Origin: Frankiales bacterium
GTDB lineage: Bacteria; Actinomycetota; Actinomycetes; S36-B12; CAIYMF01
NCBI GenBank assembly: GCA_016125335.1
Contig: WGLY01000015.1
Location: forward strand, 1-64,000
Direction of reading: 5' to 3'
Length of the DNA: 64,000 bases
Part shown: positions 1 through 64,000 of the stretch, piece by piece
Numbering within the stretch: position 1 is the stretch's first letter
Layout of the letters: every line of letters starts with the position of its first letter
Notes under the pieces: generated by a model
The model's input: the letters and a program-made list of their open reading frames with translations, nothing else
Database searches by the model: none
What the model was told of the DNA's origin: nothing
Position numbers and translations under genes: made by a program

Positions 1-1421
<1,421 letters not shown>

Positions 1422-1589
1422 GTCTATTGGTACGCCGGAGGAATAGTCCGGCAGTGACCGACTGAAGAGTTCCTGGCATGGATCGAGCTTGCTCGATCAA
1501 TACCAAAGGAAATTACTTACCTGTTCGACGAGCAGTCCCGGCGGGATCGCCGGCGCCACCCGTCGGACGGGGTTTGTTGGCATCGATAG

Positions 1590-1615
1590 TTGACACGCTG
1601 TTGAGTTCTCAAGGA
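1590..1615 (-). promoter_or_regulatory. rRNA leader element upstream of 16S
   Basis: On the minus strand this reads CCTTGAGAACTCAACAGCG followed by TGTCAA. I recognise this sequence as the conserved element found in actinobacterial rRNA leaders, where it is linked to antitermination or RNA processing. It sits about 170 nt upstream of the 16S 5' end and downstream of both promoters, as expected. The precise function is known only by analogy. Confidence 0.7.
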
Positions 1616-1677
1616 GCGGGCGCGCACCATGGACTCGCACCGAGGTCTCGGTGAGGGCCTTCCGGGGCAACTCGCCT

Positions 1678-1706
1678 AACTTAGCGGAGCGGCTTCGCCG
1701 GGTCAA
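1678..1706 (-). promoter_or_regulatory. rRNA promoter P2
   Basis: Minus strand: -35 TTGACC (1706-1701), 17-nt spacer, -10 TAAGTT (1683-1678). This is a near-consensus sigma-A-type promoter placed about 250 nt upstream of the 16S 5' end. It is the promoter closest to the gene. The rest of 1421-1993 holds the leader element, promoter P1 and the tyrS downstream hairpin; I see no gene in it. Confidence 0.75.
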
Positions 1707-1856
1707 ACCGGGCGGAGTGCTCCGTGTCCCGCCCCGCCGGAGCGGGCGCGCCACGGAGCGGAGACCCTCTCGGGCCTGCTCTGAGGCGGTGGGAGCCGAC
1801 CCCGGGACCGGCCACCGAGTCGGTGTCCGTTCCTCCCTGACGGGCTGACGTCGTGA

Positions 1857-1886
1857 ACATTAGGCGGGGGCCCCGCGCCGCGTCAA
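1857..1886 (-). promoter_or_regulatory. rRNA promoter P1 (tandem, upstream)
   Basis: Minus strand: -35 TTGACG (1886-1881), 18-nt spacer, -10 TAATGT (1862-1857). It lies about 180 nt upstream of P2, giving the tandem promoter arrangement usual for rRNA operons. It starts about 108 nt beyond the tyrS stop codon, so the rRNA operon has its own promoters and does not need read-through from tyrS. Confidence 0.7.
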
Positions 1887-1923
1887 ATCGGCCCCCTGCC
1901 CGCCGCCGCCGTCTGGCTCGCAA

Positions 1924-1956
1924 CGCGGGATCCGTTGCGGCACAAGGGATCCCGCG
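1924..1956 (-). terminator. Hairpin downstream of tyrS
   Basis: A perfect 10-bp stem (CGCGGGATCC, 1924-1933, with 1947-1956) closes a 13-nt loop, starting 38 nt after the tyrS stop. There is no T-run, which is usual for high-GC actinobacterial terminators. It would separate the arg-tyrS operon from the rRNA operon that follows on the same strand. Confidence 0.5.
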
Positions 1957-1993
1957 GCACGGGTCAGAAGCCCCGCCGGTGCGGCACAGGGCC

Positions 1994-3379
1994 TCAGGAG
2001 TCGGCGAGCCGGATGCCGCCGATGTGACGCCGACCACGTCGCAGCAGCACCCACCGCCCGTGGAGCAGGTCGGCGTCGGTGAGCACGGCCGCCTCGTCGG
2101 TGACGCGGACGTTGGACACCGACGCTCCCCCCTCGGCGATCGTGCGCCGGGCCGCGCCCTTGCTGGGCGCCAGCCCCGCGCGCGCGAGGGCGTCGGCGAC
2201 GCTGAGACCCGCCGACCAGTCCGCCCGGGACACCTCCGCGTGCGGGGCCTCCGCGAGCGCTGCCTCGAGCGTGGCCGGGTCGAGGGCGGCGACGTCGCCC
2301 TGGCCGAACAGCGCCCGGGCGGCCGCGTCGACCTTGTCGCGCTCGGCCCGCCCGTGCACCAGGTCGGTGAGCTCCTCGGCCAGCGCCCGCTGCGCCTCGC
2401 GCGCCTGGGGCCGCTCGCGCAGCGAGGCCTCGAGCGCCTCGATCTCCTCCCGGCCGCGGAAGGAGAACAGCCGCAGCATGGTGGGGACGAGCGCGTCCTC
2501 GGTGTTGAGCCAGAACTGGAAGAAGGCCCAGGGCGAGGTCAGGCCGGCGTCGAGCCACACCGTGCCGCTCTCGGTCTTGCCGAACTTGGTGCCGTCGGCC
2601 TTCGTGACCAGCGGCGTGGTGACCGCGTGCACGTGGTGGCCGGTCACGCGGCGCACGAGGTCGACCCCGGCCACGATGTTGCCCCACTGGTCCGAGCCCC
2701 CGGTCTGCAGCGTGCACCCGTGGCGCAGGTGCAGCTGGAGGTAGTCGTAGGACTGGAGCAGCTGGTAGCTGAACTCGGTGTAGGAGATCCCCGGGCCGGC
2801 GAGCCGGGCGGCGACCGCCTCGCGGTCGAGCATGCGGTTGACGCTGAAGTGCTTGCCGACGTCGCGGAGGAAGTCGAGCGTGGACAGGCCCTGGGTCCAC
2901 TCGTAGTTGTTGACCATCACGGCGGCGTTGCCGGGCGCCTCGAAGTCGAAGAAGCGCTCGAGCTGGGCCCGGATGCGCTCGACCCAGGCGTGGACGACGT
3001 CGGCCTCGTTGAGGGTGCGCTCGCCGGACTCCTTCGGGTCGCCGATCATCCCGGTGGCGCCGCCGACCAGCGCCAGCGGGCGGTGCCCGGCGAGCTGGAA
3101 GCGGCGCACCGTGAGGATCTGGAGCAGGTTGCCGAAGTGCAGGCTCGGCGCCGTGGGGTCGAAGCCGCAGTAGAGCGTCACCGGGCCGGCGGCGGCCTCG
3201 GCGCGCAGCGCCTCCAGGTCGGTGGACACCGCCACCAGCCCTCGCCACTGCAGCTCGTCCACCACCCCCACGCGTGCCCGGGCGGCCGGGTCGAGGGCGT
3301 CGAGGTCGAGCGGGCCGGCCGCGCCCGAGGAGTCCTGGTCGGCCACGGCGTCCCCGGGCACGGTGTCCTGCGTCGTCAC
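1994..3379 (-). CDS. tyrS: Tyrosyl-tRNA synthetase
   Basis: Class I aminoacyl-tRNA synthetase that charges tRNA-Tyr; about 461 residues, near the family norm once a roughly 40-residue N-terminal extension is counted. Visible: the HIGH-type motif HFGN (residues 81-84) after [11 protein letters not shown], a KFGKT version of KMSKS near residue 270, and a C-terminal S4 RNA-binding domain. I chose the GTG at 3379 because it overlaps the mpg stop (GTGA) and has GAGG 9 nt upstream. An ATG at 3388 in the same frame abuts the GAGG directly and is less likely. It is the last gene of the arg-mpg-tyrS run, before the rRNA operon. Function is very secure; only the start is in doubt. Confidence 0.96.
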
Positions 3380-4020
3380 GGCGCCCATCCTCGCGTACGC
3401 CGCACCACGCCGGCACCGGGGTTGGCCCGCCGCGGCGGGCTCACGTGCGGGTCGCCGGCGAGCAGGAAGCGCCACGGGGTCTCGACGCCGCGCGTGAGCC
3501 CCACCCGGGGTCCGGTGGCCACGGCGTCGTCGGCGACGGGCGATCCGCGGCGCAGGGTGAGCGCCCCGCCGGGCCGGGTGACGTCGAGGTCGTTCCACCC
3601 GGCGTCGAGGCCCAGCGCGGCGGCGAGGTTGGCCGGGCCCGAGGCCAGCCGCACGTCCGGGGTGCCGGCGCGGCGCCGCGCCCGCGCCAGCTCCAGCCCG
3701 TCGACCACCTCGCCGGCGCGCAGGAGCACCGCGGACGCGGTGCCGGGCGGCAGGCAGACGACGTTGAGCGCCCAGTGCATCCCGTAGGAGAAGTAAACGT
3801 AGGACCGCCCGGGCGGGCCGTACATGACCCGCGTGCGCGGGGTCGGCCCGCGCCAGGCGTGCGAGGCGGGGTCGGCCTCGCCGGCGTAGGCCTCCACCTC
3901 GACCAGCCGGACCGCGACGACGCCGTGCTCGGTCGTGGACCGCACCACGGCCCCGACCAGCTCGCGCGCCACCTGCGGGGCGGGCCGGTCGTAGAAGGAC
4001 CGCGGGAGGACGCCGGCCAC
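3376..4020 (-). CDS. 3-methyladenine DNA glycosylase (AAG/MPG family)
   Basis: Base-excision repair glycosylase that removes alkylated purines. 214 residues, typical for bacterial Aag homologues. Recognisable elements are the [17 protein letters not shown] block with the catalytic Glu and the DxASH element, [19 protein letters not shown], and [13 protein letters not shown]. The start ATG at 4020 lies 13 nt after the argH stop, and its stop overlaps the chosen tyrS start by 4 nt. It probably rides on the arginine transcript. Nothing suggests a role in arginine metabolism; the placement between argH and tyrS looks positional. Confidence 0.93.
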
Positions 4021-4033
4021 GCGGGTGCCCGGG

Positions 4034-6665
<2,632 letters not shown>

Positions 6666-6708
6666 GGTCGTCCCTCTTTCGTCGTCTGTCGTGCTGCGGT
6701 TGCGGGGG

Positions 6709-7212
6709 TCATCGCCCGTTCTCCGCGAGGCTCAGCATCGCAGCGACGACGTCGCTGCCGCCCTGGGGGTCGCGGGTCACGAGGAGGACGGTGTCGTCGC
6801 CGGCGACGGTGCCGAGCACCGTGGGCAGGACGGTGTGGTCGATGGCGGAGGCCAGGAACTGGGCAGCCCCGGGCGGGGTCCGCAGCACGACCAGGTTGGC
6901 CGAGCTGTCGGCGGAGACCAGCACCTCGGAGGCGACCCGGGCCAGCCGGGCCACGGCCGCCTCGTCCGCGACGGCCGCCACCGGCGAGGCGTCCCCGCCC
7001 TGGCCGGGGACGGCGTACACGAGGGACCCGTCGGGACCGGGCACCTTGGTCGCGCCGAGGTCGTCGAGGTCGCGCGACAGGGTGGCCTGGGTGACCGAGA
7101 CCCCGTCGGCGGCCAGCAGCTCCGCCAGGCGCGCCTGGTTGGGCACGGCGTGGTGCTCGAGCAGGTCGACGATGCGCGCCCGCCGGGCGTTCTTGGTCGC
7201 GGGGGCGCTCAT
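6709..7212 (-). CDS. argR: Arginine repressor ArgR
   Basis: Arginine-responsive DNA-binding regulator, 167 residues. The N-terminal winged helix contains [15 protein letters not shown] (about 39-53), the recognition region of the ArgR/AhrC family. The C-terminal hexamerisation and arginine-binding domain ends with [12 protein letters not shown] (135-146), the conserved arginine-contact segment. ATG overlaps the argD stop (ATGA). Encoded inside the operon it is expected to repress; the likely operator is the palindrome ahead of argC at 11577-11610. Confidence 0.97.
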
Positions 7213-8435
7213 GCGGCGGCGTCCAGCACGGCGGGGAGCGCGGCCACGAAGGAGTCCGCCTCCGCCTCGGTGAGCACCAGCGGCGGGGCGAGGCGGATCG
7301 ACGTGGGGCGCACGGCGTTCACCAGGAAGCCGGCCTCGGGGGCCGCCGCCTCGACGGCGGCGGCCACCGGCTGCGCGAGCTCGAGGGCGCGCCAGAGGCC
7401 CACGCCGCGGTGCGCCGCGAGCAGCGGATGGTCGACGGCGTCGAACGCGGCGGCCCACCGCTCCCCCGTCGCGCGGACGTGCTCGAGCAGGCCCTCCTCG
7501 TCGATGGTGCGCAGCACCGCGAGCGCGGCCGCGCACGACACCGGGTTGCCGCCGAAGGTGGACCCGTGGTCGCCGGGGGTCAGCACCTCCGCGGCGGCGC
7601 CGGTGGCGAGCACCGCCCCGATCGGCAGGCCGCCGCCGAGGCCCTTGGCGAGGGTCACGACGTCCGGCACCACGCCCTGCGCCGCGCTCATGAGCCACTC
7701 GCCGGCGCGGCCGATCCCGGACTGCACCTCGTCCACGACGAGCAGCGCCCCTGCGCCGTCGGCGATCTGGCGCACCGAGGCGAGGTAGCCCGGCGGCGGG
7801 ACGACGACCCCCGCCTCGCCCTGCACCGGCTCCACGATCACCGCCGCCGTGCGGTCGGTGACCGCGGCCCGCATCGCGGCGAGGTCGCCGAACTCGACGA
7901 ACGTGACCGGGCCGGGGAGCGGCTCGAACGGGGCCCGCTTGGCGGGGCTGCCGGTGACCGACAGCGCCCCGAGCGTGCGCCCGTGGAACCCGCCGTGGGT
8001 GGCCACCACCTCGGTGCGCAGCCCCTGCGTGCGCTTGCGCACGATCTTGAGCGCGGCCTCGTTGGCGGTGGCGCCGTCCTGGCAGAGGAACACCCGGGTG
8101 CGCCCGGGCAGCATCGAGGCGAGCCGCTCGGCGAGCGCGACGCCGGGCTCGTGGATCGCGAGGTTGCTGGTGTGCGCGAGTGTCGCGACCTGGCGGGCGA
8201 CAGCCTCGACGACGGCGGGGTGCGCGTGGCCCAGGGAGCTCACCGCGATGCCGCCCACGAGGTCGAGGTAGCGGCGGCCGTCGACGTCCCACACGGTCGA
8301 GCCCTCGCCCCGCGCCAGCGCCAGCGGCGGCGTGCCGTAGTTGCGCATCATGACCGCGTCCCAGCGCGCCTGGAGCGCCGCGGTGGCGGGGGCCGACGTC
8401 GGGGTGACCGTCGTGCCGCTGGGGTGCGTGGTCAT
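7209..8435 (-). CDS. argD: Acetylornithine aminotransferase
   Basis: PLP-dependent class III aminotransferase that converts N-acetylglutamate semialdehyde to N-acetylornithine. 408 residues. Key residues seen: [13 protein letters not shown] (233-245) with the PLP-ring Asp, and the Schiff-base Lys264 in [17 protein letters not shown] at 8435 overlaps the argB stop (ATGA), and its own stop overlaps the argR start. Sits in the standard arg operon. May also serve lysine synthesis as succinyl-diaminopimelate transaminase, as in other bacteria; that is family knowledge, not shown here. Confidence 0.97.
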
Positions 8436-9391
8436 GCCTGCTCCGCCTCGTCCTCGAACAGCGGGGCGTGGTCGGGCAGCACCATCGTGCCCACGCCCGC
8501 CGTGGTGACCACCTCGAGCAGCACGGCGTGCGGCAGCCGCCCGTCGATCACGTGCGCCCGGGGGACGCCGCCGCGGACCGCCCGCGCGCACGCCTCCATC
8601 TTCGGCACCATGCCGCTCGACAGCGTCGGCAGCATCGTCTCGAGCTCCCCCACGGCGATGCGCCGGATCACCTCGTCGCTGGCCGGCCAGTCCGCGTAGA
8701 GGCCCTCGACGTCGGTGAGCACGACGAGCTTGTCGGCGCGCAGCGCGACGGCGAGCGCGGCCGCCGCGGTGTCGGCGTTGACGTTGTAGACCGCGCCGTC
8801 GGCGCCCCGGGCCACGGAGGACACGACGGGCACCAGGCCGTCGTCGAGCAGCCGCAGCACGAAGTCGGGGCGCACGTCGACCACCTCGCCCACGAGCCCG
8901 ACGTCGACGGTCTCGCCCTCGACCACCACGCCCCGGCGCTCTGCCGTGAACAGGTGCGCGTCCTCGCCCGAGAGCCCCACGGCGTACGGCCCGTGGGCGT
9001 TGAGCAGCCCGACGACCTCCCGCTGCACCTGGCCGGTGAGCACCATGCGCACGACGTCCATGGCCTCGGGGCTGGTCACGCGGTAGCCGCCGCGGAACTC
9101 CCCCGGGATCCCGAGGCGCTCGAGCATCGTGCTGATCTGCGGGCCGCCACCGTGGACCACCACCGGCCGCAGGCCCGCCATGCGCAGGAACATCACGTCG
9201 GCCGCGAAGGCCTCGCCCAGCGCGCGGTCGACCATGGCGTTGCCGCCGTACTTGAGCACGACCGTGGCGCCGTGGAAGCGCTCGAGCCAGGGCAGGGCCT
9301 CGGCGAGCACCGACGCCTTGAGCAGCGCCGCCTCCCGCTCCGCCGCGTGCGAGGCGGCAGAGCCGACCGGGCCGCCGGTCGTGGTGCTCAT
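8432..9391 (-). CDS. argB: Acetylglutamate kinase
   Basis: Phosphorylates N-acetylglutamate, the second committed arginine step and usually the arginine-inhibited one. 319 residues. Amino-acid-kinase fold motifs: LKYGGNAM (phosphate loop), [11 protein letters not shown], and [13 protein letters not shown] toward the C-terminus. ATG at 9391 overlaps the argJ stop (ATGA). An N-terminal stretch of about 40 residues precedes the kinase core, which in arginine-inhibited enzymes forms the helix that builds the hexamer; feedback inhibition is therefore plausible but inferred. Confidence 0.97.
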
Positions 9392-10539
9392 GTGGAGTAC
9401 GCCGAGTTCTCGTGCACGTACTCGGCCGTGAGGTCGTTGGTCCACACGGTGGCCGACTCCGTGCCCGCGCGCAGGTCCACCGTGACGACCACCTCGCGCG
9501 CGCTCATGTCGACCAGATCGCGGTCCTCGCCCGTGGCGCCGTCGCGGCAGACCCACACCCCGTTGATCGCGACGTCGACGGCGTCCGGCTCGAACGCGGC
9601 GTCGGTCATCCCGAGCTCGGCCAGGATGCGGCCCCAGTTGGGGTCCTCGCCGTGGATCGCGCACTTGACCAGGTTCGCCCGCGCGATCGCCCGTCCGGCC
9701 CCGACGGCGTCGGCCTCCGTGGCCGCGCGCACCACGTCGATGCGGATGTCCTTGCTGGCCCCCTCGGCGTCGGCCACGAGAGCGCGGGCGAGGGCCGCGC
9801 ACACGCGGCCCACGGCCTCGAGCAGGGCGTCGTGTCCGGGCGCGACGCCGGAGGCGCCGCTCGCGAGCAGCAGCACGGTGTCGTTGGTCGAGGTGCACCC
9901 GTCGGAGTCCACGCGGTCGAAGGTGGTGCGGGTGGCCTCGCGCAGCACCGCGTCGAGCGAGGCGGCGTCGGCGACGGCGTCGGTGGTCAGCACCACCAGC
10001 ATCGTGGCGAGCGAGGGCGCGAGCATGCCCGCGCCCTTGGCCATCCCGCCCACCGTGAACCCGTCGCCCGAGGCCACCGCCGTCTTGGGGACCGAGTCCG
10101 TGGTCATGATCGCGGTGGCCGCGTCCGCGCCGCCGTCGGCAGCGAGGGACGCGTGGGCGTCGTCGAGGCCGGCCACCAGGCGGTCCATCGGCAGCCGGAC
10201 GCCGATCAGTCCGGTCGAGCACACCGCGACGTCGCCGGCCCCGATCCCGAGCAGGCCGCCCACGTGCTCGGCGGTGCGGTGGGTGTCGAGGAAGCCGTCC
10301 GAGCCGGTGCAGGCGTTGGCGCCGCCGGAGTTCAGGGCCACCGCGCGCACGACGCCGGCGCGCAGCACCTGCTGCGACCAGAGCACGGGCGCGGCCTTGA
10401 CCCGGTTGCGGGTGAAGACGCCCGCGGCCGCGTGCTGCGGCCCGTCGTTGACCACGAGCGCGACGTCGGGCGCCCCGGAGGACTTCAGGCCGGCCGCCAC
10501 CCCGGCCGCCCGGAAGCCGGCGGCGGCGGTGACGCTCAC
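9388..10539 (-). CDS. argJ: Bifunctional ornithine acetyltransferase/N-acetylglutamate synthase
   Basis: Recycles the acetyl group from N-acetylornithine to glutamate (and may make N-acetylglutamate from acetyl-CoA). 383 residues. The precursor self-cleaves before the nucleophilic Thr; here that is Thr179 in PSLATML. Other blocks: [10 protein letters not shown] (70-79) and CSTGLIG (107-113). GTG at 10539 overlaps the argC stop (GTGA). No argE or argA is seen in the window, consistent with the cyclic acetyl pathway. Whether it is mono- or bifunctional cannot be told from sequence. Confidence 0.97.
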
Positions 10540-11576
10540 GGCGCGACCCCGATCGCGGTGAGCCCCGCGGTCTCGGGCAGCCCCAGCGCGAGGTTGGCGT
10601 TCTGCACCGCGGCCCCGGCCGCGCCCTTGACCAGGTTGTCGATCGCGGAGACGACCACGGCGCGCCCCGAGTGCGGGTCGGCGGCGGCCTGCAGGTGCAC
10701 CGAGTTCGCCCCGAGGGTGGCCCCGGTCTGCGGCCACGCGCCGGGGGGCAGCACCGTCACGAACGGCTCGTCGGCGTACGCCGCATGCAGCACCTCGTGC
10801 AGCTCCTCGGTGCCCGCGGGCCCGGCGAGGCGCGCGGTGGAGGTCGCCAGGATCCCGCGCGGCATCGGCGCGAGCACCGGGGTGAACGACACCGTCACGG
10901 GCTCGCCGGCCACCTCGCCGAGCCCCTGCTCCATCTCCGGCGTGTGCTGGTGCACGCCGCCGGCCTTGTACGTCGAGAGCTGGCCCATCACGGTGCTCGC
11001 CAGCAGCGCGTCGCTCGGCTTGCGGCCGGCCCCGGTGGTGCCCGACGCCGCGACCACCACGACGTCGTGGGGCTCGACCAGCCCTGCCTGCAGCAGCGGG
11101 GCGAGCCCGAGGATCACCCCCGTCGGGTAGCAGCCCGGGTTGGCCACACGGCGCGAGGCCGCGACCTGCTCGCGGTGGCCGGCGAGCTCGGGCATGCCGT
11201 AGGTCCAGTGGCCGGCGTAGTGACCGCCGTAGTACGTCGTCCAGGCCGCGTCGTCCTCGAGCCGGTGGTCGGCGCCGAGGTCGATCACCACCGTGTCGGC
11301 CGGGAGCCGGGCGGCGACGGCGCCGGACTCGCCGTGCGGCAGGGCGAGGAAGACGACGTCCGCCTCGGCCAGCGCGTCGGGGTCGGTCGGCAGGAACGTG
11401 CGCTCGCCGAGCGCGGCGAGGCCGGGGTGCAGGTCGCCGACGCGGGCGCCGGCGCTGCCCGCGGCCATGAGCGGACCCACCTCGAGGTGGGGATGGCCGA
11501 GCAGCAGGCGCACGACCTCGCCACCGGCGTAGCCGGAGGCGCCGACGACGGCCGCGACGAGGGGGGCGGTGCTCAC
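10536..11576 (-). CDS. argC: N-acetyl-gamma-glutamyl-phosphate reductase
   Basis: NADPH-dependent reduction of N-acetylglutamyl phosphate. 346 residues, normal. NADP-binding GASGYAGGE (12-20) and catalytic Cys149 in [10 protein letters not shown]. First gene of the arginine operon. The start is GTG at 11576; it has no Shine-Dalgarno and lies 6 nt after a TATATT -10-like hexamer, so translation from a leaderless transcript is likely. Only 46 nt separate it from the pheT stop, and that gap holds the operator-like palindrome. Confidence 0.97.
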
Positions 11577-11610
11577 CCCGGCAATATACACATATTCCGA
11601 TATTGCCGGG
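11577..11610 (-). promoter_or_regulatory. arg operon promoter with ArgR-type palindrome
   Basis: Perfect 11-bp inverted repeat CCCGGCAATAT (11577-11587) and ATATTGCCGGG (11600-11610) around a 12-nt centre. Inside it, AATAT-ACAC-ATATT (11583-11596) is a 5-4-5 palindrome with the spacing of an ARG box. On the minus strand TATATT (11588-11583) is a -10-like hexamer exactly 6 nt before the argC GTG, so the operator would cover the promoter and start site. No convincing -35 is seen. Binding by ArgR (6709-7212) is inferred. Confidence 0.65.
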
Positions 11611-11622
11611 AGCCGGGGGGGT

Positions 11623-14141
11623 TCAGCCGCGCAGCACCGCGCCCACGGCCGCGCCGGCCGCGGCCACCGCCGCGTCGCGCGCGGCGACGACCTCCTCGAC
11701 GGTGAGCGTGCGGTCCGGGGCGCGGAAGCGCAGGGCGAAGGCCAGCGACCGGCGACCCTCCCCCACCTGCTCGCCGGTGTAGACGTCGAAGAGCCGCACC
11801 GACTCCAGCAGCTCGCCCGCGCCCGCCTCGAGGGCGGCCTGCACCGCCGCCGCGGGCACGCCGGCGTCCACGACGAGCGCGACGTCCTCCTTGGCGACCG
11901 GGTACGACGAGAGCGGCCCGGGTCGCACGACGCCGCCCGAGACGGCGATGAGCGCACCGAGGTCGAGCTCCATGGCCGCGGTGCGCCGGGGCAGCCCGGC
12001 GCTCTCGCACACCCGGGGGGCCAGCTCCCCCGCGTGGCCGACCACCTCGCCGGCCACGACGAGCTCCGCGCAGCGGCCGGGGTGCCACGGGGCCGGGGCG
12101 GTGCCGTGGCGCACCTCGAGCGCGGCGCCCACGGCCGCGGCGACCACGCGGGCCGCCTCGACGGCGTCGGCCCACGAGGCGGGCTCGCCCGGCCCCCACC
12201 AGCCGGAGGGGGTCCGCAGCCCGGCCAGGGCCACCGCCACGTGGTGGGGCTGGTCGGGCAGCAGCCCCTCGAGCGTGGCGAGGTCGGCGTCGGAGGGACG
12301 GCCGAGCACGGAGGGGCGGGGCGGGTCGGTGACCCCGCGCGGGCTCTGGCCCTCCCGCAGCCGGAACACCGAGCCGGTCTCGAACAGCGCGACGTCGGAG
12401 GCGCCCCGGCCCACGTTGCGGCGCAGCGTCGCGAGCAGCCCCGGCAGCAGGGTCGTGCGCAGGGCCGGCTGCTCGTCGGAGAGCGGATTGGCCAGCAGCA
12501 GCGCGGCCCGACGCGGGTCGTCCGCGGGCAGGCCCAGGGCGTCGAGGTCGGCGTCGCCCACGAAGGGGTAGGCGAGCGCCTCGACGTAGCCGGCGGCGGC
12601 CAGGGCGCGCCCCGCGCGCCGGCGAGCCCGCTGGTCCTCGGTGAGGCCGAAGCCGGCCCGGGCCCGGGGCACCGTGGGCGCGATGGCGTCGTAGCCGCCG
12701 AGGCGCAGCACCTCCTCGACGAGGTCGGCCGGGTCGACGAGGTCCGGACGCCAGCTCGGCGGGGTCACCGCGAGGACCGCCGCCGAGGCGTCGGCCACGG
12801 TCGCGCCCACCGCGGCGAGCCGGTCGACGACCACGTCGCGCTCGATGGGGACGCCGGCCACCCGCCCGGGCAGGGCCGGGTCGAGCTCCACCACGACGGG
12901 CTCGCGCGCGGCCTCCACGGCGGTCATCCCGACGTAGCTGCCACCCCCGTGGCGCAGCAGCAGCGCGGCGGCGCGCTCGGAGGCGTACGGCGCGAGGTCG
13001 TGGTCCACGCCGCGCTCGAACCGGCGCGAGGCCTCGCTGGAGAGCTTGTGCCGGCGCGACATGTGGGCGACGGCCGGGGCCGAGAAGTGGGCCGCCTCGA
13101 GCGCGATCTCGCGCGTGGTGTCGTCGACCTCGGTGTCGAGGCCGCCCATCGTGCCGGCCAGCCCGATGGGCCCCCGGTCGTCGGCGATGAGCAGGTCCGC
13201 GGCGTCGAGGGTCCGCTCCACGTGGTCGAGGGTCTCGAGCCGCTCCCCCGGTGCCGCCCGGCGCACGCGGACCGGGCCGCGCAGCTTGGCCCGGTCGAAG
13301 GCGTGCAGGGGCTGGCCCGTCTCGAGCATCACGTAGTTGGTGACGTCGACGGCCAGCGACACGGGCCGCATGCCGCTCATCACGAGGCGTCGGCGCATCC
13401 AGTACGGCGACGGCGCGGCCGGGTCGACGCCCACGAGCGTGCGCAGCGTGAACAGGTCGCAGCCCGCGAGGTCCTCCACGACGCACTCGTGCGCGTCGCC
13501 GGGCACCGGGGCCGGCAGGCCGGCGTCGTCGAGCACCGGGTCGCGGAACGTGGTGCCGTAGCGGGCCGCCAGCTCGCGCGCCACGCCGCGCATCGACAGG
13601 CAGAACCCCATGTCCGGGGTCACCGTCACGTCGAACACGACGTCGCCGAGCCCGACGACGGGACCGGCGTCCGCGCCCACCGCGGCGGTGCCGGGCGGGA
13701 GCACGATGATGCCGTCGTGGTCCTCGCCGAGCCCGAGCTCGCGCTCCGAGCAGATCATGCCGTCGGAGACGTGGCCGTAGGTCTCGCGCGAGGCGATGGC
13801 GAACCCGCCCGCGAGGACGGCGCCGGGGAGGGCGACGACGACGAGGTCGCCGGCGACGAAGTTGCGGGCGCCGCAGACGATCCCGCGCACCCCGGGGGTG
13901 TCCGGGTGGCCGTGCGCGTCGCCGACCTCGACCTGGCACCAGCGGATGGGCTTCTTGAAGCCGGTCAGCTCCTCGATCTCGCGCACCCGGCCGACCACGA
14001 GCGGGCCGGTGACGTCGGCCGCGACGTGGACAGTCTCCTCGAGCTCGAGCCCGGACTCCACGAGGCGCACGCCGATGTCCTCGACGTCGGCGTGCTCGGG
14101 CAGGTCGACGTACTCGCGCAGCCACGACAGGGGGACGCGCA

Positions 14142-14142
<1 letters not shown>
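11623..14142 (-). CDS. pheT: Phenylalanyl-tRNA synthetase beta subunit
   Basis: Beta subunit of the alpha2-beta2 PheRS. 839 residues, normal bacterial length. N-terminal [11 protein letters not shown] is characteristic, followed by the OB-fold tRNA-binding region (about 40-155, with [17 protein letters not shown]), the B3/B4 editing region, B5 ([16 protein letters not shown] area), the catalytic-like domain, and a C-terminal FDX-ACB domain ending in [15 protein letters not shown] at 14142 shares one base with the pheS stop (TGATG), a tight translational coupling that should keep subunit levels equal. Confidence 0.98.
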
Positions 14143-15371
<1,229 letters not shown>

Positions 15372-15384
15372 TCACGACGGGAAC

Positions 15385-15426
15385 GGGCGCGGGTCACGGC
15401 CCGACACTAGGCCGCGACCCGCGCCC
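15385..15426 (-). terminator. Terminator hairpin after the first oxygenase gene
   Basis: Perfect 11-bp inverted repeat GGGCGCGGGTC (15385-15395) and GACCCGCGCCC (15416-15426). The 20-nt loop has its own GGCC/GGCC pairing, so the hairpin can extend. It starts 43 nt beyond the oxygenase stop codon (15470) and precedes the pheS promoter, as expected for a factor-independent terminator without a U-tract. Confidence 0.6.
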
Positions 15427-15469
15427 GGGTCGACCAGGTTGGCGCTCGGCGCGCCACGAGGAGGACGGA

Positions 15470-16309
15470 TCAGGCCTCGGAGAGCTGCTCCTGCTCCATG
15501 CCCATCGACTCCTCGTGCACCCGCAGCGTGCCGTCGCCGAAGCGCGGGTCCGCACCGCGCGCCGCCAGCGCTGCGGCGCGCGCGGCCCGCTTGTCGGCCG
15601 CGAGCTGCTCGCCGGCGGCCAGCTCCTCGTCGGTGAGCGGGTAGGAGTCGACCCGGCTCACGCCGTGGTACTTCTCGATGTAGGCCTCGAGCTCGGGGCC
15701 GGACTCCCACGAGGTGATGAGGCAGTAGCGCGGGGCGTCGCCCTGGTGCCAGACCGCGTGGTAGAGCCGCTGGGTGTCGACGATGAGCTGCGCGCCGGCC
15801 GGCAGCGGGATCCGGGTCTCGGTCGAGGGGTCGTCCTTGTCCTCGCGCAGCACCATCACCGAGTCCGGGTTGTCGGTGAGGTTGAAGAATCCGCGCACGA
15901 TCCAGCCGGTGCCCTCGGGGTTGAGCCGGTTGTTGTCGTCGCGGTGGAAGTTGTAGAGCGTCTCGCCGTAGAGGTTCGGCTGCAGCTCGATCACGCGGCA
16001 GCGCCCGATGTTGGCCCCGGGCTCCTGCGCGCGGCGCACGAGGTTCGGCGCCTTGTCCGCGTTCGCCGGCACCCAGACGCCGTCCTTGTCGGTCTTGGGC
16101 GGGGTGTGGTTCCAGAACCCGTCGCACTCGAGGTCGCCGTAGGCCGAGGCGAGGGGCGCGAAGCGGGTCTCGCCCGACGACTTCCAGTCGACGTACTCGA
16201 TGTCGAGCCACTCCTGCGGGTCCGCCGCCTGGTCGTAGCTGTCGAGCACCACGTAGCCGTTCTCACGGAAGGCCTCAAGCTTGGTGTAGCCGTTCTCGGT
16301 GTACGCCAT
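15470..16309 (-). CDS. Predicted Fe(II)/2-oxoglutarate oxygenase, paralogue 1
   Basis: 279 residues, no signal peptide or membrane segment. I do not recognise a named family. It shows the pattern of a double-stranded beta-helix oxygenase: HxD (His122, Asp124 in FHRDDNN), a distal His (184 or 188 in LYHAVWH) and Arg194 in APRYCLITS placed to bind 2-oxoglutarate. The next gene (16436-17206) is a close paralogue sharing EYVDWKSSG, RFAPLASAYG, DDNNRLNP, NPDSVMVLRED and DDPSTET. The C-terminal 40-odd residues are Ala/Glu-rich and unique to this copy. Start ATG 16309 has GAGGAA 5 nt upstream. A long palindrome containing an iron-box-like core lies 47 nt upstream. Substrate unknown; an aspartyl/prolyl hydroxylase-like or small-molecule role are both possible. 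Confidence 0.72.
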   Translation of the reverse strand: MAYTENGYTKLEAFRENGYVVLDSYDQAADPQEWLDIEYVDWKSSGETRFAPLASAYGDLECDGFWNHTPPKTDKDGVWVPANADKAPNLVRRAQEPGANIGRCRVIELQPNLYGETLYNFHRDDNNRLNPEGTGWIVRGFFNLTDNPDSVMVLREDKDDPSTETRIPLPAGAQLIVDTQRLYHAVWHQGDAPRYCLITSWESGPELEAYIEKYHGVSRVDSYPLTDEELAAGEQLAADKRAARAAALAARGADPRFGDGTLRVHEESMGMEQEQLSEA

Positions 16310-16355
16310 CGGTTCCTCACACGTCGGGGGGTCCGTCCGGGTCCATCATGCCGCA

Positions 16356-16395
16356 GACACACCGCTACTTAGGTAACCCTAAGTAGCGGTGTGTC
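16356..16395. promoter_or_regulatory. 18-bp perfect palindrome with iron-box-like core
   Basis: Two 18-nt arms (16356-16373 and 16378-16395) are exact reverse complements around a 4-nt centre (TAAC). The middle reads TTAGGTAACCCTAA (16369-16382), matching about 12 of the first 14 positions of the DtxR/IdeR consensus TTAGGTTAGCCTAACCTAA. It lies 47 nt upstream of oxygenase 1 and 40 nt downstream of oxygenase 2, so it could act as an operator, a terminator for oxygenase 2, or both. A CATGAT hexamer just downstream on the minus strand could be a -10. Confidence 0.55.
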
Positions 16396-16435
16396 CGTTC
16401 TCACGCGTCCGGGCGCCACCCGCCGCGTCCGGGGG

Positions 16436-17206
16436 TCAGGCCTCCGACATCACCCGGGTGGGGTCGTAGCCGTAGTACGCCGTGCGCGCCGCGCGGCGCT
16501 GCTGGGCGAGGATCTCGCCCTCGACGGCGGTGCCCTGGTCGAGGAAGGCGCTCTCGACGTGCGTCGTCGGCGAGTTCTCCCACAGCCACTTCTCGAGCTC
16601 CGGCCCGGACTCGACCGAGGTGATGAGGCAGTAGCGCGGCTCGTCGCCCTGGTGCCACACCGAGTGCCACATCCGCTCGCTGTCGACCACGAGCTGGGCG
16701 CCGGCCGGCAGCGAGATCCGCGTCTCGGTGGACGGGTCGTCGATGTCCTCGCGCAGCACCATCACCGAGTCGGGGTTGTGGGTCAGCTGCATGAAGCAGC
16801 GCAGCACCCAGCCCTCGCCGTCCGGGTTGAGCCGGTTGTTGTCGTCGAGGTGGCTGTTGTAGAGCGCGTCCGCGTAGGTGTTGGGCTGCAGCTCGATGAT
16901 GCGGCAGCGTCCCACGTTGGCCCCGATCGCCTTCACGCGCTCGACGAGCGTGGGGGCCACGGCGGTCTGCGAGTCGATCCAGACGCCGTCCTTGTCCGGC
17001 TTGGGCGGGTCGAAGTGCCAGAAGCCGTTGCACTCGACCTGGCCGTACGCCGAGGCCAGCGGCGCGAAGCGGGTGTCGCCGGAGGACTTCCAGTCGACGT
17101 ACTCGAGGTCCTTCCACTCGGCCGGGTCGATGGGGTTCTGGTAGGAGTCGAGGACGACGTAGCCGGTCTCCTCGAGCAGCGGCAGCTTCAGGTGGTTGCG
17201 CGACAT
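16436..17206 (-). CDS. Predicted Fe(II)/2-oxoglutarate oxygenase, paralogue 2
   Basis: 256 residues from the ATG at 17206, which has AGAGGGG 6 nt upstream; an ATG at 17314 is in frame but gives an unconserved Arg-rich extension. Same architecture as its neighbour: His119-x-Asp121 (SHLDDNN), distal His181/His185 in MWHSVWH, and Arg191 in EPRYCLITS. The two differ at the HxD residue (HLD here, HRD in the other), in the linker after the barrel, and in the C-terminus (ends YYGYDPTRVMSEA). This is a tandem duplication with divergence. A DtxR/IdeR-type box lies 118 nt upstream at 17324-17342. Enzymatic function is predicted from motif pattern only. Confidence 0.72.
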   Translation of the reverse strand: MSRNHLKLPLLEETGYVVLDSYQNPIDPAEWKDLEYVDWKSSGDTRFAPLASAYGQVECNGFWHFDPPKPDKDGVWIDSQTAVAPTLVERVKAIGANVGRCRIIELQPNTYADALYNSHLDDNNRLNPDGEGWVLRCFMQLTHNPDSVMVLREDIDDPSTETRISLPAGAQLVVDSERMWHSVWHQGDEPRYCLITSVESGPELEKWLWENSPTTHVESAFLDQGTAVEGEILAQQRRAARTAYYGYDPTRVMSEA

Positions 17207-17323
17207 GCGACGACCCCTCTCGGGCACACGCGCCACTCCGACCGCAGCGCGACCAGGGTCAGTCTGACGCATCTGGACCGCTGAAAAGCGTTGGGGCCGT
17301 AAGTGTTTCGTCACACTGCCCGG

Positions 17324-17342
17324 TTAGGGAAGCCTTGCCGAA
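17324..17342 (-). promoter_or_regulatory. Candidate DtxR/IdeR iron box upstream of oxygenase 2
   Basis: Plus strand TTAGGGAAGCCTTGCCGAA matches the 19-bp DtxR/IdeR consensus TTAGGTTAGCCTAACCTAA at 14 positions, including both outer half-sites except one base. It starts at the stop codon of the upstream rRNA methyltransferase gene and lies 118 nt ahead of the oxygenase start. Binding by an iron regulator is inferred; no such regulator is encoded in the window. Confidence 0.5.
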
Positions 17343-18169
17343 GACCCGTCCGGACCGCGCCGCTGCGCCCGCGCGGACGCGTACAGGCACACGGCCGCCG
17401 CGGTGGCCAGGTTGAGGCTCTCCGCCCGGCCGTGGATGGGGACGCGCACCACCTCGTCGCAGCGGTCCCGCACGTCCGGCGGCAGGCCCCACGCCTCGTT
17501 GCCGAAGACCCACGCGGTCGGGGCGGTGAGGGTGCCGTCGTCGAGCAGGTCGTCGAGGTCGCGCGTGCCCGCGCCGTCCGCGGCCAGCACCCGCAGCCCC
17601 GCGGCGCGCAGGCCGTCGACGAGGGGCCCGACCTCGGGACCGGCGACCACGGGCAGGTGGAAGACCGAGCCGGCGCTGGCGCGCACGGCCTTGGGGTTGA
17701 GGTGGTCGACGCTGCCCTCGGTGAGCACGACGCCGGCCACCCCGGCGGCGTCCGAGGAGCGGATCACGGTGCCGACGTTGCCGGGGTCGCGCGCATGCGC
17801 CAGCACCGTCACGAGCGAGGGGCGCGAGGCCAGGAGGGCGTCGAGCGAGGCCTCGACCCGGGCGCAGACCCCGACCATGCCCTGGGGGGTCACGGTGCCC
17901 GACAGCGAGGCCACCACCTCGCCGGAGGCCGGGAGCACCTCGGCCCCCGCCGCCCGGGCCGCGGCGACGAGGTCGGCGTGCCGGGAGGCGGCCTCGGCGG
18001 TGACGTAGAGCTCGAGCAGGACGCCGGGCCCGGCCGCGGCCGCCTCGCGGCAGGCCTGCGGGCCCTCGGCCAGGAAACGGCCGTCCCGGTCGCGGAACGC
18101 GCGCTTGACCAGCCGGCGAGCCGCCGTCACCCGCGGACCGCGGGTGGAGGTGAGCTCGGAGCCGCTCAT
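17324..18169 (-). CDS. TrmH/SpoU-family RNA 2'-O-methyltransferase
   Basis: SAM-dependent ribose methyltransferase of the SPOUT class, probably acting on 23S rRNA or tRNA. 281 residues from ATG 18169. The N-terminal third (FLAEGPQACREA region) is the substrate-binding domain. SPOUT motifs are motif 1 DPGNVGTVIRSSDAAG, motif 2 WVFGNEAWGL and motif 3 ESLNLATAAAVCLY, which form the knotted SAM site. It follows rplT by 37 nt and is the last gene of the infC-rpmI-rplT operon, a common actinobacterial order. The exact target nucleotide is unknown. Confidence 0.93.
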   Translation of the reverse strand: MSGSELTSTRGPRVTAARRLVKRAFRDRDGRFLAEGPQACREAAAAGPGVLLELYVTAEAASRHADLVAAARAAGAEVLPASGEVVASLSGTVTPQGMVGVCARVEASLDALLASRPSLVTVLAHARDPGNVGTVIRSSDAAGVAGVVLTEGSVDHLNPKAVRASAGSVFHLPVVAGPEVGPLVDGLRAAGLRVLAADGAGTRDLDDLLDDGTLTAPTAWVFGNEAWGLPPDVRDRCDEVVRVPIHGRAESLNLATAAAVCLYASARAQRRGPDGSSARLP

Positions 18170-18206
18170 GCGCGTCGCGCGACCGGGACGGCCGGGACGT
18201 GCGGGG

Positions 18207-18590
18207 TCAGGCCGAGACGGGCGCGTTGACGTCGTCCGGCAGCGCGGCCTTGGCCGTGGCGACCAGGGCCGCGAACGCGGTCGGGTCGTTGACGGCGAGC
18301 TCGGCGAGCATGCGGCGGTCGACCTCGACACCCGCGGCCTTGAGGCCCTGGATGAGGCGGTTGTACGTCATGCCGTTGGCGCGCGCCCCGGCGTTGATCC
18401 GCTGGATCCAGAGGCGGCGGAAGTCGCCCTTGCGCTTGCGGCGGTCGTTGAACGCGTAGACCTCGGAGTGGAGCACCTGCTCCTTGGCCTTGCGGTACAG
18501 GCGCGAGCGCTGCCCGCGGTAGCCGCTGGCCTGCTCGAGGATCTCGCGGCGCTTCTTGTGGGCGTTGACCGCCCGCTTCACGCGTGCCAT
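18207..18590 (-). CDS. rplT: 50S ribosomal protein L20
   Basis: 127 residues beginning [19 protein letters not shown], with the Arg/Lys-rich N-terminal arm that threads into 23S rRNA and the globular C-terminal part ([23 protein letters not shown]). Member of the infC-rpmI-rplT operon. In other bacteria L20 represses its own operon; no L20-binding structure is identified here. Small C-terminal extension after [16 protein letters not shown]. Confidence 0.99.
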
Positions 18591-18653
18591 GGGGGTTCTC
18601 CTGCTTTCACGGACGGGCCGGCCGGCCCGGCGGGGGACGTCGGGGGTCGGCGC

Positions 18654-18848
18654 TCAGCGGCCGAGAAGCTTCTTGACCTTGCGGGTGTCGGCCGGCGCGA
18701 GCTCGGCGGTGCCGGCGAGACGGCGGGTGCGCTTGGTGGGCTTCACCTCGAGCAGGTGCCGCCGGTTGGTGCGCTCGTGCAGGATCTTGCCCGAGCCGGT
18801 CACCTTGAAGCGCTTCTTGGCGCCGCTGTGGGTCTTCTGCTTCGGCAT
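18654..18848 (-). CDS. rpmI: 50S ribosomal protein L35
   Basis: 64 residues, [21 protein letters not shown] at the N-terminus, the standard L35 signature, ending KKLLGR. ATG at 18848 with GAGGAG upstream. Lies 163 nt after infC and 63 nt before rplT. A perfect hairpin sits in the infC-rpmI gap. Confidence 0.99.
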
Positions 18849-18972
18849 GTCGCCGTTCTCCTCGTACGTCGGGTCGTGCGGTGCGGGCCGGGGCGGCCGG
18901 GTGCTGCCGGCCGGGTCCGACCGGGTCGCGCGGTGGTGCGGTCCGTGCGTGATGCGTGCCTGCGTCGTGCGT

Positions 18973-18995
18973 GCCGGCGGGTGGTGCCCGCCGGC
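18973..18995 (-). other. Hairpin in the infC-rpmI gap
   Basis: Perfect 9-bp stem GCCGGCGGG (18973-18981) and CCCGCCGGC (18987-18995) with a 5-nt loop, 16 nt after the infC stop. It may attenuate or stabilise the rpmI-rplT part of the message, which usually needs more protein than infC. The rest of the 163-nt gap is GC-rich with no further signal. Confidence 0.4.
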
Positions 18996-19011
18996 GGTGG
19001 TGCCGGGTCGG

Positions 19012-19638
19012 TCAGGCCTCGGCGGCGTCCGCCGTGGCGGGCGCCTCGGCGTCGGCCTCGGGCCCGAGCTCGCCGGCCGGTCCGCGGCGGGCCCGCTCGG
19101 CCTTGGCCTCGGCCATGGCGTCGGCCTTCTTCTTGTGCGGGCCGAGGACCATGATCATGTTGCGGCCGTCCTGCTTGGGCGAGTACTCGACGAAGCCGAG
19201 GTCGGCGACGTCGTCGGCCAGGCGCTTGAGCAGCCGGAACCCGAGCTCGGGCCGGGACTGCTCGCGTCCGCGGAACATGATCGTGATCTTGACCTTGTCG
19301 CCCTGCTTGAGGAACCGGACGACGTGACCCTTCTTGGTCTCGTAGTCGTGGTCGTCGATCTTCGGGCGGAGCTTCATCTCCTTGATGACGGTGTTGACCT
19401 GCTTCTTGCGGTCCTCACGCGCCTTCAGGGCGGACTCGTACTTGAACTTGCCGTAGTCCATGAGCTTGGCGACCGGCGGCTTGGCCATGGGCGCGACCTC
19501 GACCAGGTCGAGATCGGCCTCCGCGGCCAGGCGCAGCGCATCCTCGATGCGCACGATGCCGACCTGCTCCCCGTTGGGTCCGACCAGTCGGACCTCCGGG
19601 ACGCGAATCCGCTCGTTGATGCGGGGCTCGGCGCTGAT
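19012..19638 (-). CDS. infC: Translation initiation factor IF-3 (inferred ATC start)
   Basis: IF-3 binds the 30S subunit and checks initiator tRNA and start-codon pairing. Core from [17 protein letters not shown]; family block [26 protein letters not shown]-domain [34 protein letters not shown]. About 208 residues, with a roughly 30-residue acidic/Ala-rich tail. The start is inferred as ATC at 19638: GAGGAG lies exactly 5 nt upstream and the protein then begins ISAEPRINE. An ATG at 19707 is in frame but has no comparable ribosome site and gives a non-conserved extension. Non-AUG starts of infC are known in many bacteria and allow autoregulation. Confidence 0.93.
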
Positions 19639-19870
19639 GGGCTCTCCTCGGGTTGCTCGGGGGTCGGTCCGCGTCCGGGCCCCGACATGGATCGAGGCCC
19701 CGCGCACACGCGCGAGGCCTCGCAGTCGTCGGCGCCTCCCCCGGAGGGGTGCGCCTGCGGCGTCCCCGTCGGGACGCCTCGACCTGGACCCGACGACCCG
19801 GGGGTCGTGCGGGTGGGAGCGAGAACTCCGCTTGTGTGACCCACCCCTGCGTCCGGGGCGGACCGGTCCG
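19639..19870 (-). promoter_or_regulatory. Structured 5' leader of the infC operon
   Basis: About 230 nt between the predicted transcription start and infC, rich in perfect hairpins. 19811-19846: outer 7-bp stem (GGGTGGG/CCCACCC) around AGCG/CGCT. 19759-19778: GGCGTCCC with GGGACGCC and a CGTC loop. 19731-19755: GGCGC/GCGCC around CCCC/GGGG pairing. 19712-19723: palindrome GCGAGGCCTCGC. This looks like a cis-regulatory leader. I cannot assign a ligand or protein. No gene is seen in 19639-19974. Confidence 0.5.
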
Positions 19871-19876
19871 CGGAGA

Positions 19877-19906
19877 ACTGTACCGGGCGGTGGCGCCCGG
19901 GCCCAA
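19877..19906 (-). promoter_or_regulatory. infC operon promoter
   Basis: Minus strand -35-like TTGGGC (19906-19901), 18-nt spacer, -10 TACAGT (19882-19877). It lies between the end of the aquaporin gene and the infC leader and would start transcription near 19870. Confidence 0.5.
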
Positions 19907-19974
19907 ACCGCGGCGGTCCGGGCCGGGCGCCGCCGGCGCCCGCCCGGACCCGGGTCCGCGGGTGTCCCGGCCGC

Positions 19975-20673
19975 TCAGGCCAGGTCCGGCTGCCCGACCG
20001 CCTCGCCGCCGGCCCGGGTGAACGGGTAGACCAGGGCGCCGAGCAGGCCGCCGATGAGCGGCGCCAGGATGAACAGCCACACCTGGCTCAGGGCCGTGCC
20101 GCCGGCGAAGATCGCCGGGCCGAGCGAGCGGGCCGGGTTGACCGACGTGCCGTCGAGCGGGATGCCGAAGGTGTGGATGGCCGTGAGGGCGGCGCCGATG
20201 GCGAGGCCGGCCGCGGCCGCCGTCGCGAAGCGGTCGGTCACCATGAGGATCACGAGGATGAACGCCGCGGTGGCGAGCACCTCGAACACGAACGCCCCGG
20301 CCATGCTGATGTGGCCGTTGTCGTAGGCGTTGGTGCCCAGGCCGCCGGTCTCGTCCGTCACGCCGCCGGAGCTCACCAGGTACTTGAGCACGCCGGCGGC
20401 CACGATCGCCCCGAGCACCTGGGCGATCCAGTAGCCGACCGCCTCGCCGATCGGCTGGCGCCGCGCCACGACCATCGCGAGGGTGACCGCCGGGTTGACG
20501 TGCGCGCCGCTGACCGGTCCGAAGGCGTACGCGACGAAGATCAGCACGAAGCCGAAGGCGATGGCGACCGACAGCACGCCGGCGGAGGTGAGGCCGGAGA
20601 CGGCGGCACCGACGGCGATGAGGACCAGCAGGAACGTTCCGACGAACTCCGCGAGCAACTTGCGCGTGGCCAT
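19975..20673 (-). CDS. Aquaporin (MIP family, AqpZ-like)
   Basis: Six-helix membrane channel, 232 residues from ATG 20673. The two NPA boxes are at 60-62 (GAHVNPAVT) and 179-181 (TSVNPARS). Arg182 after the second NPA and His167 (LTAIHTFG) match selectivity-filter positions of water-specific AqpZ, not of glycerol facilitators. Inner membrane. Monocistronic by appearance: 118 nt separate it from the upstream SseB-like gene and infC has its own promoter. Water versus small neutral solute transport cannot be proven from sequence. Confidence 0.9.
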   Translation of the reverse strand: MATRKLLAEFVGTFLLVLIAVGAAVSGLTSAGVLSVAIAFGFVLIFVAYAFGPVSGAHVNPAVTLAMVVARRQPIGEAVGYWIAQVLGAIVAAGVLKYLVSSGGVTDETGGLGTNAYDNGHISMAGAFVFEVLATAAFILVILMVTDRFATAAAAGLAIGAALTAIHTFGIPLDGTSVNPARSLGPAIFAGGTALSQVWLFILAPLIGGLLGALVYPFTRAGGEAVGQPDLA

Positions 20674-20791
20674 GGCGACCCCAATCCGGGCGGGAGGCGG
20701 ACGCGGACATCCTCCCGAAGCCCGTCCGGACCGCCCGTGCGACACGCGGGAGGCGCGCTCTGGGCCCGGGAGGCCTGCTCGGTGCGGCGGG

Positions 20792-21535
20792 TCAGGCCCC
20801 GTCGGGCAGCAGCCCCACCGCCACGCCGCGCGGCGCCGCGCCCGCCACGACGGGCTCGGCGAGCAGGGCCCGCGCCAGCGCGTCGGCCGCGGACGCGGCG
20901 TCGACGCCGGGCTCCACACGCACGAGCACCAGCAGGTCGCAGTCGGGCTCGCCGTGCTCGGCCGGGTCGACGGCGCGCACGTCGAGGAGGCCGGCGACCC
21001 GCTCCGCGCAGCGCGCCACGGCCGCGCGGACCCCGGCGTCGGCCTCCGCTCGGTGGACCCGGCCGTGCGCGAGGGCGGCGAGGTCGGGACCCTCGACGAC
21101 GAACGGCACCGGCCCGACCAGGTCGAGCATCACGGCGTCGGCGCCCTCCTCGAGCGCGGCGGCCGCCACCCGGGCCGCCGGCGCCGGCACGCCCCGCGCG
21201 TCGGGGTCCCAGCCCGCCATGGAGGCGACCGAGGCGAAGGCCAGCAGGGCGCGGCGCCCGTCGGCGGCGAGCAGGCTGACCGAGGCCATGTGGCTCGACT
21301 TCTCCGCCCGCAGGCCGGTGCCCCCCTGCACCTCCTCCTCGTCGAGGACGGCGACGAGCGGTGTCATGAGCCGCGCCGTGGCCAGCGCCGCGAGCACCTC
21401 GCGCGCCGCGGCCGTGCCCTCGGCGTGGGCGGCGAGGGCGGCGGCCAGGCGCGGGTCGGCGGAGCCGTCGTCTCCGGCGAACTCCGGTTCGGGGACGACG
21501 ACGCCCTCGAACCGCCGCCCGGTGCCGTCGCTCAC
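20792..21535 (-). CDS. SseB-family protein
   Basis: 247 residues from GTG 21535. The central part matches the SseB N-terminal-type domain: LMTPLVAVLDEEE, LLAADGRRALLAFASVASMAGWDP, AALEEGADAVMLDLVGP, DLAALAHG. The C-terminal part (RVHRAEADAGVRAAVARC onward) resembles the enhanced-serine-sensitivity C-domain. In enterobacteria SseB relates to serine sensitivity, but the actinobacterial proteins have no defined role. Divergent from the stress protein with 66 nt between them and overlapping -10 elements. Start is likely but its ribosome site is weak. Confidence 0.7.
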   Translation of the reverse strand: MSDGTGRRFEGVVVPEPEFAGDDGSADPRLAAALAAHAEGTAAAREVLAALATARLMTPLVAVLDEEEVQGGTGLRAEKSSHMASVSLLAADGRRALLAFASVASMAGWDPDARGVPAPAARVAAAALEEGADAVMLDLVGPVPFVVEGPDLAALAHGRVHRAEADAGVRAAVARCAERVAGLLDVRAVDPAEHGEPDCDLLVLVRVEPGVDAASAADALARALLAEPVVAGAAPRGVAVGLLPDGA

Positions 21536-21556
21536 GCCCGCACCGCCCGGCGCTGC

Positions 21557-21564
21557 GCTATAAC
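21557..21564. promoter_or_regulatory. Overlapping divergent -10 elements
   Basis: GCTATAAC reads TATAAC on the plus strand (21559-21564), about 38 nt ahead of the stress-protein ATG, and TATAGC on the minus strand (21562-21557), about 22 nt ahead of the SseB-like GTG. The two promoters would compete for one site. -35 elements are weak. Confidence 0.4.
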
Positions 21565-21601
21565 GGGGGCACCCGAGACCCGCGCTGCCGATCGGAGCCC
21601 C

Positions 21602-22012
21602 ATGACCGTCGTCGTCGGATACGTCCGCACCCCCGAGGGAGAGGCCGCGCTCGCGGCGGCGGTCGCGCAGCTGCGCGAGGGGGAACGGCTCGTCGTGGTC
21701 AACAAGCCAGAGCCCAGCGAGCTCGAGGACTTCAGCGCCGAGCAGGACTCCGACGCCCTGCACGCCAACCTCGCCGAGCAGGGCGTGGACGCCGAGGTCG
21801 TGAACCTGTACGCCGACGACGAGCCGGCGGAGCTCATCGTCGAGCAGGCCACGGTGCACGCGGCGCGGCTGGTGGTCATCGGCCTGCGGCGCCGCTCGCA
21901 GGTGGGCAAGATCCTGCTCGGCAGCACGGCGACGTCGGTGCTGTTCAGCTCGCCCTGCCCCGTGCTCAGCGTGCGCGCCGCCGAGGCCGCGGAGGCCGAC
22001 CCGACCGCCTGA
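21602..22012 (+). CDS. Universal stress protein (UspA family)
   Basis: 136 residues, single USP domain. Starts TVVVGYVRTPEGEAAL, ends with VVIGLRRRSQVGKILLGSTATSVLFSSPCPVLSV. The G-2x-G-9x-G(S/T) ATP-binding pattern is incomplete: GLRRRSQVGKILLGST keeps the last Gly-Ser/Thr part but has Arg where the second Gly is usual, so ATP binding is uncertain. ATG 21602 has GGAG 4 nt upstream. Plus strand, convergent with hisG across a hairpin terminator. Confidence 0.88.
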   Translation: MTVVVGYVRTPEGEAALAAAVAQLREGERLVVVNKPEPSELEDFSAEQDSDALHANLAEQGVDAEVVNLYADDEPAELIVEQATVHAARLVVIGLRRRSQVGKILLGSTATSVLFSSPCPVLSVRAAEAAEADPTA

Positions 22013-22032
22013 CTCCCCCGCCCCGCCGCCGT

Positions 22033-22054
22033 CCGGGCCCGGCGACGGGCCCGG
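22033..22054. terminator. Bidirectional terminator between usp and hisG
   Basis: Perfect 9-bp stem CCGGGCCCG (22033-22041) and CGGGCCCGG (22046-22054) with GCGA loop, centred in the 55-nt gap between the converging stress-protein and hisG genes. No T-run on either side. Confidence 0.55.
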
Positions 22055-22067
22055 GGCCCGCGCGGGC

Positions 22068-22916
22068 TCACAGCCGGCAGGCGTGGATGTCGGTCACGAG
22101 GATCCCGCGGGCACCCATGTCGTAGAGCTCGTCCATGATCCGGTGCACGTCGCGGCGGGGCACCATCGCGCGCACGGCCACCCAGCCCTGGTCGTGCAGC
22201 GGCGACACCGTGGGCGACTCGATACCCGGCGTGATCCGGCAGGCCGCCTCCACCGACTCCGCGCGGATGTCGTAGTCGACGAGCACGTAGGCCCGGGCCA
22301 CGATGACGCCCTGAAGGCGCCGCACGAACGTGTCGACCGCCGGGTCGGCCGGTGCGCCGCTGCGGCGCACGAGCAGCGCCTGGCTCACCAGCACCGGCTC
22401 CCCCACCACGACCAGCCCCGCCTGCCTCAGCGTGGTGCCGGTGGCCACGACGTCGGCCACGGCGTCGGCCACCCCGAGCCGCACCGCGTTCTCGACCGCG
22501 CCGTCGAGCTTGACGACGGTGGCCTCCACGCCGAGGTCGGCCAGGCAGGTGGCCAGCAGGCCCGGGTAGGACGTCGCGACCCGCCGCCCCGCCAGCCCGG
22601 CGACCGAGTCGATGTCGCCGCCCGCGGGGACCGCGAAGCGGAAGGTCGAGGGGGCGAAGCCGAGCTCGAGCAGGGTCTCTGCGTCCGACCCCGAGTCGAG
22701 CAGGAGGTCCAGGCCGGTGATGCCGATGTCGAGCTGGCCGGTGGCGACGTAGGTGGCGATGTCGCGCGGGCGCAGGAAGAAGAACTCGACGTCGTTGTCC
22801 GGGTCCTGGACGACGAGCTCGCGGGCGCTGTGCGCCGCGGGGTAGCCCGCCTCGCGCAGCATCTCGCGGGCGGGATCGGACAGCTGGCCCTTGTTGGGCA
22901 GAGCGACGCGCAGCAC
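22068..22916 (-). CDS. hisG: ATP phosphoribosyltransferase (long form)
   Basis: First step of histidine synthesis. 282 residues, the long HisG form with a C-terminal regulatory domain for histidine feedback. Catalytic part: LPNKGQLSDPAREML, FLRPRDIATYVATGQLDIGITG, and the PRPP loop VADAVADVVATGTTL. Start GTG 22916 with AGGAG 5 nt upstream (AGGAGTCCCCGTG). It follows hisE by 71 nt at the end of the rib-his transcript. The regulatory domain ends DMGARGILVTDIHACRL. Confidence 0.97.
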   Translation of the reverse strand: MLRVALPNKGQLSDPAREMLREAGYPAAHSARELVVQDPDNDVEFFFLRPRDIATYVATGQLDIGITGLDLLLDSGSDAETLLELGFAPSTFRFAVPAGGDIDSVAGLAGRRVATSYPGLLATCLADLGVEATVVKLDGAVENAVRLGVADAVADVVATGTTLRQAGLVVVGEPVLVSQALLVRRSGAPADPAVDTFVRRLQGVIVARAYVLVDYDIRAESVEAACRITPGIESPTVSPLHDQGWVAVRAMVPRRDVHRIMDELYDMGARGILVTDIHACRL

Positions 22917-22987
22917 GGGGACTCCTGGATGAGGGGACGACGGACCGTCGGTGCCCCCGCGGCGCCGCAGGGGCGCGCTCCGGGGGC

Positions 22988-23254
22988 CTACAGATGCCGG
23001 TAGACGTCCTCGAGGGTCACGTCGGACGCGAGCATGAGGACCTGGGTGAAGAACAGCAGCTGGGCGATCTCCTCGGCCGCCCGCTCCCGGCCCTCGAACT
23101 CCGCGGCCATCCAGGACTCGGCGGCCTCCTCGACCACCTTCTTGCCGATCCCGTGGACGCCGTCCTCGAGCAGGCGCGTGACCGTGCCCGACGCCGGGTC
23201 CTTCTCGGCCCACTTGGTGACCAGCTCGGCGTGCAGCTCCTCGAACGTCTTCAC
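22988..23254 (-). CDS. hisE: Phosphoribosyl-ATP pyrophosphatase
   Basis: Second step of histidine synthesis: PR-ATP to PR-AMP. 88 residues. All-alpha MazG-like fold with [39 protein letters not shown] (metal-binding EExxE pattern) and [15 protein letters not shown]. Start GTG 23254 overlaps the ribH stop (GTGA), so it is translationally coupled to the riboflavin operon. Confidence 0.96.
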
Positions 23255-23748
23255 GACGCGAAGCCTACGGATCCCTTGGGCGCGAGCCCACGCAGGGTGG
23301 CCGCCGTCGCCAGCGCGGCCTCGACCGCCTCGCGGCCCTTGTCCTCCTCGGAGCCGGGCAGCCCGGCCCGGGCCAGCGCCTGCTCCTCGGTGTCGCAGGT
23401 GAGCAGGCCGAATCCCACGGGGACGCCCGAGTCGAGCGCGACCCGCGTGAGCCCGTCCGTCGCGGCCTGGCAGACGTACTCGAAGTGCGGCGTGCCGCCG
23501 CGGATCACCACGCCGAGGGCGACGACGGCGTCGTATCCGGCCGCCGCCGCGGCGCCGGCCACGATCGGCAGCTCGAACGCGCCGGGGACGCGGACCACCT
23601 CGTGGGCGGCGCCGGCGTCCTCCAGCGCGCGCAGCGCGCCGGCCACCAGGCCGTCCATCACCTGCTCGTGCCACGAGGAGGCGACGACGGCGACGCGCAG
23701 CCCGCGCGCGCGCCCGAGGTCGAGGGACGGGGCTCCGGTGCCGCTCAT
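23251..23748 (-). CDS. ribH: 6,7-dimethyl-8-ribityllumazine synthase
   Basis: Penultimate step of riboflavin synthesis. 165 residues. [44 protein letters not shown] with the catalytic His, and [23 protein letters not shown] 23748 overlaps the ribBA stop (ATGA). Forms a large icosahedral or pentameric enzyme in related species. Confidence 0.98.
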
Positions 23749-25043
23749 GACGGGTTCCCTTCGGGGTTGTCCGGGTCGCCCGGGAGGTCGAGCCCGCTGG
23801 GGTAGTCGTGGCCCATGCGGTCGCGCTTGGTGCGCAGGTAGGCCACGTTGTCACGGTTGGGCGCCACCTCGAGCGGGACTCGCTCGACGATGGTCAGCCC
23901 GTAGCCCTCGAGCCCGGCGCGCTTGGCCGGGTTGTTGGTGAGCAGCCGCATGCTGCGCACGCCGAGGTCGGCGAGGATCTGCGCGCCGGTGCCGTAGTCG
24001 CGCGCGTCGGCGGGCATCCCGAGGGCGAGGTTGGCGTCCACCGTGTCGGCGCCGCCGTCCTGGAGCTCGTAAGCCTGGAGCTTGTGCAGCAGCCCGATCC
24101 CGCGGCCCTCGTGCCCCCGCATGTAGAGCACGACGCCGCGGCCCTCGGCGGCGACGGCGGCCAGCGCCGCCTCGAGCTGCGGGCCGCAGTCGCAGCGGCG
24201 CGAGCCGAACACGTCGCCGGTGAGGCACTCGGAGTGCACCCGCACGAGGATGCTCTCCCCGTCGCCCACGTCGCCGCACACGAGCGCCACGTGCTCGATG
24301 CCGTCGAGCCGGGACCGGTAGCCGACCGCGCGGAACTCGCCGAACTCGGTGGGCAGGCGGGTGTCGGCGGCCCGCTCGACCTGACGCTCGGAGCGCCGGA
24401 TGTAGGCGATGAGGTCGGCGATGGAGATCATCACCAGGCCGTGCTGGTCGGCGAAGGCCCGGCACTCGGGCGCGCGCATCATCGACCCGTCGTCGTTGAC
24501 CAGCTCGCACAGGGCACCGGCCGGTGAGAGCCCGGCCAGCCGGGCGAGGTCGACCGCGGCCTCGGTGTGGCCGGGCCGGCGCAGCACGCCGCCCTCCATC
24601 GCGCGCAGCGGCACGACGTGGCCGGGCCGGGTGAGCTCCCACGGCTCGGTGGCCGAGTCCGAGAGCACCTTGATGGTGCGGGCCCGGTCCTCCGCCGAGA
24701 TGCCGGTCGCCTTCACGTCGCGGGCGTCCACGGTGACGGCGTAGGCGGTGCCCTTCTTGTCCTCGTTCACGAGCGTCATCGGGGGCAGGCCGAGGCGGTC
24801 GAGCTCGCGGCCGGGCATCGCGACGCAGATGTAGCCGCTCGTCCACCGGATCATGAAGCCCACGAGCTCCTGCGTGGCCCGCTGCGCGGCGAAGATCAGG
24901 TCGCCCTCGTTCTCGCGGTCCTCGTCGTCGACCACCACGACGGGGCGGCCCTCGCGCACGGCCTCGATCGCGGCCTCGACGGCGTCGAGCCGGATGCCCG
25001 CGTGGTGCGACGCCGTGGTGGCGACGGGCTCGGGCGTGGTCAT
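23745..25043 (-). CDS. ribBA: Bifunctional DHBP synthase / GTP cyclohydrolase II
   Basis: Makes both riboflavin precursors. 432 residues. N-terminal DHBP synthase domain (about 1-225) with acidic loop [11 protein letters not shown] (39-49) and [12 protein letters not shown]-terminal GTP cyclohydrolase II with zinc Cys273, Cys284 and Cys286 ([16 protein letters not shown]) and [21 protein letters not shown] 25043 overlaps the ribE stop (ATGA). Both active sites look intact. Confidence 0.98.
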
Positions 25044-25636
25044 GCGGACCTCCACTGCAGCATGCGCTCGACGTACTTGGCGACGACGTCGACCTCGAGG
25101 TTCACCGGGTCGCCGACCCCCTTGGTGCCGAGGGTGGTCAGGGCCAGGGTGGTGGGGATGAGCGACACCGAGAACCAGTCGCGCCCGGCCTCCACGACGG
25201 TGAGCGACACCCCGTCGACGGTGATCGAGCCCTTCTCGACGACGTAGCGGCCGAGGTCGTCGGGCAGCGACACGCGGACGACCTCCCAGTGCTCGCTGGG
25301 GGTGCGCTCGAGGATCGTGCCCGTCCCGTCGACGTGGCCCTGCACCAGGTGCCCGCCGAGCCGCGCCTGGGGGGTGACGGGTCGCTCGAGGTTGACCGGG
25401 CTCCCCGCGGCCAGGGCGCCGAGGGAGGAGCGGTCGAGGGTCTCCTGCATGACGTCGGCCGTGAACTCGCCGTCCCCGTGCTCGACCACGGTGAGGCAGA
25501 CGCCGTTGACCGCGATCGAGGCGCCGTGGACGGCGTCCTGGGTGACCAGCGGCCCCCGGATGCGCAGCCGCGCGGCGTCCTGCTGGGGCTCGACGGCCAC
25601 CACGTGCCCGAGCTCCTCGACGATGCCGGTGAACAC
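25040..25636 (-). CDS. ribE: Riboflavin synthase alpha chain
   Basis: Dismutates two lumazines to riboflavin. 198 residues with the two tandem lumazine-binding repeats: [11 protein letters not shown]...NGVCLTV and [13 protein letters not shown]...VDGVSLTV. Start GTG 25636, two nt after the ribD stop. In some nomenclatures this gene is ribC. Confidence 0.97.
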
Positions 25637-25638
25637 CC

Positions 25639-26730
25639 TCAGTCCTCCTGCCCGGTGCGGCCCGGCGGGGTGCCGGTGCCGTCCTCCTGCGCCCGGACCA
25701 CCCGGGCGTCGATGCGCACGTCGTCGCCGACGCGGGCGACGTCGCGCACCTGGAGGCGCAACGCGTCGGTGATCGTGGACATGCCCGCGTCGGCCAGCGC
25801 CGGCTGGCCGGCGCCCAGCAGGGCGGGCGCGACGTACCAGCGCACGGCGTCCACCAGGCCCGCCCGCACGAAGGCGGCGGCGAGGCGGGGACCGCCCTCG
25901 AGGAGCACGTGCTGCACGTCGTGCGGGACGAGCGCGGCGAGGGCCTCGGCCGGGTCGTGGGTGCGCAGGTGCAGCGTGGGGCCGGTGGCGTCGAGGACGC
26001 GCGCGCCGGCCGGCAGGTCGCGCCGGCCCACCACGACGCGTAGCGGCTGGGCGCCCGGCGCCACCTGGCCGTCGCGGCGCACGCCGAGGTGCGGGTCGTC
26101 GGCGAGGACCGTGCCGGTGCCGACCATGACGGCGTCCACCTGGGCGCGCAGGGCGTGGACGTCGGCCCGGGCCGGCGACGAGGTGATCCAGCGGCTGGTG
26201 CCGTCGGCGGCGGCGATCCGGCCGTCGAGGGTGGCGGCCGCCTTCCAGGTGACGAACGGGCGGCCGTGGCGCATCGCGAACGTCCACGCCTCGTTGAGCG
26301 CCTCGGCCGCGGCGAGCAGCTCGGCGCCGACCGCCTGCGCCCCGGAGGCGACGTCGACCCCGGCCGCGGCGAGGGTGCGTGCGCCGCCCGCCGCCACGGG
26401 GTTCGGGTCGGACTGGGCGAACACCACCCGCGCGACGCCGGCCGCCACGAGGGCCTGCGCGCAGGGGCCGGTGCGGCCGGTGTGGTTGCAGGGCTCGAGC
26501 GTGACGACCGCGGTGGTCCCGGCCGCACGATCGCCGGCACGGGCCAGCGCGTCGGCCTCCGCGTGCGGCGTCCCGGCGCCGCGGTGGAAGCCCTCGGCCA
26601 CGACCGTGCCGTCCGGGGCGAGCAGCACCGCGCCCACGCGCGGGTTGGGGCCGTGGGGCACGCCCGGGGTCGCGGCGAGCTCGACGGCGCGCGCGAGCGC
26701 GGCGCGCTCACGATCGTCGGCGGCTCTCAC
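25639..26730 (-). CDS. ribD: Bifunctional deaminase/reductase RibD
   Basis: Deaminates and then reduces the pyrimidine intermediate of riboflavin synthesis. 363 residues. N-terminal cytidine-deaminase-like domain with zinc site His56-Ala-Glu58 and Cys81/Cys90 ([12 protein letters not shown]); C-terminal reductase with [15 protein letters not shown] and [13 protein letters not shown]. Start GTG 26730 with GGAGGAC about 6-10 nt upstream. First gene after the FMN riboswitch. Confidence 0.96.
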
Positions 26731-26847
26731 GTCGTCCTCCCGGTGCGGACCGCTGCGCCGGCCCGGGAGCGGGACGGGGCGCGAACGGCGCAGGACGACG
26801 CCGGGGCCCGCGACGCGCGCACGCGCCGGGCACCGTCGCTCGACCCG

Positions 26848-27004
26848 CGCGCGTCACCTCCCATCCGGACTCTCACCGTCGGCTCCGGATGACCGTCGTC
26901 GCTCGGGGCGACGACCTGGCTGACCGGATCCACCGGCCACTGGCTGTGGCCGGGTCGCGGGCTGGCACCGCCGGCTCGGACTTGCACCGATCCCGGGACG
27001 CGCG
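26848..27004 (-). promoter_or_regulatory. FMN riboswitch (RFN element)
   Basis: Read on the minus strand the conserved FMN-aptamer segments occur in order: GGGATCGGTGCAAGTCC, GAGCCGGCGGT, CCAGCCCGCGA, GGATCCGGT, GAGCCGACGGT, GAGAGTCCGGATGGGAGGTGA. Closing stem P1 pairs CGCGCGTC (27004-26997) with GACGCGCG (26855-26848). About 118 nt separate it from the ribD GTG, enough for an expression platform. FMN should switch off the rib operon. The 26731-26847 stretch holds no gene. Confidence 0.93.
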
Positions 27005-27030
27005 AGCAGGTTCGTGCTCGTACGGCGGGG

Positions 27031-27036
27031 AGTCTA
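27031..27036 (-). promoter_or_regulatory. -10 element of the riboflavin operon
   Basis: Minus strand TAGACT, overlapping the rpe stop codon TAG (27036-27034), about 27 nt upstream of the riboswitch P1 stem. A 6-bp hairpin (27003-27008 with 27015-27020) lies at the riboswitch entry. No clear -35; some read-through from rpe is possible. Confidence 0.4.
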
Positions 27037-27723
27037 CGCGGAGGCGCACCACCAGGACGCGTCGGTGGCGGCCCGGGCCTGCGCCGCCAGCGCCCGCACG
27101 GCCGCAGCCGGGTCCTCGGCGCCGTACACGGCGGACCCGGCGACGAAGACGTCCGCCCCGGCGTCCGCGCACACCTCGATGGTCTCGGCCGACACTCCCC
27201 CGTCGACCTGGATCCACAGGTCGAGGTCGCGCCCCTTCACCAGCTCGCGGGCCCGGCGGATCTTCGGGACGACGACGTCGAGGAAGCGCTGGCCGCCGAA
27301 GCCCGGCTCGACGGTCATGACGAGCAGCATGTCGAGCTCGGGCAGCAGGTCGGCGTACCCGTCGACCGGCGTGGCCGGCTTGAGCGCCATGCCCGCCCGC
27401 GCGCCGGCGGCGCGCACCGCCCGGGCGAGGCGCACCGGCGCCGCGGCGGCCTCCACGTGGAAGGTGACCGACCCCGCGCCGGCCTCGGCGTACGCCGGTG
27501 CCCAGCGGTCGGGGTCCTCGATCATGAGGTGGCAGTCGACCGGCGTCGTCACGGTGGCCAGCAGCGCCTCCACCACCGGCAGCCCGATCGTGAGGTTGGG
27601 CACGAAGTGGTTGTCCATGACGTCGACGTGCAGCCAGTCGGCCGCGCCGGCGACGCGCTCGCACTCCTGCGCCAGCCGGGCGAAGTCGGCCGACAGGATG
27701 CTCGGGGAGATCTGCACGCCCAT
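27034..27723 (-). CDS. rpe: Ribulose-phosphate 3-epimerase
   Basis: Pentose phosphate pathway enzyme that interconverts ribulose-5-P and xylulose-5-P. 229 residues, TIM barrel: [63 protein letters not shown]. The metal-binding His/Asp residues of the family are present. ATG 27723, 60 nt after rsmB. Ribulose-5-P feeds DHBP synthase, which may explain the position next to the rib genes. Confidence 0.97.
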
Positions 27724-27783
27724 GGCGGCTCACGCTATCGCCCGCGGGCCGGCGCGCGGCACGACGCACCGCGCGCGCCGGGC

Positions 27784-29205
27784 TCAGCGGGTGCGGCGCA
27801 GGACGGCGAGGAACATCCCGTCGGTGCCGTGCAGGTGCGGCCACAGCCGCAGGTCCGGGCCCGGCCCGGTGCCGGTCACCTCGGGCAGCAGCGAGGGGAC
27901 GTCGACCCGCTCGACGTTGCCGCGGCGCACGGCGTCCTCGACCACCACGGTGGTCTCGGCCAGGTGCGGCGAGCAGGTGGCGTAGCCGACGACCCCGCCC
28001 ACCCGGACCGCGGCCACCGCCGAGGCGAGCAGCCGCGCCTGCAGCGAGGCCAGCGCGGAGACGTCGGCCGGCGAGCGCCGCCAGCGCGACTCGGGCCGGC
28101 GGCGCAGGACGCCGAGGCCGGAGCAGGGCGCGTCCAGCAGCACGCGGTCGAACCCGCCGGGCACCCAGGGCCCCTGCGTCGCGTCCGCCGCCACCACCGC
28201 GTGGTGGCCCGGCGCGCCCTCGAGGGCCCGCGCGACGAGCCGGGCGCGGTGCGGCGCGCGGTCGACGGCCAGCAGCGCGGCGCCGCGCTCGAGCCCGAGG
28301 CCGGCGAGCAGCGCCGCCTTGCCGCCCGGTCCGGCGGCCATGTCGAGCCAGGTGCGGTCGGGCCCGGCGACCTCGGCGCGCGCGAGCGCGAGCGCCACGA
28401 GCTGGCTGCCCTCGTCCTGCACGCCGGCCGCGCCGGAGCGCACCTGGGCGAGCCCGCCCGGGCTGCCCGAGGCCAGCGCCACCGCGTAGGGGGACCAGCG
28501 CCCGGGCGAGGTGCCCGGCAGCGCGAGCAGCTCCTCGACCGTGCAGCGGCCCGGGCGGGCGGCCAGCGTGACGCCGGCGTTGAGGTTGTCGGCCGCGAGC
28601 AGGTCCTCGGTCTCGGCCCAGGACGCCGACCCGGCCCACGCGGAGAGCGCGTCGTGCAGCGACTCCACGACCCACCGGGGGTGCGACTGCACCACGGCGA
28701 GGTGGCCCACGGCGTCCACGTCCGGGTCCGGTGCCACCTCCTCGACCCAGTCGTCGAGGTCGCGCTCGCCCACGCGGCGCAGCACGGCGTTGGCGAAGCC
28801 GCTGCGCGCCTCGCCCCCCACGAGACGGGCGAGCTGCACGGTCTCCCCCACCGCTGCGTGCAGCGGCGTGCCGAGGAACAGGATCTGCTGCGCGCCGAGG
28901 CGCAGGACGTCGAGCAGCTCGGGGTCGACCTCGGACAGCGGGCGGGCGCTGCACGCCTCGAGCACGGCGTCGAGGAACCCGCGGCGGCGGAGGGTGCCGT
29001 AGGCCAGCGTCGTGGCGAAGGCGGCGTCGCGGCCCTCGAGACCGGCCTCGGACAGCACGCGCGGCGCCACGAGGTTGGCGTAGGCGCCGTCGGCCTCCAC
29101 CGCCCGCAGCACGTCGTAGGCGGCCAGTCGCGCCGGGTCGGTGTGGCGCCGGTCCGGGCGCCACTGCACCGGACGCGTGTGGTGCCCGCGCGGCCGCTCG
29201 GTCAT
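27784..29205 (-). CDS. rsmB: 16S rRNA m5C967 methyltransferase RsmB
   Basis: 473 residues. N-terminal NusB-like RNA-binding domain (about 20-160), then a Rossmann methyltransferase domain with SAM motif DMAAGPGGK (288-296), Cys361 in DAPCSG and catalytic Cys411 in YATCSPH. Both catalytic cysteines of m5C methyltransferases are present. Lies 7 nt after fmt in the def-fmt-rsmB order widely conserved in bacteria. Confidence 0.95.
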   Translation of the reverse strand: MTERPRGHHTRPVQWRPDRRHTDPARLAAYDVLRAVEADGAYANLVAPRVLSEAGLEGRDAAFATTLAYGTLRRRGFLDAVLEACSARPLSEVDPELLDVLRLGAQQILFLGTPLHAAVGETVQLARLVGGEARSGFANAVLRRVGERDLDDWVEEVAPDPDVDAVGHLAVVQSHPRWVVESLHDALSAWAGSASWAETEDLLAADNLNAGVTLAARPGRCTVEELLALPGTSPGRWSPYAVALASGSPGGLAQVRSGAAGVQDEGSQLVALALARAEVAGPDRTWLDMAAGPGGKAALLAGLGLERGAALLAVDRAPHRARLVARALEGAPGHHAVVAADATQGPWVPGGFDRVLLDAPCSGLGVLRRRPESRWRRSPADVSALASLQARLLASAVAAVRVGGVVGYATCSPHLAETTVVVEDAVRRGNVERVDVPSLLPEVTGTGPGPDLRLWPHLHGTDGMFLAVLRRTR

Positions 29206-29212
29206 GGCCGGC

Positions 29213-30145
29213 TCACGCGGCGCCGAGCCGCTCGCCCGCCGGGGGCCGGGTGCCGCGGGCCCAGTCGGCGGCGGCCATCGCCCGCTTGCCCTGCGCCTGC
29301 ACCTCGCCGAGCACCACCGCGTGGGTCGCCGTGCCGACGCGGACCCGGTTCTTGTCGACGCCGAGCTCGCCCGGGGCGAGCGAGACGTCGTCGGGCAGCA
29401 GGTCCACCGGGCCGAGCTTGAGCCGCTCGCCGGCGTAGGTCGTCCACGCCCCGGGAGCCGGGGTGCAGGCCCGCACCTGGCGATCCACCCGGACCGCGGG
29501 CTGCGCCCAGTCGACCCGGGCGTCCTCCACGGTGATCTTGGGGGCGAAGCTCACGCCGTCGGCGGGCTGGCGCACCGCGGCGATGACGCCGGACTCGATC
29601 GCGTCCAGAGTCGCCACGAGCAAGCCCGCCCCGCTGGTGGCCAGGCGGCCCAGCAGGTCGCCGGCGGTGTCGCGCGGCCCGATCGCCTCGGTCACCACTC
29701 CGAGCACCGGCCCGGTGTCGAGCCCCTCCTCGAGCAGGAAGGTGCTCGCCCCGGTGACGTCGTCGCCGTGCCACACCGCGTGCTGCACCGGTGCCGCCCC
29801 GCGCCACGCCGGCAGCACCGAGAAGTGCAGGTTGATCCAGCCGTGGCGCGGCACCGCCAGCGCGGCCCGCGGGACCAGCGCGCCGTACGCGACCACGGGG
29901 CAGCAGTCCGGGGCGAGCTGCTCGAGCCGGGCCAGGAACCCGGGGTCACCGGGACGCTGCGGCGTGAGCACCTCGATGCCGTGCTCGTCGGCCAGCGCCC
30001 CGACCGGGGAGCGCACCAGGCTGCGGCCCCGGCCCGCCGGGGCGTCCGGGCGGGTGAGGACGGCGACCACCTCGTGCCGGGACCCGAGCAGGGCGCGCAG
30101 CGACGGGAGCGCCGGCTCGGGCGTGCCGGCGAAGACGAGACGCAC
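29213..30145 (-). CDS. fmt: Methionyl-tRNA formyltransferase
   Basis: Formylates initiator Met-tRNA. 310 residues. [18 protein letters not shown] start; formyl-folate site [19 protein letters not shown] with the HxSxLP catalytic motif (Asn/His pair); C-terminal OB-like domain. GTG 30145 starts 3 nt after the def stop. Partner of the adjacent peptide deformylase. Confidence 0.97.
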
Positions 30146-30148
30146 GGG

Positions 30149-30694
30149 TCACAGCCAGCGCGAGGAGACGCGGTGCGGCGAGATCTTCACCTGCGCCGGG
30201 GGCTGCCCGAACCACTCGGCCTCGCGGATGGCACGCATGGCCTCCTTGCGGGTCTCGGGGTCCAGGCGGTCGATGAACAGGATCCCGTCGAGGTGGTCGG
30301 TCTCGTGCTGCACGCAGCGGGCCAGCAGCTCGGAGCCCTCGACCACGACGGGCTCGCCGAACTCGTTCATGCCCTTGGCCACCACGCGCATCGCGCGCCG
30401 GGTGTTGAAGGCGAGGTCGGGCACCGACAGGCACCCCTCGTCGCCCTCCTGCGTCTCGTCGCTCAGGTCGAGCACCGGGTTGATGAGGTGGCCCACGACG
30501 TCGTCGACGTCGTAGACGAACACCCGCAGGCTCACGCCGAGCTGCGGGGCGGCCAGGCCCACGCCGGGGGCGTCGACCATGGTGTCGGTGAGGTCGCGGA
30601 CGAGCTTGCGCAGCTCCTTGTCGAAGGTCTCGACGGGGGCCGCCGGGGTGGTGAGCACCGGGTCGCCGAACAGGCGGATGGGCTTGACGGCCAC
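30149..30694 (-). CDS. def: Peptide deformylase
   Basis: Removes the N-formyl group from nascent proteins. 181 residues from GTG 30694, which has GAAGGAG 8 nt upstream. All three motifs: GVGLAAPQ (44-51), EGCLSVP with metal ligand Cys88, and HETDH (130-134) with two His ligands and the catalytic Glu. Followed immediately by fmt. Upstream gap to priA is 65 nt. Confidence 0.97.
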   Translation of the reverse strand: MAVKPIRLFGDPVLTTPAAPVETFDKELRKLVRDLTDTMVDAPGVGLAAPQLGVSLRVFVYDVDDVVGHLINPVLDLSDETQEGDEGCLSVPDLAFNTRRAMRVVAKGMNEFGEPVVVEGSELLARCVQHETDHLDGILFIDRLDPETRKEAMRAIREAEWFGQPPAQVKISPHRVSSRWL

Positions 30695-30759
30695 GGAGGG
30701 CACTCCTTCGTCGACGAACGCAGGGGGCCAGTCTACGGACGGCCGCGGCGCCGCCCGAC

Positions 30760-32859
30760 TCAGCCGATGCGCACCGGGTCGATCCGCACCGCGACCGGGC
30801 CGCCCTCCTTGCGCGCGCTGCGGATCGCGGCGGCGGCGCGCAGCGCGGAGGCGAGCTCGAGGCCGGCCGGTCGCGGCGCCACCACGAGGGCGCGCGAGCG
30901 CGGCTCGGCGGCCGGCCCGCGCCGCGGGGGCGGCACCACGACCGGGCCGAGCACGGTGGCGTCCTCGGGCAGCCGCGCGTGGCCGAGCAGGTCGGCCACG
31001 TCGTCGCCCGCGCCGGTCACCTCCGCGACCCGCCACGCCGGCGGCAGGTGCAGCAGCTCGCGCTCGGTGAGCTCGCGCGCCGCGAAGCCGCCCGGGTCGA
31101 GGCGCACGACGGCCTGCACCGCCGGCAGCGACGGGTCCGCGAGCAGCACCACCGTGCCGCCGGCCGACGCCGGGCGTACGAGGCTGGCCGCGTGCAGCCA
31201 CCGGCGCACCGCCTCCTCGGCCGCGCGCAGGTCGGGCCGGTCGAGCATGAGCCGGCCGTCGAGCAGGAGGGCCGCGGCGTACCCGCCCTCCGCCCGCGGC
31301 TCGGCGCCGGGCGTGCAGACCACCAGCGCGGGCTCGGCCCCCACGGCGTCGAGCACGCCGTTGGTCCCGTCGTCGCGGCCCGACACCCGCACCGGGACGC
31401 CGGGGAAGGCCCGGCCCAGCTCCTCCGCGGTGCGCCGCTCGCCCACGGAGACCGCGCGCAGGCGGGTGCCGCCGCACCGCGGGCACGACCAGCCGCCCGC
31501 CGTGCGCCCGCACCAGGAACACGTGGGCACGGCATGCCCGCTGGTGACGCCCAGCGGGCCGTGGCAGGTGGTGCAGCGCGCGGGCTCGCGGCAGGACTGG
31601 CAGGCGAGGGTGGGCACGTAGCCGCGGCGCGGCACCTGCACGAGCACCGGCCCCTCGCGCAGGGCGGCGCGGGCCGCGTCCCAGGCCACGTGCGGCAGCC
31701 GGGCCGTGGTGGCCGCCTCGTCGCGGGCCAGCTCGGCGTCGCTCCCGCTGGTGAGCACCCGCGGGCGCCGGGCCCGCAGCTCGGCCTTGGGCAGCGCGAC
31801 CTCGCGGGCCCAGCCCCCCGAGACCAGCGCGGCGCACTCCGCGGAGCGCGACGTCGACCCGGCCACGAAGGCGGCGCCGCTGCGCGCCGCGCGCAGCACG
31901 AGCACCTCGCGGGCGTGCCAGTAGGGCGCGTGCGGCTCGGCCAGGGAGTCGTCGCCGTCGTCCCAGAGCACCACGAGCCCGAGGTCGCGGACGGGCGCGA
32001 ACACCGCCGCGCGCGTGCCGACCACCACCCGCACGTGCCCGCGCCGGATCTCGAGGAACGCCCGGTAGCGCGCGGCCGGGCCGAGGTCCGCGGTGAGCAC
32101 CCGGTGCCGGCGCACGCCGTCGGCGCCGAGGCGCTGCGCGAGGGCCCGGTCGATGCGGGCCACGTCGCGGGCGTCGGGGACGACGACCACCGCGCCGCGG
32201 CCGGCGTGCGCGGCGGCCACGACCAGCTCGGCCACGGCGACCGCAGGGTCCTCGCCGGGGCTGGCCGTCCACACGGCCCGCGGTCCCGGGGCCGCCGGGG
32301 TGAAGCGCAGCGCCGGGTCGGCCAGCCGCCCGAGCAGGGCCGCGCCACCGGGGTAGGCCGACCAGGTGCCGGCGCCGTCGGGGGCGGGCGGGGCCGGCGC
32401 GTCGGGCGGGTCGCCGGCCGCGTCGAGCGCCTTCTCCGTGGCCGCGTGCCGGGGCGGCACCGCGGCGCGCAGGACGTCGGGCATGGTGCCGGCCCAGCGG
32501 TCGGCCACCGCGCGCGCGAGCCAGGCGACCTCCGGGGTGAGCACCGGCTCGGGGCTGACCACCTTGGCGACGCGCTCGAGCCGCCCGACGTGCTCGGTCG
32601 AGGCGGCGCGCTCCACGACCCAGCCGTCGACCAGGCCGCCGGAGAACCGCACCCACACCCGGGTGCCGGGCACCGCGGCGGCCGAGAGGGGCTCGGGCAC
32701 CAGGTAGTCGAAGGGGCGGTCGAGGTGCGGCAGGGGCACGTCCACCACGACGCGCGCGATGGGGTCGGTGGCCGCCGGGCCGGGCACCGGCCGGGTGCGG
32801 GCGCGGCGGGCCTTGGCCGCCACGAGGGCGACCTGCTCGCCCTCGGGCGCTCCGGTCAC
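30760..32859 (-). CDS. priA: PriA-like primosomal protein with degenerate helicase motifs
   Basis: 699 residues, aligned in layout with PriA: N-terminal 3'-DNA-binding domain (RVVVDVPLPHLDRPFDYLVP), helicase-like core, and a zinc-binding region with CQSC, CTTC, CSWC and CPRC pairs (about 420-470). The Walker A region reads TASPGEDPAVAV, with no GKT/S, and the DEAH region reads LWDDGDDS. ATP hydrolysis is therefore unlikely. Actinobacterial PriA homologues are known to lack these residues and are annotated as probable replication-restart proteins. GTG 32859 overlaps the stop of the acetyltransferase gene (GTGA). Confidence 0.88.
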   Translation of the reverse strand: MTGAPEGEQVALVAAKARRARTRPVPGPAATDPIARVVVDVPLPHLDRPFDYLVPEPLSAAAVPGTRVWVRFSGGLVDGWVVERAASTEHVGRLERVAKVVSPEPVLTPEVAWLARAVADRWAGTMPDVLRAAVPPRHAATEKALDAAGDPPDAPAPPAPDGAGTWSAYPGGAALLGRLADPALRFTPAAPGPRAVWTASPGEDPAVAVAELVVAAAHAGRGAVVVVPDARDVARIDRALAQRLGADGVRRHRVLTADLGPAARYRAFLEIRRGHVRVVVGTRAAVFAPVRDLGLVVLWDDGDDSLAEPHAPYWHAREVLVLRAARSGAAFVAGSTSRSAECAALVSGGWAREVALPKAELRARRPRVLTSGSDAELARDEAATTARLPHVAWDAARAALREGPVLVQVPRRGYVPTLACQSCREPARCTTCHGPLGVTSGHAVPTCSWCGRTAGGWSCPRCGGTRLRAVSVGERRTAEELGRAFPGVPVRVSGRDDGTNGVLDAVGAEPALVVCTPGAEPRAEGGYAAALLLDGRLMLDRPDLRAAEEAVRRWLHAASLVRPASAGGTVVLLADPSLPAVQAVVRLDPGGFAARELTERELLHLPPAWRVAEVTGAGDDVADLLGHARLPEDATVLGPVVVPPPRRGPAAEPRSRALVVAPRPAGLELASALRAAAAIRSARKEGGPVAVRIDPVRIG

Positions 32860-33467
32860 GGGTGTGTTCTACCGGACGGGTCCGCCGGCGGGGGGCCGTC
32901 GTCCCCGAGGTCGCCCGCCACGGCCCGGTAGAGCACGTGCGGGCGCCACCACTGGCCGGGGGTCGCGCGCGGGTGGTCGAAGACGCCGTCGTAGCGCATG
33001 CCGAGGCGCTGCATCACCGCCTGCGAGGCCAGGTTGGCCGGCACCGTGAACGACACCACCTCGGGCAGGCCGGCGTCCAGCAGGCCGAACCGCAGGGCCG
33101 CGGCGGCCGCCTCGGTGGCGATCCCCAGCCCCCACCAGTCCGGGGCCAGGCGCCAGCCCACCTCGACGAGCGGCTGCGCGTGCGGGAACGGAGCCTCGAA
33201 CGACGGCGGCACCAGTCCCACGAAGCCCACGAACGGCGCGCTGCCTCGCGTGGAGCCGAGCACCTCGACGGCCCAGGCGGTGAAGCCCAGCTCCGCGTGC
33301 ACGGCGTCGAAGCGGGCCATGCTCGCGGCGCTCTGCTCGCGCGTCATCGTGGAGGGGAACCAGCGCATGACGCGCTCGTCGGCGTTCATCGCCGCGAACG
33401 GCCCGAGGTCGTCCTCGCGCCAGGCCCGCAGCGCCAGCCGGGGCGTGCGCAGCTCGTGCCGCGTCAC
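32856..33467 (-). CDS. GNAT-family N-acetyltransferase (RimJ/RimL type)
   Basis: 203 residues from GTG 33467. HELRTPRLALRAWREDDL is typical of the RimJ/RimL-like acetyltransferase_3 group; EVGWRLAPDWWGLGIATEAAAAALRFG is the acetyl-CoA-binding segment (Q/RxxGxG/A variant GLGIA); VPANLASQAVMQRLGMRYDG is the C-terminal block. Substrate unknown. It sits between metK and priA and overlaps priA by 4 nt. The C-terminal 20 residues are a Pro/Asp-rich tail. Confidence 0.87.
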   Translation of the reverse strand: MTRHELRTPRLALRAWREDDLGPFAAMNADERVMRWFPSTMTREQSAASMARFDAVHAELGFTAWAVEVLGSTRGSAPFVGFVGLVPPSFEAPFPHAQPLVEVGWRLAPDWWGLGIATEAAAAALRFGLLDAGLPEVVSFTVPANLASQAVMQRLGMRYDGVFDHPRATPGQWWRPHVLYRAVAGDLGDDGPPPADPSGRTHP

Positions 33468-33504
33468 GCGGGCGCCCCGGACGGCGACGGGTCGACGGCG
33501 GTGC

Positions 33505-34701
33505 TCAGAGACCGGCCGCCGCGCGCAGCGCGTCGGCGCGGTCGGTGCGCTCCCACGAGAAGTCGGGCAGCTCGCGGCCGAAGTGGCCGTAGGCGGCGGT
33601 CGCGGTGTAGATGGGGCGCAGCAGGTCGAGGTCGCGGATGATCGCGGCGGGGCGCAGGTCGAAGACCTCGAGCACCGCGCTCTGGATGTCCGCGTCCGGC
33701 CGCACCCCGGTGCCGAAGGTCTCCACGAACACGCCGACGGGGTGCGCCTTGCCGATCGCGTACGCCACCTGCACCTCGCAGCGGCGGGCCAGGCCCGAGG
33801 CGACGACGTTCTTGGCGACCCAGCGCATCGCGTAGGCGGCGGAGCGGTCGACCTTCGACGGGTCCTTGCCGGAGAAGGCGCCGCCGCCGTGACGGGCCAT
33901 GCCGCCGTAGGTGTCGACGATGATCTTGCGCCCGGTGAGGCCGGCGTCGCCCATGGGGCCACCGATCTCGAACCGGCCGGTGGGGTTCACGAGCAGCCGG
34001 TAGCCCTCGGTGTCGATGGTGAGGTCGGCCAGCTCGGGGGTGACGACGAGCTCGGCGACGTCGGGCGCGAGCAGCGTCGCGAGGTCGATGTCCGAGGCGT
34101 GCTGCGTCGAGACGACGACGGTGTCGAGCCGCACGGCGCGGTCGTCCTCGTCGTACTCGATCGTCACCTGGGTCTTGCCGTCGGGGCGCAGGTAGGGGAT
34201 GGCGCCGTCCTTGCGCACCTGGGTGAGGCGGCGGGCCAGCCGGTGCGCGAGGTGGATCGGCAGCGGCATGAGCTCGGGGGTGTCGTCGCAGGCGTAGCCG
34301 AACATGAGGCCCTGGTCGCCGGCGCCCTGCCGGTCGAGCTCGTCGTGGCTGCCCTCGGTGCGCTCCTCGAGGGCGTCGTCGACGCCCTGCGCGATGTCCG
34401 GGCTCTGCGAGCCGATGGAGACGCTGACCCCGCACGAGGCGCCGTCGAAGCCCTTCTTGCTGGAGTCGTAGCCGATCTCCAGGACGCGGTCGCGCACGAT
34501 CGCGGGGATGTCGACCCAGCCCGAGGTGGTGACCTCGCCGGCCACGTGCACCTGGCCGGTGGTGATGAGCGTCTCGACGGCGACCCGGCTGCGCGGGTCC
34601 TCCTTGAGCATCGCGTCGAGGATCGAGTCGCTGATCTGGTCGGCGATCTTGTCCGGGTGACCCTCGGTGACCGACTCGGAGGTGAACAGGCGACGGGCCA
34701 C
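33505..34701 (-). CDS. metK: S-adenosylmethionine synthetase
   Basis: Makes SAM from ATP and methionine. 398 residues. [22 protein letters not shown] at the N-terminus, [12 protein letters not shown] (written here [14 protein letters not shown]), and [16 protein letters not shown]. All three structural repeats are present. GTG 34701 with GGGAGAG upstream. Its own promoter is likely at 34784-34813. Confidence 0.98.
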
Positions 34702-34783
34702 GTGGCTCTCCCGGTGACGACTGGCGGACTTCGGCGGGTGGTGCGGGGACCCGGGCCCACCGCGGGGCCCGGACGTCCGAGGG

Positions 34784-34813
34784 AGTCTATCCGCGGACGG
34801 CGCAAGGCCCGAA
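34784..34813 (-). promoter_or_regulatory. metK promoter
   Basis: Minus strand -10 TAGACT (34789-34784), 18-nt spacer, -35-like TTCGGG (34813-34808). The leader to the metK start is about 75 nt. I looked for SAM or SAH riboswitch features there and found none. Confidence 0.45.
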
Positions 34814-34845
34814 CGGCGCGGCCGCGCGAGCGCCCGGTGGGCGGC

Positions 34846-36087
34846 TCAGCGCGGGAGGCGGGCGACCACGGCGTCCCACACGGCGTCGGCCACCGCCTGC
34901 TTGGAGGCGCGGGGGACGTGCACCTCGGTGCCGTCGCGGCCGAGCACCACGACCTCGTTGTCGTCCGCGCCGAACGTCGCGCCGCCGCCCACGTCGTTGA
35001 CCACGAGCAGGTCGCAGCCCTTGCGCGCGAGCTTGGCGCGGGCGTGGTCGAGCACGCCGGCGGACTCGTCGCCCGTCTCGGCCGCGAAGCCGACGACCAC
35101 CTGGGCCCGGCGCTGCTCGTCGCGGCGCGCCACGGTCTCCGCGAGCACGTCCACGGTGCGCTCGAGCACGACCGGGTCGGGCGCTCCCCCGGCGTCGTCC
35201 TTCTTGATCTTGTACGCCGACGCCGCGACCGGCCGGAAGTCGGCGACGGCCGCGGCCATGACGACCGCGTCGGCGGTCGCGGCGTGCTCACCCACCGCCC
35301 GGCGCAGGTCCTCGGCCGAGGTCACGCGCACCACGCTCGCCCCGGCGGGGTCGGGCAGCGCCACGTTCGCGGACACCAGCACGACCGAGGCGCCGCGCGC
35401 GGCGGCCGCCGCGGCCAGCGCGTAGCCCTGCTTGCCGCTGCTGGAGTTGCCGAGGAACCGCACCGGGTCGAGGTGCTCGCGGGTGCCGCCCGCCGAGACG
35501 ACGACGCGGCGGCCGGCGAGGTCCGCGGCCCGCGGACCGGACAGGACGGCGAGGCAGGCGTCGTAGATCGCCTGCGGCTCGGGCAGGCGGCCGGGCCCGG
35601 AGTCGGCGCCGGTGAGCCGGCCCACCGCGGGGTCGAGGACGACCACGCCGCGCTCGCGCAGCAGCGCGACGTTGGCACGGGTGGCCGGGTGCTCCCACAT
35701 CTCCGTGTGCATCGCCGGGGCCATGACCACGGGGCAGTGCGCGGTGAGCAGGACGTTGGCGAGCAGGTCGTCGGCCAGCCCGGCGGCCGCACGGGCCAGC
35801 AGGTCGGCGGTGGCGGGGGCCACGACCACGAGGTCGGCCTGCTGCCCGAGGCGCACGTGGGGCACGTCGGCGACGTCGTCCCACACCTCGGCCGAGACGG
35901 GCTTGCCCGAGAGCGCCTCCCAGGTGGCCGAGCCGACGAAGCGCAGGGCCGCGCGGGTGGGCACGACGGTGACGTCGTGGCCGGACTCGGCGAAGCGGCG
36001 CAGGAGCTCCGCGGCCTTGTAGGCCGCGATGCCCCCGCCGACGCCGAGGACGACCGACAGCGCGCCGGGGGCGCGGCCGGGCGTCAT
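34846..36087 (-). CDS. coaBC: Bifunctional phosphopantothenoylcysteine decarboxylase/synthase
   Basis: Two steps of coenzyme A synthesis. 413 residues. CoaC flavoprotein domain (about 1-190): GVGGGIAAYKAAELLRR, PATADLLARAAAGLADDLL, APAMHTEMW. CoaB domain (about 190-413): SAGGTREHLDPVRFLGNSSSGKQG with the CTP/phosphopantothenate site, and KIKK. Starts 10 nt after rpoZ. The gmk-rpoZ-coaBC-metK-priA order is conserved in actinobacteria. Confidence 0.97.
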   Translation of the reverse strand: MTPGRAPGALSVVLGVGGGIAAYKAAELLRRFAESGHDVTVVPTRAALRFVGSATWEALSGKPVSAEVWDDVADVPHVRLGQQADLVVVAPATADLLARAAAGLADDLLANVLLTAHCPVVMAPAMHTEMWEHPATRANVALLRERGVVVLDPAVGRLTGADSGPGRLPEPQAIYDACLAVLSGPRAADLAGRRVVVSAGGTREHLDPVRFLGNSSSGKQGYALAAAAAARGASVVLVSANVALPDPAGASVVRVTSAEDLRRAVGEHAATADAVVMAAAVADFRPVAASAYKIKKDDAGGAPDPVVLERTVDVLAETVARRDEQRRAQVVVGFAAETGDESAGVLDHARAKLARKGCDLLVVNDVGGGATFGADDNEVVVLGRDGTEVHVPRASKQAVADAVWDAVVARLPR

Positions 36088-36097
36088 CGGTGCGTGG

Positions 36098-36394
36098 TCA
36101 GGCGACCGGGGCGCCGGTGTCCGACTCCGTCTCGGGGTCGAACGGCGTCGCGGCGAGCAGGCCGGAGTTGATCTCGCGCAGCGCGATCGACAGCGGCTTC
36201 TCCTGGACGTGGGTCTCGACCAGCGGGCCGACGTACTCGAGCAGGCCCTCGCCGAGCTGGGAGTAGTAGGCGTTGATCTGGCGCGCGCGCTTGGACGCGT
36301 AGATCACGAGGGAGTACTTCGAGTCGGTCGCCTCGAGCAGCTCGTCGATGGGCGGGTTGGTGATGCCCTCGGGGGATGACACGGTGCCGGACAC
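36098..36394 (-). CDS. rpoZ: RNA polymerase omega subunit
   Basis: 98 residues. [35 protein letters not shown] is the omega core that wraps the beta' C-terminus; [16 protein letters not shown] is the second conserved block. 123 nt separate it from gmk with no clear promoter. Extended N-terminus typical of actinobacteria. Confidence 0.97.
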
Positions 36395-36517
36395 GCGGGC
36401 GCCTCTCGCTCGGGTTGGGTCCTACGGGGCCCCATGTCGTCCCGGCGGCCGCCGGGCGACCCGGCCGGGGTTCGGGCGGGGGCTCGTCGGGGCGGTGCGC
36501 TCACCGCATACAGGACG

Positions 36518-37075
36518 TCAGAGGGGGCTCAGACCCATCAATGCTAGCAAGGCTCCGGTGGCCTCCTCGACGGACGCGTTGACCACCGTCGCGTCGAACT
36601 CCGACTCGGCGGCCAGCTCCACCTGGGCGGTGGCCAGCCGGGCCCGGATCACCTCGGCCGGCTCGGTGCCCCGACCCACCAGCCGGCGCACCAGCTCGTC
36701 CCACGACGGCGGTGCGAGGAACACGAACAGCGCGTCGGGCATGCTCGCCCGCACCTGACGGGCGCCCTGGAGCTCGATCTCGAGCACCACCGGGGTGCCC
36801 TGCTCGAGGTGCTCGAGCACGGGACGGCGCGGGGTGCCGTAGAAGTTGCCGGCGAACTCGGCGTACTCGAGCAGCTCGCCCTCCTCGACCATCCGGGCGA
36901 ACTCGGCGTGGTCGACGAAGAAGTACTCGACCCCGTGGGTCTCCCCCGGGCGCGGGCGCCGGGTGGTGGCCGACACGGAGAGCCAGACGTCGGGACGCGT
37001 GGCGCGCAGGTTCTGCACGACCGTGCTCTTGCCCACCCCGGAGGGACCGGACAGGACGGTCAGGCGGGCGTTCAG
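36518..37075 (-). CDS. gmk: Guanylate kinase (inferred CTG start)
   Basis: Phosphorylates GMP to GDP. About 185 residues. P-loop GPSGVGKS (10-17), [30 protein letters not shown], and [11 protein letters not shown]. No ATG, GTG or TTG exists between the mihF stop and the P-loop except a GTG inside the P-loop. The CTG at 37075 overlaps the mihF stop (CTGA) and has GAAGGAG 8 nt upstream, so it is the best start. The frame stays open far upstream but would overlap mihF entirely. Confidence 0.94.
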
Positions 37076-37386
37076 GCGGAGAACTCCTTCTCCAGCGCCG
37101 CGATCTGGTGCGTGCCGAGGCCCCGGACGCGGCGGTTCTCCGCGATCTGCAGGCGCTCCATGATCTCGGCCGCCCGCACCTTGCCGACGCCGGGCATCGA
37201 CTCGAGCAGGGCCGAGACCTTCATCTTGCCGATGATGTCGTCGGTCTGGCCCGCGGCGATGACCTCGCCGATCGAGGCCCCGGAACGCTTGAGACGGTTC
37301 TTGACCTCCGCGCGGATGCGTCGTGCCTCGGCGGCCTTCTCCAGGGCGGCCGCGCGCTGCTCGGGGGTCAGGGGCGGTAGGGCCAC
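37072..37386 (-). CDS. mihF: Integration host factor, actinobacterial type (mIHF/sIHF)
   Basis: Small nucleoid-associated DNA-binding protein, 104 residues. N-terminal helix [29 protein letters not shown], then a helix-two-turn-helix region [11 protein letters not shown] and [18 protein letters not shown]. Unrelated to enterobacterial IHF. Starts at GTG 37386 with an AGGA site 6 nt upstream. Heads the mihF-gmk-rpoZ-coaBC run and overlaps gmk by 4 nt. In streptomycetes its homologue affects sporulation and topology. Confidence 0.95.
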
Positions 37387-37416
37387 GACCGGTCCTCTCC
37401 TCGGGTTCTGGTCGTG

Positions 37417-37444
37417 ACCCTAGCGACCCCGGCGACCGCGTCAA
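37417..37444 (-). promoter_or_regulatory. mihF-gmk operon promoter
   Basis: Minus strand -35 TTGACG (37444-37439), 16-nt spacer, -10 TAGGGT (37422-37417), about 31 nt upstream of the mihF GTG. One of the clearest promoters in the window. Confidence 0.7.
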
Positions 37445-37450
37445 CAGCCT

Positions 37451-37489
37451 CGGTGCAGGTCCGGCGCCCCCCGGGCCGGACCTGCACCG
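37451..37489 (-). terminator. Terminator after the secreted-protein gene
   Basis: Perfect 15-bp stem (37451-37465 with 37475-37489) and 9-nt loop, starting 11 nt beyond the stop at 37501 and directly ahead of the mihF promoter. Strong hairpin without U-tract. Confidence 0.75.
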
Positions 37490-37500
37490 GGCAAACCGGG

Positions 37501-38082
37501 TCAGACCGATGCGGAGGGGACCCGCACCGCGCGGAACGGGTTCGACGTCGGCGACACGGCGTGCGCGCCGAGGTGGATCCGGTCCGTGGGCACCTTGTGG
37601 CCGTTGACGAACAGCTCGAAGGCGACGCGCGACGAGCAGTCGGCGCCGATCCGCAGGAGGTCGACTCCCCCGACGTTGGTGAAGCGGAAGGCCAGCGTGT
37701 GGTGGCGCGGCCCGATCCACCAGCGGTCGCCGCCGCGGCCGTGCTCGAGCCGGACGCCCGTGGCGTGCAGCTCGTCGCTCGCGGTCACGAACCCGCTGAA
37801 GACGACCTTGCGCGTGCCCGGGTGGGTGGCGAACAGGTGCCAGCCGGTGGCGTTGTGCCAGATCCAGTAGCCCGTGGGGAGCCCGGCGTGGAGCCCGGCG
37901 GGACGGCCCTCGAAGCGGTCCGGCACGGTGCCGGTCGAGCAGGTGGCGGTGGCGGTGGTGGATGACGGCGCGAGCGGCGCGGCCCCGGCCGCGGACGGTG
38001 CCGCCACCGCGAGGCCGGCGGCCAGGGCGGACGCGGACACGGCCGCGACCGCGCCGCGCCGGACGGTGCTGGTGGTGGACAT
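37501..38082 (-). CDS. Secreted protein of unknown function
   Basis: 193 residues. Sec-type signal peptide: charged STVRRG, hydrophobic [18 protein letters not shown], then AxA sites near residues 30-35. Mature part is rich in Trp, His and Gly, with [40 protein letters not shown] and [21 protein letters not shown]. These short aromatic-rich repeats suggest a beta-structured extracellular domain. Two Cys (CSTG near residue 48, ADCSS near 150) could form a disulfide. ATG 38082 with GAGGGAG upstream. Family not recognised; exported location is the only inference. Confidence 0.8.
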
Positions 38083-38309
38083 GGTGCTCCCTCGTGTCGT
38101 GCGGCGGGCCCGTCCCGTCGCTGCGGTCCTCACGGTGACCGGCCCCCGTTGTCCGCGCGTGGGCGTCGGGTCAGAGCCGTGTAAGGACCGCCCGGGTGCG
38201 CTCGGCGCAGCCGTCGTCGTCCCGGCTCGGGCATGCTTGTCCGCCGGGGCGCTCGCCGCGGCGCCCCCGCCGTCCGGCGCGCGACGCGGCGGGCACCGCG
38301 GAGGCGGCC

Positions 38310-38669
38310 ATGGCGCAGACGACGTCCACCATCGAGGAGTACGCCGCGCGGCTCGCGCCGGAGGCGGTGGCGCCGTTCTCCGCGATCCGGGCGGTGATCG
38401 AGCGGGTGGCGCCGCAGGCCGAGGGCCGGATCTCCTACGGCATGCCGACGTGGGCCGACCACGGCACCGCCTTCGTCCATCTCGCCGCCTGGCGGCAGCA
38501 CGTCTCGCTCTACCCCGTGCCGGCGATGGACGAGGAGCTGCACCGCGCGCTGGTCCCCCACCTGAGCGGTCGCGGCACGCTGCGCTTCCCGCTGAGCGAC
38601 CCGCTGCCCCTCGACCGCATCGAGCAGGTGGTGCGCCTGCTGCACGACCAGCGGACCGGGTCCGCGTGA
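38310..38669 (+). CDS. DUF1801-family protein
   Basis: 119 residues, ATG 38310 with GGAGG 5 nt upstream. TIEEYAARLAPEAVAPFSAIRAVIERVAP, ISYGMPTWADHGTAFVHLAAWRQHVSLYPVP and GRGTLRFPLSDPLPLDRIEQVVR match the DUF1801 / YdhG-like group, which includes a proposed iron chaperone in Bacillus. No biochemical role can be assigned. Divergent from the secreted-protein gene; 227 nt between them hold no other clear feature. Confidence 0.82.
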   Translation: MAQTTSTIEEYAARLAPEAVAPFSAIRAVIERVAPQAEGRISYGMPTWADHGTAFVHLAAWRQHVSLYPVPAMDEELHRALVPHLSGRGTLRFPLSDPLPLDRIEQVVRLLHDQRTGSA

Positions 38670-38736
38670 CCCTCGGCACTGCCGTCCGCCCCGTCGTCGG
38701 GGCTCCGGGTGAAGCAGCCCTTCGTGGCTGGGATCA

Positions 38737-38754
38737 CAGCCCTGACCAGGGCTG
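38737..38754 (+). terminator. Small hairpin between DUF1801 gene and glycyl-radical gene
   Basis: CAGCCCT (38737-38743) and AGGGCTG (38748-38754) form a perfect 7-bp stem with GACC loop, 67 nt after the DUF1801 stop and 38 nt before the -10 of the next gene. It could be a weak terminator or an operator for the downstream gene. Confidence 0.35.
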
Positions 38755-38792
38755 ACGCCGCCGCCCACGAGGACTCGCACCGGCCGCGCGCG

Positions 38793-38798
38793 TAGCGT
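38793..38798 (+). promoter_or_regulatory. -10 element for the glycyl-radical gene
   Basis: TAGCGT lies 7 nt upstream of the GTG start at 38806 and no Shine-Dalgarno is present, so transcription would start at or next to the start codon (leaderless). No good -35. No obvious FNR/CRP-type site is seen. Confidence 0.45.
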
Positions 38799-38805
38799 CG
38801 AACGC

Positions 38806-40359
38806 GTGGACACCACCGAGATGCGCACCCGGGCCCGCGCCCTCGTCGACAGCCCCGCGCTGACCTACCGGCAGCGCGTCGCGGCGCTCGCCGCCCTGGC
38901 CGAGGAGTCGCTCGACCCGCCGAAGGTCTCCGCCGCGTGCGAGGACGCCCTCGCCTCCGGGCTCGTCGACGACCTCGCCGAGGGCCATGCGCCGTACCGG
39001 CCGCGCTACCTGCTGCCCGACTACGGCCTGGCCCTGCGCCAGGGGTCGGAGTTCCTCGGGCTGCCCGCACCCACCGACCTCTACGAGGCCGTGGCGTTCC
39101 TGCTCTCGGCGTACTCGCAGGTGCCGTCGATCACCGGCTACCCGGTCTACCTCGGCGCCGTCGACGCGCTGCTCGAGCCGTTCGCCGCGGACGTCGACGA
39201 CGACACGCTGCGACGCGTGCTCAAGCTCCTGTGGGTCACGATCGACCGGTCGCTGCCCGACGCCTTCACCCACGCGAACCTCGGGCCCGACGACACCCGG
39301 GTCGGGCGCACGGTGCTCGCCCTGGAGCGCGACCTGCTCCAGACGGTGCCCAACCTCTCCCTGCTCGTCGACCCGGACCGCACGCCCGACGACCTCGTGC
39401 TCGACGCGGTCCGCACCGTGTTCGCCTGCGGCAAGCCGCACTTCGTCAACCACCGGATGATGACCGGCGACCTCGGGCCGGAGTACGGCGTCGTCTCCTG
39501 CTACAACTCGCTGCGGCTCGGCGGCGGGTCGCACACGCTCGTGCGGCTCAACCTCAAGGAGTCGGCGGACCGCAGCGGCGTGGACGCCGAGCGGTGGCTC
39601 TCCGACGTCCTGCCCGAGCACGTGGCCCTCACCGCCGAGCTCATGGCCGCGCGGATCGAGTCGCTGGTCGAGCAGGCGCGGTTCTTCGAGCACTCGTGGC
39701 TGGTCGACGAGGGCCTCGTGCACCTCGACCGGATGTCGGCCATGTTCGGCGTCTACGGCCTCGCCGAGGCGGTCGACGTCCTCGTGGAGCGCGCCGGCGG
39801 CGACGGGCACTACGGCACCGACCCCGAGGCCACGGCGCTCGGGTGGCGCACGGTCGAGCGCCTGGCCGAGCTGGTCGGCGAGGTGTCGCTGCCGTACTGC
39901 GAGGGCAACGGGGGCCACCCGTTCCTGCACTCGCAGTCCGGGATCGACTCCGACGTCGGGGTCACCGCGGGCACGCGCATCCCGATCGGGCAGGAGCCCG
40001 GCCTGCTCCAGCACCTGCGCGCCGTGACGCCGAACCACCGGTGGTTCGCCTCCGGCGTCAGCGACATCGTCCACTTCGACGACACCGCCGTGCGCAACCC
40101 GCAGGCCGTCGTCGACGTGGTCCGGGGGGCCCTGGCGTCCGGCATGCGCGACGTCACGTTCAACCTCGACAGCAACGACTTCATCCGCATCACCGGCTAC
40201 CTCGTCCGCAAGTCCGACCTGGCCCGGCTCGCGGCGACCGGGGTCGCACGCCACGGCAGCGATGTCCTGGCTGCAGGGTCGGTCGCCAACTCCCACGTGA
40301 CCGATCGCGTCGTGAAGAGGGTGATCAGCAGTGAGTCGGCCTCTCGGGCTGCTGGCTGA
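38806..40359 (+). CDS. yjjI: YjjI-type glycyl-radical enzyme
   Basis: 517 residues, the size of Escherichia coli YjjI. C-terminal glycyl-radical loop RITGYLV with the radical Gly at 464, and a candidate active-site Cys232 in VVSCYNSLRLGGG. Further blocks: NHRMMTGDLGPEYG, YCEGNGGHPFLHSQSG, DVTFNLDSNDFIRITGY. Family function is unknown; related enzymes are pyruvate formate-lyase and anaerobic ribonucleotide reductase, but the short length and divergent loop separate it from both. It overlaps the activase gene by 29 nt. Glycyl radicals are destroyed by oxygen, so it is likely used in low-oxygen conditions. Confidence 0.85.
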   Translation: MDTTEMRTRARALVDSPALTYRQRVAALAALAEESLDPPKVSAACEDALASGLVDDLAEGHAPYRPRYLLPDYGLALRQGSEFLGLPAPTDLYEAVAFLLSAYSQVPSITGYPVYLGAVDALLEPFAADVDDDTLRRVLKLLWVTIDRSLPDAFTHANLGPDDTRVGRTVLALERDLLQTVPNLSLLVDPDRTPDDLVLDAVRTVFACGKPHFVNHRMMTGDLGPEYGVVSCYNSLRLGGGSHTLVRLNLKESADRSGVDAERWLSDVLPEHVALTAELMAARIESLVEQARFFEHSWLVDEGLVHLDRMSAMFGVYGLAEAVDVLVERAGGDGHYGTDPEATALGWRTVERLAELVGEVSLPYCEGNGGHPFLHSQSGIDSDVGVTAGTRIPIGQEPGLLQHLRAVTPNHRWFASGVSDIVHFDDTAVRNPQAVVDVVRGALASGMRDVTFNLDSNDFIRITGYLVRKSDLARLAATGVARHGSDVLAAGSVANSHVTDRVVKRVISSESASRAAG

Positions 40360-41059
40360 CGTCGTCCCGTTCTCCTGGGTCGACGGCCCCGGCAACCGCT
40401 GCGCAGTGTTCCTCCAGGGCTGCAACCTGGACTGCCTCGCCTGCCACAACCCGCACACCATGCCGCGGCAGACCGCGCGGGCGCGCGAGGTGACGGTCGA
40501 GGAGCTCCTCGACGAGGTGCGGCCGCTCGCGCCGTACCTGTCCGGCGTCACGGTGTCCGGCGGCGAGGCCACCCTCCAGGCGGAGTTCGTGGCCGCGTGG
40601 TTCGCCGCGCTGCGCGACGACCCGGCCACCGCGCGGCTCACCCGCTTCATCGACAGCAACGGGTGCGCGGACTCGGCCACGTGGGACCTCCTGCTCCCGC
40701 TGACCGACGGGGTGATGCTCGACCTCAAGGCCCTCGACGTCGAGACGCACGAGGCGCTCACGCACCGGTCCAACGCGCCGGTCCTCATGAGCCTGCGCCG
40801 CCTGGTGCACGAGCGGAAGCTGGCGGAGGTCCGGCTGCTCGTGGTCCCCGGCTACAACGACGACGAGGACACGCTGCGCGACACCGGCGAGTACCTGGCC
40901 GACAACGCGCCGGGCGTCCCGGTGCGGGTGATCGGGTTCCGCGCGCACGGGGTCCGGGCCGCGGCCCGGCAGATCCACGAGCCGACCGCGGAGGAGCGCG
41001 CCAGCTACGGCGAGTGGGTGGGCGCCGCGGTGGGCCGCCAGCTGGTCACCCTGGTGTGA
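40331..41059 (+). CDS. yjjW: Radical-SAM glycyl-radical enzyme activase (YjjW-type)
   Basis: 242 residues. Radical-SAM cluster motif CNLDCLAC (Cys31, Cys35, Cys38), GGE motif in VTVSGGEATLQ, and the PFSWVDGPGNRCAVFLQGCN entry typical of PFL-type activases. It lacks the inserted eight-Cys ferredoxin region present in some activases. GTG 40331 is inside the yjjI 3' end, so both are coupled. Predicted to abstract hydrogen from Gly464 of the upstream enzyme. Its 3' end overlaps the convergent membrane-protein gene by 14 nt. Confidence 0.88.
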   Translation: MSRPLGLLADVVPFSWVDGPGNRCAVFLQGCNLDCLACHNPHTMPRQTARAREVTVEELLDEVRPLAPYLSGVTVSGGEATLQAEFVAAWFAALRDDPATARLTRFIDSNGCADSATWDLLLPLTDGVMLDLKALDVETHEALTHRSNAPVLMSLRRLVHERKLAEVRLLVVPGYNDDEDTLRDTGEYLADNAPGVPVRVIGFRAHGVRAAARQIHEPTAEERASYGEWVGAAVGRQLVTLV

Positions 41060-41378
41060 GCGCGTCCGCGCGGTCCGGCCGGGCCAGCGCGTAGCAGGCC
41101 GCGCCGGCGGCGGCGGCCACCAGCAGCACCGACGGCCACGCCCCGATGACGAGCCCCAGCGGGTGCGAGACGACGAAGAGCACGGCCACCACGGCCAGCG
41201 CGGCGATCGTGCGTGCCGCCCCGCTGCTGCGCGCCATCCACCAGGCGCACAGCGCCGCCCCGGCGACGAGCACCACGCCGCCCAGGGCGCGGTTGCCGCT
41301 CAGCGAGGCCACGGCGAACCCGGCCAGGAGGGTGAGCGCGGCCGTGAGCGCGATCCGGGCGCGCGATCCGGACGGCAC
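41046..41378 (-). CDS. Small four-helix membrane protein
   Basis: 110 residues with hydrophobic segments at about 9-26, 31-48, 55-70 and 75-97, short loops and a charged C-terminal tail. GTG 41378 starts 1 nt after the pyrF stop, so it is the last gene of the pyrimidine transcript. Its end overlaps yjjW in the opposite strand. Family not recognised. The coupling to pyrF argues that it is a real gene; a role in pyrimidine metabolism is not implied. Confidence 0.6.
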   Translation of the reverse strand: MPSGSRARIALTAALTLLAGFAVASLSGNRALGGVVLVAGAALCAWWMARSSGAARTIAALAVVAVLFVVSHPLGLVIGAWPSVLLVAAAAGAACYALARPDRADALTPG

Positions 41379-41379
41379 G

Positions 41380-42084
41380 TCAGCGCGCCCGCAGCGACTC
41401 GGCGAGGGCGGCGGCCGCTGCGCCGGCGTCGGCGGCGCCGGTGATGGGGCGCCCCACGACGAGCAGGTCCGCGCCGTCGGCGAGCGCCTGCTCGGGCGTG
41501 GCCACGCGGGCCTGGTCGCCGGCGTCCGCGCCGCGCGGGCGCACGCCGGGGGTGATGAGCACGACGTCGGGGCCCACCTCGGCCCGCACGGCGGCGACCT
41601 CCTGCGGGGAGCAGACCAGGGCCGAGGCGCCGGCGCCGACGGCCAGCACCGCCAGGCGGCGCACCGCGTCGATCGGCGGCCCGGCGATGCCCACCGAGGC
41701 CAGCGCCGCGGCGTCCAGCGAGGTGAGCACCGTCACCGCAGCGACGCGGGTGCCGGGCAGCGCGTCGACGGCGGCCCGCACCATGGCGGCACCGCCGGAG
41801 GCGTGCACGGTGAGGTAGTCCGGGGCAAGGCCGGCCACCGAGCGCGACGCGCCCGCGACGGTGTTGGGGATGTCGTGCAGCTTGAGGTCGAGGAACACCT
41901 CGCGGCCCCCCGAGGCGGCGCGCACCGCGTGCACGGCGTCCGCGCCGTCGCGCAGGTAGGTCTCGAGCCCCACCTTCAGGGTGGACACGTGCGGGCCGAC
42001 CGCGGCCGCCCACGCCGTGGCGGTGGCGAGGTCGGGCGCGTCGAGCGCCACCGCCACGGGGGCCAGGGCCAGGGCGGCGGTCAT
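41380..42084 (-). CDS. pyrF: Orotidine 5'-phosphate decarboxylase
   Basis: Final step to UMP. 234 residues. [11 protein letters not shown], catalytic [11 protein letters not shown], and [17 protein letters not shown] near the C-terminus. The LITPG-type block marks group 1 decarboxylases. ATG 42084 overlaps the pyrD stop (ATGA). Confidence 0.97.
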
Positions 42085-43154
42085 CCCTCCGCCCCCGCGG
42101 CCACGGTGTCGTCGGCGTCCTCGTCCGGCGCGCCGTGGGCGGACACCGGGCCCCCGGAGGCGGGCTCGGGGTCGGGCGCCCGGTGGGCGAAGCCCACGGC
42201 CTCCTCGAGCGAGCCGAAGCCGCGCTCGGCGAGGGCGACGGCGAGCTCGCGGGCGACGCGCAGCGGCGCGCTCGGGTCGTGGAAGGTCACCGTGCCGACG
42301 CTGACCGCGCTGGCGCCGGCCAGGACGAACTCGAGCGCGTCCAGGCCCGTGCGGATGCCGCCCATCCCGAGGATCGGGACGTCGGGCAGGGCGGCGTGCA
42401 CCTGGTAGACGCAGCGCACCGCGACCGGGCGGATCGCCGGCCCGGACAGGCCGCCGGTGACGCCGGCGAGCGCGGGCCGCAGGGTGTCGGTGTCGATCAC
42501 CATGCCCAGCAGGGTGTTGATGAGCGAGAGGCCGTCGGCCCCGGCGTCCACCACGGCCTGCGCGATCTCGACGATGTCGGTGACGTCGGGCGAGAGCTTC
42601 GCCAGCACGGGCACGCCCGGGTTGGTGTTGCGGCGCACCGCGGACACGACGTCGGCCGCGGAGCCGGCGCGGCAGGCGAACACCTGGCCGCGGTCCTCGA
42701 CGTTGGGGCAGGAGATGTTGACCTCGATGGCCGCGACTTCGCTGACGTGGCGGAGCTTGGAGGCCAGCCGGGTGTACTCGTCGACCGAGCCGCCCGCGAT
42801 CGACACGACGGTGCGCGCGCCCCGCGCCCGCAGCCACTCCAGGTCGTTGTCGAGGAAGGCCTCGATCCCCGGCCCCTGCAGGCCGATCGAGTTGAGCATG
42901 CCGCTGGGCGTCTCGGCCATGCGCGGCGTGGGCCGACCGGACCGCGGGTTGAGCATGATGCTCTTGGTGACGACGGCGCCGATCTCGGTGATGTCGAAGA
43001 ACTGGTCGAGCTCGCGCCCGGCGGCGGCGCACCCGGACGCCGTGAGCACGGGCGAAGGCAGCTCGAGCGCGCCGAGCCGGGTGGTCATGTCGACGTCGGG
43101 CACGGCGGCGGCCTGGTCGGGACGCGGTCCGTGCGTGATCACCGCGCGGGTCAT
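42081..43154 (-). CDS. pyrD: Dihydroorotate dehydrogenase, class 1B catalytic subunit
   Basis: Oxidises dihydroorotate to orotate, FMN-dependent. 357 residues. [36 protein letters not shown], and NISCPNVED with the active-site Cys of class 1. It pairs with the adjacent electron-transfer subunit PyrK, so NAD is the likely acceptor. The first 22 residues and a roughly 35-residue acidic tail are extra to the family core; ATG 43154 shares a base with the pyrK stop (TGATG). Confidence 0.96.
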
Positions 43155-44025
43155 CAGTGCCCTCCGCTCACGGGGCCGCCGAGGGTGCCCTCGGGGATGG
43201 TGCCGACGTCGTCCCAGCGCACCCGGTCGCCCCGGAACACCGGACCGTCGACGCACGAGCGCAGCATGCGGGTGACGCCGTCGTCGCCGACCACCGGCAG
43301 CACGCAGGTCATGCACACGCCGATCCCGCACGCCATCGACTCCTCGACCGCGCACTGGGAGTACGCGCCATGGTCGGCGGCCACCTTCGCCACCGCCTGG
43401 AGCATCGGCATCGGCCCGCAGGCGTAGACGACGTCGGCGTCGGTGCGCCGGAGCACGGCGGGCAGCGCGTCGGTGACGCGGCCCCGCTCGCCCACCGAGC
43501 CGTCATCAGTGGTGAGGGTGAGCGAGGCGGCGATGCGCTTGGCGTCCAGGACGCCGAACAGCTTGGACTCGGTGGAGGCGCCGAGCACGACGTCGACCCG
43601 GCAGCCCCGGGCGCGCAGCGCGTCGGCGAGGGAGAACATCGGCGCGGAGCCGTAGCCGCCGGCCACCAGCACGCACGACACGGGTTCCTTGGGCAGGGCG
43701 AAGGGACGGCCGAGCGGGCCCACGATGTCCACGGTGTCGTGGCGGTGCAGGCGCGCGAGCCACTCGGTGCCCTTGCCCTGGGCGGCGAAGACGATCTCGA
43801 GGGTGCCGCCGTAGACGCCCCGGCTCTGCACGGAGTAGATCGAGAACGCGCGCCGCAGCAGCATCGAGGTGTGCGGGCCGCCGACGGACAGCGCCACGAA
43901 GTGACCGGGCCTGGCCAGCTCCGGGATGCCGGCCGCCGTGAGGGTCAGCACGTGGTAGTCGCCGGCCCGGCGCTGCCCGATCACCTCGCCGGTGACCTGC
44001 ACCGCGCCGGCCCTGGTCTGCACCG

Positions 44026-44029
<4 letters not shown>
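43154..44029 (-). CDS. pyrK: Dihydroorotate dehydrogenase electron-transfer subunit
   Basis: Ferredoxin-reductase-type partner of PyrD. 291 residues. FAD-binding [12 protein letters not shown]-binding [19 protein letters not shown], and a C-terminal [2Fe-2S] site CGIGVCMTC...RSC, four Cys in the PyrK pattern. ATG 44029 overlaps the carB stop (ATGA). Older genomes mislabel it as a generic oxidoreductase. Confidence 0.95.
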
Positions 44030-47377
<3,348 letters not shown>

Positions 47378-47391
<14 letters not shown>

Positions 47392-48520
47392 GGGTGGCCT
47401 CCATCAGCTCGACGAAGCGGTCGAAGAGGTAGGCCGAGTCGTGCGGGCCCGCCGCCGCCTCCGGGTGGTACTGCACCGAGAAGGCGGGCACGTCGAGGCA
47501 CCGCAGGCCCTCGACCACGTCGTCGTTGAGGCACACGTGGCTCACCTCGACCCGGCCGTACGGCGTCTCGCTCGCGCGGTCCGTGGGTGCGTCGACGGCG
47601 AAGCCGTGGTTCTGCGCGGTGATCTCCACGCGGCCGGTGACGCGGTCGAGGACGGGGACGTTGATGCCGCGGTGCCCGTAGCGCAGCTTGTACGTGCCGA
47701 AGCCCAGCGCCCGGCCGAGCACCTGGTTGCCGAAGCAGATGCCGAACACCGGCCGCCGCGCGTCGAGCGCGGCCCGCACCAGCTCCACGGCGTGGTCCGC
47801 GGTGGCCGGGTCGCCCGGGCCGTTGCTGAAGAAGACGCCGTCGACGCCCACCTCGAGCAGTCGCTGCGGACTGATGGTCGACGGGACGACGTGCACCTCG
47901 ATGCCGCGCGCGGCCATGTGCCGCGGGGTGGCGCCCTTGATGCCGAGGTCCACCGCGGCGACGGTGAACCGCCGCTCCCCCACGGCCGGCACGACCTCGT
48001 CGGACTCGAGGCTCACCTCGTCGGCGAGCGCCGCGCCGAGCATGGGCGGGCTGGCGAGCACCCGCTCGAGCAGGACCTCGACCGGCTGCGCGGCGGCCTC
48101 GCCGCTGAACACCCCGACGCGCATGGCGCCCCGCTCGCGCAGGTGCCGGGTGAGCGCGCGCGTGTCGACCCCGCTGATGCCCACGACGCCCTGCGCCACG
48201 AGCTCGTCGTCGAGCGTGCGCGTGGCGCGCCAGTTCGAGGCGGTGCGGGAGGGGTCGCGCACGACGTAGCCCGACACCCAGATGCGGCGCGACTCGGCGT
48301 CGTCGTCGTTGACGCCGTAGTTGCCGATGTGCGGCGAGGTCTGGACGACGACCTGCCGGTGGTAGGAGGGGTCCGTGAGGGTCTCCTGGTAGCCGGACAT
48401 CCCCGTGGTGAACACGGCCTCGCCGAAGGTCTCGCCCACGGCGCCGTAGGCCTGCCCGCGGAAGACGCGCCCGTCCTCGAGCACGAGCACGGCGGGCGCG
48501 GCGGAGGTCAGCACGCTCAT
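47378..48520 (-). CDS. carA: Carbamoyl-phosphate synthase small subunit
   Basis: Glutamine amidotransferase subunit. 380 residues. N-terminal [17 protein letters not shown], catalytic Cys in [14 protein letters not shown] (GICFGNQ replaces the more usual GICLGHQ), and the His of [10 protein letters not shown] 48520 overlaps the pyrC stop (ATGA). Confidence 0.98.
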
Positions 48521-49827
48521 GCCGGCACCTCCTGCACCGCGGCGTCGAGGTAGGTGGGCCGCCCGCGCAGGAACGTGGCGACCACCGTGACCGGCAGCGT
48601 GCGTCCCGCGTAGGGCGTGTTGCGGCTGCGGCTGTGCAGGCCCGCCGGGTCGACGACGCGTGGTCGCGCCGGGTCGAGCAGCACGAGGTTGGCGGGCTCG
48701 CCGACGGCGATCGGCCGGCCGTGGCCGGCGAGCCGGCCGATGCGCGCCGGTGCCGCGGACATCCGGTCGGCCACGCCGGCCCAGTCGAGCAGGCCCGTGG
48801 CGACCATCGTCTCCGCGACGACGCCGAGCGCCGTCTCCAGCCCGACCATGCCCATGGCGGCGGCGGACCACTCGCAGTCCTTGTCCTCGACCGGGTGCGG
48901 CGCGTGGTCGGTCGCGACGACGTCGATGGTGCCGTCGGCCAGCGCCGCGCGCAGCGCCTCGACGTCGGCCTTGGACCGCAGCGGCGGGTTCACCTTGAAG
49001 ACGGGGTCGTAGGAGGCGACGAGGTCCTCGGTGAGCAGCAGGTGGTGGGGGGTCACCTCGGCGGTGACGTCGACGCCGCGCGCCTTCGCCGCCCGCACGA
49101 TCTCGACCGAGCCCGCCGTGGACAGGTGGCAGACGTGCAGCCGCGACCCGACGTGCTCGGCGAGCAGGACGTCGCGGGCCACGATCGCCTCCTCGGCCAC
49201 CGCCGGCCAGCCGCGCAGGCCGAGCACTCCGGACAGCGCGCCCTCGTTCATCTGCGCGTCCTCGGTGAGCCGCGGCTCCTGCGCGTGCTGCGCGACGACG
49301 CCGCCGAACGCCTTCACGTACTCCAGCGCCCGTCGCATGATGACCGCGTCGTGCACGCACTTGCCGTCGTCGCTGAAGACGCGGACCTGCGCGGCGCTGG
49401 TGGCCATGGCGCCGAGCTCGGCGAGCTGCTGGCCGCCGAGGCCGATCGTGACGGCGCCGACGGGCTGCACGTCCGCGTGCCCGGCCTCGTGGCCGAGCCG
49501 CAGCACCTGCTCGACGACGCCGGCGGTGTCGGCGACCGGGTCGGTGTTGGCCATGGCGAACACCGCGGTGAAGCCGCCGGCCGCCGCCGCCCGGGTGCCG
49601 GTCTCGACGGTCTCGGCGTCCTCGCGGCCGGGCTCGCGCAGGTGCGTGTGCAGGTCGACCAGGCCGGGCAGAGCCACGAGCCCGTCGGCGTCCACCTCCA
49701 CCGCGCCGTCGGCGGCCGCCGCCCCCGGCGCGGTGATCTCGGCGATCACGCCGTCGCGCAGGACGAGGTCGCGACTCTCGGCGCCGAGCACCGAGGCCCG
49801 GCGCACGACGTAGGTCTGTGCGGTCAT
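48517..49827 (-). CDS. pyrC: Dihydroorotase
   Basis: Cyclises carbamoyl aspartate. 436 residues, type I (long) dihydroorotase of the amidohydrolase fold. Metal site [15 protein letters not shown], bridging region [11 protein letters not shown], and ATDHAPH with the catalytic Asp. ATG 49827, one nt from the pyrB stop. Confidence 0.98.
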
Positions 49828-49828
49828 C

Positions 49829-50821
49829 TCAGGCCTCCACGGCGGTGTCGGCGGGATCCGCGGGATCGGCCGCCGCGGCGGGCGAGCCGAGCTGCGCGCC
49901 CCCGAGCAGCAGGTAGAGCACGGCCATCCGGACGCTGACGCCGTTGGACACCTGCTCGACGATCACCGAGCGGGGCGCGTCGGCGACCTCGGCGGCGATC
50001 TCCATGCCGCGGTTCATCGGGCCGGGGTGCATGACGATGGCGTGCTCGGGCAGCTGCGCCATGCGGCGGGTGTCGAGGCCGTAGCGGCGGCTGTACTCCC
50101 GGGCGCTGGGGAAGAACGCGGCGTTCATGCGCTCGCGCTGCACCCGCAGCATCATGACGGCGTCGGCCTTGGCGAGGTGGGCGTCGAGGTCGTAGGAGAC
50201 ATCGCACGGCCAGGTCTCCACGCCCACCGGCAGCAGCGTGGGCGGCGCCACCAGCGTCACCTCGGCGCCGAGGGTGGCGAGCAGGAGCACGTTGCTGCGG
50301 GCGACGCGGCTGTGCAGCACGTCCCCGACGATGGTGACCCGGCGCCCGGACAGGTCCCCGACGCCGCCGGCGAGGTGGCGGCGCATCGTGAACGCGTCCA
50401 GCAGCGCCTGGGTGGGGTGCTCGTGGGTGCCGTCGCCGGCGTTGACCACCGAGCCGCCGATCCAGCCGGAGGTCGCCAGCCGGTGCGGCGCGCCGCTCGA
50501 CCCGTGGCGGATGACCACGGCGTCCGCCCCCATCGCCTCGAGGGTCAGCGCCGTGTCCTTGAGGCTCTCGCCCTTGGACACGCTCGAGCCCTTGGCCGAG
50601 AAGTTGATGACGTCGGCGGAGAGCCGCTTGGCGGCGGCCTCGAACGAGATGCGGGTGCGGGTGGAGTCCTCGAAGAAGAGGTTGACCACCGTGCGCCCGC
50701 GCAGCGTGGGCAGCTTCTTGACCGCGCGGTCGGTCAGCGAGGCGAGCTCGGCCGCGGTGTCGAGCACGAGCAGGGCGTCGTCGTGGTCCAGGTCGGCCGC
50801 CGAGAGCAGGTGTCGCTTCAC
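49829..50821 (-). CDS. pyrB: Aspartate carbamoyltransferase
   Basis: Condenses carbamoyl phosphate with aspartate. 330 residues. Carbamoyl-phosphate motif [27 protein letters not shown], and [11 protein letters not shown]. No pyrI regulatory chain follows, so control is expected at pyrR. GTG 50821 overlaps the pyrR stop (GTGA). Short Ala/Asp-rich C-terminal tail. Confidence 0.98.
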
Positions 50822-51405
50822 CGCTCCTCCTCCGTCGGGGCGCCGGCGTCGCCCGTGCCGCTGATGAGCACGGCGTCCTCGCCGTCGTGCTCGACCAGCC
50901 GGACGTGGACGGTCTCCGCGTGCGCCGTGGGGATGTTCTTGCCGACGTGGTCGGCGCGGATGGGCAGCTCGCGGTGGCCGCGGTCGACCAGCACCGCCAG
51001 CCGCACGGCGCGCGGGCGCCCGATGTCGTTCATGGCGTCGAGTGCGGCGCGGATGGTACGCCCGCTGTAGAGGACGTCGTCGACGAGCACCACGACCTTG
51101 TCGTCGATGCCCGACGCCGGGATCTCGGTGGGCAGCAGCGCCCGCGCGGGGGCGCGGCGCAGGTCGTCGCGGTACATGGTGACGTCGAGGGAGCCGACGG
51201 CGACGTCGCGGCCCTCGATCTCGCGGATGCGCTCGGCGATCCGGCGGGCGAGGAACACGCCGCGCGTGGGGATCCCCAGCAGGACGAGATCGTCGGCGCC
51301 CTTGGCGCGCTCGAGGATCTCGTGGGCCACGCGGGTGAGCGCGCGGCCGATCTCGGCACCGTCGAGCACGGTGCGCATGTCGTCAGGATTCCGGGCACCG
51401 GACAT
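50818..51405 (-). CDS. pyrR: PyrR, pyrimidine regulatory protein / uracil phosphoribosyltransferase
   Basis: RNA-binding attenuator of the pyr operon with phosphoribosyltransferase activity. 195 residues. PRPP loop [24 protein letters not shown], and [20 protein letters not shown], all typical of PyrR. First gene of the operon. Start ATG 51405 with a purine-rich AAGGGGG site 9 nt upstream, which forms part of the PyrR RNA site at 51414-51440. Confidence 0.97.
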
Positions 51406-51413
51406 CTCGGCGA

Positions 51414-51440
51414 CCCCCTTCCCCGCCTCACGGGACGGAC
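51414..51440 (-). promoter_or_regulatory. PyrR-binding RNA element overlapping the pyrR ribosome site
   Basis: Minus strand RNA UCCCGUGAGGC (51435-51425) fits the PyrR recognition consensus UCCNGNGAGGY and continues into GGGGAAGGGGG. CCCG and CGGG pair around the UGAGG loop. The same purines serve as Shine-Dalgarno for pyrR, so PyrR plus UMP could block translation, as proposed for mycobacteria, without needing a terminator. Confidence 0.75.
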
Positions 51441-51462
51441 TTAAAGGAGCTCGGTCGGACCG

Positions 51463-51468
51463 ACCCTA
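51463..51468 (-). promoter_or_regulatory. -10 element of the pyr operon
   Basis: Minus strand TAGGGT about 28 nt upstream of the PyrR element, giving a leader of roughly 50 nt to the pyrR ATG. A near-palindrome, TCGGTCGGACCGA, lies around 51451-51463. No clear -35. Confidence 0.4.
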
Positions 51469-51694
51469 CCCCCGACCGCCGGGCCCCGGCCGCGGGGGGC
51501 CCGGCCCCGCGCGCCGCGACCCGCCGGACCCCGCCCGGCCGTCCGGCGCCGGCCGGGCAGCCGTCCGGCCGAGCGCCGCTCGCCCGGCGCGGTCACCGTC
51601 GGCCACCCGACACGGATCGTGACGCCCGGTGCCCGCCGCGGCCCCGCCGGAGGATCATCCGAACGGACCAGGCGGTCCGAGTGCGAACGGAGGG
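51469..51694. other. pyrR-bldD intergenic stretch
   Basis: Extremely GC-rich, with no supported gene on either strand. It holds the pyr promoter at one end and the BldD box at the other. An uninterrupted reading frame crosses it but lacks any conserved segment or ribosome site. Confidence 0.6.
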
Positions 51695-51710
51695 TCACGC
51701 TCCGTAACAT
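51695..51710 (+). promoter_or_regulatory. Candidate BldD operator overlapping the bldD -10
   Basis: TCACGCTCCGTAA (51695-51707) fits the BldD box TNACNNNNNGTNA exactly. TAACAT (51705-51710) is a plausible -10 within it. BldD autorepression is established in Streptomyces; here it is inferred. The leader to the ATG at 51842 would be about 125 nt. Confidence 0.65.
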
Positions 51711-51841
51711 CACCTGTGACACTGAGAGCACGGGCCGCGACCCGCCGACACGCCGCCGGCGCGTCGACCCCGTGCCGGGGGGCGCCAGCCGACCCGGGCA
51801 GGCAGCGGCGCGTCGAGCACGCACCGGACGGAAGGACCCAC

Positions 51842-52330
51842 ATGGCCAGCGACTACGCGCGAGCGCTCGGGGCGCGGCTGCGCGCGATCCGCCAGCAGCA
51901 GGGGCTCTCGTTGCACGGCGTCGAGGAGCGCTCGCAGGGCCGCTGGAAGGCGGTCGTGGTGGGCTCCTACGAGCGCGGCGACCGCGCGGTGACCGTGCAG
52001 AAGCTCGCCGAGCTCGCGGACTTCTACACCGTCCCGGTCTCCGAGCTGCTGCCCGACTCCTCGCCCGCGGCCGCCGCCGAGCCGCCCCAGCGCCTCGTCA
52101 TCGACCTCGAGCGCCTCGGCCAGGTGCCCGCCGAGAAGGCCGGCCCGCTGGCCCGCTACGCGGCCGCGATCCAGGCCCAGCGCGGCGACTACAACGGCCG
52201 GGTGCTCTCGATCCGCCAGGACGACCTGCGCACCCTCGCCGTCATCTACGACGAGCCGCCCAGCCAGCTGGCCGACCAGCTCATCGCCTGGGGCGTGCTC
52301 AACCCCGAGGCGCGCCGGGCCCTGGACTGA
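51842..52330 (+). CDS. bldD: BldD-type developmental regulator
   Basis: 162 residues. N-terminal helix-turn-helix (YARALGARLRAIRQQQGLSLHGVEERS through GSYERGDRAVTVQKLAELADFY). C-terminal c-di-GMP-binding signature RGD-x8-RxxD: Arg114-Gly-Asp116 and Arg125-Gln-Asp-Asp128, the same spacing and numbering as streptomycete BldD. ATG 51842 with AAGGA 6 nt upstream. Plus strand, convergent with pyk. Ligand-driven dimerisation is predicted because the motif is complete. Confidence 0.94.
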   Translation: MASDYARALGARLRAIRQQQGLSLHGVEERSQGRWKAVVVGSYERGDRAVTVQKLAELADFYTVPVSELLPDSSPAAAAEPPQRLVIDLERLGQVPAEKAGPLARYAAAIQAQRGDYNGRVLSIRQDDLRTLAVIYDEPPSQLADQLIAWGVLNPEARRALD

Positions 52331-52350
52331 CGGGCACCGGCACCCGCACC

Positions 52351-52387
52351 ACGAGGGCCCCCGACCGCTGCGGTCGGGGGCCCTCGT
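52351..52387. terminator. Bidirectional terminator between bldD and pyk
   Basis: Perfect 17-bp stem (52351-52367 with 52371-52387) and a 3-nt loop, in the 63-nt gap between converging bldD and pyk. The strongest hairpin in this part of the window. Confidence 0.85.
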
Positions 52388-52393
52388 CGCGCG

Positions 52394-53821
52394 CTACACG
52401 CCGCTGGGGACCGAGGTGCCCATCCGGTGCACGCGCATGCCGTTGGTGGTGCCGGGCACGCCCGGGGGGACGCCGGCGATGACCACGATCAGCTCGCCCA
52501 CGGAGGCGCGGCCGATCTCCTGGAGCGAGGCGTCCACGAGGCGCACCATCTCGTCGGTGCTGCTCGCCTTGGGCACCAGGAACGTCTCGACCCCCCAGCA
52601 CAGGGCCAGCTGGCTGCGCACCCGGGGGTTGGGCGTGAACGCCAGCAGCGAGATGTCCGGCCGGTAGCGCGCGACGAGCCGGGCGGAGCGGCCGGTCTCG
52701 GTGAAGGCGATGACCGCCGAGGCCCCGACGTCCTGGCCCACGGTCACCGCCGCGCGCGTGATCGCGCGCGACGTGGAGTCGTTGCGGTCCTCGATCTCGG
52801 GCAGCTGGTCGAGCGCCTCGCCCTCGACCTGCTCGATGATGCGCGCCATGGTGCTCACCACGTGCGCGGGGTGGGCGCCCACCGAGGTCTCGCCGGAGAG
52901 CATGAGCGCGTCGGCGCCGTCGAGGACGGCGTTGGCGACGTCGCTGGCCTCGGCGCGGGTCGGCCGGGTCATCGACACCATGGTCTCGAGCATCTGCGTG
53001 GCCACGATGACGGGCTTGGCCCGGCGGCGCGCCAGCGTGATCGCGCGCTTCTGCACGAGGGGCACCTGCTCGAGCGGCAGCTCCACGCCGAGGTCGCCTC
53101 GGGCGACCATGATCCCGTCGAAGGCGTCGATGATCGACTCGAGGTTCTCGACGGCCTGCGGCTTCTCGATCTTCGCCAGCACCGGCAGGCGCACGCCCTC
53201 GTCGTCCATGATCCGCACGACGTCGAGCAGGTCGTCGGCCCGGCGCACGAACGACAGCGCGATCATGTCCACGCCGAGGCGCAGCGCCCAGCGCAGGTCG
53301 GCGACGTCCTTCTCGGACATCGCCGGCACGCTGACCGCGACCCCCGGCAGGTTGATGCCCTTGTGGTCGCTCACCCGGCCGCCCTCGACCACGCGGGTGA
53401 CCACGGTGGTCTCGGACACCTCGACGGCCTCGAGCGCCACCTTGCCGTCGTCGATGAGGATCGAGTCGCCGGGGTGCACGTCGCCGGGCAGCCCGGAGTA
53501 GGTCGTCGAGCAGATGGTGGAGTCGCCCTCGACGTCCTCGGTGGTGATCGAGAACGTCGCGCCGCGGTCGAGGACGACGGGGCCGGAGGCGAAGGTGCCG
53601 AGGCGGATCTTGGGGCCCTGGAGGTCGACGAGGATGCCGATCCCGCGGCCGGCGGAGTCGCCGGCCTGGCGGACCCACTCGTAGATCCGCTCGTGGTCGG
53701 CGTAGGCGCCGTGCGAGAGGTTCATGCGGGCGACGTCCATGCCCGCCTCGACGAGGGACTCGATCCCCTCCTGGCTCGCGACAGCAGGGCCGAGGGTGCA
53801 GACGATCTTGGCGCGGCGCAC
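52394..53821 (-). CDS. pyk: Pyruvate kinase
   Basis: PEP + ADP to pyruvate + ATP. 475 residues. RRAKIVCTLGPA, ARMNLSHGAYADH, LPVLAKIEKPQAVENL with the catalytic Lys, MVARGDLGVELPLEQVP, and TRAEASDVANAVLDGADALMLSGET. The effector-binding C-domain is complete. GTG 53821 follows TAGGGT by 6 nt without a Shine-Dalgarno, so leaderless translation is likely. A LacI-type palindrome overlaps its promoter. Confidence 0.98.
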   Translation of the reverse strand: MRRAKIVCTLGPAVASQEGIESLVEAGMDVARMNLSHGAYADHERIYEWVRQAGDSAGRGIGILVDLQGPKIRLGTFASGPVVLDRGATFSITTEDVEGDSTICSTTYSGLPGDVHPGDSILIDDGKVALEAVEVSETTVVTRVVEGGRVSDHKGINLPGVAVSVPAMSEKDVADLRWALRLGVDMIALSFVRRADDLLDVVRIMDDEGVRLPVLAKIEKPQAVENLESIIDAFDGIMVARGDLGVELPLEQVPLVQKRAITLARRRAKPVIVATQMLETMVSMTRPTRAEASDVANAVLDGADALMLSGETSVGAHPAHVVSTMARIIEQVEGEALDQLPEIEDRNDSTSRAITRAAVTVGQDVGASAVIAFTETGRSARLVARYRPDISLLAFTPNPRVRSQLALCWGVETFLVPKASSTDEMVRLVDASLQEIGRASVGELIVVIAGVPPGVPGTTNGMRVHRMGTSVPSGV

Positions 53822-53827
53822 GGGGGA

Positions 53828-53849
53828 ACCCTATCTGGAAGCGCTTGCA
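53828..53849 (-). promoter_or_regulatory. pyk promoter with LacI-family-type operator
   Basis: Minus strand TAGGGT (53833-53828) is the -10, 6 nt before the GTG. Just upstream TGCAAGCGCTTCCA (53849-53836) has the central AAGCGCTT of LacI/GalR-family operators and resembles a catabolite-response element. A repressor bound here would cover the -10/-35 spacer. Which regulator binds is unknown. Confidence 0.5.
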
Positions 53850-53886
53850 GGGGTGAGGGGTGGGACGGGTGTCGCCTGCGGGCCGC

Positions 53887-55333
53887 TCACACGACGAGCG
53901 GGCGGGCGGTGGGCGGGATCGGGGCCGGGAGGTTCGTGGCACCCGAGAGCCAGCGGTCGACCCCGGCCGCGGCCGAGCGGCCCTCGGCGATCGCCCAGAC
54001 GATGAGCGACTGGCCGCGGCCGGCGTCGCCGGCGACGAAGACGCCGTCCTCGCTGGACATGTAGTGGCGGTCGCGGCGCACGTTGCCGCGCTCGTCGAGC
54101 TCGACGCCGAGCTGCTCGAGCAGCGGGCCCCGCTCCGGGCCGGTGAAGCCCATCGCGAGGAACACCGCGTCGGCCGGGATCTCGCGCTCGGTGCCCGGCA
54201 CCGGCTCGAAGCGGCCGTCGCGCGGCTCGACCTCGACCAGCTCGAGCGCCCGCACATGGCCGGCGCCGTCGTCGAGGAACCGCACGGTGGACACCGCGTA
54301 GACCCGCTCGCCGCCCTCCTCGTGGGCGCTGGTGACCTTGTAGGTCATCGGGTAGGTGGGCCAGGGCTGTGCCGCCGGGCGGTGCTCGGGCGGCATCGGC
54401 AGGATCTCCAGCTGCGTGACCGACAGCGCGCCCTGGCGGTGCGCGGTGCCGAGGCAGTCGGCGCCGGTGTCGCCGCCGCCGATGATGACGACGTGCTTGC
54501 CGGCGACGTCGATGGGCGCCTGGTCGAGGTCGCCCTCCTGCACGCGGTTGGCGCCGGGCAGGTACTCCATGGCCTGGTGCACGCCGGCGAGCTCGCGCCC
54601 GGGGACCGAAAGGTCGCGCCACTGCGTGGCACCCACCGCGACCACCACCGCGTCGTAGCGGCGGCGCAGGTCCGACCCCGTGACGTCGGTGCCGACGTCG
54701 ACGCCGGCGCGGAACTTGACGCCCTCCGACTGCATCTGGGCGATGCGCCGCTCGAGGTGGCGCTTCTCCATCTTGAACTCGGGGATGCCGTAGCGCAGCA
54801 GCCCGCCGACGCGGTCAGCGCGCTCGAAGACCGCTACCGTGTGCCCGGCCCGGGCCAGCTGCTGGGCCGCGGCCAGACCGGCCGGGCCGGACCCGATGAC
54901 GGCGACCGTCTTGCCGGACTGGCGCGGCGCCGGCTGCGGCGTGACCCAGCCTTCCGACCAGGCGCGGTCGACGATCTCGACCTCGACCTGCTTGATGGTC
55001 ACCGGGTCGGCGTTGATGCCGAGCACGCAGGCCGTCTCGCACGGGGCCGGGCAGAGCCGGCCGGTGAACTCCGGGAAGTTGTTTGTCGCGTGCAGCCGCT
55101 CGCTGGCACCTCGCCAGTCGCCGCGCCACACCAGATCGTTCCACTCGGGGATGATGTTCCCCAGCGGGCACCCGTTGTGGCAGAAGGGGATGCCGCAGTC
55201 CATGCACCGCCCGGCCTGCTTCTCGAGGTGGTCGGCGGGGAACGGCTCGTAGACCTCGCGCCAGTCGCGGATGCGCACGTCCACCGGGCGGCGGACCGGG
55301 GTCTCCCGGCCGGTGGTGAGGAAGCCCTTCGGG

Positions 55334-55341
<8 letters not shown>
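53887..55341 (-). CDS. gltD: Glutamate synthase small subunit
   Basis: NADPH-oxidising subunit. 484 residues. Fe-S cysteines [17 protein letters not shown] and [12 protein letters not shown] in the N-terminal domain, FAD site [19 protein letters not shown] site [11 protein letters not shown], and MGFTGPE. ATG 55341 overlaps the gltB end by 8 nt. A 65-nt gap separates its stop from the pyk start. Confidence 0.98.
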
Positions 55342-59869
<4,528 letters not shown>

Positions 59870-60020
59870 GGGCCCTCCCGTCGTCTCGCTCGACTGGCGT
59901 CGGCCGCTCGGGCCGGTGGTCGGGCAGGGGACGACATTGGCCGCACTGCTGGCGTGGAGCGTAACCGACGCGCTCCCCCGGATCACACCGGGCGGGCCCC
60001 GTCCGTGTCGCAGGAGCGTC

Positions 60021-60740
60021 TCAGCCCAGGGTGGAGCCCACCACGTGGCCGACGCCGTAGGTGACCACCGCGGCGAGGACGCCGACGATGAGCTGGCGGG
60101 TGCCCGAGAACAGCCACGACCGGGCCGTGACCTGCGAGACCAGGACGCCGGCCAGGAAGAGCCCGATCACCGACAGCACCGCCGAGGCCACCAGGCTCTG
60201 GGCGCCGAACAGGTAGGGCACGAGCGGCACCAGGGCCCCGACCGCGAAGGCCAGGAAGGACGAGCCGGCCGCCAGCCACGGGTTGGGCAGCTCGCCGGGG
60301 GCCATCCCGAGCTCCTCGCGGGCGTGCACCTCCAGGGCGGCGTCGGGGTTGCGGCCGAGCTGCTCGGCCATCCGCTCCGCGAGGTCCTGGTCGACGCCGC
60401 GGCTCACCCAGATCTGGGCGAGCTCCTTGGCCTCGCCCTCGGCGTTGCGGCGCAGCTCGAGCCGCTCGTTCTCGAACTCCTGCTCGGCCAGCTCGGCCTG
60501 GGAGGCCACCGAGGTGTACTCGCCGGCGGCCATGGAGAAGGCGCCGGCGGCCAGGCCCGCCAGGCCTGCGAGCACGACGGCCGTGCGTCCGCCGGCGTCG
60601 GCGGCCGCCGTGCCTCCGGCGACGCCGGCCATCAGGGCGAAGTTGGAGACCAGCCCGTCCATGGCGCCGAAGACGGCTGGCCGCAGCCAGCCGCCGGTGA
60701 CGTCGCGGTGGTGGTCGGCGGGGGGTGGGTTACCGCTCAC
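60021..60740 (-). CDS. VIT/CCC1-family metal transporter
   Basis: 239 residues. Predicted five-helix membrane protein with [19 protein letters not shown] at the first helix, [19 protein letters not shown] with the conserved metal-site residues, a charged cytoplasmic segment of about 90-165 (rich in Glu), and three C-terminal helices ([14 protein letters not shown] onward). The family moves Fe2+/Mn2+. Start GTG 60740; no Shine-Dalgarno, and TAGCGT lies 6 nt upstream. Direction of transport and metal are inferred from the family. Confidence 0.86.
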
Positions 60741-60746
60741 AGGAGG

Positions 60747-60752
60747 ACGCTA
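60747..60752 (-). promoter_or_regulatory. -10 element for the VIT gene
   Basis: Minus strand TAGCGT overlapping the lgt stop TAG, exactly 6 nt before the GTG. The sequence between is CCTCCT, not a Shine-Dalgarno. Suggests an independent leaderless transcript. No iron box was found here. Confidence 0.45.
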
Positions 60753-61802
60753 CCGTCCGGCGGCGTCCTCGGCGTCCGGGGCCGAGCCGCCCGGCCCGGG
60801 CGCGGTGCGCTCCGCACGGGTCGCCGCGGCGGCCGCCTCCACGCCGTCGCGAGGGCCATCGGGGTCGGCGGGTTCGGCGCGGTCGTCCGGGTCGGGGTCC
60901 TCCGTCGCGTCGGCGCCCCCTGCGGGCGCTCCCTCGAGGCCGTCGCCGGTGCCCGTCCCGGCGGCGTACCGGGGGTCGAGCTCGGCCGGGGTCTCGCGAC
61001 CGGGCCGCATCCGCCGGGACACCACGAGGTAGACCAGCGCCCCGAGCGCCACCACGAGGGCGGTGAACACGTTGAGCCGGATGCCGAAGAAGTGGTGCGC
61101 CTCGTCGATGCGCAGCGACTCGATCCACGCGCGCCCGATCGAGTAGAGCATCACGTAGAGCGCGAAGACCCGGCCGTGGCCCATGCGGTAGCGGCGGTCG
61201 GCCCACACGACGACGGCGGCCACGCCGAGGCACCACAGGGACTCGTAGAGGAAGGTCGGGTGGTAGGTGGCGAACTGCTCGTAGCCCGGCGGGCGGTGCG
61301 CCAGGTCGATCTCCAGGCCCCACGGCAGGTCCGTGGGCCGCCCGAACAGCTCCTGGTTGAAGTAGTTGCCGAACCGGCCCATCGCCTGGGCGATGACGAT
61401 GCCCGGGGCGATCGCGTCCGCGAAGGGCGGCAGCGGGATCCCGCGACGGCGCACGCCGATCCACGCGCCCACGCCGCCGAGCAGGACGGCGCCCCAGATG
61501 CCGAGGCCGCCGTCCCAGATGCGGAACATGGCCAGCCAGCCCTTGCCGCCCTCGCCGAGGTAGATCTGCCAGTCCGTGACGAGGTGGTAGAGCCGGCCGC
61601 CGATGATCCCGAACGGCACCGCCCACACCGAGACGTCGGTGACCAGCCCGGGGCGACCGCCGCGGGCCACCCAGCGGCGGTTGCCGATCCAGACCGCGAC
61701 GACGATCCCGGCGAGGATGCACAGCGCGTAGGCGCGCACGGGCAGCGGCCCGAGGTACCAGACGCCCTCCGGCGGGCTGGGGATCGAGGCGAGCAGGTTC
61801 AC
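60750..61802 (-). CDS. lgt: Prolipoprotein diacylglyceryl transferase
   Basis: Adds diacylglycerol to the lipobox Cys of prelipoproteins; inner membrane. 350 residues. About seven helices, signature GRFGNYFNQELFGRP (142-156), VRAYALCILAGI at the first helix, and YHPTFLYESLW. The last 75 residues form an acidic, Ala/Asp/Pro-rich cytoplasmic tail not needed in shorter homologues. GTG 61802 overlaps the upstream thioredoxin-like gene stop (GTGA). Confidence 0.96.
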   Translation of the reverse strand: MNLLASIPSPPEGVWYLGPLPVRAYALCILAGIVVAVWIGNRRWVARGGRPGLVTDVSVWAVPFGIIGGRLYHLVTDWQIYLGEGGKGWLAMFRIWDGGLGIWGAVLLGGVGAWIGVRRRGIPLPPFADAIAPGIVIAQAMGRFGNYFNQELFGRPTDLPWGLEIDLAHRPPGYEQFATYHPTFLYESLWCLGVAAVVVWADRRYRMGHGRVFALYVMLYSIGRAWIESLRIDEAHHFFGIRLNVFTALVVALGALVYLVVSRRMRPGRETPAELDPRYAAGTGTGDGLEGAPAGGADATEDPDPDDRAEPADPDGPRDGVEAAAAATRAERTAPGPGGSAPDAEDAAGR

Positions 61803-62611
61803 GAGTTGTCGGCGATGAGCTTGGCCAGCGCGGTCATGTCGTTGAGCGTCGCCGACGGCACCTCGGTGCCGTTGAGGTACGCGGTGGGGGTGCCGGGGAC
61901 GCCGTCGTCCTGGAACGCCTGGTAGGAGTTGTTGACCCAGTCGCGGTAGATGCCGCTCTGCACGCAGGTCTCGAACGTCGTGTAGGCGTCACCGGTGATG
62001 CCGGCCTGCTTGCCGAAGTCGAGCAGCTGGGCCTGCGAGTAGCCGTCGCCCTCGTTGGCCGGCTGGTTGTGGAACACCACCGAGTGGTACTGCTGCGCCT
62101 TGCCGGCGTCGATCGCGCAGCCCCAGGCCATGGCCGCGGCCAGCGAGGAGTTGGGGTTGGGGCTCGTGGCGGCGAACCGGGCGTCGAGGAACGCCGTGGG
62201 CCGCCACACGAGGTTGACCTTGCCCTCGTCGGCCATCTTCACGACGTCCGCGCCGTGGGTCTGCTCGAACTGCCCGCAGCTGGGGCACTGGAAGTCCTCC
62301 CAGATGGCCAGCGTCGGCTTGCCGGCGGCGGTGTTGTACGGCACGCCCCAGGGCGTGGAGCCGGTGCCGGTGAGGACCCCCGTGGGCACGGCGGCGTCGG
62401 CCACGGTGCCGCTGGTGGTGCCGGCGCTCGACTGCTGGGAGTTGTTCCAGTAGACGGCGCCGAAGATCAGGCCGACGGCGACGACCACGGCGATGCCGCC
62501 GAGGATGCGCACGCGCCGGTCGCGGCGGCGCTGCTCGGCCTCGGCCGCGGCGCGCGCCGCGGCGGCCTTCTCCTTGGTCGTGCGCTTGCTCTCCTTGGGG
62601 GCGGGGCTCAT
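61799..62611 (-). CDS. Membrane-anchored DsbA-like thiol oxidoreductase
   Basis: 270 residues. N-terminal cytoplasmic Lys/Arg/Ala-rich segment, one transmembrane helix (about 36-55), then an extracytoplasmic thioredoxin-fold domain. Active site Cys109-Pro-Ser-Cys112 (WEDFQCPSC) and cis-Pro loop VPGTPTAYLNG. A second Cys pair (WGCAIDA, ETCVQSG) could form a structural disulfide. Overlaps mauE-like and lgt genes by 4 nt each, so the three are coupled. Likely forms disulfides in secreted proteins. Confidence 0.9.
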   Translation of the reverse strand: MSPAPKESKRTTKEKAAAARAAAEAEQRRRDRRVRILGGIAVVVAVGLIFGAVYWNNSQQSSAGTTSGTVADAAVPTGVLTGTGSTPWGVPYNTAAGKPTLAIWEDFQCPSCGQFEQTHGADVVKMADEGKVNLVWRPTAFLDARFAATSPNPNSSLAAAMAWGCAIDAGKAQQYHSVVFHNQPANEGDGYSQAQLLDFGKQAGITGDAYTTFETCVQSGIYRDWVNNSYQAFQDDGVPGTPTAYLNGTEVPSATLNDMTALAKLIADNS

Positions 62612-63150
62612 CGGGTCGGCTCCTCGAGCGCGGAGGGGTCATCGGTCAGGTCGTCGTCGTAGGCGTCCGGGTCGAACGGCTCGCCGTCGAGCGAGAGCTT
62701 GGTGCGGGGCCACGCCACAAGCCACACGGCCATCCCCATGAACAGGAAGTCGCGCAGCAGCTCGGAGGTGTAGCGCCAGACCTTGCCCTCCTCGCTCACG
62801 TCGCCGCCGCCGCCGAAGCAGCCGCAGTCGATCGAGTAGCCGCGGATCCACACGCTGGAGATGCCGAGGATGAACCCGAGCATCAGCAGGGCGGTGCCCA
62901 GTGCGGCCCAGCGGGTGAACAGCCCGACGAGGAGCAGCACGGCGAGCAGCACCTCGACGCCGGGCAGCGCCCAGCCGAGGAAGTCGACCCACGACGCCGG
63001 GAACACGCGGTAGGCGAGGATCGCCTCGCGGCGCGCGTCGTTGGACTCGAGCAGCTTGGCCAGCCCGGACCAGAACAGGATCCCGGCCAGGACGAGGCGC
63101 AGGGCGGTGCCGATCCAGGCACGGACGTCAGGACTCACGTGCCCGATCAT
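62608..63150 (-). CDS. MauE/DoxX-family redox membrane protein
   Basis: 180 residues, four predicted helices (about 14-32, 52-78, 82-103 and 130-147). Cys109-Gly-Cys111 in SIDCGCFGGGG is the CxC/CGCFG pattern of MauE-type redox partners. Ends in an Asp/Glu-rich tail. Start ATG 63150; a GTG at 63138 is an alternative. The adjacent DsbA-like gene suggests it passes electrons to or from that protein. Confidence 0.85.
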   Translation of the reverse strand: MIGHVSPDVRAWIGTALRLVLAGILFWSGLAKLLESNDARREAILAYRVFPASWVDFLGWALPGVEVLLAVLLLVGLFTRWAALGTALLMLGFILGISSVWIRGYSIDCGCFGGGGDVSEEGKVWRYTSELLRDFLFMGMAVWLVAWPRTKLSLDGEPFDPDAYDDDLTDDPSALEEPTR

Positions 63151-63319
63151 CCCTCACCAGTCCCGTCCCCCCGTGCCCCGGGGCCCCGTGCTGCGTCCCC
63201 GTGTCGGACGGCCCGGCGGCCGCCGGAGTTCCCCGTGGCGCTCCCCCAGCGGTGCCGTGCGACGGCGGCGGCCGCCGTCCCGGCCACCTCCGGGCGCCCC
63301 GGACGGGCTGCCGGACCGG

Positions 63320-64000
63320 TCAGCGGCGGCGCACGCCCTGCGCGAGCTCGGCCGCCAGGCGGCCCACGGAGGCGATCCCCTCGGCCCGCGTGGGCGCGTC
63401 GAGCAGGCGGCGCACGAACGCCGAGCCCACGATCACCCCGTCGGCGTAGGCGGCGACGTCGGCGGCCTGCTCGGCGGTGGTCACGCCGAGGCCCACGGCC
63501 ACCGGCAGCGACGTGTGCGGCCGGGTGCGGGCCACGAGGGCCGGCGCCGCGGCCGACACGGACGCGACGCCGGTGACGCCCATGAGGCTCGCGGCGTAGA
63601 CGAACCCCGTGGTGATCCCGCAGACCACGCCGATCCGCTCCTCGGTGGAGCTCGGCGCGACCAGGAACACGCGGTCGAGGCCCGCGGCGTCCGTGGCGGC
63701 GATCCACGGCCCGGCCTCCTCGGGGGTGAGGTCCGGGGTGATGACGCCGACGCCGCCGGCTGCCGCGAGGTCGGTCGCGAAGCGCTCGACGCCGTAGCGC
63801 TCGACCGGGCTCCAGTAGGTCATCACGAGGGTGGGCGCGCCCGTGGCCGCGACCGCCTCGACGGTCTTGAGCACGAGCGAGGTGGTGACGCCGCCCCGCA
63901 GGGCGGCCTCGGCCGCCGCCTGGATCGTGGGCCCGTCCATCAGCGGGTCGCTGTAGGGCAGCCCGATCTCCACGATGTCGACGCCGTTCTCGACCATCAC
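63320..64000 (-). CDS. trpA: Tryptophan synthase alpha subunit, N-terminus beyond window
   Basis: About 226 C-terminal residues are visible. VDIVEIGLPYSDPLMDGP carries the catalytic Glu (residue 11 here) and Asp (residue 22 here). VMTYWSPVERYGVERF, VITPDLTPEEAGPW and FVYAASLMGVTGV follow. The frame runs off the right edge; roughly 45 N-terminal residues are missing. The 169-nt gap to the MauE-like gene contains no recognised gene. Confidence 0.96.
   Translation of the reverse strand: MMVENGVDIVEIGLPYSDPLMDGPTIQAAAEAALRGGVTTSLVLKTVEAVAATGAPTLVMTYWSPVERYGVERFATDLAAAGGVGVITPDLTPEEAGPWIAATDAAGLDRVFLVAPSSTEERIGVVCGITTGFVYAASLMGVTGVASVSAAAPALVARTRPHTSLPVAVGLGVTTAEQAADVAAYADGVIVGSAFVRRLLDAPTRAEGIASVGRLAAELAQGVRRR

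Follow-up and report, generated by a model that had tools for sequence, protein, structure and literature searches.

The window analyzed here, a stretch of 64,000 nucleotides from contig WGLY01000015.1 of a Frankiales bacterium (GCA_016125335.1), carries on its forward strand a gene for a YjjI-family glycyl-radical enzyme and, overlapping it, a gene for a YjjW-like activase. The features of the locus are listed below.

37072-37386, reverse strand: mihF, by profile match
37501..41378, no strand assigned: accessory islet with yjjI-yjjW, a 193-aa ORF, a DUF1801 ORF and a 110-aa ORF, delimited by the mihF-pyrF spacing in the genus genomes G005, G008, G009 and G010
38738..38753, no strand assigned: inverted repeat AGCCCTGACCAGGGCT upstream of yjjI, probably not functional
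38806..40359, forward strand: yjjI, YjjI-family glycyl-radical enzyme, 517 aa, GTG start, with TIGR04040 and PF11230 matches
39499..39501, forward strand: codon of Cys232, the presumed thiyl-radical residue, in S231-C-Y-N234; invariant in 55 of 55 rows and, in a weak hhalign match, opposite the PflD Cys
40195..40197, forward strand: codon of Gly464, the putative radical glycine, in R-I-T-G-Y; invariant in 55 of 55 full-length rows
40331..41059, forward strand: yjjW-like radical-SAM activase, short form without the ferredoxin-like insert, 242 aa
40421..40444, forward strand: [4Fe-4S]/SAM motif of the activase, C31-x3-C35-x2-C38, read from the sequence
41380-42084, reverse strand: pyrF, by profile match

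The YjjI protein of the window matches TIGR04040 with 641.3 bits (curated cut-off 498.3) over positions 3-497 of the 497 in the profile, that is, over its full length, and its sole Pfam match at E ≤ 0.1 is PF11230 (YjjI-like, 618.8 bits). As family matches, these scores are far beyond chance, and they bear out the first-pass annotation, which had described a YjjI-type glycyl-radical enzyme of 517 residues; the gene start that it gave, 38793, is 13 nt early, and the ORF starts at 38806. E. coli YjjI and the window protein share 43% identity. An alignment of 59 rows was made from 48 relatives' loci, the window, E. coli and loci from further genomes, with duplicates removed, and a YjjW-like frame adjoins yjjI in all 59 deduplicated loci (tblastn). 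Fifty-five of the rows are full length, and the four rows truncated by contig ends were excluded from residue counts. Judged by sequence, the yjjI-yjjW pair of the window is a real, intact and under-studied glycyl-radical enzyme and activase system. YjjI occurs in E. coli K-12, yet no report on its reaction was found in the literature searched, the available passages of which gave expression tables and one prediction and no assay; within those passages, the earlier statement that the family has no known reaction stands.

The radical loop of the window protein reads R461-I-T-G464-Y465, in agreement with the RxxGY loop and radical Gly464 proposed before. Cysteines are present at positions 45, 208, 232 and 365. 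Both Cys232 and Gly464 are invariant in the 55 full-length relatives; Cys45, Cys208 and Cys365 are variable among these rows, which leaves the previously suggested Cys232 as the only invariant cysteine. The sequence S-C-Y-N around it is common to all 55 rows, and hhalign pairs it, in a weak match, with the Cys of the PflD loop GCIET. The corresponding loop is ACCVSP in PFL and GCRSF in NrdD, where we take the Cys of the latter to be the catalytic one.

The activase matches PF04055 (65.3 bits) and Fer4_12 (47.9 bits), and its closest PDB entry is E. coli PflA (3c8f, E 2.6e-30). With the YjjW model TIGR04041 it scores 223.9 bits and stays under the curated cut-off (250.2). In many YjjW proteins, that of E. 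coli among them, CxxxCxxC is followed by a Cys-rich ferredoxin-like insert. This insert is missing from the window activase, which has 242 aa and 5 Cys compared with 276-309 aa and 11-17 Cys in the insert-bearing rows, and in our reading the low TIGR04041 score is due to its absence. The activase had been annotated as coupled to yjjI and of the YjjW type: the CxxxCxxC motif and the 29-nt overlap of the two ORFs support this, whereas the family score and the missing insert qualify it. Sorted by length and number of Cys, the 61 activase rows comprise 42 short and 19 insert-bearing ones. Among the latter are the activases of E. coli, Vibrio, Proteus, Chloroflexota, Haliovirga and the distant phylum member G318. 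A quickly made YjjI tree with long branches, from which the L085 yjjI and truncated rows were excluded, requires four changes of activase form, three of them forced by supported branches, and does not itself give their direction. Loss of the insert is the likely direction, because all six of these groups have it. It is plausible that the short activase is worked by an external reductant, because the short form still matches PflA.

On the reverse strand around the pair are pyrF, pyrD, mihF and a PyrK-like gene (the last below its cut-offs); carB, gmk, metK and other neighbors were named by eye. The pair lies in a gap of 3,993 bp between mihF and pyrF. DUF1801 was assigned to one further ORF of the islet by a Pfam match, and a Pfam search with the 193-aa and 110-aa ORFs gave no match. 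The mihF-pyrF distance, taken from tblastn limits, is only 111 bp in G008, 96 bp in G009, 112 bp in G010 and 136 bp in G005; the first three genomes are without yjjI, and the fourth has it at another site. The junction is occupied by yjjIW in G000, G002, G004 and G006, as well as in L006, a relative outside the 11 genus genomes. In G007, mihF is beside yjjIW and pyrF was not seen; in G003, as in G005, the pair is situated away from the junction, and the junction of G001 contains ~1.2 kb of other DNA. Because the junction is closed in four genus genomes and the position of the pair varies between genus members, yjjIW is an accessory islet at the mihF-pyrF junction. The first-pass annotation had derived a low-oxygen role from a position among housekeeping operons, and this argument does not survive the comparison. 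Genomic context was rejected as a clue to what the enzyme does: in actinomycetes, most yjjIW pairs share no operon partner, and the pho and pyr neighbors of yjjIW are lineage-specific positions. A gene named psuG by eye is found near yjjI in L017, L018 and L080. The inverted repeat AGCCCTGACCAGGGCT was considered as a conserved operator and rejected, being absent by eye from the upstream regions of relatives and having an RNA fold z of -0.9.

yjjI is present in 7 of the 11 genus genomes and missing from 4, with 79-82% identity within the genus for YjjI and 75-78% for YjjW. In a phylum sample of 396 genomes (completeness ≥ 90%), TIGR04040 is over its cut-off in 9; three of the 12 matching genomes score only 17-21 bits and were not counted as YjjI. 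Neither PF01228 nor PF13597 was matched in any of the 11 genus genomes, although both models found matches in control genomes; PF01228 does not match YjjI itself, and a divergent glycyl-radical enzyme could escape this search. Cytochrome bd occurs in 9 of the 11 genomes, including all seven yjjI carriers. The plasmid collection yielded 15 yjjI records (9 from E. coli, 2 from Proteus and 1 each from Aeromonas, Vibrio, a Chloroflexota and Haliovirga), several of them chromosome-sized. The phage collection yielded four: a pair of 501-kb Salmonella records, and two records without annotation, 4.1 and 3.1 kb long, that bear phage names and that we presume to be host DNA.

A structure of YjjI was modeled with AF2 from 45 alignment rows (pLDDT 83.3, pTM 0.85). 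Over most of its length the model matches glycyl-radical enzymes of known structure, and NrdD fills the first 23 rows of a Foldseek search (8p2s_B, E 3.9e-16) and the first 19 rows of VIA-align (8p2s_B, Z 30.6, 470 residues, 3.0 A). Structural Z values reach 30.6 for NrdD, 25.6 for PflD and 24.7 for PFL, with NrdD rows extending down to 25.6. The model provides the fold class, but its Gly-loop region is poor, with residues 454-477 below pLDDT 50. A PDB sequence search with YjjI gave no match at E ≤ 1, a PDB search with the YjjI alignment returned only ribosomal protein L29 (E > 1), which is no relative, PF13597 was not matched, and neither PF01228 nor a PFL-like Pfam family was matched at E ≤ 0.1. 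The hhalign probabilities against single E. coli sequences, 30% for PflD, 5% for NrdD and 0.5% for PFL (in an alignment that cuts off the first 18 residues), are too weak for family placement. We read YjjI as a glycyl-radical lineage of its own, distinct from PFL, from the C-x-E dehydratases and from NrdD. Its separation from PFL and NrdD, on which the first-pass annotation had staked its assignment, holds at the level of sequence, while the predicted fold is nearest NrdD.

The genes around some yjjIW pairs may bear on the substrate. E. coli yjjIW adjoins deoCABD, and in G318 deoC is beside yjjIW with deoB and deoD homologs a few kb away. Among the loci examined, deo genes near yjjIW were seen only in E. 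coli and G318/G287, and none in Vibrio, Aeromonas and Proteus (9 kb on each side) or at the other loci. These neighbors would suit an elimination on a diol or sugar phosphate, catalyzed by a dehydratase or other enzyme akin to the C-x-E type, and so would the weak match to PflD, a family that has been solved with anhydrosugar phosphates according to structure titles. However, where PflD has the Glu of C441-I-E443, all 55 rows have Asn (Asn234 in the window protein), so that the usual base is missing; such an activity is unlikely, though with some real chance of being right. The deo genes adjoining in E. coli and G318 also fit an enzyme similar to class III ribonucleotide reductase, with the anoxic reduction of a nucleotide or nucleoside as its reaction, as does the nearness of the predicted fold to NrdD at the head of both structural searches, and an available passage of a 2011 paper predicts an NrdD-like structure for YjjI (PMC3228777). 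Yet a common fold shows no function, PF13597 is not matched, and YjjI has a single invariant Cys, whereas in E. coli NrdD there are Cys175 and, ahead of the Gly loop, two CxxC pairs, in a region where YjjI is without Cys. Moreover, the absence of yjjI from 4 of the 11 genus genomes indicates that it is not essential for DNA synthesis, and we regard a reductase of this kind as quite unlikely. The same paper, in the part available, mentions that an orthologue was once called a pflB homolog. A pyruvate formate-lyase-like or 2-ketoacid lyase, making formate or acetyl-CoA, would be in keeping with that name, with PflA as the closest PDB match of the activase and with the weak hhalign signals to PflD and PFL, which align the Cys loop. 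It is nevertheless highly improbable: the adjacent Cys pair of ACCVSP has no counterpart in the invariant S-C-Y-N, no PF01228 or PFL-like Pfam match appears at E ≤ 0.1, and those hhalign signals amount to 30% for PflD and 0.5% for PFL.

Evidence on oxygen control comes from the upstream regions of yjjI in relatives. A motif, GGGNCNTTNGNCCC, was fixed after the sequences had been seen, so the published DosR box consensus GGGACTTNNGNCCCT, as given in the available part of PMC6448022, was used for a second test. Matches of at least 10 of 12 positions occur in 12 of 55 yjjI upstream regions, compared with a shuffle mean of 0.66 and a largest value of 4 in 100 shuffles, and matches of at least 11 of 12 occur in 5 of 55 (shuffle mean 0.04). 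Upstream of other genes at the same loci, 10 of 408 regions reach 10/12 (Fisher p 6e-7 versus yjjI, with rows that are not phylogenetically independent). The looser level of 9/12 is passed by 26 of 55 yjjI regions (shuffle mean 7.39) and by 47 of 408 other genes; it was not used, many of these matches being a different shared element of freshwater loci. At the loci where yjjI passes 9/12, 7 of 176 other genes reach 10/12. An AGCACTC half-site is present in part of the freshwater yjjI loci.

Counted from the yjjI start implied by alignment with the window protein, the box is at -49 in four Nocardioides loci (L009-L012), in Planomonospora (L014) and in L076, and weaker boxes are at -50 in L006, L008 and L077. 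The numbers of boxes in three Nocardioides genomes are 37, 32 and 46, where a reversed-pattern control gives 12, 11 and 8. In clusters of two Nocardioides genomes, boxes precede genes for a LuxR-type response regulator, a two-GAF histidine kinase, Usp proteins and a CBS protein, and by eye also a cytochrome bd gene and a pyruvate phosphate dikinase-like gene; the labels DosR-like and DosS-like rest here on domain make-up. No clear genome-wide excess over the reversed control was found in Planomonospora (28 versus 30), G289 (11 versus 10) or G188 (5 versus 2), although yjjI has a box in all three. The DosS-like kinase of N. ferulae has matches of 45-68% in G410, G411, G413 and G276, a split match in G289 (53% and 40%) and kinase-domain matches of 42-44% in G188 and G098. 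In the window genome, only kinase-domain matches of 31-35% were found and no close DosS-like kinase, and in the 11 genus genomes there was no match at E 1e-20. The window yjjI has no DosR box upstream, the best match being 8/12 at -147; its genome has 7 boxes and 7 control matches, hence no excess, and no oxygen-linked site was found upstream of the gene. As a prediction from sequence, a DosR-type hypoxia switch on yjjI is well supported in Nocardioides and likely in some other relatives, but unsupported in the window organism. Several actinomycetes of this set are usually counted as aerobes.

Enterobacterial data point in the same direction. In the accessible passage of PMC3688515, E. coli yjjI is placed in the FNR regulon table in the category preceding "directly repressed", which we take for direct activation, and a passage of PMC3792023 reports that in Yersinia intermedia without oxygen yjjI is up 4.3-fold and yjjW 2.1-fold. 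The low-oxygen function proposed in the first-pass annotation is therefore better supported than was known then, by the DosR-type boxes of relatives, by these FNR and Yersinia data and by the lack of PF01228 and PF13597 matches in the genus, but this support comes from relatives and not from the window genome, where no upstream site was found. The missing site would also be expected if the islet were a passenger, with intact genes and little or no role in the oxygen response of this organism, and the patchiness of yjjI in the genus (7 of 11) and its rarity in the phylum (over cut-off in 9 of 396 sampled genomes) would fit this as well. We consider it very unlikely, however, given the good conservation of both proteins within the genus and the fact that genus members keep the pair at different sites.

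The reading that we favor, with a probability of roughly 0.8, is that the glycyl-radical enzyme and activase of the window form an intact and self-contained pair that arrived as an accessory islet and serves at low oxygen. In the proposed mechanism, the short YjjW, with SAM and a single [4Fe-4S] cluster bound, would be reduced by a cellular ferredoxin or flavodoxin and give the 5'-deoxyadenosyl radical, a separate reductant being proposed because YjjW has no ferredoxin-like insert of its own. This radical would take a hydrogen from Gly464 of YjjI, the glycyl radical would in turn oxidize Cys232, inside the barrel, to the thiyl form, and the thiyl radical would take a hydrogen from a small central metabolite. 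The available passage of PMC3228777 also predicts a role for YjjI in nitrogen metabolism. A phosphorylated pentose, a phosphorylated deoxyribose or some other metabolite derived from nucleosides is a weak guess at the substrate, and probably wrong. A broader and rather speculative proposal, on balance doubtful as a whole, is that YjjI represents a third, minimal glycyl-radical lineage with an NrdD-like predicted fold and its own C-Y-N site, put under a DosR-type hypoxia switch in several actinomycetes, acting on a nucleoside- or pentose-derived substrate, and served by an activase that has seemingly dropped its ferredoxin domain more than once.

The DosR-type boxes before yjjI in relatives make a low-oxygen role testable. 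Cultured actinomycetes such as Nocardioides and Planomonospora appear to hold the gene behind a hypoxia-type box, and they offer hosts that are not pathogens for asking when the enzyme is made and what it acts on. No paper joining a glycyl radical with DosR was found in the literature searched. A glycyl-radical enzyme in a DosR-type regulon, if confirmed, would mean that a dormancy response known chiefly from mycobacteria also includes an anaerobic radical reaction.

Compared with the DosR (DevR) regulon of mycobacteria, the relatives are alike in having consensus boxes before yjjI and, in two Nocardioides, also before DosR/DosS-like regulator, kinase and Usp genes, whereas the window has no box before yjjI, and its genome shows neither an excess of boxes nor a close DosS-like kinase. 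NrdD provides the solved fold nearest to the predicted model, and both proteins have the radical Gly near the C-terminus. Unlike NrdD, YjjI lacks C-terminal Cys pairs (its last Cys is at 365), a second conserved Cys and a PF13597 match. With PflD/YbiW and other PFL-type enzymes YjjI shares a barrel with a Cys loop and a Gly loop, and the weak profile match aligns the Cys loops; it differs in having C-Y-N instead of C-I-E (PflD) or C-C (PFL), in the lack of a PF01228 match and in length (517 aa versus 810 aa for YbiW). A further close counterpart is the YjjI/YjjW pair of E. coli (TIGR04040/TIGR04041), which belongs to the same family, has the same Cys and Gly motifs and likewise has overlapping yjjI and yjjW. 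The E. coli pair has an activase with the Cys-rich ferredoxin-like insert and adjoins deoCABD, whereas that of the window has a short activase and forms an islet in the pyr/mihF region.

The dihydroorotate dehydrogenase of the pyrimidine cluster beside the yjjIW islet belongs to family 1, with NF005574 and TIGR01037 both above cut-off, and is adjoined by a PyrK-like electron-transfer subunit that scores below its cut-offs. Family-1 enzymes with such a subunit are a form that is independent of the quinone pool. This cluster and other features, in the window and in related yjjI loci (L-numbers), are as follows.

Window 42081-44029: pyrimidine cluster adjoining the islet (profile matches)
Window 51842-52330: BldD-like regulator (PF21179), close to the pyr cluster
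Window 15470-17206: two tandem proteins, 279 and 256 aa, alike in appearance
L080 9247-10062 (G318, a distant genome of the same phylum): regulator, cyclic-nucleotide-binding or Crp/Fnr-like in appearance (by eye)
L083 8209-8880 (Haliovirga): regulator of the same appearance (as annotated)
L023, L025, L028, L029, L032, L033, L035, L036, L038, L039: AGCACTC half-site, about 60-80 bp upstream of yjjI

The second tandem protein (256 aa) matches Asp/Arg beta-hydroxylase marginally, at 23.0 bits against 22.6, and Pfam and NCBIfam searches with the first (279 aa) returned no match.

In both distant yjjIW loci, L080 and L083, the putative regulator gene lies immediately 5' of yjjI. The AGCACTC half-site is common to these freshwater-type actinobacterial yjjI loci, where it directly follows a response-regulator gene; variants occur in L026 and L031, and GAGTGCT comes after it in L023, L028, and L032. 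The element resembles a CIRCE half-site.
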